Shown here: one piece after another, positions 1 to 42,100 of the stretch
Position numbering within the stretch: the first letter of the stretch is position 1
Layout: the number at the start of each line of letters is the position of its first letter
Assembly (NCBI GenBank): GCA_021804785.1
Contig: JAJZGY010000017.1
Span: 1 to 42,100 of the forward strand
DNA length: 42,100 bases
Origin: Pseudomonadota bacterium
GTDB lineage: Bacteria; Pseudomonadota; Alphaproteobacteria; Micropepsales; Micropepsaceae
Direction of reading: 5' to 3'
Translations under genes and position numbers: made by a program
Notes under the pieces: model-generated
Databases searched by the model: none
What the model saw: only the letters and a program-made list of their open reading frames with translations
Told to the model about the DNA's origin: nothing

Positions 1-123
1 CGGCTCGCAGCCGATCCCCTGGGACAGGAAAATTACGCGTTCGCGCAGAAGGAGAAGTTTCTGCTGCGCGAGGACAGGACTTTCCTGAAGCTGGTTTCTC
101 CGCTCCGTAAAGGCACCAAGTGA
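1..123 (+). CDS. C-terminal fragment of an unidentified protein
   Basis: The frame is open from the first base and stops at TGA 121-123, giving the last 40 residues of a protein whose start lies outside the window. The tail is charged, with many Lys and Arg, and ends in RKGTK. I do not recognise a family from so short a piece. It points toward the aroC-fabI genes, which are on the opposite strand. The call that this is real coding sequence rests only on the open frame and ordinary codon use, so it is moderate. Confidence 0.45.
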
Positions 124-565
124 TGCTCGCCATTTTAATCCTCCGCCAGCGAGCGGACTGGTGGAACCGCCTGGGTGAATAATGTGCGCGCAGGTCCCGT
201 CATAAAGGCCAGGTCACCTGCCCGCCGGCCGTGAACACTGCGCTGCTGCCTCGCACCACTGTTGTGCCGTCCGTTAGACGTGCGCGGCGCGCTTCGGCTT
301 GGTGAGAAGCCATAGCGGCCATGTGACGTTACGGGTGGTTTGGGCGACGTTATTGCCGCTACAGTGCTCAAGAGCCCCTCCGGAAGCTGTCCTGCCGGTG
401 CCGCAACCCGTTCCTGACCAAACAAAGGGTGCAGCCGCGTCGTCACATGCCGCAGCGGATTTGCCCAAACGCCAGGTCGTCTCAAACGATACTCCCGCCA
501 GCCATAATATTCTGAATCATGATGAAATATGGATGCGGAGCTTCGGAACAAGGACAGCTGTGACG
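124..565. other. 442-base stretch with no convincing gene
   Basis: This stretch separates the unknown plus-strand gene from the 3' end of aroC. Open frames exist on both strands: a minus-strand frame of 146 codons at 135-575 overlaps the aroC stop, and a plus-strand frame of 192 codons begins at 299 and runs into aroC. Neither translation resembles a known family; both are rich in Arg, Ser and Pro in the way of chance frames in GC-rich DNA. I saw no tRNA fold, terminator with a T-run, or repeat. A decayed gene is possible but not shown. Confidence 0.4.
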
Positions 566-1663
566 CTAGCCGCATTGTCCGCGGTGTCGCAACGCCTGAT
601 CGGCGAGCACGATGGCGAGCATGGCTTCAGCAACCGGGACAGCGCGAATGGCAACGCAAGGATCGTGACGGCCTTTGGTGGCAATCTCGGTGTCCGCACC
701 GTTGACGTCGATGGTACGGCGCGACGTCAGTATCGAGGACGTTGGCTTGACCGCAAGGCGCGCAACGATGGGCTGACCAGTCGAAATGCCGCCCAGAATG
801 CCTCCGGCATGATTGGAGAGAAAGTGTGGACCTTGCGCGCCCTGACGCAGTTCGTCGGCGTTGTCTTCGCCACTTGAGGCTGCGGCAGCAAAGCCCGCAC
901 CGATTTCCACGCCTTTGACAGCATTTATGCCCATCAGTGCGGCGGCGATTTCGGCGTCGAGCTTGGCATATACGGGCGCTCCAAGTCCGGCTGGGATGCC
1001 CTCAGCAACCACCTCGATGATGCCGCCGCAGGAGGACCCGGATTTGCGCACGCCATCAAGATAGGCGCTCCAGATAGGAACCGTCGCCGGATCGGGGCAG
1101 AAGAACGGATTTCTGGCGGTTTCGGCCCAATCCCATCCTGCGCGCGCGATCGATTTTGTACCCATCTGGATCAGCGCTGCACGCACGTCTACCCGACCGT
1201 AGAGATGGTTCAGCACCTTTCTCGCCACGGCACCGGCAGCAACCCTGGCTGCGGTTTCACGTGCACTTGCCCGTCCGCCACCACGATAGTCGCGCAGGCC
1301 ATATTTGGACCAATAGGTGAAGTCCGCGTGGCCGGGACGAAATTTTTCCCGGATATCTGAATAATCTTTGGATTTCTGATCCAGATTTTCGATCAGCAGT
1401 GCGATGGGCGTTCCGGTCGTACGCGCCTCGGTCATGCGCTCATCGCCAAATACGCCCGACAGAATACGGACCTGGTCCGGTTCCCGGCGCTGGGTAACAA
1501 AACGCGATGTGCCAGGCCGGCGCCGATCCAGATCGGCCTGTATGTCGCTTTCGCTGAGGACAATTCCCGGGGGACAGCCATCCACGATGCAGCCAAGGGC
1601 CGGTCCATGACTTTCGCCAAAGGTGGTAACCCGAAACAGATGGCCGATGGTATTGTGCGACAT
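566..1663 (-). CDS. aroC: Chorismate synthase
   Basis: The protein should catalyse the last step of the shikimate pathway, 5-enolpyruvylshikimate-3-phosphate to chorismate, with reduced FMN in the cytoplasm. The 365-residue product has the family's usual length. It opens with a [18 protein letters not shown]-type signature (residues 7-24), carries the Arg-rich [14 protein letters not shown] segment near residues 48-61, and has the [16 protein letters not shown] motif in the middle. A weak GGGA Shine-Dalgarno element precedes the ATG. The gene lies 40 bases downstream of fabI on the same strand, so the two are probably co-transcribed. Identification is secure. Confidence 0.97.
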
Positions 1664-1703
1664 GAGTTGATTCCCGAACGCTGTTGCGAGCCCCTTCGTG
1701 AAC

Positions 1704-2525
1704 CTATTCAGCCTTCATGCCCACGGCGATATCGGGGGCATCTTCGGCCTTCATGCCAACGACGTGATAGCCAGCATCGACATGCAGTGTTTCTCCGGTG
1801 ACAGCGCGGCCCAGGTCAGAAAGCAGAAACAGCGCGGCATCGCCGACTTCCTGCGTGCTGACGGTGCGGCGCAGTGGCGAGTTATATTCGCTCCACTTCA
1901 GGATGTAGCGGAAATCACCAATGCCGGATGCCGCGAGGGTTTTGATCGGGCCCGCGGAAATGGCATTGACCGTGATGTTCTGCTTGCCAAGGTCTTCGGC
2001 CAGATAGCGGACACTGGCCTCGAGCGCGGCTTTTGCCACACCCATGACGTTGTAATGCGGCATGACCTTTTCGGCGCCGTAATAGCTCAGCGTCAGCATT
2101 GCCCCGCCTTTCGGCATCATTTTTTCGGCATGGCGGGCGATGGCGGTGAAGGAGTAGCAGGAAATCTCCATGGTCATAAGAAAGTTGTCGATGGAGGTGT
2201 CGACATAGCGGCCCTTGAGCTGCTCGCGATCGGAAAAGGCAATGGCATGGACCACGAAGTCGATGGTGGGCCAGGTTTCGCGCAACGTCGCAAAGCAGGC
2301 ATCGAGCGACGCAGGACTGGAGACGTCACAATCCATCAGCACAGCGGGGGCGAGGGGCGCCACGAGCGGGGCAACGCGCTTCTTGAACGCCTCGCCCTGA
2401 TAGGTGAAGGCAAGCTCAGCGCCGGCGGCGCTGAGCGACTGGGCAATCCCCCAGGCGATCGAGCGCTCATTGGCCACGCCCATGACAAGGCCGCGTTTGC
2501 CCTTCATCAGCCCGGCAGTGGACAT
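1704..2525 (-). CDS. fabI: Enoyl-[acyl-carrier-protein] reductase (NADH)
   Basis: FabI reduces trans-2-enoyl-ACP in the last step of each fatty-acid elongation cycle, in the cytoplasm. The 273-residue protein has the family's short-chain-dehydrogenase fold: a [13 protein letters not shown] cofactor-binding segment near residues 16-28, and active-site Tyr148, Tyr158 and Lys165, in the Y-x6-K spacing typical of FabI. AGGAG lies 8 bases before the ATG. The gene is followed by aroC. The C-terminus is odd: the hexapeptide VGMKAE occurs at 256-261 and again at 268-273, so the protein seems extended by a short duplication. Function should not be affected because the catalytic core is intact. Confidence 0.97.
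1707..1760 (-). repeat. Short in-frame direct repeat at the 3' end of fabI
   Basis: Two 18-base units, 1707-1724 and 1743-1760, match at 16 of 18 positions and are 36 bases apart. Each encodes VGMKAE. The second copy forms the very end of FabI. This looks like a small tandem-type duplication that added residues to the C-terminus. Confidence 0.8.
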
Positions 2526-2619
2526 GCGAAATCTCCTCGTATCTGTGCAGCAAGGTTAAAGCCGCGCCGGGAATAGGCCAAGGAACCAAGCAAATAAAGA
2601 GGCCTAAGCCGAGGTGGGT

Positions 2620-3585
2620 CTATTCGGCGGGCGCAGAAGCAGCATGAGAGAGCTGGGCACGCCAGCGGGCCTTGATGGCGTCAGACGTTTCACGGCTGCC
2701 ATCGGCGGACCAGCCGGGCGGGCCCAGGAAGAAACCCAGCGCCTCCTTGAGCGAACGCGCCCGGCGCAGGTCAGCGACGATCGCCAGCCACTCATGGCTG
2801 GCAACTACCAAGGGATTGAAGCTGCAGAGGTTTTTCACGATGCCATACCGCGGTGTTTCCCCTTCGGCCACGAAGCTGCCGAAAAGCCGGTCCCAGAGGA
2901 TGAACACCCCAGCGTAATTGGCGTCCAGATAGTGCGGGTTGACCGCATGATGGACCCGGTGGTGAGAGGGCGTGTTGAAAACAAATTCGAAGGGCCTGGG
3001 AAGTTTACCAACGGCTTCGGTGTGGATCCAGAACTGGTAGACGAGATTAACCCCGCCCACGAATACGAGCATGGAAAGGGGAAAGCCGAGGAGCAGCAGG
3101 GGCAGCTTGAACACAAGGCCGGGCGTCAGTGCTCCGGTCCAGGGTTGGCGCAGGGCGGTGGAGAGGTTGTAGTGCTGACTGGAATGATGGCCCACATGAT
3201 TAGCCCATAGCCAGCGCATCCGGTGACTGGCCCTGTGCCACCAGTAGTAGGCGAAGTCATCGGCGACGAAGCAGGCGATGATCACCCCCAGCGTGAACGG
3301 CAGCTCTGTCACGCGCAGGGGACGCACAAGGCGCGCCAGATCCACAAACATGAAGGCAAAAGCCGCCCCCACAATCACGCTGCCCAACCCCATCAGGAGG
3401 CTGGTGAGGGTGTCGCGGGCCTCATAGCGCGCCCGCCCGGTCAGCCGCGCGTAGACCAGCTCAAGCAATACCAGCCCAATAAAGGCCGGGGTTGCGAGCG
3501 TGACTGGATTAAACAGCGCCTTCGGATCGATGTGCATCGCGTCTACCTTGCCAGACATCAAAGCCTGCGGCAGCTGCTTATGCAA
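2620..3585 (-). CDS. Sterol desaturase / fatty-acid hydroxylase family membrane protein
   Basis: This is an integral-membrane di-iron hydroxylase or desaturase; the substrate cannot be told from sequence. All histidine boxes of the family are present: HRASH at 117-121, HVGHH at 130-134 and HRVHH at 209-213, placed between hydrophobic segments near 30-45, 60-82, 97-108 and 158-185. The first ATG gives 321 residues, but ATG at 3555 or 3537 (MSGKV or MHIDP) would also retain the whole domain; the MHIDP start has AAGG about 10 bases upstream. The gene is divergent from the XRE regulator at 3756 and downstream of nothing on its strand, so it could be that regulator's target. Family call is firm, function is open. 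Confidence 0.88.
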   Translation of the reverse strand: MHKQLPQALMSGKVDAMHIDPKALFNPVTLATPAFIGLVLLELVYARLTGRARYEARDTLTSLLMGLGSVIVGAAFAFMFVDLARLVRPLRVTELPFTLGVIIACFVADDFAYYWWHRASHRMRWLWANHVGHHSSQHYNLSTALRQPWTGALTPGLVFKLPLLLLGFPLSMLVFVGGVNLVYQFWIHTEAVGKLPRPFEFVFNTPSHHRVHHAVNPHYLDANYAGVFILWDRLFGSFVAEGETPRYGIVKNLCSFNPLVVASHEWLAIVADLRRARSLKEALGFFLGPPGWSADGSRETSDAIKARWRAQLSHAASAPAE

Positions 3586-3678
3586 TCTTCAACTCAGCAC
3601 TTGACGCGGGCAAGTAGCCGAAAGTCCTAGGTAATGGTGGTTGTGTCTCTTCAAGAGGGCGTCTAGCATTTATTTCAT

Positions 3679-3739
3679 GGAATCAAAGCGCTGAATCAAG
3701 CGGTTATTGGAGTTTTCGGGAGTTTTGCTGCTGATTCAG
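3679..3739. promoter_or_regulatory. Repeat-rich divergent promoter region with three GANTC sites
   Basis: Upstream of the XRE regulator, GAATC at 3680-3684, GAATC at 3693-3697 and GATTC at 3733-3737 give three GANTC sites within 58 bases. CTGAATCA (3691-3698) and TGATTCAG (3732-3739) form perfect 8-base inverted arms. GGAGTTTT occurs at 3709-3716 and 3719-3726, a 10-base period. GANTC is the CcrM methylation target in alphaproteobacteria, and repeated half-sites suit an autoregulating XRE protein. Both roles are inferred; the repeats themselves are seen directly. Confidence 0.55.
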
Positions 3740-3755
3740 TTCAAGGACTATGCGA

Positions 3756-4589
3756 ATGCAGGACAGTCGAATAGCAATTGGACGGCGTATCAAACGTTTG
3801 CGAGAAAAAAGGGGATTGTCCCGGCAGGATGTTTCGGATGCTCTTAGTGTTGACCTGACCGCTGCTGCAGCCTGGGAGGCGGGAAAATATCTACCGCGCG
3901 AGGGCCGGCGGCTGCGTCTTGCCGAACTCTTGCAAATTGATGTCGGAACATTGTTTGCCGAAGAACAGGAACCGTCACCGTCGCGGGGCGCGGCCCTGAT
4001 AGATGTGCAAAGCGAGCTTCCCGGGCTCCTGCGCGAGCTCACCAACGGCGCTGAGCGCAGCTTGCGGGCGTTTCGTCTGGCCTCGCGGCATGCCACACCC
4101 CCTTACGTTCAGGAGGAATTCCGCCGGCTGACGGACCAGCGCATCCTTGACGGTTCGCTCGAGGTGGAGCGCATCGAGATCTTTTACGAGCTGGATCGGC
4201 TCAAGGAGGTCCTGGCGACGATGCTGCGCTACAAGGGGCGCCCTTTTCGCGTGCGCACCGTGTGCAATGGCGTCAAAGAGCTGGTACCTGGCATGGGTGG
4301 CTATCTGTTCGATGATTGCGAATTTCTGCTCGGTGGATATGCCAGTGAATATATGACCGATGGCCGGCCGGGCTTGCGCCTGTCTGGCGAGCCCTACCGC
4401 ACTTATTTTGCCGATTATTGGCGCGAAATCTGGGAGCGAGCGCGGCCCCTGAACCCCGATGGCGCTGCCGACCTTGATGGCATACGCGCAGAGGCAATCA
4501 AGCTTGGCCTTGATCCGGACGACTGGCCCCGCTTTCTCTCCGAGGCCGAGGGCTTCATGCTCGACGACGGGCTACCGCCGCTCATCTGA
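3756..4589 (+). CDS. XRE-family transcriptional regulator with an uncharacterised C-terminal domain
   Basis: Residues 5-60 form a Cro/C1-type helix-turn-helix (IGRRIKRLREKRGLSRQDVS, then a recognition helix followed by WEAGKYLP). The remaining 210 or so residues form a separate domain that I cannot name. It includes VERIEIFYELDRLKEVLA, a Gly/Met-rich VPGMGGYLFDD and a late YFADYWREIW, and reads like a ligand-sensing or phospholipase-D-like fold. I chose ATG 3756 because AAGGA ends 8 bases before it; ATG 3750 would leave only 2 bases. The gene is divergent from the hydroxylase gene and its 3' end overlaps the opposing small gene by 18 bases. Likely a local or autoregulatory repressor; targets unknown. 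Confidence 0.8.
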   Translation: MQDSRIAIGRRIKRLREKRGLSRQDVSDALSVDLTAAAAWEAGKYLPREGRRLRLAELLQIDVGTLFAEEQEPSPSRGAALIDVQSELPGLLRELTNGAERSLRAFRLASRHATPPYVQEEFRRLTDQRILDGSLEVERIEIFYELDRLKEVLATMLRYKGRPFRVRTVCNGVKELVPGMGGYLFDDCEFLLGGYASEYMTDGRPGLRLSGEPYRTYFADYWREIWERARPLNPDGAADLDGIRAEAIKLGLDPDDWPRFLSEAEGFMLDDGLPPLI

Positions 4590-4985
4590 GCGGGGCTTTA
4601 AGGCCCCGAGCAACCCTAGCCACAGCGCAGCCTCGTCGGGCCCAAGGCGGAGTTTGACGCCACGGAAGCCATAATCATGCAGGCGTAGGCTGAGGCAGCC
4701 GTCGTGGTAACCCGCAGCCGCAAGATTGGCCGGACCGAGCGCGCGGGCAACAAGGCGGTCACCGCTCACCGCGATGGCAAAGAGGCGGCCATCCCCCGCT
4801 TCGGCGAGGCCGGAACGGCCATCGCCGCAGAAGCGGCGAAGGCGCAACGTCGGCTCGTCAAGCTCCAGCAGCGCCTGTGCCATGGCCTGATGCAAAAGAG
4901 GGGCCCGGGTTTTCAGGAGCAGGCGGTTCAGCCCCGCCAAGACGACAATTCCAGCCAGCGAGACCAAAAGGTAAAGTAGGTTCAT
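4572..4985 (-). CDS. Small protein with one N-terminal membrane segment, unknown function
   Basis: The 137-residue product starts with a strongly hydrophobic stretch (residues 3-22, LLYLLVSLAGIVVLAGL), expected to be a membrane anchor with the rest in the cytoplasm or periplasm. The remainder is rich in Leu, Gly and Arg, with a YHDGCLSLRLHDYGFRG segment near residues 93-109. I do not recognise the family. It converges on the XRE gene and is divergent from the DUF3311 gene, so it appears monocistronic. No clear Shine-Dalgarno site precedes the ATG. Codon use and length support a real gene, but evidence is modest. Confidence 0.6.
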   Translation of the reverse strand: MNLLYLLVSLAGIVVLAGLNRLLLKTRAPLLHQAMAQALLELDEPTLRLRRFCGDGRSGLAEAGDGRLFAIAVSGDRLVARALGPANLAAAGYHDGCLSLRLHDYGFRGVKLRLGPDEAALWLGLLGALKPRSDERR

Positions 4986-5057
4986 GGCGGAGTGACGACT
5001 TGGCGACGTGCGAGCTTATGCCGTAAGCAGTTGCCGAGTGCAAAGGCGGGGGCCTTG

Positions 5058-5258
5058 ATGAGAAGACGGGTGCGCAGATTTGCAGGCGTGAGCCTGCTTT
5101 TGCTTCCCTTCGTCTCAATGCTCTGGGTGGCAAGCTATGATCGCGCCCTGCCGGCATTTGTCGGCATCCCCTTCTTCTACTGGTATCAGCTGGCGTGGGT
5201 GGGACTTGCGGCCGTGCTCGTGTGGGTGGCGGCCAAGCTGATCGGCGGCGCCGCGTGA
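5058..5258 (+). CDS. DUF3311 family small membrane protein
   Basis: The 66-residue product has two hydrophobic segments around the family's hallmark GIPFFYWYQ (near residues 37-45). Proteins of this family are encoded just before a sodium:solute symporter and are thought to be its small partner subunit in the inner membrane; that arrangement is seen here. I start at ATG 5058, preceded by a G-rich GGCGGGGG; a GTG at 4992 would add 22 residues with no family resemblance. The stop codon overlaps the symporter's GTG start in the sequence GTGA, so the two are translationally coupled. Confidence 0.85.
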   Translation: MRRRVRRFAGVSLLLLPFVSMLWVASYDRALPAFVGIPFFYWYQLAWVGLAAVLVWVAAKLIGGAA

Positions 5259-6769
5259 GCGCCCATGCCGGCCCGCTGGCGAGCTTGATTTTCGTCAGCC
5301 TCTTCGTCGCTGTCACCGTGCTTGGGTTCTGGGCATCACGCTGGCACAAGGCCGATCTGGGGCAGTTGCACGAATGGGGTCTTGGTGGTCGGCGTTTCGG
5401 CACGCTCATCACCTGGTTTCTGCTCGGCGGCGACCTTTATACGGCCTACACCTTCATCGCCGTTCCGGCCTTGATGTTCGGTGCCGGGGCCGTCGGCTTT
5501 TTTGCAGTGCCCTATACGATCCTCATCTTCCCCATTCTGTTTCTCGTCTATCCACGGCTGTGGAGTGAGGCACATCAGAACGGTTATCTCACGGCCTCCG
5601 ATTTCGTGCGTGGCCGCTTTCATGCGCCAGTGCTCGCCGCTGCCATTGCCGTGACCGGCATCATTGCCACTTTGCCTTACATCGCGTTGCAGATCGTCGG
5701 CATAGAAGTGGTTCTGGCAGGCCTTGGACTGAACGGAGAGTGGCCGCTGTTTCTGGCCTTCGCGGTACTCGCCGGCTACACGTGGACGAGCGGCCTGCGC
5801 GCTCCAGCCATGATCGCAATCATCAAGGATGCACTTATCTACATCACCATCCTTGCTGCGGTCATTATCATCCCGGCCAAACTCGGTGGCTATGCCGCCA
5901 TCTTCGCAGCAGTCCCCAAAGCAAAACTTCTGCTCGGTGCCGGCAGCGCTGCAAACTGGGGCGGACAGAGCGCCTATGCCACCCTCGCGCTGGGTTCGGC
6001 CGCAGCCCTTTTTCTTTATCCGCACGCCATCACCGGCGTGCTCTCGTCCTCGAGCCAAAAGGTGATCCAGCGCAACGCTGCAATTCTGCCGGCCTATTCT
6101 CTTGCCCTCGGACTGATTGCGCTGCTGGGCTACATGGCACTCGCAGCCGGGGTTGGTCATATGACAGGCTTTGCCTATGGCTTTCGCCGGTTCGGCGCCA
6201 ATTTCGCCGTCCCCGCCCTCTTCCTCAAAAGCTTTCCCGATTGGTTTGTAGGTGTGGCATTTGCTGCCATTGCCATTGGCGCGCTGGTACCCGCAGCGAT
6301 CATGTCGATCGCTTGCGCCAATCTGTTCACGCGCAATCTGTGGAAGGAGTTCATCGACCCCTCATGTTCGGGGCTAAAGGAAGCACGCGTCGCCAAGTGG
6401 ACCTCCCTTTCGGTGAAGGTTGGCGCACTGGCCTTCATCCTGGCCCTGCCGCACACCTATGCCATCCAACTACAGCTTCTGGGTGGGATCTGGATCATCC
6501 AGACCCTGCCTGCGGTCGTGCTCGCACTCTATAGCCCGCGGTTGAACCCTTTAGCCCTGTTCGTGGGCTGGGCGAGCGGCCTTTCGGCCGGTACGTTGAT
6601 GGCCTGGTCACTCCATTTCAAGAGTGCGATCTACACCCTTCACATCGGTGGGATTCGCGTGCCCTGCTACGCCGCACTCAGCGCACTGCTTCTCAACATC
6701 GCTGTGAGCTATGGCCTCAGCCTCCTCTGGCATCGGGGCAACGACGCATCTTCCGGAGCCACCACCTAG
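5255..6769 (+). CDS. Sodium:solute symporter (SSS family, MctP-like)
   Basis: A 504-residue inner-membrane transporter with about 13 hydrophobic segments. Features of the SSS family include an N-terminal EWGLGGRRFGTLITWFLLGGD segment, TASDFVRGRF after the third helix region, and a late GGIWIIQTLPAVVLALY helix. With the DUF3311 protein just upstream it most resembles carboxylate-type permeases such as MctP; the substrate is not determined. GTG 5255 is the likely start because it overlaps the DUF3311 stop in GTGA; an upstream ATG at 5195 would lie inside that gene. It ends 37 bases before the converging pstB. Confidence 0.9.
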   Translation: MSAHAGPLASLIFVSLFVAVTVLGFWASRWHKADLGQLHEWGLGGRRFGTLITWFLLGGDLYTAYTFIAVPALMFGAGAVGFFAVPYTILIFPILFLVYPRLWSEAHQNGYLTASDFVRGRFHAPVLAAAIAVTGIIATLPYIALQIVGIEVVLAGLGLNGEWPLFLAFAVLAGYTWTSGLRAPAMIAIIKDALIYITILAAVIIIPAKLGGYAAIFAAVPKAKLLLGAGSAANWGGQSAYATLALGSAAALFLYPHAITGVLSSSSQKVIQRNAAILPAYSLALGLIALLGYMALAAGVGHMTGFAYGFRRFGANFAVPALFLKSFPDWFVGVAFAAIAIGALVPAAIMSIACANLFTRNLWKEFIDPSCSGLKEARVAKWTSLSVKVGALAFILALPHTYAIQLQLLGGIWIIQTLPAVVLALYSPRLNPLALFVGWASGLSAGTLMAWSLHFKSAIYTLHIGGIRVPCYAALSALLLNIAVSYGLSLLWHRGNDASSGATT

Positions 6770-6806
6770 GCGGCCTCGGTGTCTAAGCCCAAGCGCCATC
6801 CTGCGC

Positions 6807-7586
6807 TCAGCCGAAGCGGCCAGTAATATATTCTTCGGTGCGCTTGTTCTGTGGTGAGGTGAAGAGACGGTCAGTTTCACCAAACTCGATCAACTCGCCC
6901 AGGAACATGAATGCCGTATAATCGGATACGCGGCTTGCCTGTTGCATGTTGTGGGTCACGATCGCGATCGTGTATTCCGCCGACAGCTCATCCATCAGCT
7001 CTTCGATCTTGGCGGTAGAGATGGGATCAAGCGCCGAGGCCGGTTCGTCCAGCAAGATCACTTCCGGCCGCGTCGCAACCGTGCGCGCGATGCACAAGCG
7101 CTGCTGCTGGCCGCCAGACAACGACAGACCGGACTGATTGAGCTTGTCCTTGACCTCATCCCAGAGTGCGGCCTTGCGCAACGCGTGTTCAATGCGATCA
7201 GAGAGCTCGCTGCGCGGCAGACGTTCGTACAGATTTATGCCGAAGGCGATGTTGTCATAGATCGTCATCGGAAACGGGGTCGGCTTCTGGAACACCATGC
7301 CCACACGGGCACGCAGCAGATTGACGTCTTCATCGGGCAACAGAATGTTGCGGCCATCGAGCAACACCTCACCGGTGGCACGCTGGTTGGGATAAAGCTC
7401 GTAGATGCGGTTGAGAACCCGCAGCAGGGTCGACTTGCCACAGCCGGAGGGACCGATGAAGGCGGTGACCTTCCTGTCGTGCAGCGGCAGGGTGATGCCC
7501 TTCAGTGCCTGGGTCGCACCGTAGAAGAATTCCAGATTGCGTATGTCGATGCGCACTGCGCTGTCGACCGGTCGCATATCATTCAT
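6807..7586 (-). CDS. pstB: Phosphate ABC transporter ATP-binding protein
   Basis: PstB drives high-affinity phosphate import with the membrane proteins PstC and PstA and the binding protein PstS. The 259 residues contain Walker [10 protein letters not shown] (45-53), Q-loop Gln100, signature LSGGQQQR (156-163), Walker [10 protein letters not shown] (about 176-184) and the switch His212. The [16 protein letters not shown] stretch is typical of PstB. GAGG lies 6 bases before the ATG. No pstS, pstC, pstA or phoU lies next to it, so the gene is an orphan here; its partners must be elsewhere. A candidate PHO box lies about 0.36 kb upstream. The family call is secure. Confidence 0.95.
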
Positions 7587-8281
7587 TTAAGACCTCGTTT
7601 GACGCCGCAGCGGCGCGCACCTGTGCGAGGCGCGCCTGGCGCCGACCCTCGAGCCTCGTTCCGTGGTACCACATCTGAGCCTCGTCTCCTGCGCCTGCGT
7701 CCACGGAAGCGCGTTAAGGCTTTGCCCGCCCAAGCCTCTTTCTGAAGCCGTCACCGTCCCTAGGCAATGGCTATCTGAGCGCCGGGCGCAGTTCTTCATG
7801 GGACTGCAACTCCCGGCGGTGTTGTTCCTCTCCAAGCTCGCCCCCTTCAGGTCCTGCGGCCCGGCCCTGTACAGCCTCGGTCTGCAACCATCCCCACCCT
7901 GGTCCATGTGGCCGGATAAGGATGGCCGGGCCATGCCACCATCATCACAGTTTTACGAAGCTTTTACGACAGGCTGCACCCCGCGCAATGTCGCGACGCG
8001 GCTGACCCGATCCCATCGAAAGGTCACTGCGCTGTGGGGCCTTGGGCCTAGCGCTGGTGCCAGTCCGTAAGGGGCGCGGCGATCGGAAGGCGCAGGGGCT
8101 GAGAGCCGATTCTTGCCGGGGGATGAGCCAGGCCCCGGTCGCGCCGGTCTGCGGCGCAAAAATGGCCCAGCTCCGCGCCTTGCCTTCAGACAGTCACAAA
8201 ATTAGTTTGGCCTCAGGGTGCAGAACCCTGTGGCGCCGCCTTTCGCAGTCACGCCCCTCTAACCATGTAAGTGCGCACTGC
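7587..8281. other. 695-base divergent spacer between pstB and ampG without a convincing gene
   Basis: This is the longest gene-poor stretch in the window. A minus-strand open frame of 115 codons (7587-7934) ends one base before the pstB start, and a plus-strand frame covers 7663-8070, but neither resembles a known protein and both are Arg/Pro/Ser-rich as chance frames often are. The stretch contains the candidate PHO box at 7940-7972. No trace of pstA, pstC or phoU could be read from it. A long pstB leader, a small RNA or gene remnants remain possible. Confidence 0.45.
7940..7972 (-). promoter_or_regulatory. Candidate PHO box (PhoB-binding 11-base repeats)
   Basis: Read on the minus strand, three consecutive 11-base units are CTGTCGTAAAA, GCTTCGTAAAA and CTGTGATGATG. 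Units one and three each match the PhoB heptamer CTGTCAT at 6 of 7 positions; the middle unit is degenerate (3 of 7), but shares TCGTAAAA with the first. The 11-base period and A-rich linker are the form of a PHO box. It faces pstB, whose start is 354 bases downstream, so the transcript would have a long leader. Assignment to pstB is inferred. Confidence 0.45.
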
Positions 8282-9622
8282 ATGCTTGCGTCCCGCTCAG
8301 CCCGCCGCCATGCCTTCAAGGATTATTTCGAACGCAAGGCGCTCACGATGCTGGTGCTCGGCTTTTCGTCCGGGCTGCCCTTCATGCTTGTCGGCAACAC
8401 GTTCGGTTATTGGCTGCGGGACCGTGGCATCAGCCTGTCCGCGATCGGCTTCTTGTCCTGGGTCGGAATAGCCTATTCGATGAAGTTCCTGTGGGCGCCG
8501 GTGATCGACCGGACCGCGCCGCCGGTTCTGGGAAGGTTGGGACGACGGCGCAGCTGGATGATGCTGGCCCAGCTTCTCGTCGGCGCCGGCCTGACCGGCA
8601 TGGCGCTCGTAGGCGTCGCCCATGGCCTTGTGCTTCTGGGCGTTCTTGCCCTCCTCGTTGCCTTTTCTTCTGCCACCCAGGACATCGTGATCGACGCCTG
8701 GCGCATTGAATCGGCAAGCGATGCCGATGAGCTCGGACTGTTGACCTCGGCCTATACCCTGGGTTACCGCGCAGCGCTTCTGATGAGCGAGGCGGTGATC
8801 CTGATCATCGCCAGCCAGGTTGGCTGGAACGGGGCCTATCTGCTCTATGGCATCTTGATGGGGTGTGGCATCGGCGCCTGTCTGTGGGCGATTGAGCCTG
8901 CCCGTGCCGATCAGGAGATGCTCCGCAAGGCCAACGAAGCACCGCTGTCCACGCTACGCGGACTTTATGACGCGATTGCCGGGCCGTTCATCGCCTTCTT
9001 CCGCGCCCATGGACGCACGGCGCTGCTCATGCTGGCCGCGATCAGCCTGTTTCAGCTGCCCAACTTCGTCATGGGACCAATGGCCAATCCGCTCTACCAC
9101 GACATCGGCCTTACCAAAGACATGGTGGGTGTCGTGCGCGGCAGTTTTGGTCTCGTGGCGGTCATCTTCGGTGTCGCTGCGGGTGGCTATCTCTCGCTCC
9201 GGCTCGGTTATATGCGGGCGCTGCTCGTTGGCGGTACCGCGCAGATCCTTGGCACCGCCGCCTATGCCATACTGCCCTACTGGCACAGTCCTGCAATCTT
9301 TGCTGCGGTGATGATGGCCGACAATTTCGGCATCGCGGTCGCCGGCATCGCGCTCGTGACCTACATGTCGAGCCTCACCAGTCTTGGCTATACCGCCACT
9401 CAATATGCGCTCCTGACCTCGAGCTACGCCTGGGCGGGCAAGATCCTCAAGGGCTTTTCGGGGGCTGCCGTGGATGCTCTCAAGCAGGAGCATGGCCTCA
9501 TGGCCGCCTATGCCGTGTTCTTTCTGGGTTCCGGCGCCATTGGCGTTCCGGCCTTGCTGCTGTTCTGGGTGCTGGATCGAAAGCAACGGCGCCGGCCGCC
9601 AGGCCTCATCGCGTCCACCTGA
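8282..9622 (+). CDS. AmpG-like MFS permease (muropeptide transporter family)
   Basis: AmpG-type permeases carry anhydro-muropeptides from periplasm to cytoplasm for cell-wall recycling. The 446-residue product has about 12 to 14 hydrophobic helices and the family's opening GFSSGLPFMLVGNTFGYWLRD, then the FLWAPVIDR loop and the ATQDIVIDAWRIE motif after the fourth or fifth helix. I start at ATG 8282, which places MLASRSARRHAFKDYFERKA just before helix one as in relatives; the frame stays open to 8042 but that extension has no family resemblance. No strong ribosome site is visible. The gene is divergent from pstB. Family is firm; the exact substrate is inferred. Confidence 0.85.
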   Translation: MLASRSARRHAFKDYFERKALTMLVLGFSSGLPFMLVGNTFGYWLRDRGISLSAIGFLSWVGIAYSMKFLWAPVIDRTAPPVLGRLGRRRSWMMLAQLLVGAGLTGMALVGVAHGLVLLGVLALLVAFSSATQDIVIDAWRIESASDADELGLLTSAYTLGYRAALLMSEAVILIIASQVGWNGAYLLYGILMGCGIGACLWAIEPARADQEMLRKANEAPLSTLRGLYDAIAGPFIAFFRAHGRTALLMLAAISLFQLPNFVMGPMANPLYHDIGLTKDMVGVVRGSFGLVAVIFGVAAGGYLSLRLGYMRALLVGGTAQILGTAAYAILPYWHSPAIFAAVMMADNFGIAVAGIALVTYMSSLTSLGYTATQYALLTSSYAWAGKILKGFSGAAVDALKQEHGLMAAYAVFFLGSGAIGVPALLLFWVLDRKQRRRPPGLIAST

Positions 9623-9817
9623 CAATATGTGGCATAATTTCAGAAGCGCCCTATATCTGGGAAAATCCCTCTTGTCTTAGGCAGGCGTCTTATTTGCAGC
9701 CACAGAGCGGACCGGCTAAGATCGCCTCGTTCTTCGCGACCTGGGCCTTAGGACCCTCCCGCGGGTGCAGGCGGTCCGCCCACCCGATAATCGGATCAGC
9801 GCGTTAGGAAACAGAGC

Positions 9818-10660
9818 TTGGTCAATCTTTATGAGCCGACCACCCGGGATGACGGCCTGATTCAGTGGCCGGTACTGGCCGTTTCGGGTGCTCTGGAAGT
9901 GTGTCTGGCAGAAACCGACGGCGAAGTCGAAGCCGCCCAGGCGCTGCGCTACCGTGTTTTCTATGAAGAAATGAACGCGCGGCCCTGCGCCCGGATGCAA
10001 GCCACACGGCGTGATTTCGATCACTTTGATGGCTTCTGCGATCATTTGCTTGTCGTCGACCGGGCAGTCCAGGACGACGACGGCCAGCCCCGTGTCGTGG
10101 GCACCTACCGGCTGATGCGTGGCGAGCAGGCGGCGCGCGCCGGTGGCTTCTACACCGCCGGAGAGTATGACATCGCACCCATGCTGGCAGGATTACGGGA
10201 CGGTACCCGGGCTCTCGAGCTCGGACGCTCCTGCATCCTGAAGAGCTACAGAGCGCGCCCGGGCACCATGCAGCTTTTATGGCGCGGGGTGATGGCCTAT
10301 GTCGCCCGCTTTTCCTGCGATCTCATGTTTGGCTGCGCCTCCTTGCAGGGTACCGATCCCGAGCAGCTCGCCCTGCCGCTGTCCTATTTGCATCATTTCC
10401 ACGCCATGCCGGCGGGCGTGCGCGTGCGCGCCCAGCCCCAGCTCTATGTCAATATGAACCGGATGCCCCAGGACACTATTGACGCGCGCGAGGCACGGCG
10501 GGCACTGCCCCCTCTGATCAAGGGCTATGTCCGCGCCGGCTGCATGATCGGCGATGGTGCGGTGATTGACCGCCAGTTCGGGACCACCGATGTGCTCATC
10601 TACTTTCCTGTCGCCTGCATGGATCCCCGTTACCGCAGCCGCTTCGGCAAGACGGCGTAG
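9818..10660 (+). CDS. olsB: OlsB-like ornithine acyl-ACP N-acyltransferase
   Basis: OlsB-type enzymes transfer a 3-hydroxyacyl group from ACP to ornithine, forming lyso-ornithine lipid, the precursor of phosphorus-free membrane lipids. The 280-residue product shows the family's GNAT-like pattern: LEVCLAETDGEVEAAQALRYRVFYEEM near residues 27-53, DHFDGFCDHLLVVD at 69-82, VVGTYRLM near 94, and LELGRSCIL around 133-141. The start is TTG 9818 with AGGAA ending 7 bases upstream; no in-frame ATG fits. No olsA-type acyltransferase is adjacent. Position near pstB is suggestive, because ornithine lipids often rise under phosphate limitation. A related acyl-homoserine or hemolysin-like acyltransferase role cannot be excluded. 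Confidence 0.8.
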   Translation: MVNLYEPTTRDDGLIQWPVLAVSGALEVCLAETDGEVEAAQALRYRVFYEEMNARPCARMQATRRDFDHFDGFCDHLLVVDRAVQDDDGQPRVVGTYRLMRGEQAARAGGFYTAGEYDIAPMLAGLRDGTRALELGRSCILKSYRARPGTMQLLWRGVMAYVARFSCDLMFGCASLQGTDPEQLALPLSYLHHFHAMPAGVRVRAQPQLYVNMNRMPQDTIDAREARRALPPLIKGYVRAGCMIGDGAVIDRQFGTTDVLIYFPVACMDPRYRSRFGKTA

Positions 10661-10677
10661 CGCGCCGACGGCGCGCT
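10659..10677. terminator. Perfect GC hairpin between convergent olsB and gshB
   Basis: AGCGCGCC (10659-10666) and GGCGCGCT (10670-10677) form an 8-base perfect stem around a GAC loop. The stem begins within the olsB stop codon, and is followed by gcttt. The T-run is short, so a rho-assisted or bidirectional role is possible. Confidence 0.5.
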
Positions 10678-10698
10678 GCTTTCACCCTGGCTGAACCC

Positions 10699-11652
10699 TC
10701 AACGCCCGACCGCGCGCAGCCGCAGCTCAATCGCGTCCCAGATCATGGCGGCACAGTCAGCACCACCGAAGCGGCGGATTTCCTGAATGCCGGTAGGTGA
10801 GGTGACATTGATCTCGGTGAGATAAGGGCCGATGACGTCAATGCCGGTGAAGATAAGACCGCGGCGCTTGAGCTCGGGCGCCAGTGCCGCGCAGATTTCA
10901 CGTTCACGTGCACTCAGTCCCGTGGCTTCGGCCCGTCCGCCCACATGCATGTTCGAGCGTGCTTCGCCTTCGGCGGGAACGCGATTGATGGCGCCGCCGA
11001 CTTCACCATCGACGAGAATGATGCGCTTGTCGCCATTGCGTACCTGCGGCACGTAACGCTGCACGATCACCGGTTCACGATACAGGGTCGTGAACATTTC
11101 CAAAAGAGCACCGATGTTCTCGTCACCCTCGGTGAGGTGAAACACACCAGCCCCGCCATTGCCATAGAGCGGCTTCAGGATGATGTCGCGGTGCTCCGCC
11201 CGAAAGCTGGCGATCTGCGCACGGTCCGAACTGATCAGTGTAGGCGGCATGAACTCCTTGAACAGGGTGACGAAGATTTTCTCGGGAGCGTTGCGCACAT
11301 GAAACGGATCGTTGACCACCAGGGTCTGTGGCATCAGCCGTTCCAGAATGTGGGTCGCCGTGATGTAGGCCATATCGAAAGGCGGGTCCTGGCGCATCAG
11401 CACGACATCGGCTTTTGAGAGATCTTCAAGCCGCGGCGCTCCCAGCCGGAAATGATCACCACGTATGGCCCTCACCTCGAGCGCCCGCACATTCGCTACC
11501 ACCATGCCATCGCAGAACGACAGATCACGGGGGCCGTAGTAGAGCAGCTCCGCACCGCGCTGCTGGGCTTCAAGGGCGAGGGCAAAGGTCGAATCACCAG
11601 AGATATCGATCGCCTCGATGGGATCCATCTGAATGGCAACGCGCAGCGACAT
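10699..11652 (-). CDS. gshB: Glutathione synthetase
   Basis: GshB joins gamma-glutamylcysteine and glycine with ATP to make glutathione in the cytoplasm. The 317-residue protein has the ATP-grasp layout: N-terminal substrate domain starting LRVAIQMDP, a [14 protein letters not shown] segment, the ATP-binding [14 protein letters not shown] loop, and the late [17 protein letters not shown] metal-binding stretch. Two adjacent ATGs occur; I chose 11652 (MSLRV) because GGAG is 6 bases before it. The gene ends an rsmI-SirB1-gshB run on the minus strand, 16 bases after the SirB1-type gene, so it is likely co-transcribed with them. Confidence 0.96.
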
Positions 11653-11668
11653 CATCAACTCCACTGTC

Positions 11669-12493
11669 TCAATTAAGGCGCCGCTTGAGTACCTCCAGCG
11701 CCAGCGCTGCCTCATTGTGCAGCACCGCGCCAGGTTGGGCATGGCGCAGGACCGTGTCATACGCTTTTTTGGCGGCTCCAAGCGAGCCCTTGGCTTCATG
11801 TAGACGCGCGATATCAAACCAAACGTCCGGGCGCTTTGGTGCGATAAGGCCCATGCGCTCGCTCACCATCAGGGCACGGGTGCGGTCGCCGCTTTTCAGT
11901 GCAACCATCTTCAGATTGTTTAGCAGCCGCAGCAGCACTTCGGCATCGTCGACAGGCTGTCCGGCGGGGGAGTCGGCGAGCGGCGTGCCGGCGAGCCCCG
12001 CTGGCCCGCTCATCCGTTCAATCACACTGCCGCCATTGAAGGGATCAAGAGCCAGCGAGCGGCCTCTCAGGGTTATGCGCAACAGAAAATGTCCCGGTGC
12101 ATTGAGGCCTTCAGCGCCGAGCCCTCCGGCGCGCGCCGCATGTAAATAAAGAATGCCGAGACTGACGGGCAGACCGCGCCGCCGTTCGATCACGCTCATC
12201 AGATCGGCGTTGTGGGGCGCGTCATAAAAGGCCCGTTCGCCCTCATAGCCAAAATCCTCGTTGAGCAGCCGCGCCACTGCCTTTGCCGCATCCTCAACCT
12301 GACGAAGCAATGTCAGTTCGTGGCGCGCGGCCGCCGCGATGTCGGCCAGATGATCAACATAAGGTACGAGAGAGCGCTCGGGATGATCGAGAGCGGCCAG
12401 CATCAATGCTCCCATGGCGATGTCGCACGGGGTCTTCGCCAGCTCACCGAGACGGCGCAGATAGGCGAGCGGATCCTGTGGCTTGCTCTGCAT
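11669..12493 (-). CDS. SirB1-family transglutaminase-like / TPR protein
   Basis: The 274-residue product carries the SirB1 (transglutaminase-like) core, with [23 protein letters not shown] and PGHFLLR in the middle, followed by C-terminal helical repeats ([24 protein letters not shown]). Such proteins are cytoplasmic and poorly understood; the catalytic Cys of true transglutaminases is not obvious. The frame is open upstream to 12619, but I start at ATG 12493 ([12 protein letters not shown]), where family similarity begins, 76 bases after the rsmI stop. It sits between rsmI and gshB, where alphaproteobacteria commonly carry yraN. Function unknown, family confident. Confidence 0.82.
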
Positions 12494-12569
12494 GGCCACA
12501 AGATTGCCTGAGGCCGAAGGTCGACGCCACCGTTCTTGTGTGAAACGGCATCCTTGCCCGACTGTTCCT

Positions 12570-13526
12570 TCAGGCCGTGCCCTCAGGTTCGTCTGCCTTA
12601 AGGGTAAGCGCGCGGGCATAGGTTTGTTGGCGTGGTAAAGTCAGGGCCTCGGCGACCAGATCCACCGCTGCACGCACCGGCATGAACGGCAGGGCCTTGC
12701 CGAGCAGGGCATCGACGCGGCTCCAGTCTGGTTCCTCGGCAAGCGGGGCGCCCACGATGAGCGTGATCTCTCCTTTGGGAACCTCGTCCTGATAGGCCTC
12801 TGCCAGCTCGCCGAGGGTTCCGCGTCGCAACTCCTGGTGCAGCTTGGTTAGTTCGCGTCCAACCATGGCCGGACGCTCGCCGAGAATCACCGCCATGTCG
12901 GTGAGGCTGGCGGCAAGGCGCTGCGGCGCTTCAAAGAAAATCAGTGTGGCGGAAACCTGACGCACAGCTGCGAGCTGGCTGCGGCGTTCCGCCGACTTGG
13001 ACGCCAGAAAGCCGGCAAACAGAAACCGGTCCGATGGCAAGCCTGACAGAGTCAGGGCCGCCAGCAGCGCCGATGCGCCGGGTATCGCCTCAACCGTCAC
13101 GTCGGCAGCCAGTGCTTCGCGCACCAGCTTGAAACCCGGATCAGAAACCAAAGGTGTTCCCGCATCGCTGACCAGCGCCAGTCTTGCGCCGGCCTTAAGA
13201 CGTGCCAGCACCCGTGGCCGCTCGCGGGCGCCGTTGTGATCATTATAGGGCCAAAGCGGCTTTTCGATGCCGTAGATGGCAAGCAGGCGGGCCGTGACGC
13301 GGGTATCTTCCGCAAGAATTGCATCACAGTTGCGCAGTACATCAAGTGCCCGCAGGCTGATGTCGCGGGCATGACCGATCGGTGTCGCAGTCACATAAAG
13401 GCCGGCAGGCAGCTCCGTCAGGGTCCTGCGCCCTGCGCTTTGCCAATCGCCATCGGCCGGCCTATCTTGGACCGCGTCAGCCCGACCGGATACTTGCCTT
13501 GCCAAAGACCTCGACCGTCGCTTCAT
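12570..13526 (-). CDS. rsmI: 16S rRNA (cytidine-1402-2'-O)-methyltransferase
   Basis: RsmI uses S-adenosylmethionine to 2'-O-methylate C1402 of 16S rRNA in the decoding centre. The 318-residue product has the tetrapyrrole-methylase fold: LYVTATPIGHARDISLRALDVL at about 43-64, LAEDTRVT near 72, LVSDAGTPLVSDPG at about 118-131, and IPGASALLAALTLSGLP near 148. ATG 13526 has GGAG 4 bases upstream, but the first 40 residues do not look like the family and a later non-ATG start is possible. It is divergent from the lipoprotein gene at 13499, and the two predicted starts overlap by 28 bases. It is the first gene of the run to gshB. Confidence 0.93.
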   Translation of the reverse strand: MKRRSRSLARQVSGRADAVQDRPADGDWQSAGRRTLTELPAGLYVTATPIGHARDISLRALDVLRNCDAILAEDTRVTARLLAIYGIEKPLWPYNDHNGARERPRVLARLKAGARLALVSDAGTPLVSDPGFKLVREALAADVTVEAIPGASALLAALTLSGLPSDRFLFAGFLASKSAERRSQLAAVRQVSATLIFFEAPQRLAASLTDMAVILGERPAMVGRELTKLHQELRRGTLGELAEAYQDEVPKGEITLIVGAPLAEEPDWSRVDALLGKALPFMPVRAAVDLVAEALTLPRQQTYARALTLKADEPEGTA

Positions 13527-14761
13527 TCCGCTCCGCCACGCTGCCGCGTCTGCTGCGCCGCACCTTTATGCTTGTCGCGCTCAGCGCGGTTGCAGCCTTG
13601 CCGGCTTGCAGCACCGTACAGCAACACACTGCGCTTCCCCAAGCCACCACGACAGCTCCGCTCGCCTCGGGCCAAGGACAGGCCGAACCCGGTTCCTATC
13701 TGAGGCTGCCGGGGATGACTGCCAACCGCGCTCCGGTGCGGGTCGGTATCATCCTGCCATTTTCCAATAACGCTGCGGCGACCCGCAAACTGGCCGCAAG
13801 CATGATGAACGCGGCGCAGATGGCCCTCTACGATTCGGGCAAGACCAACATCGTTCTGATCACCGGTGATGAAGGTGATGGTGGCGCACCAGCCGCCAGC
13901 GCTGCGCGCAGCCTGATCCGAAAGGGCGTCCGCGTCATCATCGGACCCCTTTTTGCAGCCTCGGTTCGTGCCGTCGCACCTGTCGCACAGCGTAGCGGCA
14001 TTCCGGTCATCGGCTTTTCGAGCGATCGCAGCGTCGCCCAGCCTGGCGTCTATCTGCTCAGCTTCCAGCCGGAAAACGACGTAAGGCGGATCGTCGACTA
14101 TGCCGCAAGTCAGGGGCACAGGGCTTTTGCCGCCCTGCTGCCGCGTGATCCTTATGGCGATCACATCGCCGCAGCCTTCGAAAAGGATGTCCCGCAGGTC
14201 TCAGGCCAGGTCGTCGATATTGAACGGTTCGATCCGCAGAACGGTGATGTGGCACCGCAGGCGGCATCTCTTGCCAGTGCCCATCCGGATGCCCTGCTCG
14301 TTGCCCAGGGTGGTGCCGCCCTGCGCGGCACTGCCCAGGCTCTTTCCATTGACGGGCTTGCCGGTGCGCGCACCCAGCTGCTGGGCACGGGGGTGTGGGA
14401 CGACCCCTCGATCCTTGGCGAGCAGGCGCTTGATGGCGGCTGGTTCGCGGCCCCCCAGCCTGATGCTAATAGTGCCTTCGTGCAGCATTACGAAGCTGCA
14501 TTCGGGAGCAGACCGCCGACCCTCTCCGGTCTTGCCTATGATGCCGTCGCGCTCATCGGACTGTTATCGCAAGCCCCGGCGGGCGAGCGCTTCAGCGCCG
14601 ATGCCCTGACCAATCCCAATGGCTTTGGCGGCGTCAGTGGAATCTTCCGCTTTCAACCCAATGGTGACTGCCAGCGCGGGCTGGCCATCCTCGGAGTTAC
14701 CGCAAGCGGCTTTACCCTGGTAGCACCCGCACCAACTACCTTCGAAAAGCAGGGCTCCTAG
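13499..14761 (+). CDS. LppC/LpoA-like penicillin-binding protein activator lipoprotein
   Basis: The protein looks like an outer-membrane-anchored, periplasmic-binding-fold activator of peptidoglycan synthases. A signal of LPRLLRR plus a hydrophobic VALSAVAALPAC run ends in a lipobox Cys; the mature domain starts with VRVGIILPFSNNAAATRKLAA and contains VIIGPLFAASVRAVAPVAQ, typical of type I periplasmic-binding folds. I propose TTG 13499 because it supplies the positive n-region; ATG 13568 would leave a 14-residue signal without charge. That TTG overlaps the divergent rsmI start. The 3' end overlaps hemW by 4 bases. About 420 residues. Family confident, start uncertain. Confidence 0.82.
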   Translation: MPKTSTVASFRSATLPRLLRRTFMLVALSAVAALPACSTVQQHTALPQATTTAPLASGQGQAEPGSYLRLPGMTANRAPVRVGIILPFSNNAAATRKLAASMMNAAQMALYDSGKTNIVLITGDEGDGGAPAASAARSLIRKGVRVIIGPLFAASVRAVAPVAQRSGIPVIGFSSDRSVAQPGVYLLSFQPENDVRRIVDYAASQGHRAFAALLPRDPYGDHIAAAFEKDVPQVSGQVVDIERFDPQNGDVAPQAASLASAHPDALLVAQGGAALRGTAQALSIDGLAGARTQLLGTGVWDDPSILGEQALDGGWFAAPQPDANSAFVQHYEAAFGSRPPTLSGLAYDAVALIGLLSQAPAGERFSADALTNPNGFGGVSGIFRFQPNGDCQRGLAILGVTASGFTLVAPAPTTFEKQGS

Positions 14762-15900
14762 AGGAGTTCGCTGATCAGCCGATTAAGCACGAGCCGGCCA
14801 GGCGGTGTGACCTTGAGTCGACCCTCCTGCACCTGCACAAAGCCCGCATCCGCAAGCGCAGCAAGGCGCTTGGGATCGGCACGCCAGTGAAAGCGCGCCG
14901 CCAGGGCCGGCAGATCGACCCCCTCGCTGAGGCGCAAACCCATTAGCAGGAGCTCCTCCGCCGCCTCCTGCTCAGACAGCGCCGCGCACGCGACAACACC
15001 ATGACCTTGCAGGCTTACCTGGCTGAGCCAGCGTTCCGGCAGCTTCTCGTTTTGGGTGGCCATGCGCCCGGTGGGCGTCTCAAGGCGACCATGGGCCCCA
15101 GGTCCGACGCCGACATAGGCGCCATACCGCCAGTAAACCAGATTGTGACGGCACTCGGCCCCGGGCAGCGCGTGATTGGAGATCTCATAGGCTGGCCGGC
15201 CCGCCGCAGCCATCAGCTCCTGGGTACATTCATAGAGCCGGACTGCCTCCTCATCTGGTGGCACCAAAGCCTCACCCCGGGCGGCGCGCCGGGCAAAGGG
15301 CGTCGCCTCCTCGATCGTCAGCTGATAGAGCGAGAGATGTTCGGTGCCGAAGGCCAAAGCGCGGCGCAGCTCGTCCCGCCAGGCTTGTCTGTCCTGGTCG
15401 ACACGGGCGTAAATGAGATCAATTGAGACACGCCTGAACAGGCGCTGGGCCAGCTTGAGGGCCGCGATCGCCTCGGCAACATTGTGGAGGCGCCCGAGAA
15501 AGCGCAGGGCGTTGTCATCGAGGGCCTGCATGCCCAGGGACAGACGATTGACGCCCGCGGCGCGGTAGTCCTCAAATCGGGCTGCATCCGCACTCGCTGG
15601 GTTGGCTTCGAGGGTGATTTCAACATCGCTGGCCACGGTCCAGTGCTGTGCGATGGCTTCCAGGACTTCGCCGAGTGCAGCCCCCGACATCAGGGATGGC
15701 GTGCCGCCACCGAAGAAAATGCTCGACACGACGGGACGCATGGCGCCCTGCAGGGCCGCGTGATGGGCAAGTTCACGGCTGATCGCAGCGGCCCAGGCCT
15801 GTGCATCGATGGTGCTGCGCACGTGGGAATTGAAGTCACAATAGGGGCATTTGGCGGCACAGAAAGGCCAGTGCACGTAGATGCCGAAGGGCTCGCTCAT
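14758..15900 (-). CDS. hemW: Radical SAM heme chaperone HemW
   Basis: HemW is a heme-handling radical SAM protein, related to but distinct from oxygen-independent coproporphyrinogen oxidase. The 380-residue protein has the radical SAM motif C-x3-C-x2-C near residues 13-20 ([11 protein letters not shown]), FFGGGTPSL near 62-70, and HNLVYW, the HNxxYW motif that separates HemW from HemN. It is the last gene of rph-rdgB-hemW; its ATG overlaps the rdgB stop by 4 bases. The 3' end overlaps the convergent lipoprotein gene by 4 bases. It fits the heme theme of the window (hemE, hemH, hemJ to the right). Confidence 0.93.
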
Positions 15901-16499
15901 GGCATCTTGAGTGCGGCCACAAGCTTGGCGAAGGCCTTGGCGCGGTGACTGATGCGATGTTTGAGCGCAGGATCGATTTCGCCGAAGCTCTGCGTCATGT
16001 GCTCGGCGATGAAGATCGGGTCATAGCCAAAACCCTTGTCACCCTTGGGCGGAAAGCGCAGCTGGCCACTGACCTCACCTTCAAAAATCGCGCAGGGACC
16101 TTTGGGCTCTGCCAGCGCCAGGGCACAGACAAATTTTGCCCGCGGCGCAGTGACTGCCCGTTGGGCCAGCTCGCGTTCGACACGGGCCATGGCCGTTGCG
16201 AAGTCACGATCGGCGCCTGCCCAGCGCGCCGAATAGATCCCGGGCGCCCCGCCCAGCGCATCCACCGCAAGCCCTGAATCATCTGCGAGTGCGACGAGGC
16301 CGCTGGCACCGGCGGCGGCACGCGCCTTGAGTTCGGCATTGGCCGCGAAGCTGTCACCGGTTTCCTCGGGCTCGGCCAGACCGAGCTCGGCGGCGCTCTT
16401 GATCACAAGCGCGAAGGGGGCAAGCAGATCGGCGATTTCGCGCACCTTGCCCTGATTATGACTTGCCACCACAAGCGTCGTACCGGGCTCGAGGGTCAT
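15897..16499 (-). CDS. rdgB: XTP/dITP diphosphatase (RdgB/HAM1 family)
   Basis: RdgB hydrolyses non-canonical purine triphosphates such as dITP and XTP to monophosphates, preventing their use in DNA. The 200-residue product opens [14 protein letters not shown] (family phosphate-binding loop), has [18 protein letters not shown] near 46-63, [25 protein letters not shown] at about 71-95, and FGYDPIF near 156. It overlaps rph by 4 bases upstream and hemW by 4 downstream, both as ATGA, so translation is coupled. Length and motifs match the family fully. Confidence 0.95.
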
Positions 16500-17212
16500 G
16501 CACCAAGGACCTCACTTTGGCGGGCCATCAATTCGCGGATACCTTTGCGCGCCAGGGTGATGAGCTGATCAAACTGCGTATCCGAAAACGGCTCTGCCTC
16601 TGCAGTCGCCTGGATCTCCACAATGCCGCCCTGTCCCGTCAGAACAAAATTGGCGTCGGTCTGCGCTGCCGAATCCTCGGCATAATCGAGATCAAGCACA
16701 GCCTCACCTTTGACGATACCGCAGGACACAGCTGCGACCTGGTCCCTGAGCAGTGGCTGCTTCAGCATGCCGGTTTTCCGCATGAACTGGGCACACTGGG
16801 CCAGAGCAACATAGCCGCCAGTGATCGCCGCCGTGCGGGTACCGCCATCGGCCTGCAATACATCACAATCGAGCACAATCTGGCGCTCGCCAAGGGCGGA
16901 AAGATCACACACCGCGCGCAGCGCGCGGCCAATCAGGCGTTGGATCTCCTGGGTGCGACCTGACTGCCGTCCCTGTGCCGCCTCCCGGCGCATGCGGTCA
17001 TGGGTGGAACGTGGCAGCATGCCGTATTCAGCCGTCACCCAACCCCGGCCGGTACCCTTCAGGAATGCCGGTGCACTGTCCTGCAAGGACGCCGTGACCA
17101 GCACATGGGTGTCACCACATTTGATAAGACAACTGCCCTCGGCGTGCTTGGCAAAGCCGGGTTCAAGCTGGATGGCGCGCAATTGATCGGCCGTGCGTGA
17201 AGAAGGGCGCAT
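16496..17212 (-). CDS. rph: Ribonuclease PH
   Basis: RNase PH is a phosphorolytic 3'-5' exoribonuclease that trims tRNA 3' ends in the cytoplasm. The 238-residue protein has the full family length and pattern: [14 protein letters not shown] at the N-terminus, [18 protein letters not shown] near 25-42, [17 protein letters not shown] around 55-71, RIGRAL-type [11 protein letters not shown] near 95, and [26 protein letters not shown]-like sequence in the middle. It starts the rph-rdgB-hemW operon and is divergent from hrcA, a typical alphaproteobacterial arrangement. The C-terminus overlaps rdgB by 4 bases. Confidence 0.97.
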
Positions 17213-17222
17213 AATGAGGTAC

Positions 17223-17253
17223 CTTGAAGTTGATCATAACCGGCGCTACCTAG
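17223..17253 (+). promoter_or_regulatory. Candidate RpoH-type heat-shock promoter upstream of hrcA
   Basis: CTTGAA at 17223-17228 matches the sigma-32 -35 element, and after 17 bases comes CTACCTAG (17246-17253) as a poor -10 candidate. It precedes hrcA-grpE, which are heat-shock genes. No CIRCE inverted repeat (TTAGCACTC-N9-GAGTGCTAA) could be found in 17213-17326, so HrcA may not regulate its own operon. The -10 match is weak. Confidence 0.3.
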
Positions 17254-17326
17254 CCCTCTCGGGGCGCGTGCGCAATGCAAGCCCGGCGGCGGGCCCTTTT
17301 TCAACCCGAACAGAGGCTTAAGTCCG

Positions 17327-18418
17327 GTGAACGCAGCTCCTCGCCATACCGATGATGTCCGCAGGCTCGCCTCCGAGCTCGGAGAGCGCCCGCGCGAGGT
17401 GTTCCGCCATCTCGTTGACGCATTTTTAGCCTCGGGTGAGCCGGTCGGCTCCCGGACGCTCAGCCAGCGCCTGCCGGTGTCGCTGTCACCGGCCTCCATC
17501 CGTAACGTCATGGCCGACCTAGAAGCGCTGGGCCTCTTGGCCTCGCCGCACACCAGTGCCGGCCGCATTCCAACCGAAAAAGGCCTGCGCCTGTTTGTCG
17601 ATGGCCTGCTTGAAGTCGGTGATCTTGACCCTTCCGAGCGCGCGGCGCTGGAAAGTCGAATAAGCGGCAGCGGCCATGGCCTGGAAGATGTACTGACCCA
17701 GGCGACCACCATGCTCTCCGGACTGTCGCGTTGCGCCGGACTTGTGGTGGCGCCACGTCAGGACGGCGTCCTCAAGCATATCGAATTCGTGCCTGCGGGC
17801 ACCGGCAAAGTGCTCGTGGTGCTGGTCAGCGAGGATGGTCAGGTCGAAAACCGGCTGATCGCCACGCCCAGCGGACTGCCCCCTTCGGCACTGGCCGAGG
17901 CGACCAACTACCTCAATGCCCGGCTGCGTGGGCGTACCCTTGAGAGTGCGCGCGGCGAAGTCGCGCGGGAGCTGGAAACCCATCGTGCGGAACTTGACGC
18001 CCTGACCGCCAAGATCGTGGCTGAAGGGCTCGCGATGCTGGCGGAAACCGGCGGTGGTGCGCGGCAGGCCGAAGAGAAGGTGCTGATCGTGCGCGGCGCT
18101 TCCCACCTTCTGGACAGTGTGGAAGCCCAGACTGACCTCGAACGGATTCGTACCTTGTTTGATGATATCGAACGCAAGAACGATCTGGTGGGCCTGCTTG
18201 AACTGGCCCGCGACGGCGATGGCGTGCGCATCTTCATCGGATCAGAAAACCGCTTGTTCAGCCTTTCTGGATCTTCGATTGTCGCTGCGCCCTATGCCGA
18301 TGCCAAAGGCAAGATCATAGGCGTTATTGCTGTGCTGGGGCCCACCCGCCTCAACTACGCGCGTATCATTCCCATGGTGGACTACACCGCCAAGCTGGTA
18401 ACCCGGCTTATCGCCTGA
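17327..18418 (+). CDS. hrcA: Heat-inducible transcription repressor HrcA
   Basis: HrcA represses chaperone genes by binding CIRCE elements. The 363-residue protein has the N-terminal winged-helix region (GSRTLSQRLPVSLSPASIRNVMADLEALGLL, about 45-75) followed by the RIPTEKGLRLFVDGLL signature and a C-terminal GAF-like domain with EDGQVENRLI and GSENRLFSLSGSSIVAAPY. The start is GTG 17327 with GAGG 10 bases before; no nearby ATG fits. It precedes grpE by 12 bases and is divergent from rph. HrcA's DNA targets are not in this window, as no CIRCE was seen. Confidence 0.95.
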   Translation: MNAAPRHTDDVRRLASELGERPREVFRHLVDAFLASGEPVGSRTLSQRLPVSLSPASIRNVMADLEALGLLASPHTSAGRIPTEKGLRLFVDGLLEVGDLDPSERAALESRISGSGHGLEDVLTQATTMLSGLSRCAGLVVAPRQDGVLKHIEFVPAGTGKVLVVLVSEDGQVENRLIATPSGLPPSALAEATNYLNARLRGRTLESARGEVARELETHRAELDALTAKIVAEGLAMLAETGGGARQAEEKVLIVRGASHLLDSVEAQTDLERIRTLFDDIERKNDLVGLLELARDGDGVRIFIGSENRLFSLSGSSIVAAPYADAKGKIIGVIAVLGPTRLNYARIIPMVDYTAKLVTRLIA

Positions 18419-18430
18419 ACAGGATGCTTC

Positions 18431-19015
18431 ATGAGTGATCAACACCAAGATGATTTGCCCGAAACCGAAGCTGCCGCAAATGGCAGCGAGCAAGCTGACA
18501 CGGAAATCGCCCAGCTGCGTGTGGAGATTGCCGAACTCAAGGACCGGACCTTAAGGGCGCTGGCGGAGGTGGAAAACACCCGTCGGCGGGCCGAGCGTGA
18601 CAAGAAGGATGCCTCGCTGTATGCCGTCACCGCCTTCGCCCGCGACATGCTGCAGGTCGCCGACAATTTTGCCCGTGCAGTTCAGGCCTGTCCGGCCGAC
18701 GTGCGCGAGCAGGCCGCGCCCCAGCTCAAGGCAGTGATCGAAGGCGTGGAAGTGACGGATCGGCAGCTGATGGCCACGCTCGAACGCCATGGCATCCGCC
18801 AGATCGATACCTCCTCGGGCAAGTTTGACCCCAATCTGCATCAGGCCATCGCCGAAGTCCCGGGGCGGGGCAAACCCGCTGGCAGCATCGTCGATGTGGT
18901 TCAGATTGGCTATCAGATTGGTGACCGGCTGCTGCGCCCCGCGATGGTCACGGTTGCCCGCCACGAGGGGAGTGCTGAGCGTGACACCGGCACCAAGCTC
19001 GATACTGAAGCATGA
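18431..19015 (+). CDS. grpE: Nucleotide exchange factor GrpE
   Basis: GrpE releases ADP from DnaK in the DnaK-DnaJ chaperone cycle. The 194-residue product has the expected plan: acidic disordered N-terminus, a long coiled-coil (residues about 25-75, ending [14 protein letters not shown]), and a C-terminal beta domain with [22 protein letters not shown] and the signature [21 protein letters not shown]. It follows hrcA by 12 bases and its stop overlaps the dapB start in ATGA, so the three genes form one transcript. dnaK and dnaJ are not in the window. Confidence 0.96.
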
Positions 19016-19827
19016 GCAGACTTCGCCTCATGGTGGCAGGTGCCGACGGACGCATGGGCCGGGCACTGATCCGCGCCATCGCCGAGGCCGATGATCTCAG
19101 TCTCAGCGCTGCCCTGCTCATCACCGCTCACCCCGAGCTCGGTAAGGATGCGGGCACGATGGCCGGCACCACGGCCCTTGATGTCACCTTGACCGCAGAT
19201 CCTCTTGCGGCCATCACACAGGCCGATGCAGTCCTCGACTTTACGGCGCCGGCCTTTTCCGTCGAGCTAGCCGGACTGTGTGCCCAGGCCCGCATCGTAC
19301 ATGTGATTGGCACCACGGGTTTCAGTGAGGATCAGAATGAAAAGATCCGCGCCGCGGCGCGGCACGCGGTTATCATCAAATCGGGTAACATGAGCCTCGG
19401 CGTTACCGTCCTCGCTGATCTCGTCCGCCAGGCCGCGCGCGTGCTGGCCGCCTATGACGTCGAAATCATCGAACTGCACCATCGCATGAAGGCTGATGCC
19501 CCGTCGGGTACGGCACTACTGCTGGGCGAAGCCGCGGCGCAAGCCCGTGATGTGCAACTCAAGGAGCATGCAGTTTTCAGCCGCGAGGGTCACACCGGAG
19601 CCCGCCAGAATGGCGCGATCGGTTTTGCCTCGGTGCGGGGGGGAACTGTGATTGGCGAGCACCATGTCATCCTCGCCGGGCCTTCGGAACGCATTGAACT
19701 GAGCCATGTCGCCGAAGATCGAGCCATATTCGCGCATGGAGCGCTTGTGGCTGCACGCTGGGGGCAGGGTCGCAAGCCTGGTCTTTACGGCATGCGTGAC
19801 GTGCTCGGTCTGGATCAGTTGCGATAG
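19012..19827 (+). CDS. dapB: 4-hydroxy-tetrahydrodipicolinate reductase
   Basis: DapB reduces the DapA product to tetrahydrodipicolinate with NAD(P)H, on the path to meso-diaminopimelate and lysine. The 271-residue product has the Rossmann [10 protein letters not shown] (residues about 10-19), VLDFTAPA near 75-82, [10 protein letters not shown] near 100, [12 protein letters not shown] at about 123-134, and the catalytic [13 protein letters not shown] segment at about 157-169. ATG 19012 overlaps the grpE stop. The 3' end overlaps the convergent DUF2244 gene by 13 bases. Confidence 0.97.
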
Positions 19828-20300
19828 GCCTTTGCCGCGACAAGCGCCTGACGCAGCAGCTGCGCCAGACGCAGGCGTTCCTCAGGGGCAAGGAATGCGC
19901 CCAATTCAATGGAGCGGCCATGGCTTGAGAGCAGCAGATGCCGCGGCTGTTCGGCTTCCTCCTCGATCCCCACATTGAGCCAATAGGGATTGAGGGAGAT
20001 CTCGCTTGTCTGTTCGCCCTGGCGATGGCGCGTGATGTCAAGGCGACTGAGGCTGAGCACAACATGCTCATAGCTCTGCGCCGCCCGTCGACAGCGGTGA
20101 AAGGCCCAAATCAGAAGCAGAACGTCTAGGCCCATGAAAGGCATTACCGGCCATGCACCCTTGAGCATGAAGATCACACCCAAAGTGAAATTGGCGAGCC
20201 CGACCGCGCCGAGGACGAGGACCGTGGCTTGCGCAGTGAGCGGAGGCGCGGGCCGCAGCACTGCATCGAGAAAAACCGGATCGGAACCCGACTGGCTCAT
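19815..20300 (-). CDS. DUF2244 family membrane protein
   Basis: The 161-residue product matches the DUF2244 pattern: [12 protein letters not shown] near the start, two membrane helices (about 23-45 and 50-66) with [12 protein letters not shown], and a C-terminal soluble part with a conserved PYWLNV and a [17 protein letters not shown] stretch. Function is unknown; it is an inner-membrane protein with a cytoplasmic or periplasmic domain. It lies 64 bases after the lipoprotein gene on the same strand and overlaps dapB in the opposite direction by 13 bases. Family assignment is fairly firm. Confidence 0.85.
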
Positions 20301-20364
20301 GGCACCAAATTGCCGGCGCGCGTTTGCCTAGGCAAGGGCCTCGTCGTCCCCGCCCATCCTGGCG

Positions 20365-20649
20365 CTAGCGATGGCAGCGGCGCTCATAGCCACGCCGGCC
20401 GCCATGCTCTTTCCAGAACGGGCTGCCAAGATCAAGTTGGCAGGGATTGGTGACCGCGCCAGTGAGCGCACCTGCAGCAGCGCCGATCAGGGCGCCACTT
20501 GCTGCGGATCCGGTCATCGCGCCAATAATCGCACCGCCGGCAGCGCCGATCCCGGCACCAGACAGTGCTCGATCAGACGTGGTCGTCCCACATCCAGCCA
20601 GCGTCAGGGCGCCAGTAAGCGCTGCGACCATGGCAAGGCTCCGCAACAT
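20365..20649 (-). CDS. Glycine-zipper lipoprotein
   Basis: A 94-residue envelope lipoprotein. Signal: MLRSLAMVAALTGALTLAGC, ending in the LAGC lipobox. The mature part is a glycine zipper, with GAGIGAAGGAIIGAMTG and GALIGAAAGALTGAV, as in SlyB/OmpA-associated glycine-zipper proteins, followed by a Pro/Trp/Arg-rich tail. ATG 20649 is preceded at 6 bases by GGAGG; the frame is open upstream to 20799 but would overlap nth and spoil the signal peptide. It is divergent from nth. Likely inserted in the outer membrane; precise role unknown. Confidence 0.85.
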   Translation of the reverse strand: MLRSLAMVAALTGALTLAGCGTTTSDRALSGAGIGAAGGAIIGAMTGSAASGALIGAAAGALTGAVTNPCQLDLGSPFWKEHGGRRGYERRCHR

Positions 20650-20750
20650 GTTTGTCCTCCACATTCGGTATCTTCCAAAACGCTCATTTACAAGACGCGT
20701 TCCGCGCAGATCTGGGCTATAGAACACTGCGAAGGACATATCTGTGACAT

Positions 20751-21554
20751 GTGATGCAGCGATCATTTTCGAAGCAGGATGTGGAACGATTTTTCGCATT
20801 GCTGCGTAGGGCGGAGCCGGAGCCCAAAACCGAGCTTTGCTATCTGAACAATTTTACCTTGCTGGTGGCCGTGGTGCTCTCGGCCCAGGCCACCGACAGA
20901 AGTGTGAACAAAGCAACTGCAGCGCTGTTCGCGCTTGCTGACACACCTGATAAAATGGCGTCGCTCGGTGAGGAGGTCGTGGCACACCACATTCGTACCA
21001 TCGGCTTATACCGTACCAAGGCCAAAAATGTGGTCGCGCTCAGTCGCGCCCTTCTCAGCAGGCATCACGGCGAGATCCCACACGATCGTGCCGCGCTCGA
21101 AGCGCTGCCAGGCGTCGGACGGAAAACTGCCAACGTCGTACTCAACACGGCCTTTGGTGAGCCGACCATTGCTGTCGACACACATATATTTCGCGTCGCA
21201 AATCGCACCGGACTTGCTCGGGGAAAGACCCCGCTCGCTGTGGAAATGGGACTCGAACGGATCGTCCCCAGCGTCTATCGCCTCCATGCCCATCACTGGC
21301 TCATCCTGCATGGCCGCTATGTCTGCGTAGCGCGCCGGCCCCATTGCCCGGTTTGCATCGTCCGCGAGCTATGCCGCTTTGACGGCAAGACACCGGAAGC
21401 AGGAACGCCTGAGGACACCAAAGGCACCGGACGGCGCGGTAACCGGTTGCAGCAGCGGGCTGGGGCCGCAAAGAGGACGGCACCAAAGGCCAAAGCACGC
21501 GTCAAAAAGGCGAATGCCGCACGTGGCGGCGCGGGTCACCGTAAAGACAGCTGA
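20751..21554 (+). CDS. nth: Endonuclease III
   Basis: Nth is a bifunctional DNA glycosylase/AP-lyase that removes oxidised pyrimidines in base-excision repair. The 267-residue product has the helix-hairpin-helix LPGVGRKTANVVL (about 119-131) with catalytic Lys125 and Asp143 (VDTHIFRV), and the [4Fe-4S] ligands Cys192, 199, 202 and 208 in the C-x6-C-x2-C-x5-C spacing. After the cluster, about 57 residues form a Lys/Arg/Ala-rich tail, absent from typical Nth (about 210 residues). Start is GTG 20751 (or ATG 20754); GAAGGA is 14 bases before. It is divergent from the glycine-zipper lipoprotein gene. Confidence 0.95.
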   Translation: MMQRSFSKQDVERFFALLRRAEPEPKTELCYLNNFTLLVAVVLSAQATDRSVNKATAALFALADTPDKMASLGEEVVAHHIRTIGLYRTKAKNVVALSRALLSRHHGEIPHDRAALEALPGVGRKTANVVLNTAFGEPTIAVDTHIFRVANRTGLARGKTPLAVEMGLERIVPSVYRLHAHHWLILHGRYVCVARRPHCPVCIVRELCRFDGKTPEAGTPEDTKGTGRRGNRLQQRAGAAKRTAPKAKARVKKANAARGGAGHRKDS

Positions 21555-21708
21555 GCTCCGGGGCACATCGCGAGCTCCGAGGAGACCACACCCCCCCAGG
21601 ACGTAAAATCCCTGCGTCCTGCAACGCTCCATGCTTGCGCGCCGTGCCCTCCTCGCTTAATCGGGGGGAGTTTCGCCCGCCCTACGCCACATCTGGAGAG
21701 CAAAGACT

Positions 21709-22701
21709 ATGACACAGCATTACGACGTTGCCGGATTGGGCAATGCCATTGTCGACGTGATTGCCTCCACAGATGATCGCTTTCTGCTCGAGAACAACAT
21801 TGCCAAAGGCGTGATGAACCTCATTGATCATTACCGCGTGCAGCAGCTGCTTCAGGTGCTGCCATCAGGCCGTGAGCTTGCCGGTGGGTCCGCAGCCAAC
21901 ACCATGGCCGGGCTGGCCTCCTTTGGAGGACGCGGGGTGTTCATGGGCAAGGTTCGCGACGACCAGCTGGGCAAGTCCTTTGCTCGTGGACTAGAGACGA
22001 TCGGTATTGATTTTCCGACTCCCCCTGCAAGCGTGGGCCCACAAACCGCATGCTGTCTGATCGCGGTGACCGCTGATGGGCAGCGTAGCATGAATACCTA
22101 TCTGGGTGCCTGCCGCGAGTTGCGCGAAGCGGACATCGATGAGGCCGCAATCGCTGCGGCCACCGTGCTCTATATCGAGGGCTATCTATGGGACGAACCC
22201 GAAGCCAAAACAGCAATCGAAAAGGCCATCAGGATCGCCAGGAAAAATGGTCGCAAGGTCGCCTTCACCTTGTCCGATCCGTTCTGCGTCGAGCGCTGGC
22301 GCAGCGAATTCATGGCTCTGCTGAAGGACCGGATCGACATTCTTTTTGCCAATGAGGCCGAAGCCATGGCGCTGTTCGAGAGCGGAGATTTTGATGGTGT
22401 GCTGCAATCCTTGCGCGGCTTCAAGGGCATTGCCGCCCTGACCCGCTCCGCCAAGGGCTGTGTCATTGCGGCAGGCAAGGAGGTGCATGTTCTGGACGCT
22501 GACCCGGTTTCCCAGGTGCTCGATACCACCGGAGCCGGAGACCAGTTCGCCGCGGGATTTCTCTTTGGCTACAGCCATGGCCGGAACTTGCCGGATTGCG
22601 GTCGGCTCGGAACGCTTGCCGCCGCAGAGGTCATCGCTCATTACGGTGCCCGTCCTGAAACCTCGTTGCGTGCCCGTGCTGTCGAAGCGGGTCTGCTTTA
22701 G
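21709..22701 (+). CDS. PfkB-family carbohydrate/nucleoside kinase (adenosine kinase-like)
   Basis: A 330-residue cytoplasmic ribokinase-fold kinase. The N-terminal VAGLGNAIVDVIAS and GGSAANTMAGLASFGG (about 59-74) and the C-terminal signature DTTGAGDQFAAGFLFG with the catalytic Asp (about 270-285) are clear. The pattern resembles the adenosine kinase/ribokinase group found in alphaproteobacteria; the substrate is inferred, not shown. GAGAG lies a few bases before the ATG. Its stop overlaps the convergent yjbQ stop by 4 bases. A CAGGACG/CGTCCTG stem near 21597-21621 lies upstream but without a T-run. Confidence 0.85.
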   Translation: MTQHYDVAGLGNAIVDVIASTDDRFLLENNIAKGVMNLIDHYRVQQLLQVLPSGRELAGGSAANTMAGLASFGGRGVFMGKVRDDQLGKSFARGLETIGIDFPTPPASVGPQTACCLIAVTADGQRSMNTYLGACRELREADIDEAAIAAATVLYIEGYLWDEPEAKTAIEKAIRIARKNGRKVAFTLSDPFCVERWRSEFMALLKDRIDILFANEAEAMALFESGDFDGVLQSLRGFKGIAALTRSAKGCVIAAGKEVHVLDADPVSQVLDTTGAGDQFAAGFLFGYSHGRNLPDCGRLGTLAAAEVIAHYGARPETSLRARAVEAGLL

Positions 22702-23117
22702 TCGCCGATGAGGTGAAGTGCGATTTGGCGCTGATGCGCCTCATCGCGGTGTTCGAAGAGGTAGATGGCCTGCCACACGCCAAGCTGGAGTTCGCCGTTT
22801 CGTACCGGAACGCCAAGCGAGGTCAGCGTCAGGGCACTGCGGATATGGGCCGGCATGTCGTCGGGACCTTCAGCGCGATGGCGATAGACATCGCTATTGT
22901 GGGGAACGAGTTTCTGCAGGAAGTTTTCCAGATCCCGACCGACGTCCGGATCGGCATTCTCCTGAACCAACAACGAAGCAGAGGTGTGCTTCACAAAGAG
23001 TGTTAGCAGGCCGTCGCGGATCGCGCTGCGTGCAACGAAGCGCAGTACGTCGGCGGTAATATCGGTGAGACCAGAGCCAGCCGACGCGACGACGAGGTCG
23101 TGATAAACCTGCTTCAT
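22698..23117 (-). CDS. yjbQ: YjbQ/UPF0047 family protein
   Basis: The 139-residue product has the family core: LTLFVKHTSASLLVQENADPDVGRDLENFLQKLVP (about 38-72) with the His and Asp/Glu residues grouped as in UPF0047, and NGELQLGVWQAIYLFEHRD near the end. Proteins of this family show weak thiamine-phosphate synthase activity in some species, but the physiological role is unclear. It is the last gene of the Tim44-mltA-smr-yjbQ minus-strand run, overlapping smr by 4 bases. Length is typical. Confidence 0.9.
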   Translation of the reverse strand: MKQVYHDLVVASAGSGLTDITADVLRFVARSAIRDGLLTLFVKHTSASLLVQENADPDVGRDLENFLQKLVPHNSDVYRHRAEGPDDMPAHIRSALTLTSLGVPVRNGELQLGVWQAIYLFEHRDEAHQRQIALHLIGD

Positions 23118-23905
23118 CTTGGCTTCCTCAGATAGACGTAGAGGGCACCCTGGCCACCATGACGACGATGGGCCGGGGTCATTTCAGCGACAAAATGCGC
23201 CAGTTCCGGTTCTTTGAGCCAGCGTGGTGTCAGGTGTCGCAGCACGCCGCGGCGCCGGACGAAGGGATTGCTGTCTTCTGCTCCATCGCGTGGCCCGCTG
23301 CCTCCTTTGCCGGTGACGACAAGAACAAGGCGCAGGCCTCGAGCCATGGCCTGATGCACAAATTGCGTGAGTGCATGATGGGCTGCGACTTCTGTGAGAC
23401 CGTGCAGGTCGAGTCTGGCTTCAGGCTCGAGACTGCCTCGCCGGAGTTTGGCGCGCCTTCGCCCATCGAGACCGGTAGGGCCTGGTGCATCTGCGGCAGG
23501 TCCGGCTGTGGCCGGGCGGGCCTTCGCTTTGCCTTTCATAGCCGCATGGCGCATGGCGGTTGCGGATCTGACAGCGAGAGGTACTGCATCATTGAGTGCG
23601 GCTTCAAAGAGGGCCCGTTCGTCTGCCATAAGGGCGCGCCCGGCCGTGGCGTCGTCAACTTCTCCTGGTTCCTGTGGAAGCGGAGGTGCGAGAATGTCAG
23701 GCCCCTGTTTGTTGCGTCGCTTTGCACCGCGTGGAACCGGGCTGGTTGCCTGACCATTCGCGTTCTGCCGGCGGGCGGCTGGCTTTTTGCCATTGCCTGA
23801 GGTCCGGCCCCTGGGGCTCTGGTTTTTAGGTGTCAGCCGCGCTGCGTCCTTCAGCACCGCCTCGAACAGCGTCACCTCATCTTCTGTCGGCTCCCGCCGC
23901 TTCAT
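23114..23905 (-). CDS. Smr-domain protein with duplicated N-terminal helix
   Basis: The C-terminal third (about 165-263) is a Smr (MutS2-type small domain) endonuclease-like fold: LDLHGLT 165-171, TGKGG 198-202 and GVLRHLTPRWL 220-230, as in alphaproteobacterial Smr proteins with nuclease or nucleic-acid roles. The N-terminal two-thirds are basic and low-complexity, with a repeated helix: residues 9-24 and 95-110 share 10 of 16 positions (D-E-x2-L-F-E-A-x-L-x-D-A). I start at ATG 23905, 6 bases after GGGAGG; ATG 23911 overlaps the mltA stop and is also possible. It sits between mltA and yjbQ. Function unknown. Confidence 0.85.
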   Translation of the reverse strand: MKRREPTEDEVTLFEAVLKDAARLTPKNQSPRGRTSGNGKKPAARRQNANGQATSPVPRGAKRRNKQGPDILAPPLPQEPGEVDDATAGRALMADERALFEAALNDAVPLAVRSATAMRHAAMKGKAKARPATAGPAADAPGPTGLDGRRRAKLRRGSLEPEARLDLHGLTEVAAHHALTQFVHQAMARGLRLVLVVTGKGGSGPRDGAEDSNPFVRRRGVLRHLTPRWLKEPELAHFVAEMTPAHRRHGGQGALYVYLRKPR

Positions 23906-23907
23906 GC

Positions 23908-25131
23908 TCATCCTCCCGCCGCCAAACGCTGCTGCGCCAATTGTTGCCACAGGCTCAGCGGCAGGAGCACAAAGAACCGTCCGCGTGCCTTCATGTCCCC
24001 GGCCAGTTGCTCGGCCCTGGCGCCATATCCCCAGAACACGTCACCGCGCAAAGGGCCTTTAATGGCACCGCCTGTGTCCTGAGCGATCATCAGCTGATGC
24101 AGCGGTGCAACGCCCTGATGAGATGGCGGAGCAACGACATAGAAGGGTATTCCCAGAGGATGAAAATGAGGATCAACGGCTAGACTTGCCCCGGGGGTCA
24201 GAGGCACGCCCTGGGTACCGACGGGGCCGGAGTTGGCAGGAGAAAGTGGCGCCAAGCGGAAAAAGACGTAGGACTCATCACGGTCCATGATCTTAGGTGC
24301 CAGCTTTGGATGGCTGAGAAGCCAGTTGCGGATGCCCCGCAAGGAGACCTCATCTGGGCTGAGCGCGCCCATGCGCATCAGGATCCGACCGATCGCGGTA
24401 TAGGGTCGACCATTCTGGCCTGCATAGTCGACGCGAAAGACCCTGCCATGGCCAAAACGGACGCGACCGGAACCCTGGACCTGCAGGAAGAACAACGCCA
24501 CCGGATCATTCGTCCAGAATAGCACTGGCGCGCTGGCAAGGCCTTTGCGCGCGATCATCGCGCGCGAGGGATAGGGCACGAGCTCCTCGTCTCTAAGCCG
24601 CCCGAAAAGATATCGTCCATGCCAACGCGGCCGGAAACGGCCAAGATCGACACTGACTAGATCACTCGGTCGGCCATAAACCGGGATCTTAAAAGAGGTA
24701 TCGGGCCGTCGTCGGCCAGCAATCTCTGGCTCGTAATAGCCCGTCAAAAGACCCCGACGGTGTCCATCTTCAGCAATCTCAGCGGGACGAAAATGACGCT
24801 CGAACCATCGGCGCGCCTCCTGTGGTGATGGAGGCAGTTGTGGCAGGCTGGCACAGACGCTTTGCCAGGGTGCCAGGGTTCCGGCATAGCCGGCCCCGGT
24901 CATGGGAGCCGTCGGGGGCTTTTGCCCCAGAACGCGGCAGGAGCGCCGCAAGGCGGACAGGGCCGCACGCGGATCGCTTTGCTCCCAGCCGGCAAGATCT
25001 CGGTAGTGCATTGGCAGCAGATGCAGGCCGCGGGGTGGCGTCACGGGCCTCTGCAGCAGTAACCAGGCTGCGATCCCGGCCAGCACCAGCGCAAGGACAG
25101 CAGCATAGAGCAGCGGCCGCGCCCGCGTCAC
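23908..25131 (-). CDS. mltA: Membrane-bound lytic murein transglycosylase A
   Basis: MltA cleaves peptidoglycan between N-acetylmuramic acid and N-acetylglucosamine with anhydro-product formation. The 407-residue product has an N-terminal hydrophobic anchor (about 8-26), the MltA beta-barrel with a GLLTGYYEPEIAG signature (about 127-139), and a C-terminal 3D domain with QDTGGAIKGPLRGDVFWG (Asp352 and Asp364), the region holding the catalytic Asp. No lipobox Cys is seen, so the anchor may be a transmembrane helix. ATG overlaps the Tim44-like stop in ATGA. Its anhydro-muropeptide products would suit the AmpG-like permease at 8282. Confidence 0.93.
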   Translation of the reverse strand: MTRARPLLYAAVLALVLAGIAAWLLLQRPVTPPRGLHLLPMHYRDLAGWEQSDPRAALSALRRSCRVLGQKPPTAPMTGAGYAGTLAPWQSVCASLPQLPPSPQEARRWFERHFRPAEIAEDGHRRGLLTGYYEPEIAGRRRPDTSFKIPVYGRPSDLVSVDLGRFRPRWHGRYLFGRLRDEELVPYPSRAMIARKGLASAPVLFWTNDPVALFFLQVQGSGRVRFGHGRVFRVDYAGQNGRPYTAIGRILMRMGALSPDEVSLRGIRNWLLSHPKLAPKIMDRDESYVFFRLAPLSPANSGPVGTQGVPLTPGASLAVDPHFHPLGIPFYVVAPPSHQGVAPLHQLMIAQDTGGAIKGPLRGDVFWGYGARAEQLAGDMKARGRFFVLLPLSLWQQLAQQRLAAGG

Positions 25132-25790
25132 GCCGCCTCGTCACCATGGGTTGCGATAATCGTCCAGTTGGGATCCGTGGCCCGCACATCACGGGCAAAG
25201 GTCCACACATCGGCAACGCCACGGACGCTGTTTGGATCGCCATGAACGACAGCGCCTGAAGCGTCCGTCGTCGCCGAAATGAAATTGGCGCCAAAGCTGA
25301 CGGTTACTTCCGCCATGCGTTTCTTGAGCACGGCCTCGGTAATGCGCACTTCGCCAAAGCCGATAAAAGTAAAATTGACGTTGTGGTGCTTCGCGTCGCG
25401 CTCGCGTATCACGCTGTCAAATGCGGCATAGACCTCATCGCTCAGCAGGGGCCGCAATGCGGCGCGATCACCGTGAGCGAAGGCCGTGATGATGATCTCA
25501 TAGGCTGATTTAGCGCCTTCGATAAAATGGGCTTCATTGAAGCCGTGATCCGCCAGGGCAATATCGTAGAGCCCGCGGGACAGCGGATCGCTCGGTGTAT
25601 CGAGGCCTTCTGCCCGTGCGCTGCGTTCCGGCAAACCAATGACCTTGCCGGAATCTGGCCGAGCTATCCGGCCAAAGGGGTCGCGCGGGCGTTCCTGTCC
25701 TGTCCGGCGCCCCAGCACCGTGTAGAGCCGGAAGAGAATGACGCCTGCCACCATGGCAATGAAGACGATGAAGAGAACCTGGGAATTCAT
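25128..25790 (-). CDS. Tim44/TimA-domain membrane protein
   Basis: The 220-residue product has an N-terminal membrane segment (about 4-21), a linker, and a C-terminal Tim44-like domain with HFIEGAKSAYEIIITAFAHGDRAALRPLLSDEVY, the hallmark of bacterial TimA. The family takes its name from mitochondrial Tim44, linked with protein import; the bacterial role is unclear, probably in membrane protein or envelope assembly. It heads the minus-strand run to mltA, smr and yjbQ, and is divergent from secB, an arrangement common in alphaproteobacteria. Confidence 0.9.
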   Translation of the reverse strand: MNSQVLFIVFIAMVAGVILFRLYTVLGRRTGQERPRDPFGRIARPDSGKVIGLPERSARAEGLDTPSDPLSRGLYDIALADHGFNEAHFIEGAKSAYEIIITAFAHGDRAALRPLLSDEVYAAFDSVIRERDAKHHNVNFTFIGFGEVRITEAVLKKRMAEVTVSFGANFISATTDASGAVVHGDPNSVRGVADVWTFARDVRATDPNWTIIATHGDEAA

Positions 25791-25983
25791 TCATGAACCT
25801 TTGGGCTAGGTGTCAGCCCGCTTGGCAGCCAACCTAGCGCCGGGGCTCACCGGGGTCCAGCCTCGCCGCACCTGCTTGCGCCTATATGGGGTGCAGGTTG
25901 GCATAGTTTAAGACCGCTGCGCTTGTGAGCTCCGGCTATCCGTGCTAGCCCGCGCTTTCTTTGCACGGATACAAGGACGTTCC

Positions 25984-26472
25984 ATGAGTGACGATTTTTC
26001 CGGCGACACCTCAGCCGATGCGCTCGGTGACGGTCAGCAGCCAGGATTCCGCATCCAGGTGATCGGGCAATATGTGAAGGACTTGTCCTTCGAAAACCCC
26101 GCGGCGCCCGCCGGGCTCAACATCCGACCCAATATTGATCTTGGCGTCGATCTGCAGGCCCGACGTCTCGATGACACACATTATGAAGTTGAACTTAAAT
26201 TGCGCGTAGGGGCCAAGGCCGAAGACAAAACGGTGTTTCTCATGGAACTGTCCTATGGTGGACTTTTCCTGATCGAAAATGTGCCGGCGGAGATTTTGCA
26301 GCAGGTGCTCCTGATCGAGGCCCCCCATCTGCTCTTTCCCTTTGCGCGACGGATTGTCGCCGACTGCGTGCGTGACGGCGGTATGCCGCCGCTCATGATC
26401 GAGCCAATCGATTTTGCCAGCCTCTATCGGGCGCGTATGGAGCAAGGCGGCGAGACCCTCGGCAACGCCTAG
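25984..26472 (+). CDS. secB: Protein-export chaperone SecB
   Basis: SecB is a tetrameric cytoplasmic chaperone that delivers precursor proteins to SecA. The 162-residue product shows QYVKDLSFENPAAP near 39-52, the family's ELKLRVGAKA and VFLMELSYGGLFLIENVP segments, and FPFARRIVADCVRDGGMPPLMIEPIDF near the C-terminus. ATG 25984 has AAGGA 8 bases before; an in-frame ATG-like start at 25942 would add 14 unrelated residues. It is divergent from the Tim44-like gene, and its stop overlaps that of the convergent dnaQ by 4 bases. Confidence 0.96.
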   Translation: MSDDFSGDTSADALGDGQQPGFRIQVIGQYVKDLSFENPAAPAGLNIRPNIDLGVDLQARRLDDTHYEVELKLRVGAKAEDKTVFLMELSYGGLFLIENVPAEILQQVLLIEAPHLLFPFARRIVADCVRDGGMPPLMIEPIDFASLYRARMEQGGETLGNA

Positions 26473-27179
26473 GCTGGCGGGAGACGTTCACGACCCCAGT
26501 TCCAGAGCGCTTCATCTCCCAGTTCGGCGACAAATGCCTGATGGGCGGCCCGTTCCTCCGCGCTCAGCCGCACCATGAGCGGCTGGGGACGCGGTCGTGC
26601 TGCGCTGCCCTCGCGCAAGGCTGAGTTGTCCTCAGCAACCAGGGGCGCCAGTTCCAGGGCTTTCTGGCGTCCACCGATCAATTCGAGATAAAGGCGCGCG
26701 GTCAGTTCGGCATCAAGCAGTGCGCCGTGTTTGCTGCGCGCCGACAGGTCTATGCCGAAACGTTTGCACAATTCGTCGAGAGAATAGCGCACGCCGGGGA
26801 GTTTGGCCTTGGCGATTTCTATGGTGTCGATCGCCCGCGTCAACGCGATGGGCGCCCGACCCAGCCGGCCAAGTTCCGCGTTGACGAACTTGATGTCGAA
26901 GACAGCATTATGAATGACGAGAGGATCTTCACCGAGAAAGGCCAGGAATTCATCGACCACATCGGAAAAAAGCGGCTTGTCGGCAAGGAATTCATCCGTC
27001 AGCCCATGCACCCGCGTGGTCTCAATCGGTACTGCGCGCTGCGGATTGAGATAGGCATGAAAATGCGCGCCGCTCGGCACATGGTCGATCAGCTCAACAC
27101 AACCCAGTTCGATGATGCGATGGCCGTCATTGGGATCAAGACCGGTGGTTTCGGTGTCAAAGACGATTTCACGAATCAT
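26469..27179 (-). CDS. dnaQ: DNA polymerase III epsilon subunit
   Basis: DnaQ is the 3'-5' proofreading exonuclease of the replicative polymerase. The 236-residue product has all DEDDh residues: Asp8 and Glu10 (FDTETTGL), Asp95 (NAVFDIKF), His151 and Asp156 (KHGALLDAE). The C-terminal part, which contacts the alpha subunit in relatives, includes a Pro/Arg-rich linker and WNWGRE. Its ATG overlaps the coaE stop by one base (TGATG). It is the last gene of the PPSRP-maf-aroE-coaE-dnaQ run, which reads away from the candidate origin. Confidence 0.97.
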   Translation of the reverse strand: MIREIVFDTETTGLDPNDGHRIIELGCVELIDHVPSGAHFHAYLNPQRAVPIETTRVHGLTDEFLADKPLFSDVVDEFLAFLGEDPLVIHNAVFDIKFVNAELGRLGRAPIALTRAIDTIEIAKAKLPGVRYSLDELCKRFGIDLSARSKHGALLDAELTARLYLELIGGRQKALELAPLVAEDNSALREGSAARPRPQPLMVRLSAEERAAHQAFVAELGDEALWNWGRERLPPA

Positions 27180-27772
27180 CAGCGGCGCCTCAACTGATCA
27201 AGTATAGATCGAACCTGAGCGAGCGCATGGTCAAGACCGGCACTGGTATCAACCACAAAATCGGCACGTTTTTTCTTTTCCGCATCGTCAAGCTGGCGCG
27301 ACAGAATGAGGTCAAGCTTTTCAGGTGTCATGCCTGGGCGGGCAAGAACCCGGGCGCGCTGCATCTCGGCTGGCGCCGAGACGACAACGATGACATCGAC
27401 GCGGCCATGACCGCCTGCTTCAAACAGCAGCGGGACATCCAGAACCACCATTGGCGCATCTTTGTGGTGCGCCATGAATGCCGCTTCATCGGCGGCAACC
27501 AAGGGATGTACAATACGTTCGAGCACGGCAAAACCATCGGCGCGATCCGCAACTGCTTTGCTCAGCGCCGTCCGATCCACCTTATCCTCACGGACGGTGC
27601 CAGGAAACGCCTGGGCAATTGGCGCAACTGCGCGGCCACCTTTATCGTAGAGCCGATGCACCGCGGCATCAGAATCGTAAACTGGAACGCCAAGTTGCCG
27701 AAACATCTTGGCGGTTTCCGACTTGCCCATACCAATGGAGCCAGTCAGACCGATCAGCAAGGGGCGGTTCAT
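27179..27772 (-). CDS. coaE: Dephospho-CoA kinase
   Basis: CoaE phosphorylates dephospho-CoA, the last step of coenzyme A synthesis. The 197-residue product has the P-loop [11 protein letters not shown] (8-18), the substrate segment [14 protein letters not shown] (about 29-42), [12 protein letters not shown] near 107-118 and a C-terminal [18 protein letters not shown] lid-type region. Length is typical. It overlaps aroE upstream by 4 bases and dnaQ downstream by 1, so translation is probably coupled through the run. Confidence 0.96.
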
Positions 27773-28614
27773 GGTGTCGTAGCCTCCAGGCGATGGCGCA
27801 GCGCCGGCGAGACCTCGGGGGTGACACCATAAAATGCGGCAAAGGACGGCACCGCCTGATACATCAACATGCCAAGACCATCGATCGCGAACAGTCCAAG
27901 GCCGCGGGCGGTATGAACGAGCTGCGTACCGCCCCGCCGATAGACCACGTCACAGACCCGAGCCGTCGGCGGCAACAGCCCCAGATCAAGCACGAAATGC
28001 GTATCCTGACCAAGCCCGATACTTGTGCAGTTGATGAGAAGATCAACCCCCCCAGCCAGGCTCTGCCACTCAGCAAAATCGGCCAGATCAAGTTGTGTGG
28101 TGAGGTGAGGGCGAAGCGCGGCCAGAAGTGTCTGGGCCCGGGCCTGACTGCGATTTACGATTGTGATTTTTGCCACATGGAGCTCACAAAGAGCCAAGAC
28201 CGCTGCCCGCGAAGCACCACCGGCACCAACAATCACCGCATGCTGGTTCTCGAGTGTGGCAAGGCCAAATTCACTTTCAAGGCTGCGGCGCAGACCAAAG
28301 ACATCTGTATTGCGGGCAAGAACACTCCCGTCGTCCTGAAATACCAGAAGATTGGCAGCCTGTGTCGCGCGCGCTGGCGCATCGGCGCTGGCAGCTAAGG
28401 CAAAGGCCGCCTCCTTGTGGGGAACGGTGACATTGACCCCGGCAAACCCGGCACGCCCAAGGCTTGCGAGCACGGCTGCGAAGTCTTCACGCCGCACGGG
28501 CATTTTGACGTACGCTCCGGGGATATTATGGGCTGCAAGCCAGTAGCCATGCAGAGATGGTGACAGGGAATGGGCAACGGGCCAGCCGACCACGCCGGCG
28601 AGTGGGGTTCTCAT
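27769..28614 (-). CDS. aroE: Shikimate dehydrogenase
   Basis: AroE reduces 3-dehydroshikimate to shikimate with NADPH; aroC at the left end of the window works later in the same pathway. The 281-residue product has SLSPSLH (16-22), catalytic Lys67 in NVTVPHKE, Asp104 in RNTDVFG, and the nucleotide-binding [11 protein letters not shown] near 128-138. NRS/QAR in the next segment fits NADPH preference. It overlaps maf upstream and coaE downstream, each by 4 bases. Confidence 0.96.
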
Positions 28615-29204
28615 GTCTGTAGCATGCCAAGTTCGCGCAGAGATGCCAGCAATTCGAAGAGTGGAAGGCCAAGAACGGTGAAGTAATCCCCTTCTATTGC
28701 TGAAAACAGCTGCGCACCGAGCCCTTCAAGATGATAGCAACCCACACATCCCAGGATGGCATCGCCTTCAGTCCGCAGATAGGCCTCAAGAAAGGCATCG
28801 GAAAATGCCCGCATGGTCAGTCGGGCCTCTGTACAGGGCTCAGCCAGAACCTGTCCGTCACGCACAAGCGCCGCCGCACTGATCAGACTGTGGCTGTGCC
28901 CACGCAGGGCATGGAGTTGTCGCGCTGCGTCTTCAAGATTGCATGGTTTTGAGAAAAGCTCTCCGTTCTGCACAAGGAGCTGATCTGCACCGACAATCAC
29001 CTGCCCGGGTAGACGAGAGCTGAGCGCAAAGGCCTTCTCGCGGGCAAGCCGCTGGGCAATTTCACGCGCGGAGTGGCCCTGGCGCTGAAGCTCCGCGCGC
29101 AACGGGCCCTCGTCGAGACCTGGGTTTACGCTCGTGTGGGTGACACCTGCCGCAGCAAGAAGGCGTGCACGGGTTGAACTCGTGGAGGCCAGTATGAGGC
29201 TCAT
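28611..29204 (-). CDS. maf: Maf-family nucleotide pyrophosphatase
   Basis: Maf proteins hydrolyse canonical or modified nucleoside triphosphates and are linked with septum control. The 197-residue product opens with LILASTSSTRARLLAAAG (about 3-20), has VIVGADQLLVQNG near 69-81, and AILGCVGCYHLEGLGAQLFSAIEGDYFTVLGLP near 150-182. The EGLGAQLF form resembles the YceF-like (m7GTP) group rather than the dTTP/UTP group; that subtype call is inferred. Overlaps of 4 bases join it to the PPSRP gene and aroE. Confidence 0.93.
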   Translation of the reverse strand: MSLILASTSSTRARLLAAAGVTHTSVNPGLDEGPLRAELQRQGHSAREIAQRLAREKAFALSSRLPGQVIVGADQLLVQNGELFSKPCNLEDAARQLHALRGHSHSLISAAALVRDGQVLAEPCTEARLTMRAFSDAFLEAYLRTEGDAILGCVGCYHLEGLGAQLFSAIEGDYFTVLGLPLFELLASLRELGMLQT

Positions 29205-30025
29205 GGGACCGGGTCCTTGCGCTCCGTGAGCAGGTTGAGAACGGCCGCTGCGGTTTCTTCCACGGAGCGGCGGGTGACATCGATGGAGGGCCAGCCATAC
29301 TGCTCAAAGAGTTTACGGGTCTGGGTGACTTCTGAGCGCACAGCTTCAAGGTCCACGTAAGAAGTATCCCGGACCTCTCCCAAGGTATTTAGACGGTTGC
29401 GCCGTACCTGAACGAGACGATCAGGGGAGGCCCAGAGCCCGACCACAAGCGGGCCTTTGACAGTGAGAAGTGGTTCAGGGACAGGAAGTCCGGCTACAAT
29501 CGGGACATTCGCGGCGCGCACTCCGCGGATCGCAAGATAAACACAGGTTGGTGTCTTGGATGTGCGACTGGCACCTACGAGGATCACCTCGGCGTCGGCG
29601 AGGCGGTCAACTGCCTGACCATCGTCGTGGGTGATGGTGTAATTGAGAGCTTCAATCCGCTGCAGATAACGGTCATCCAGGCCGTGCTGAGCTCCTGGGC
29701 GATGCGTTTCGGCGGCGCCGCCAAGATAGGATTTAAGCATGCCGATAGGTCCGTCGAGGACACCCTGGAATGGCACGCCGAGGGCGGCACAATGCAGTTC
29801 AAGTTCCCGCCTGAGGTCCGGGTTGACGACGGTAAAATATACTGGTCCTGGTTCTTCGCGGATATGGCTGATGACGCGCTCAAGCTGGCGGGAGGAGCGC
29901 ACCAGGGCATAGAAATGCTCCAGCACATCTATGCCTTCGAACTGGGCACAGGCGGCCTTAGCGATGGTATTCAAGGTCTCGCCGGTTGAATCTGAGACCA
30001 GATGGAGATGAAACCGCCTGTTCAT
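29201..30025 (-). CDS. ppsR: Pyruvate, phosphate dikinase regulatory protein (PPSRP/DUF299 family)
   Basis: Members are bifunctional Ser/Thr kinase-pyrophosphorylases that switch pyruvate phosphate dikinase or PEP synthetase. The 274-residue product begins FHLHLVSDSTGETLNT (6-20), and has the P-loop-like GASRTSKT at 151-158, followed by TCVYLAIRG. Whether the target is PpdK or PpsA cannot be told here. It is the first gene of the minus-strand run and is divergent from hemE; in Caulobacter the chromosome origin lies between hemE and this gene (RP001/DUF299). Confidence 0.93.
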   Translation of the reverse strand: MNRRFHLHLVSDSTGETLNTIAKAACAQFEGIDVLEHFYALVRSSRQLERVISHIREEPGPVYFTVVNPDLRRELELHCAALGVPFQGVLDGPIGMLKSYLGGAAETHRPGAQHGLDDRYLQRIEALNYTITHDDGQAVDRLADAEVILVGASRTSKTPTCVYLAIRGVRAANVPIVAGLPVPEPLLTVKGPLVVGLWASPDRLVQVRRNRLNTLGEVRDTSYVDLEAVRSEVTQTRKLFEQYGWPSIDVTRRSVEETAAAVLNLLTERKDPVP

Positions 30026-30329
30026 AGGATGAGCATCTTTGCTTCTGGATTACCCCCAGCTCGTACACATTCCATCATGGCAGGACCACACCCTTCAACA
30101 GCTCCGACCTCCAGGCAAACCATTTCATCCCCAGGGGAACCAGAAACGGTGCGCTCATGGTGCACCACTGGTCCCAATATGTGCATGACGAGAGCTGACC
30201 CCTGCCCCGGAGAAAGCCCTCTGAAGTCTTGTGTCCCAGCACTTTGGGTTCTAGAGCTGGTCCTGCTCCACCCATCCATGCACAATTCACAGACCTAACA
30301 TCATAAACAGAATCCTTAGGAGTCTTTCT
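30026..30329. other. Candidate chromosomal replication origin (oriC)
   Basis: This 304-base spacer between the PPSRP gene and hemE sits at the place of the Caulobacter origin. Sequences related to the DnaA box TTATNCACA are present, though imperfect: TGTGCATGA at 30180-30188 (opposite strand, 8 of 9), TCGTACACA 30061-30069, CCATGCACA 30276-30284 and CAATTCACA 30283-30291 (each 7 of 9). A GAATC (GANTC) site is at 30310-30314, and 30281-30330 is AT-richer than its surroundings. No perfect box and no strong AT-rich unwinding tract is seen, so the call leans on gene order and direction. No gene is seen in it. Confidence 0.6.
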
Positions 30330-31370
30330 GTGGTAGAAGCTGAAGCAAAGAGGCTTATACAGGTTCTCGATGGAGCTGCGGTATCGCCACCCCCGGTCTG
30401 GCTGATGCGGCAGGCGGGTCGCTATCTTCCCGAGTATCGCGCTTTGAGGGCGAAGGCGGGTTCGTTCTGGACCATGTGCATGGATCCTGAGATGGCGGCC
30501 GAGATCACGCTGCAGCCGATGCGGCGCTTCGGCCTGGATGCAGCGATCGTTTTTTCGGACATTCTGGTCATAGCGTATGCTCTGGGGGCGACTGTGCGTT
30601 TTGAAGAAGGCGTGGGCCCGCTTTTGACCCGTTATGAGGAGATCACGCACATAGACCGGGATCCGGCGAGTTGGCGACAGAAACTGGCTCCGGTCTATGA
30701 CACGCTGCGCTTGGTGCGAGAGGGGCTCAATAGCGGCAAGACGTTGATCGGCTTTGCTGGAGCACCATGGACGCTGGCAACTTACCTGGCAGAAGGTGGT
30801 GGTTCGACGGACCAGCGCGCGGCCAAGCTCTGGGGCTATCGCGATCCAGAGAGGTTTCTGGAAATGCTGGAGCTGCTGAGCGAGTGCGTCGCCGATCATC
30901 TGATAGAACAGCTGAAGGCAGGCGCTGATGCGGTGCAGATTTTCGACAGCTGGGCGAGTGGACTGTCTGCCGATTGTTTTGAGGAGTGGGTGATCGGGCC
31001 GACGCAGCGAATCGTAACGAGAGTGCGCAAAGAGATCCCGAACGCACGCATCATCGGGTTTCCCCGAGGAGCGACTTTGCAAGGCTATCGCCGTTACGCA
31101 GAGGTTTGTGGTGTCAACGCGGTATCGCTGGACACAGCCGTACCACTTGACTGGGCAGTGGAGATGTTGAGTCCACTCTGTGCACTTCAGGGGAATGTTG
31201 ACCCGCTTCTCCTTCTTGCGGGAGGCGAGAGGCTTGTGCGCAAGGCTCGCGAAAGCTGTGCACTGACCTCAGGTAAGGCCTTTATTTTCAATCTTGGTCA
31301 TGGCGTAGTACCCCAAACGCCGCCAGAACACGTCATGGCCTTGCTGCAAGCGGTCCGGGCACCTTTATGA
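30330..31370 (+). CDS. hemE: Uroporphyrinogen decarboxylase
   Basis: HemE removes four carboxyl groups from uroporphyrinogen III to give coproporphyrinogen III in heme synthesis. The 346-residue product has RQAGRYLPEYR (27-37) and the catalytic Asp77 in VFSDILVIAYALG, then FAGAPWTLATYL near 138-149 and a DSWASGLSADCFEEWV segment. Start is GTG 30330 with AGGAG 7 bases before. Its stop overlaps hemH by 4 bases. It is the first gene to the right of the candidate origin and reads away from it. Confidence 0.97.
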   Translation: MVEAEAKRLIQVLDGAAVSPPPVWLMRQAGRYLPEYRALRAKAGSFWTMCMDPEMAAEITLQPMRRFGLDAAIVFSDILVIAYALGATVRFEEGVGPLLTRYEEITHIDRDPASWRQKLAPVYDTLRLVREGLNSGKTLIGFAGAPWTLATYLAEGGGSTDQRAAKLWGYRDPERFLEMLELLSECVADHLIEQLKAGADAVQIFDSWASGLSADCFEEWVIGPTQRIVTRVRKEIPNARIIGFPRGATLQGYRRYAEVCGVNAVSLDTAVPLDWAVEMLSPLCALQGNVDPLLLLAGGERLVRKARESCALTSGKAFIFNLGHGVVPQTPPEHVMALLQAVRAPL

Positions 31371-32410
31371 GGGTGGCGGTCGTTCTCTTCAATCTGGGTG
31401 GACCAGATCGACCAGAGGCGGTGCGACCGTTTCTGAGTAATCTTTTCTGTGATCCGGCGATCATCTCATTGCCTGCGATCGTGCGTTTGCCGCTTGGTCA
31501 TTTCATCGCCTGGCGACGGGCGCCAGTGGCACGGAAGATTTATGAAAAAATCGGCGGCCGGTCACCCATTGTTGCTGAAACCGCGGCTCAGGCAGGGGGG
31601 CTTCAGTCCGTACTCGAAGCCCATGGACACGAGGCCAAAGTGGTGATGGCGATGCGCTACTGGAAACCTTTCGCGGCGGCGGCGGCCGCCGAGATCAAGG
31701 CGTTTGGCCCCGAGCAAATCGTATTGCTGCCGCTCTACCCCCAGTATTCGACCACGACCACGGCATCGTCGTTGCGTGACTTCCAGGATGCAGCAAGACA
31801 GGCGGGGCTTAGTCAGCCCGTCCGCAGGGTGTGCTGTTTTCCCGATGAACGAGGATTTATCGCGGCCCAGGTCCGTCTGCTGCGGATCGCACTTCAAGCC
31901 CGGCGTGAGGGGGTTTCCTATCGGGTATTGTTTTCTGCCCATGGTCTGCCCAAACGGATTGTCAGCCAGGGTGATCCCTATCCGCTGCAGGTGAACACCA
32001 CGGTGCGAGCAATCGTGGCAGGCCTCGGTGAAGAGATCGAACATGTGGTCTGCTATCAGAGCCGGGTGGGACGGCTTGAGTGGATCGGGCCTGCGACCGA
32101 TGCGGAAATCGCCAGGGCTGGTGATGAGGGCAAGGGCGTCATTGTGGTCCCGGTGGCGTTCGTCAGCGAGCACTCAGAAACTCTGGTTGAGCTCGACATC
32201 GAATATGGGCATCTGGCGAAAGCCAATGGCGTGGTCGATTATATCCGGGTGCCGACGGTGGGAACGGCGCCAGAGTTCCTTGAGGGGCTGGGCACGCTTG
32301 TCGACGCGGCCTTGAGGAGCAGAGGGGTGGTCAGTTCGGGGCCAGGGCGCATCTGCCCGCAATCCTGCTCTGGCTGCGGCTATGGTCTGAATGAGGGGGC
32401 AAGGGCGTGA
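31367..32410 (+). CDS. hemH: Ferrochelatase
   Basis: HemH inserts ferrous iron into protoporphyrin IX (or coproporphyrin). The 347-residue product has AVVLFNLGGPDRPE at the start, PLYPQYSTTTTASS near 122-135, catalytic His192 in FSAHGLP, and a late VSEHSETLVELDIEY. The tail has C330-x3-C334-x2-C337, and Cys156/157 lie internally, a set like those that ligate [2Fe-2S] in some bacterial ferrochelatases. It overlaps hemE by 4 bases; its stop overlaps hemJ by 1. Family certain; the cluster is inferred. Confidence 0.96.
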   Translation: MRVAVVLFNLGGPDRPEAVRPFLSNLFCDPAIISLPAIVRLPLGHFIAWRRAPVARKIYEKIGGRSPIVAETAAQAGGLQSVLEAHGHEAKVVMAMRYWKPFAAAAAAEIKAFGPEQIVLLPLYPQYSTTTTASSLRDFQDAARQAGLSQPVRRVCCFPDERGFIAAQVRLLRIALQARREGVSYRVLFSAHGLPKRIVSQGDPYPLQVNTTVRAIVAGLGEEIEHVVCYQSRVGRLEWIGPATDAEIARAGDEGKGVIVVPVAFVSEHSETLVELDIEYGHLAKANGVVDYIRVPTVGTAPEFLEGLGTLVDAALRSRGVVSSGPGRICPQSCSGCGYGLNEGARA

Positions 32411-32847
32411 TGGCAGCGGGGACGGCTTATCTTTGGGTCAAGGCGTTTCACATCATTTCGGTGATCGCATGGATGGCAGGAATGCTCTACCTGCCAAGGC
32501 TCTTCGTCTACCATTGCGAGGCGGCTCCTGGCTCGGAGGCGTCCGAGCGCTTCAAGGTCATGGAACGGCGGCTGCTCAAGGCGATCATCAATCCGGCCAT
32601 GGTGGCAACCTGGGGTTTTGGGGTTACGCTGGTCATCATGAGTGGAGCTTGGCAGTTTGGCTGGTTCCACGTGAAATTCCTTCTTGTGCTGGCAATGAGC
32701 GGGGTCCATGGGCTTTTTGCCCGCTGGACACGGTTTTTTGCCCAGGACCGCAACACGCGGCCAGCGCGATTCTACCGCATCTGGAACGAGGTGCCGACGG
32801 TGCTGATGATAGCGATCGTGATCCTGGCCACAGTCAAGCCGTTCTAG
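32410..32847 (+). CDS. hemJ: Protoporphyrinogen IX oxidase HemJ
   Basis: HemJ oxidises protoporphyrinogen IX in the membrane, in place of HemG or HemY. The 145-residue product has four predicted helices and the family's WVKAFHIISVIAWMAGMLYLPRLFVYH (about 9-35) with conserved His, then RRLLKAIINPAM and the late WNEVPTVLMIAIVILATVKPF. ATG 32410 overlaps the hemH stop in TGATG; a GTG three bases earlier is also possible. With hemE and hemH it forms a late heme operon. It should work before HemH, so gene order is not pathway order. Confidence 0.93.
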   Translation: MAAGTAYLWVKAFHIISVIAWMAGMLYLPRLFVYHCEAAPGSEASERFKVMERRLLKAIINPAMVATWGFGVTLVIMSGAWQFGWFHVKFLLVLAMSGVHGLFARWTRFFAQDRNTRPARFYRIWNEVPTVLMIAIVILATVKPF

Positions 32848-33070
32848 AAAATGGTCCAGGTGCCTCTTGTGGAGACTTTGCAATGGCACTAAATCAGGCT
32901 ATAAGGCTTTAGTTCCCCAACACGCCACGGGCTGACGCGCAGGTAGAGGCGCGCAGAACCGGCCGAGACCGGCCTGGCGTATCGTTCAAATCCGTTGATG
33001 TCGTCTGGGCGTCTTGAGGTCGTCTGGAACCCATCCGGCCCGCCCTTCCACTTGCTCAGGTGTTTCTTTC
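32848..33070 (+). promoter_or_regulatory. Long leader/promoter region upstream of rho
   Basis: The 223-base spacer before rho has a palindromic-rich CCGGCC-GAGA-CCGGCC stretch around 32960-32976 and a direct repeat GTCGTCTGG at 33000-33008 and 33019-33027, period 19. Rho autoregulates through its leader in other bacteria, so a similar role is possible here, but no known attenuator fold was identified. A GTTCAAATC string resembles a tRNA T-loop but has no pairing stem. Confidence 0.3.
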
Positions 33071-34354
33071 ATGACTGTTCAAGACGGCCTGCAGGCCATG
33101 AAGCTGCAGGATCTCAAAGCCAAATCCCCCACTGAACTGCTCGCTTTCGCCGAAGAGCTTGAAATCGAAAACGCGTCGTCCATGCGCAAGCAGGACATGA
33201 TGTTTGCTATTCTCAAGGAACTGGCAGAGCGCGACGTCGAAATCACTGGCGGAGGCACGCTCGAAGTGCTGCAGGATGGTTTTGGCTTTCTGCGCTCCCC
33301 GGAGTCGAATTATCTTGCAGGTCCCGATGATATCTACGTCAGCCCCTCACAGATCCGGCGGTTTGGCCTTAGAACCGGCGATACGGTGGACGGACCCATT
33401 CGCAGTCCCAAGGATGGCGAGCGCTATTTTGCGCTTCTGAAGGTATCGACAATCAATTTCGAGCCCCCGGAAGCGACCAAGCACAAGGTGCATTTCGACA
33501 ATCTGACGCCGCTTTATCCGACAGAGTGGCTGAAGATGGAGATCGAGGATCCCACATTGAAGGATCGCACTGGCCGGGTGATCGATATTGTGGCACCGCA
33601 GGGCAAGGGCCAGCGCGCGCTCATCACCGCGCCTCCTCGGACTGGTAAAACCGTTATCCTGCAGAACATCGCACGGGCGATCGCGGCTAACCATCCGGAG
33701 TGCTACCTGATCGTGCTGCTCATCGACGAGCGGCCCGAGGAAGTCACCGACATGCAGCGTACGGTGAAGGGAGAAGTGATTTCCTCGACCTTCGACGAAC
33801 CGGCGCAGCGCCATGTGCAGGTGGCCGAAATGGTTATCGAAAAGGCCAAGCGGCTCGTCGAGCACAAACGCGACGTGATCATATTGCTCGATTCGATCAC
33901 CCGTCTTGGCCGTGCCTATAACACCGTAGTGCCGTCTTCGGGCAAGGTTCTGACCGGCGGCGTCGATGCCAATGCGCTACAGCGGCCCAAGCGCTTTTTT
34001 GGCGCCGCGCGCAATATCGAGGAAGGCGGGTCGCTGACGATCATCGCCACCGCTCTGATCGACACCGGCAGCCGCATGGACGAAGTGATTTTCGAAGAGT
34101 TCAAGGGCACAGGTAATTCGGAAATCATCCTCGACCGCAAAGTTGCCGACAAGCGTGTGTTTCCGGCGATCGATATCCTGCGCTCCGGTACCCGCAAGGA
34201 CGAGCTGCTGGCTGACAAGGGCACGCTGTCGAAGATGTATGTGTTGCGCCGGATTCTGGCGCCGATGGGCACGGTTGATGCCATCGAGTTCCTGCTCGAT
34301 AAGCTACGTTCGTCCAAGAACAACGCCGATTTCTTCGAGAGCATGAACACCTAG
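33071..34354 (+). CDS. rho: Transcription termination factor Rho
   Basis: Rho is the hexameric RNA helicase that ends transcription at rho-dependent sites. The 427-residue product has the N-terminal Rho_N helix region ([21 protein letters not shown], from residue 10), the RNA-binding cold-shock-like DGFGFLRS (69-76), Walker [10 protein letters not shown] (about 186-194), [12 protein letters not shown] and RGTRKDE-type hexamer motifs (SGTRKDELL). ATG 33071 is chosen over the upstream 33014 frame because [13 protein letters not shown] fits alphaproteobacterial Rho, with CAGGTG before it. Rho sits beside mnmE in many alphaproteobacteria, here with several genes between. Confidence 0.97.
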
Positions 34355-34383
34355 GGGCGGGGATCACATCGTCTTGGTTCAGG

Positions 34384-34402
34384 GAGGCCCCATAGTGGCC
34401 TC
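34384..34402 (+). terminator. Hairpin after rho
   Basis: GAGGCC (34384-34389) and GGCCTC (34397-34402) form a 6-base stem around CCATAGT, 30 bases after the rho stop and followed by tattgacc. The T content is low, so it is a weak intrinsic terminator at best. Confidence 0.4.
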
Positions 34403-34456
34403 TATTGACCAGGGCTTTGTGGCGGGCGCACAGTGTTGGTGAAACCGAGGGCGTAG

Positions 34457-35065
34457 ATGATGGCCGAGGAAGAACACGAGCGTGCCCATTTTCGGGCCAT
34501 GAGCCAGAGCACGGCTGAGGACTGGAGCAAGATCAGCAGCGCCGCACATAGTTTCAACCGGGCATTACCGGAACGGGTTCTCGCCCATCTGAAGCTGCTC
34601 GAAGGGGATTGCGGCGGGTTTGCTGTCGATCGACTGGAACATTGCCTGCAATCGGCCAGCCTAGCCTACCGCGATGGTATGGACGAGGAGTATGTGGTTT
34701 GTGCGCTTCTTCATGACATCGGTGACACGCTTGCTGGACATAATCATGCCGAGCTTGCGGCGACGATCCTAAGGCCCTTCGTCAGTGAAGAAAATTGGTG
34801 GATGCTGCAGCACCACGGCATTTTCCAGGGCTATTACTTTTTCCATCACCTCGGCCTTGATCGCAATCTGCGCGATAAGTTCCGTGGCCATCCGGCTTTC
34901 GAACATACCGCTGCGTTCTGTGCCCGGCACGACCAGAACGCCTTTGATCCGGATTACGATACCATGCCACTGCAGGCCTTTGTGCCGATGCTGGAGCGGG
35001 TGATGGCCCGTCCCAAGCGCTCCATCTATCTGCGCAAGCAAGAGGCTGGCGCGACGGTGATGTAG
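34457..35065 (+). CDS. HD-domain protein with six-ligand dimetal pattern
   Basis: The 202-residue product has an HD domain: His62 (LEHCLQSA), His86-Asp87 (ALLHDIGD), His97 or His95 (AGHNHAEL), His119/120 (LQHHGIF) and Asp159 (ARHDQN). A histidine after HD and a fifth His before the last Asp is the layout of bimetallic HD enzymes, including PhnZ and myo-inositol oxygenase, where it supports a mixed-valent di-iron site; HD-GYP phosphodiesterases share similar ligands. Spacing 62 to 86 equals PhnZ's 34 to 58, but later spacings differ. ATG 34457 has GAGG 6 bases before. It stands between rho and the convergent oxidoreductase. Substrate unknown. Confidence 0.75.
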   Translation: MMAEEEHERAHFRAMSQSTAEDWSKISSAAHSFNRALPERVLAHLKLLEGDCGGFAVDRLEHCLQSASLAYRDGMDEEYVVCALLHDIGDTLAGHNHAELAATILRPFVSEENWWMLQHHGIFQGYYFFHHLGLDRNLRDKFRGHPAFEHTAAFCARHDQNAFDPDYDTMPLQAFVPMLERVMARPKRSIYLRKQEAGATVM

Positions 35066-35078
35066 CCGGGCGCTTCGG

Positions 35079-36050
35079 TCAGGGGCGCAGCACGATCGCC
35101 CCGGTGGTTGTGCGCGAATGCAGAGCAATATGTGCAGCGCGGGCCTCTTTGAGCGGGAACTCGGCATGAATGTGGATCTTGATGGTCCCCCGCACAATGA
35201 GGTCAAAGACGTCGTTGGCGGTGGCCTGTAATTCCTGCTGTGTACTAACATAATCAAAAAGTGTTGGCCGGGTTACAAAGAGAGAGCCCTTCTGGGCCAA
35301 CACGGCCGGAGAAAAGGCGGGCACCGGCCCAGACGCGTTGCCAAAGCTGACCATCATGCCACGTCGGGCCAGACAGTTGAGGGAGCCGTCCCAAGTGTCC
35401 TTGCCGATTGAATCATAGACGACAGGTACGCCACGACCTCCGGTCAGCGCGCGCACTTTTTCCACCCAGTCCTCGGTACGTGTGTTCAGAACATGCGCAC
35501 AGCCATACTCGAGGGCGAGAGCTCGTTTGTCGTCTGAGCCTACGGTACCGATCACCTGTACGCCGAGGGCACGGGCCCACTGGCTGGCGATTGAGCCCAC
35601 TCCTCCTGCAGCTGCATGCCACAAGATGGTTTGGCCTGGCGCAACGGCAAAGCAGCGCTTCAGCAGAAATTGTACGGTCATGCCCTTGAGCATGGCGGCG
35701 ACAGCGATGTCATCGCCCAACTGTGGCGGTAAGGTAATCAGCCGGTCGGCCCGAACATTGGCACCGTCTGCATAGCCGACAAGAGGCTGGGTGCAATAGC
35801 CCACGCGCTGACCCAAATGAAAGCCCGTCACCCCGTCACCGAGGGCTTCGATGATCCCCACTGCCTCACCGCCAAGCGTGGCCGGCAGGGGCACAGGATA
35901 GAGGCCGCTGCGGTGATAGGTGTCGATGAAGTTGACGCCAATGGCGGTGTGACGCAGCCGTGCGTGACCCGGCGGGGGCGTGGGCAGATCAATGTCGACA
36001 TATTCGAGAACGTCGGGCCCGCCTGTCTTGGCAATGCGAATGGCTTTCAT
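35079..36050 (-). CDS. Zinc-independent quinone oxidoreductase (NADPH:quinone, MDR family)
   Basis: The 323-residue product is a medium-chain dehydrogenase/reductase of the QOR (zeta-crystallin-like) group: KTGGPDVLEYVDIDLP near the start, GVNFIDTYHRSGLYPVPLPATLGGEAVG (about 42-70), and the NADPH-binding HAAAGGVGSIASQWARALG near 145-163. The usual structural-zinc cysteines are absent, as expected for this subfamily. It would reduce quinones one electron at a time. I start at ATG 36050 (MKAIRIAK); an ATG at 36110 adds 20 residues unlike the family. It converges on the HD gene 13 bases away and is divergent from the MFS gene. Confidence 0.9.
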   Translation of the reverse strand: MKAIRIAKTGGPDVLEYVDIDLPTPPPGHARLRHTAIGVNFIDTYHRSGLYPVPLPATLGGEAVGIIEALGDGVTGFHLGQRVGYCTQPLVGYADGANVRADRLITLPPQLGDDIAVAAMLKGMTVQFLLKRCFAVAPGQTILWHAAAGGVGSIASQWARALGVQVIGTVGSDDKRALALEYGCAHVLNTRTEDWVEKVRALTGGRGVPVVYDSIGKDTWDGSLNCLARRGMMVSFGNASGPVPAFSPAVLAQKGSLFVTRPTLFDYVSTQQELQATANDVFDLIVRGTIKIHIHAEFPLKEARAAHIALHSRTTTGAIVLRP

Positions 36051-36217
36051 CGGCAGCGTCTCCTGAAGATGGGCGAGGACGGGCGTCATGGGTACGAGGT
36101 GGTGGAGCACGATGACCCGCTTTGCGCCAAAATCAAGTTCCGGATGATGGCTTGCGTCGTGGCGCTAACAGAACAATGCTCGTTCGCACGAGAAGTCACG
36201 CGGCTTTGGTAGGACGA

Positions 36218-37435
36218 ATGGTGCGCGAAGCGGGTGGGCACAGCCTAGTGGTAAATGAGGCGGTGGGAGAAAGCCTCAGCCTGATACAGGCCGTTGCCGT
36301 GATCATGATGGGCGTTTGCGGATTGCTGATGTCCGGGGTGATGCCTGTCCTGATGGGCAGCTTGGTCGATCTGCACCGGATCGATCCTTCCCAGCTGGGG
36401 GTAACCGCCATGGCAGAAGGTCTTGTCATGGGGCTGTCGACGGCGGCGGCCTCGGCACTTTTGCCGCCCCGCGGTCTGCGGGCATGGGCTGTAGGGTCGT
36501 CACTGGCACTGGCGCTGATCAGTGGGGCCGGAGCCTGGGCGTCGGGCACCCTCGTGATCGGGCTGCGCGCGATGGCGGGTTTACCTGAAGGCATATTGCT
36601 GTGGATCAGCATCGGCATGATTGCCCGACACGCGACTCCCGAGCGGATGAGTGCGGTGCTGCTGGCGGCGATGACGGCAGCACAGTTCGTCCTTGCGCTG
36701 CTGCTCACGCTGGTGGTGCTGCCGCGATTTGGCGTGTCGGGAGGGTTCATTGCGCTGGCTTTGGGAAGCCTGATGGCACTTTTGGCAGCGGGGAAACTAC
36801 CGCGGTCCTACGCGCCCCTTATAAAGCCCGTAGGGGAAAGTTCGGCGCCGCCATTGCGCGGCTGGGTTGCATTGGCGGCAACAGTGATCTTTACCGCGTC
36901 GTTTCCCGCAGTTGCGGTCTTTCTGCTGCCTATCGCCCATCAGGCAGGTCATGATGCTGAGGTGGCACGTCTGGCGCTGACTTTGTCGCTGCTCGCCCAG
37001 CTGGTTGGCGGGAGCATGGCGACATGGATTGCCGGGCGCATTCACTATCTTCCGGTGCTGCTTGGCGGGAGTGCGATCTATGTCGGTTGCTGGGCGGTGA
37101 TGGGTGTTCAGGAGCCAAGCTGGGCGTTCATCGCCGCGGTAACTGTGACGGGATTCTGCTATCTCGGCATCACGCCTTTTCTGGTGCCGATGCTGATTGA
37201 GGCTGATCCCTCACGGCGAGCCGCGATGATGGGTGGGGGGGCCCAGGTTCTGGCGGGCGCCCTGGGTCCGCTGGTTTCCTCTCAGCTGGTAAGCCGGAAT
37301 AATGTGGATCCCGTCCTCTGGCTCGCGGTGACGCTCATGCTGTGCGGTCTTTCCGTCATTGTAGGTCTTTATTTTGTCGAGCGCCGCCAGCGTCACCTGC
37401 GGCAGCTGGTGGTCGTGTCACAGGATCTCAGCTAA
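36218..37435 (+). CDS. MFS transporter, substrate unknown
   Basis: A 405-residue inner-membrane protein with about 12 helices and typical MFS rhythm, including GVCGLLMSGVMPVLMGSLVD near the first helix and a central loop with Arg/Lys (PRSYAPLIKPVGESS) between the two halves. No drug or sugar signature is clear. I start at ATG 36218 with AGGA three bases upstream; GTG 36221 would have better spacing (6), and ATG 36176 or 36122 are also open, the latter giving unlikely non-membrane residues. It is divergent from the oxidoreductase and overlaps the convergent hydrolase by 8 bases. Confidence 0.78.
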   Translation: MVREAGGHSLVVNEAVGESLSLIQAVAVIMMGVCGLLMSGVMPVLMGSLVDLHRIDPSQLGVTAMAEGLVMGLSTAAASALLPPRGLRAWAVGSSLALALISGAGAWASGTLVIGLRAMAGLPEGILLWISIGMIARHATPERMSAVLLAAMTAAQFVLALLLTLVVLPRFGVSGGFIALALGSLMALLAAGKLPRSYAPLIKPVGESSAPPLRGWVALAATVIFTASFPAVAVFLLPIAHQAGHDAEVARLALTLSLLAQLVGGSMATWIAGRIHYLPVLLGGSAIYVGCWAVMGVQEPSWAFIAAVTVTGFCYLGITPFLVPMLIEADPSRRAAMMGGGAQVLAGALGPLVSSQLVSRNNVDPVLWLAVTLMLCGLSVIVGLYFVERRQRHLRQLVVVSQDLS

Positions 37436-38126
37436 GATGCTGACGCAGAAAGGTCGTTGAGCGGGTGTTGGCAAGATCGGCACAGGCCTGATCGTAATTG
37501 GTGCCACCCTGACGGGCGAAGGCGTGGTCCATTGTAGGGTAGTGGTGGAGCGTGATCAGCGGATTGACTTTGAGCTCTTCGGTGATTTTTTCCTGGGCCT
37601 CTGGCGGCACGAACTGATCTTTGCCAGCGATATGCAGCATGAGCGGAGCGCGAATAGTACGGGCTTCTGCCAGACGGTCCTGGATATTCACGCCATAGTA
37701 GCCAACGCAAGCATCAGCGTCGGTGCGGCAGGCGGTCAGATAGGCAAGCTGTCCCCCCAGACAATAGCCGACGGCCCCGACCTTGCCGGTGCAGCCGGAC
37801 AGGTGGCGCGTGTAGTTGATCGCGGTCGCGATGTCGGTGATGCCCTTGTCGATGTCAAAGCGGGTCATAAGATCGAAGGCACGCTTCCACTCTGCGTCGG
37901 TCTTGTCCGTCAATTCCACGCCAGGTTCGAGCCGCCAGAATAGGTCGGGGGCGAGGGCAAAAAAGCCGCGCGCGGCATAGGCGTCAGCGATGTCGCGCAT
38001 GACCTGGTTTATGCCGAATATTTCCTGGATGACGATAAGGCCCGGACCGCGCCTGGATTCCGGTACTGAAAGATAGCCCTGGAAACGGCCGTCCTTACCT
38101 TCAAGCGTAATCTGGCTTCCACCCAT
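37428..38126 (-). CDS. Dienelactone hydrolase family protein
   Basis: The 232-residue product is an alpha/beta hydrolase of the dienelactone group with a Cys-Asp-His triad: Cys122 in GYCLGG, Asp170 in AGKDQFVP and His201 in MDHAFAR; Glu36 (IQEIFG) matches the assisting glutamate of the family. The real substrate may be a carboxymethylenebutenolide or another ester; no aromatic-degradation genes are near. It ends inside the last codons of the MFS gene (8-base overlap). It lies 87 bases downstream of the DUF255 gene on the same strand. Confidence 0.88.
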   Translation of the reverse strand: MGGSQITLEGKDGRFQGYLSVPESRRGPGLIVIQEIFGINQVMRDIADAYAARGFFALAPDLFWRLEPGVELTDKTDAEWKRAFDLMTRFDIDKGITDIATAINYTRHLSGCTGKVGAVGYCLGGQLAYLTACRTDADACVGYYGVNIQDRLAEARTIRAPLMLHIAGKDQFVPPEAQEKITEELKVNPLITLHHYPTMDHAFARQGGTNYDQACADLANTRSTTFLRQHLS

Positions 38127-38213
38127 AGCTCGTCTCCCCGGAAATCAGCGCCCGCAGGCTAACCCGAGCTGGCGCTGTGGCAAAGTCTCGAATTGCAGAT
38201 TTGAGCCGGCCCG

Positions 38214-40298
38214 TCAGTTTGGCTTCTGGCCGTCTTTTGCCGCCTCGGCACGGGCCTTCATTGCCATCGCAAGTTGTGCTGGCAGGATCAGCTGTTGGGC
38301 AAGCTGTCCCGGATCGGTGATTGGCGCCGAACACATGGTGTTTTGGCAGATATAGGCGGTTGGTTCTCCGTCCTGCATCGTCTTGCCGTGCGCGATATGA
38401 CCTTGCGGCAATTTGTGTGCCGGCGAGATGACCAAGAGCACATGCGCAGGTAAAGTCCGCGAGCGTACGGCATCAACAAGAGCGCGCGTCTTAGCGTTCG
38501 CGCTGGGGCCTACGATCACGATCTGCAGGGAGAGCAGCGCGGTTTCAAAGCTGCTCAGATAGGTCGGCATTGACAGGGGCGCTCGTCCCAGCTCACCGGC
38601 AAAAGCGGTCAGGATGGCGTTGAGGCGATCGCGATAGGCGGTATCAGCAGTGACGAGAAAAAGCTTGGTCAGCTCGCCGATCATCACCCCATTTGCACTA
38701 GGCGTCACTTGATCGAATATCGTCCGTGGACGGACAAAAAGGGCGGGATCGTCATTTGCAGTGATGCAGTAGCCACCGTGAATTGGGTCCCAATACCTCG
38801 CATCTAGCACCCGCACCCAGGCCTTTGCATGTTCGATGTAGCGGGCATCCTGAGTGGCGTCAAAGAGTGCGAGCGCTGCACGGATCATTTGGGCATAGTC
38901 GTCGGAGAAGCCTTCCTTGCTGCGGGAATTGGCACACCAGCTGTGTGAGAGGCGGTCGCCATCGCCAAGTGTGCTGCGGATGAATTCAAAGGTGCTTTGG
39001 GCGATTGCCAGCCATTCGGGCTTTTTCAGCGTGACGCCAGCGCGGGCAAGTGCGGCGATCGCCAGGCCGTTCCAGTCGGTCAGAATCTGCTCATCGCGCT
39101 GAGGCGCGGGGCGCTTGTAGCGTGCTTCCAGGAGTAGGCTGCGCTGGCGGGCAAACAGGGTTTCATCTGCGCCTGCGAGAGGGTAGCCGGCAATAGGGCC
39201 CAGCCGGTGCAGAACGTTCTTGCCGTTCAGGCTGCCTTCGCGCGTGACGTTGTAGACTTCCTTGAAGCGCTGCGAAAATGTGCCTTTTAGTGTGGCGTCG
39301 ATTTCTGCTTCGCTCCAGACATAAAACTTTCCTTCTTCACCGTCACTGTCAGAGTCGATGCACGCGGCAAAGCCATCGCCAAGGCGCATGTCGCGCAGCA
39401 AAAATTGCACAGTTTCGTGGATGCGATCGATGAAGAGCGGCCACTGGTTGAACTGGGCAACGCGAATGAGCTGCTCTATGAGAAGGGCTTGATCATACAG
39501 CGTCTTCTCGAAATTGGGTACGGTCCAGCGCTCGTCCGTGGCGTAGCGCGCAAACCCGCCGCCCACGTGATCCCAGACAGCGCCCATGCACAGGTTATGA
39601 AGGGACGTAAGCACGATCTGGCTGAATTGGTCGAGACCTGTACGCAGGAACGCGTTCCACATCACGTCGAGCAGATGTGGTGAAGGAAATTTCTGTGGTC
39701 CGGTTATGCCACCGTAGAAGATGTCGAAAGCCTGGCCGATGCGGACGGAGGCGGCATCGAGCACGCTGTTGTTGATTGGCCCACGACGGTCACTGGCCCA
39801 CAGCTCGGTAAGGCCGTCGCGTACGCGCGTCGCGTTGGCGAGTACATCCTGCTGTTGCTCGCGCCAGGAGCGGGCGAGGTCGGTGAGGACGCGGGTGAAG
39901 GAGGGTGAGCCAAAACGCTCTTCTTTCGGCAGATAGCTGGTGGCGAAAAAGGGTTCGGCTTGGGGGGTGAGAAACACGTTCAATGGCCAGCCGCCGCCAT
40001 GGCCGAGCATATTGGCTGAAGCCTGGTAAAGCTGGTCGAGGTCGGGACGCTGCTCACGGTCGACCAGGATCGGGATGAAATCCGCATTGATGAGCGCGGC
40101 CGTTGCTGAGTCGGAGAAACTCTCCGCGTTCATGACGTGGCACCAGTGACAGGCGGTATAGCCAATGGACAGAAGAATTGGCTTGCCTTGCGTGCGTGCC
40201 TCTTCAAGGGCAGTTTCATCCCAGACGCGCCAGTCAACGGGATTGTCCTTATGGGCAAGGAGGTAGGGGCTGGTCGCGTGGGCGAGCTGATTGCTCAT
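38214..40298 (-). CDS. DUF255/YyaL-family thioredoxin-like protein
   Basis: The 694-residue product has an N-terminal thioredoxin-fold domain with the hallmark NPVDWRVWDETALEEA and GYTACHWCHVM (about residues 46-56), then a long alpha/alpha six-barrel region with GGWPLNVFLTPQ near 102-113, GGGFARYATDERW and ILTDWNGLAIAAL. Relatives include SSP411/spermatogenesis-associated protein 20; function is poorly known. It is divergent from the DUF6489 gene. Full family length, so it is intact. The CxxC-type HWCH pair suggests a redox or metal role, by family. Confidence 0.9.
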   Translation of the reverse strand: MSNQLAHATSPYLLAHKDNPVDWRVWDETALEEARTQGKPILLSIGYTACHWCHVMNAESFSDSATAALINADFIPILVDREQRPDLDQLYQASANMLGHGGGWPLNVFLTPQAEPFFATSYLPKEERFGSPSFTRVLTDLARSWREQQQDVLANATRVRDGLTELWASDRRGPINNSVLDAASVRIGQAFDIFYGGITGPQKFPSPHLLDVMWNAFLRTGLDQFSQIVLTSLHNLCMGAVWDHVGGGFARYATDERWTVPNFEKTLYDQALLIEQLIRVAQFNQWPLFIDRIHETVQFLLRDMRLGDGFAACIDSDSDGEEGKFYVWSEAEIDATLKGTFSQRFKEVYNVTREGSLNGKNVLHRLGPIAGYPLAGADETLFARQRSLLLEARYKRPAPQRDEQILTDWNGLAIAALARAGVTLKKPEWLAIAQSTFEFIRSTLGDGDRLSHSWCANSRSKEGFSDDYAQMIRAALALFDATQDARYIEHAKAWVRVLDARYWDPIHGGYCITANDDPALFVRPRTIFDQVTPSANGVMIGELTKLFLVTADTAYRDRLNAILTAFAGELGRAPLSMPTYLSSFETALLSLQIVIVGPSANAKTRALVDAVRSRTLPAHVLLVISPAHKLPQGHIAHGKTMQDGEPTAYICQNTMCSAPITDPGQLAQQLILPAQLAMAMKARAEAAKDGQKPN

Positions 40299-40349
40299 GA
40301 ATGAATCCTGGGCTTTCGGTGAGAGAACTGTGCTTTCCTAGCGTGGTAA

Positions 40350-40363
40350 TGTCCGACTGGACA
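40350..40363. promoter_or_regulatory. Inverted repeat in the divergent spacer before DUF6489
   Basis: TGTCC (40350-40354) and GGACA (40359-40363) flank GACT, forming a 14-base hyphenated palindrome in the 89-base divergent spacer between the DUF255 and DUF6489 genes. It may be an operator, but arms of five bases can arise by chance. Confidence 0.25.
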
Positions 40364-40387
40364 AGCGGTTGGTGAGGAAGGTGTGCG

Positions 40388-40657
40388 GTGAAGCTTAACA
40401 TCGAGATTGACATGACCCCTGAAGAGGCACGGCGGGTGATGGGTTTGCCGGATCTGGGACCGTTGCAGGCGGTGGTGCTGGCCGAAATGGAAAAGCGCAT
40501 GCACAAGGCGCTGGATGCGGCAAACCCGGAAGCGATGGTGAAGGCGTGGATGGCGCCCGGGCTTCAGGGTTGGGATGCCTTCAATCGATTGTTCCAGGAG
40601 GCGGCGCGGCGCAACGCCGGGAAGGACCGGGGTAGCGACAAAGGGACTTCCCGCTAG
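40388..40657 (+). CDS. DUF6489 family protein
   Basis: The 89-residue product starts MKLNIEIDMTPEEARRVMGLPDLGPLQAVVLAEMEKRM and ends WDAFNRLFQEAARRN, matching DUF6489 proteins that occur just before mnmE in alphaproteobacteria. It is cytoplasmic, mainly helical, and of unknown function. The start is GTG 40388 preceded by GGAAGG; no nearby ATG works as well. Its stop is 4 bases before the mnmE ATG, so the pair is probably translated from one message, which hints at a role beside tRNA modification or the replication-segregation cluster. Confidence 0.82.
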   Translation: MKLNIEIDMTPEEARRVMGLPDLGPLQAVVLAEMEKRMHKALDAANPEAMVKAWMAPGLQGWDAFNRLFQEAARRNAGKDRGSDKGTSR

Positions 40658-40661
40658 CAGC

Positions 40662-41981
40662 ATGACGGCAACGATATTTGCCCTTTCGAGCGCGCCGGGG
40701 CGCGCCGGTGTCGCAGTGATAAGGGTCTCTGGCGACAGGGCCCGGGACGCAGTCGAAGCGTTGACGGGACGGGCACCTCCGGCGCCGCGACAGGCGGTCT
40801 TGGCGGGTCTGCGTGATGGTGCGGGGACGTTGATTGACCATGGGCTCTGCCTCTGGTTTGGCGCGCCCGCGAGCTTTACCGGGGAGGATGTCTGCGAGTT
40901 TCAGATTCATGGCGGGCGGGCCGTGATCGCGGCGTTGCTGGGCGCGCTCGGCCAGATTGAGGGACTGCGGCCGGCCCGGCCCGGTGAGTTTACCCGGCGC
41001 GCTGTGGAACACGGAAAATTTGATCTTACTGCTGCGGAAGCGCTTGGGGATCTCGTCGCGGCTGAGACCGAGCAGCAAAGGCTGTTGGCGCTGCGCCAGC
41101 AGGAGGGCGCGCTTGGTGAACTTTATGAGCGGTGGCGCAGGCAGTTGATCCGGGCGCTGGCTTGGGCCGAGGCGGTGATAGATTTTGGCGAGGAGGAGGT
41201 CCCGGAGAGTGTCTGGACAAAAGTCACTAGGGACGCGCGTGTTCTTGCAAACGAGATGCAACAGCATCTGAATGACGGCCAGCGTGGCGAGCTCATAAGA
41301 GATGGCCTGACGATTGCTGTTGTAGGTCCGCCAAATGCTGGAAAAAGTAGTCTTGTCAATATCTTGGCAAGACGCGATGTGGCGATTGTGGCGCCAACCG
41401 CGGGCACGACCCGCGATTTGATCGAGGTGCGTCTCGATCTTTCGGGCTATGCGGTAACGCTGGTGGACACGGCCGGTCTGCGCGAAGCCGGTGAAGAAAT
41501 AGAGGCGGAGGGTATTCGTCGTTCTCTGGCTCGCGCGAGAAGCGCCGATCTGCGATTGCTGTTGCTCGACGCCAGCGCGCCACAGACCTCGGATTTGGTG
41601 CCCCTCGAGGTGCGCAGTACTGCCGATATCGTGGTGTGGAACAAGGTCGACCGGGCTCGGGTTCCAGATGCTGGAGGGCTGGCAATCTCCGCGCGAACGG
41701 GAGAGGGCGTTCCAGACATTATCGAAGCGTTGGCAGAACGGGTTCGGGAGCGGCTGGAGTCCCCGAGTGAAGCCCCGGTATTGACCCGCGCCCGACACCG
41801 CAAAGCGGTAGAGGAGGCGGTGACGGCCCTTAAGCGGGCGTTGCTGGTGCCCGAGGGCGCGCCGGAACTGATGGCGGAGGATCTGAGGCTGGCTGGTCGG
41901 GCTCTGGGGCAGATCACCGGTGCAGTCGATGTCGAGGAGCTCCTTGACGTGATTTTCAAGGATTTTTGTATCGGTAAGTGA
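40662..41981 (+). CDS. mnmE: tRNA modification GTPase MnmE
   Basis: MnmE acts with MnmG to add carboxymethylaminomethyl groups to the wobble uridine of several tRNAs. The 439-residue product has the N-terminal formyl-THF-binding domain (MTATIFALSSAPGRAGVAVIRVSG), GTPase motifs GPPNAGKSS (222-230), TAGTTRD (246-252), DTAG (269-272) and NKVD, and the C-terminal CIGK (436-439) with its conserved Cys. ATG 40662 is right after DUF6489; an in-frame upstream extension lacks family match. mnmG follows after two parS sites. Confidence 0.97.
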   Translation: MTATIFALSSAPGRAGVAVIRVSGDRARDAVEALTGRAPPAPRQAVLAGLRDGAGTLIDHGLCLWFGAPASFTGEDVCEFQIHGGRAVIAALLGALGQIEGLRPARPGEFTRRAVEHGKFDLTAAEALGDLVAAETEQQRLLALRQQEGALGELYERWRRQLIRALAWAEAVIDFGEEEVPESVWTKVTRDARVLANEMQQHLNDGQRGELIRDGLTIAVVGPPNAGKSSLVNILARRDVAIVAPTAGTTRDLIEVRLDLSGYAVTLVDTAGLREAGEEIEAEGIRRSLARARSADLRLLLLDASAPQTSDLVPLEVRSTADIVVWNKVDRARVPDAGGLAISARTGEGVPDIIEALAERVRERLESPSEAPVLTRARHRKAVEEAVTALKRALLVPEGAPELMAEDLRLAGRALGQITGAVDVEELLDVIFKDFCIGK

Positions 41982-41984
41982 TCG

Positions 41985-42000
41985 TGTTTCACGTGAAACG
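41985..42000. other. parS centromere site 1
   Basis: TGTTTCACGTGAAACG matches the parS consensus TGTTTCACGTGAAACA at 15 of 16 positions; the core GTTTCACGTGAAAC (41986-41999) is a perfect palindrome. ParB binds such sites near the origin and loads the segregation complex. It begins 4 bases after the mnmE stop. Confidence 0.92.
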
Positions 42001-42013
42001 TTCGTCGAGAGAA

Positions 42014-42029
42014 TGTTTCACGTGAAACG
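42014..42029. other. parS centromere site 2
   Basis: A second TGTTTCACGTGAAACG with the same perfect 14-base core (42015-42028). It starts 29 bases from site 1, both between mnmE and mnmG. Paired parS sites beside the mnmG-rsmG-parA-parB cluster are typical of alphaproteobacteria; parAB itself would lie outside this window. Confidence 0.92.
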
Positions 42030-42068
42030 TCTTGCCCCTTTTGGGACGGCCGCTTATGTCTGCCCGCC

Positions 42069-42100
42069 ATGGCAGGCTTTGATGTCATTGTGATTGGCGG
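42069..42100 (+). CDS. mnmG: tRNA uridine-5-carboxymethylaminomethyl modification enzyme MnmG, 5' end only
   Basis: The frame from ATG 42069 gives MAGFDVIVIGG, the beginning of the FAD-binding Rossmann fold of MnmG (GidA). The rest is outside the window. It follows mnmE and the two parS sites, the order expected for mnmE-mnmG-rsmG-parAB. An ATG at 42056 is out of frame. Confidence rests on the dinucleotide-binding start and the context. Confidence 0.85.
   Translation, partial: MAGFDVIVIG

Follow-up and report, generated by a model that had tools for sequence, protein, structure and literature searches.

The replication origins of Caulobacter crescentus (Cori, 404 bp) and Rickettsia are described as flanked by the same gene pair, hemE and COG1806 (ppsR) (PMC1914354). 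Among the alphaproteobacterial genomes surveyed, parAB lies close to ori in almost all, and the placement of dnaA near ori is not conserved in two orders (PMC8116508). The basal unwinding system (BUS) is built from tandem DnaA boxes, a C-rich spacer and a tract of 3'-GAT-5' trios with a period of three (PMC8287927; PMC10721633), and Asn187 of Bacillus subtilis DnaA contacts the trio adenine (PMC10721633). DnaA-trios were not found in 15% of the genomes examined, where deviant trios were suspected (PMC8287927, Pelliciari et al. 2021).

The stretch analysed here, ‘the window’, is 42,100 nucleotides long and constitutes an entire contig (C144) of a 3.29-Mb draft genome in 171 contigs. Its intergenic region at 30026-30329 is very probably the place where chromosome replication starts, an origin of the type that alphaproteobacteria have between hemE and COG1806/ppsR. 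The origin is of a known kind and in a known place, and it is the recognition module that is unusual. The features of the locus are the following.

29201..30025, minus strand: ppsR (DUF299/COG1806; NCBIfam NF003742, 305 bits)
30026..30329, unstranded: ppsR-hemE intergenic region of 304 bp, the proposed oriC, from box density and the gene pair
30061..30069, plus strand: DnaA-box-like site TCGTACACA, 2 mismatches to TTATNCACA
30180..30188, minus strand: DnaA-box-like site TCATGCACA, 1 mismatch, the best consensus match in the gap
30228..30256, plus strand: candidate hemE promoter (TTGTGT, 16 bp, CTAGAG), proposed from conservation
30276..30284, plus strand: DnaA-box-like site CCATGCACA, first of a tandem pair, 2 mismatches to TTATNCACA
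30279..30318, plus strand: conserved module of unwinding type, with tandem DnaA-box-like sites followed by a short C-rich spacer and a period-3 tract, from the EM motif and the matrix
30283..30291, plus strand: DnaA-box-like site CAATTCACA, second of the tandem pair, 2 mismatches to TTATNCACA
30299..30314, plus strand: candidate DnaA-trio-like period-3 tract CAT-CAT-AAA-CAG-AAT-C, a degraded version of the lineage CAT/CTT tract
30310..30314, unstranded: GANTC site (GAATC)
30320..30324, unstranded: GANTC site (GAGTC), identical in 4/4 aligned sequences
30330..31370, plus strand: hemE (NCBIfam TIGR01464, 369 bits)
41985..42000, unstranded: parS-like site, 1 mismatch
42014..42029, unstranded: parS-like site, 1 mismatch

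A first-pass annotation had described a 304-bp gene-free gap with flanks reading outward, and this is borne out by the NCBIfam assignments of ppsR to the minus and hemE to the plus strand. Maf, aroE, coaE and dnaQ follow leftward with ppsR, and the rightward set comprises hemE, hemH, hemJ and rho. The four DnaA-box-like sites that the annotation had placed at 30061, 30180, 30276 and 30283 all exist there, each of them weak with one or two mismatches. Its remark that the AT content is not striking holds for the gap as a whole (47%, contig 39%) but not for 30292-30329, which is 63% AT, a value matched by just 0.3% of the 38-mers of the contig. Likewise, the GANTC site that it gave at 30310 is present, and the second one at 30320 had been left out.

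Comparison was made with a lineage defined by a ‘same genus’ label, which covers HemE identities from about 47 to 83%. ppsR and hemE are divergent in 28 of the 37 genomes under this label and apart in eight, and the contig is too short in one (G036). By locus, they diverge around a gap of 199-304 bp in 36/37 cases (L001-L037). The set of 30 lineage gaps was obtained by dropping L029, where the contig stops short of ppsR, and six loci from genomes already represented. The set from other families comprises 44 loci with ppsR beside hemE, out of 60 fetched, seven of which bore the ‘same genus’ label.

The gap contains eight nine-mers with at most two mismatches to TTATNCACA, the four first noted included, which is the maximum on the contig. 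This cluster is above chance: 500 first-order resamples gave a mean of 2.29, with a fraction of 0.002 reaching eight, and contig windows of equal length hold 1.22 each, with a fraction of 0.001 reaching eight, the gap's own windows counted. Three of the four noted cores are conserved in the relatives G020, G005 and G029. The core at 30061-30069 is preserved in all three as CGTACACA or CGTGCACA, and that at 30180-30188 (TGTGCATG) is present in G020 and G005 and absent from G029. The tandem pair at 30276-30291 has a pitch of 7 bp and an overlap of 2 bp, and the position of its first box is mostly TCCACA across the lineage. Boxes with at most one mismatch have a median of 0 per gap in the lineage versus 2 in other families, and weak boxes are the usual state in the lineage. 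Cori, which shares the flanking genes with the Rickettsia origin, likewise has weak boxes and is described as having low affinity for DnaA (PMC4468827).

The likeness to Cori does not extend to its regulatory sites. CtrA sites of the form TTAA-N7-TTAA are missing from the window gap and from all 30 lineage gaps (5/44 in other families), and the IHF consensus applied here matches nowhere in the window gap. Control by CtrA or IHF, as judged by consensus, was rejected because neither type of site occurs in the gap, and membership in the Caulobacter/Rickettsia subtype with CtrA and IHF sites is not claimed. The lineage gaps are also shorter than the 404 bp of Cori. GANTC is about three-fold under-represented on the contig (46 versus 149 expected) and enriched in the lineage gaps (83 versus 27.9 expected), with at least one site in 30/30; the other families' gaps hold 125 versus 73.4 expected, with sites in 41/44. 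The gcrA gene was detected in the genome. CcrM methylation would be expected to give such a pattern, and taken together the GANTC sites and gcrA suggest that the origin is coupled to CcrM/GcrA. In 21/30 lineage gaps, GANTC is fused to TTGA, which resembles a -35 element and would belong to the hemE promoter; the window has TTGTGTC in this place. The candidate promoter itself is based on CTTGA[AG]T, found in 19/30 lineage gaps; a consensus promoter scan did not detect the candidate at 30228-30256 and returned a single match, overlapping the boxes.

Unsupervised EM on the 30 lineage gaps returned one 40-bp motif, TCCACAAYTCACAG-CCC-AAA-CATCATCTTCATCATC, which lies 5-15 bp upstream of hemE in all but one. 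The exception to these 29/30 is L014, where a similar stretch can be recognized by eye. A test matrix built from 26 gaps, to which neither the window nor its two closest relatives contributed, scored 41.1 bits at 30279, and the next separate site in the window scored -11.7. A pattern derived from the module occurs once in the draft genome, and its reversed control 0 times. Scores are in bits for the 26-gap matrix and in nats for the EM motif, the genomes with hemE elsewhere and the complete genome G027. Across 37 lineage modules, namely the 29 gaps with an EM score above 10 and the eight genomes with hemE elsewhere, positions +8 (C), +9 (A) and +11 (C) after the second box are invariant (37/37).

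The position of the module directly before hemE and downstream of the candidate hemE promoter would also suit a leader or regulatory element of hemE, either an RNA element or a DnaA-controlled promoter, rather than an origin. This is very improbable given the eight relatives in which hemE lies elsewhere (G009, G011, G014, G022, G024, G027, G028 and G061). All eight (loci L242-L249) carry the module at ppsR, followed by a hemH-like gene, with scores of 8.7-35.2 against -9.5 for the best of 160 shuffles. Conversely, the regions of 1.9-2.3 kb that precede hemE at its other location have no module in any of the eight (best -8.8 to -20.6). Hence, the module belongs to the ppsR locus, and the leader explanation was rejected since the module stays at ppsR once hemE is apart. 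In other families, moreover, the matched module is found anywhere from 17 to 248 bp upstream of hemE, counting sites with a score above 10. A known RNA element was rejected because no Rfam family attains its gathering score; the single match, SNORA48, has 16.9 bits versus a gathering score of 50. Replication starts beside dnaA in many bacteria, and the draft genome groups dnaA-dnaN-recF-gyrB on a separate contig (C113), so that the ppsR-hemE gap might be merely a DnaA-binding region and the origin might lie beside dnaA. That contig lacks a clear skew switch, and neither a parS-like site nor the module (best -15.8 bits) was found on it; with no signal there from skew, parS or module, this placement was rejected as highly unlikely.

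The ppsR-hemE origin is further favoured by base composition and by the partition genes. A single changepoint in G minus C is best placed at 30318 on the contig, with a mean of -0.002 per base to the left and +0.066 to the right. Against an origin, the skew left of the gap is about zero (-0.003) rather than negative, and the cumulative minimum of the contig is at 21835; the skew switch is thus that of one contig with a flat left side. At its right end the contig has mnmE and the start of mnmG, with the two near-perfect parS-like sites in the gap between them. At up to three mismatches, 0.05 such sites are expected, and one of the shuffles reached two. The end of the window shares 127 identical bases with a contig (C46) that carries mnmG-rsmG-parA-parB, and this overlap places parA-parB about 14-16 kb and parS 12 kb from the gap. 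One further exact parS is present on C46. The first-pass annotation had proposed the gap as oriC and had named a skew minimum or marker-frequency peak clearly elsewhere, for example beside dnaA or parAB, as evidence against it. The proposal stood up to the tests possible with the draft genome, namely parS/parAB, the changepoint at 30318 and the module at ppsR. Neither skew nor parAB points clearly elsewhere, with parS and parAB found close by on the right.

Two complete genomes extend this picture. G027 has hemE at 2.07 Mb and ppsR at 3.516 Mb. Over 40 sampled stretches, its ppsR module is the top site (35.2 versus 0.3 for the next), and exact parS sites occur solely at 3528191 and 3530172, which is 12 and 14 kb from ppsR. 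Polarity of KOPS-type motifs, scored with the E. coli motif, is 41 at ppsR and -33 to -35 at hemE, by which hemE is rejected as the origin. Against ppsR, the KOPS-type peak of 59 lies at 3.62-3.72 Mb, 100-200 kb away, and the GC skew is slightly opposite to a ppsR origin (right arm -0.007, left arm +0.0085). G044 has kept ppsR-hemE with a gap of 668 bp. Its skew is -0.096 before the gap, +0.008 after it and +0.039 at the contig start, and flips back near 1.6 Mb. Exact parS sites at 3590320 and 3592363 are 13-15 kb from the hemE gap, with sampling toward the contig end reaching 3625000. On the assumption of a circular contig, dnaA would be about 136 kb away from this gap. At the level of sequence, the case for the origin comprises its position, its conservation, its independence from hemE, the neighbouring parS/parAB and the divergence of DnaA.

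EM on the 44 other-family gaps gave TCCCCGnTTATCCACAGGCAT-CCA-CTA-CnA-CTA on the hemE side, often followed by an AT-rich stretch, with a score above 10 in 38/44; the CTA units in it correspond to the 3'-GAT-5' trios of the literature. The side of the gap, the layout and the C at every third base are the same in the lineage. However, C follows the box at +6, +9 and +12 in other families and at +8, +11 and +14 in the lineage, and the triplets are C-N-A in the former and C-A/T-T in the latter. Runs of at least three CAT or CTT units within the last 330 bp occur in 18/30 lineage gaps versus 3/44 others, whereas those of CTA, CCA or CAA occur in 3/30 versus 24/44. The window tract has just two CAT units. 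Among families chosen for a low-scoring DnaA, mostly no clear module was seen by eye.

The module resembles the BUS (PMC8287927; PMC10721633) in its tandem DnaA-box-like sites, C-rich spacer and period-3 tract on the expected side, and most lineage triplets retain a middle adenine on the lower strand when the box is taken to define the register. In that register the lineage tract reads mostly 3'-TAG-5', and in the G-first register 3'-GTA-5', rather than 3'-GAT-5'; the overlap of the window boxes by 2 bp is a further difference. The published BUS rule was run in a rewritten single-box form and not with the authors' program, and called for a box with at most two mismatches to TTATCCACA, a spacer of up to 16 bp and at least three consecutive 3'-NAN-5' triplets. 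In this form it is satisfied by 10/30 lineage gaps (shuffle mean 2.0, maximum 4) and 14/44 others (shuffle mean 5.0, maximum 9). The window gap fails it even when three box mismatches are allowed, its tandem boxes having three mismatches each to TTATCCACA. Membership in the published BUS is therefore rejected for the window, which is called BUS-like and not BUS; this failure lowers our confidence in the origin itself very slightly.

The first-pass annotation had hinted that DnaA binding may be unusual, and this fits a strongly diverged lineage DnaA. Out of 29 lineage genomes, 26 yielded a full DnaA, two (G017, G018) fragments and one (G025) none. The 26 full proteins score 350-399 bits with TIGR00362 versus 533-584 for 30 from other families, and the window DnaA (394 bits) is among the lowest of a class sample of 144 genomes. 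A quick tree unites all 27 lineage rows with a support of 100, and the stem leading to them carries 2.77 changes per column; long-branch warnings arose elsewhere in this tree, and its joining of the lineage to G094 is unreliable. Residues were mapped by alignment to B. subtilis DnaA (PDB 8btg). The equivalent of Asn187 is Arg in 27/27 lineage proteins (residue 206 in the window DnaA), and Tyr (28), Phe (1) or His (1) in the 30 others. Likewise, the lineage has Leu for Ile190 and His for Phe218 in 27/27, and has lost the phosphate-contacting Lys222 in 27/27 (Ser 26, Gly 1). Arg202 is replaced by Lys in the lineage and others alike, Glu228 is unchanged, and the lineage box-binding domain is ordinary by eye. 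The changes at Asn187 and Lys222 are a further departure from the BUS. Among 19 further DnaAs, mainly low-scoring picks, one (G104) has Arg. The hemE gap of G104 (L227), a distant family, carries CATCATCATCATCATCTT, a six-unit CAT/CTT run. It is possible that this combination is an independent parallel to the lineage.

We infer that the gap works like a BUS, but with a tract, and with DnaA residues expected to grip it, that differ from the usual. DnaA would bind the weak boxes across the gap together with the tandem pair at 30276-30291, and would be guided onto the adjacent AT-rich period-3 tract at 30299-30314. The duplex would then open toward hemE, followed by helicase loading. Melting at the period-3 tract is somewhat more probable than not.

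Whether the tract and DnaA have changed because of each other is a further matter. One tentative reading, which we put below an even chance, is that the code for origin melting has been recoded naturally, and that lineage DnaA and trinucleotide tract have co-evolved, each changing in response to the other. On this reading, Arg would have replaced the equivalent of the adenine-contacting Asn187, and the tract would have changed from C-N-A to C-A/T-T and shifted by two bases relative to the box. About as likely, with a chance close to even, is that the location is right and that the CAT-type tract and the changes in DnaA have drifted independently of each other; the tract would then be a loosely constrained AT-rich, C-periodic element and the lineage DnaA simply fast-evolving. 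Drift accords with the acceleration of the whole lineage DnaA along its stem, with the middle base being variable in other families too, and with a window tract that is degraded and fails the BUS rule; the DnaA/tract change, moreover, rests mainly on one long branch. Drift is harder to reconcile with the invariant C and A positions of the lineage modules, with the opposite run types of the lineage and the other families, and with G104, the sole other sampled family with Arg, having its CAT/CTT run. The DnaAs of G150 and G071, on the other hand, are accompanied by CAT runs despite Tyr at the Asn187-equivalent. Co-evolution is thus a tentative inference that one parallel (G104) supports and to which there are two exceptions (G150, G071). 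Among the matches listed for the ‘DnaA-trio’ literature, also in combination with Caulobacter, the titles and abstract openings name no alphaproteobacterial trio variant.

Several independent signals, which include the natural experiment of genomes with hemE elsewhere, fix the origin of this alphaproteobacterial lineage. If the recoding is true, the lineage would be an actual example of the ‘deviant DnaA-trio’, so far only suspected (Pelliciari et al. 2021). It combines a tract that may be deviant with a DnaA that is altered, and may serve as a concrete, testable case for how far single-strand recognition by DnaA can drift.
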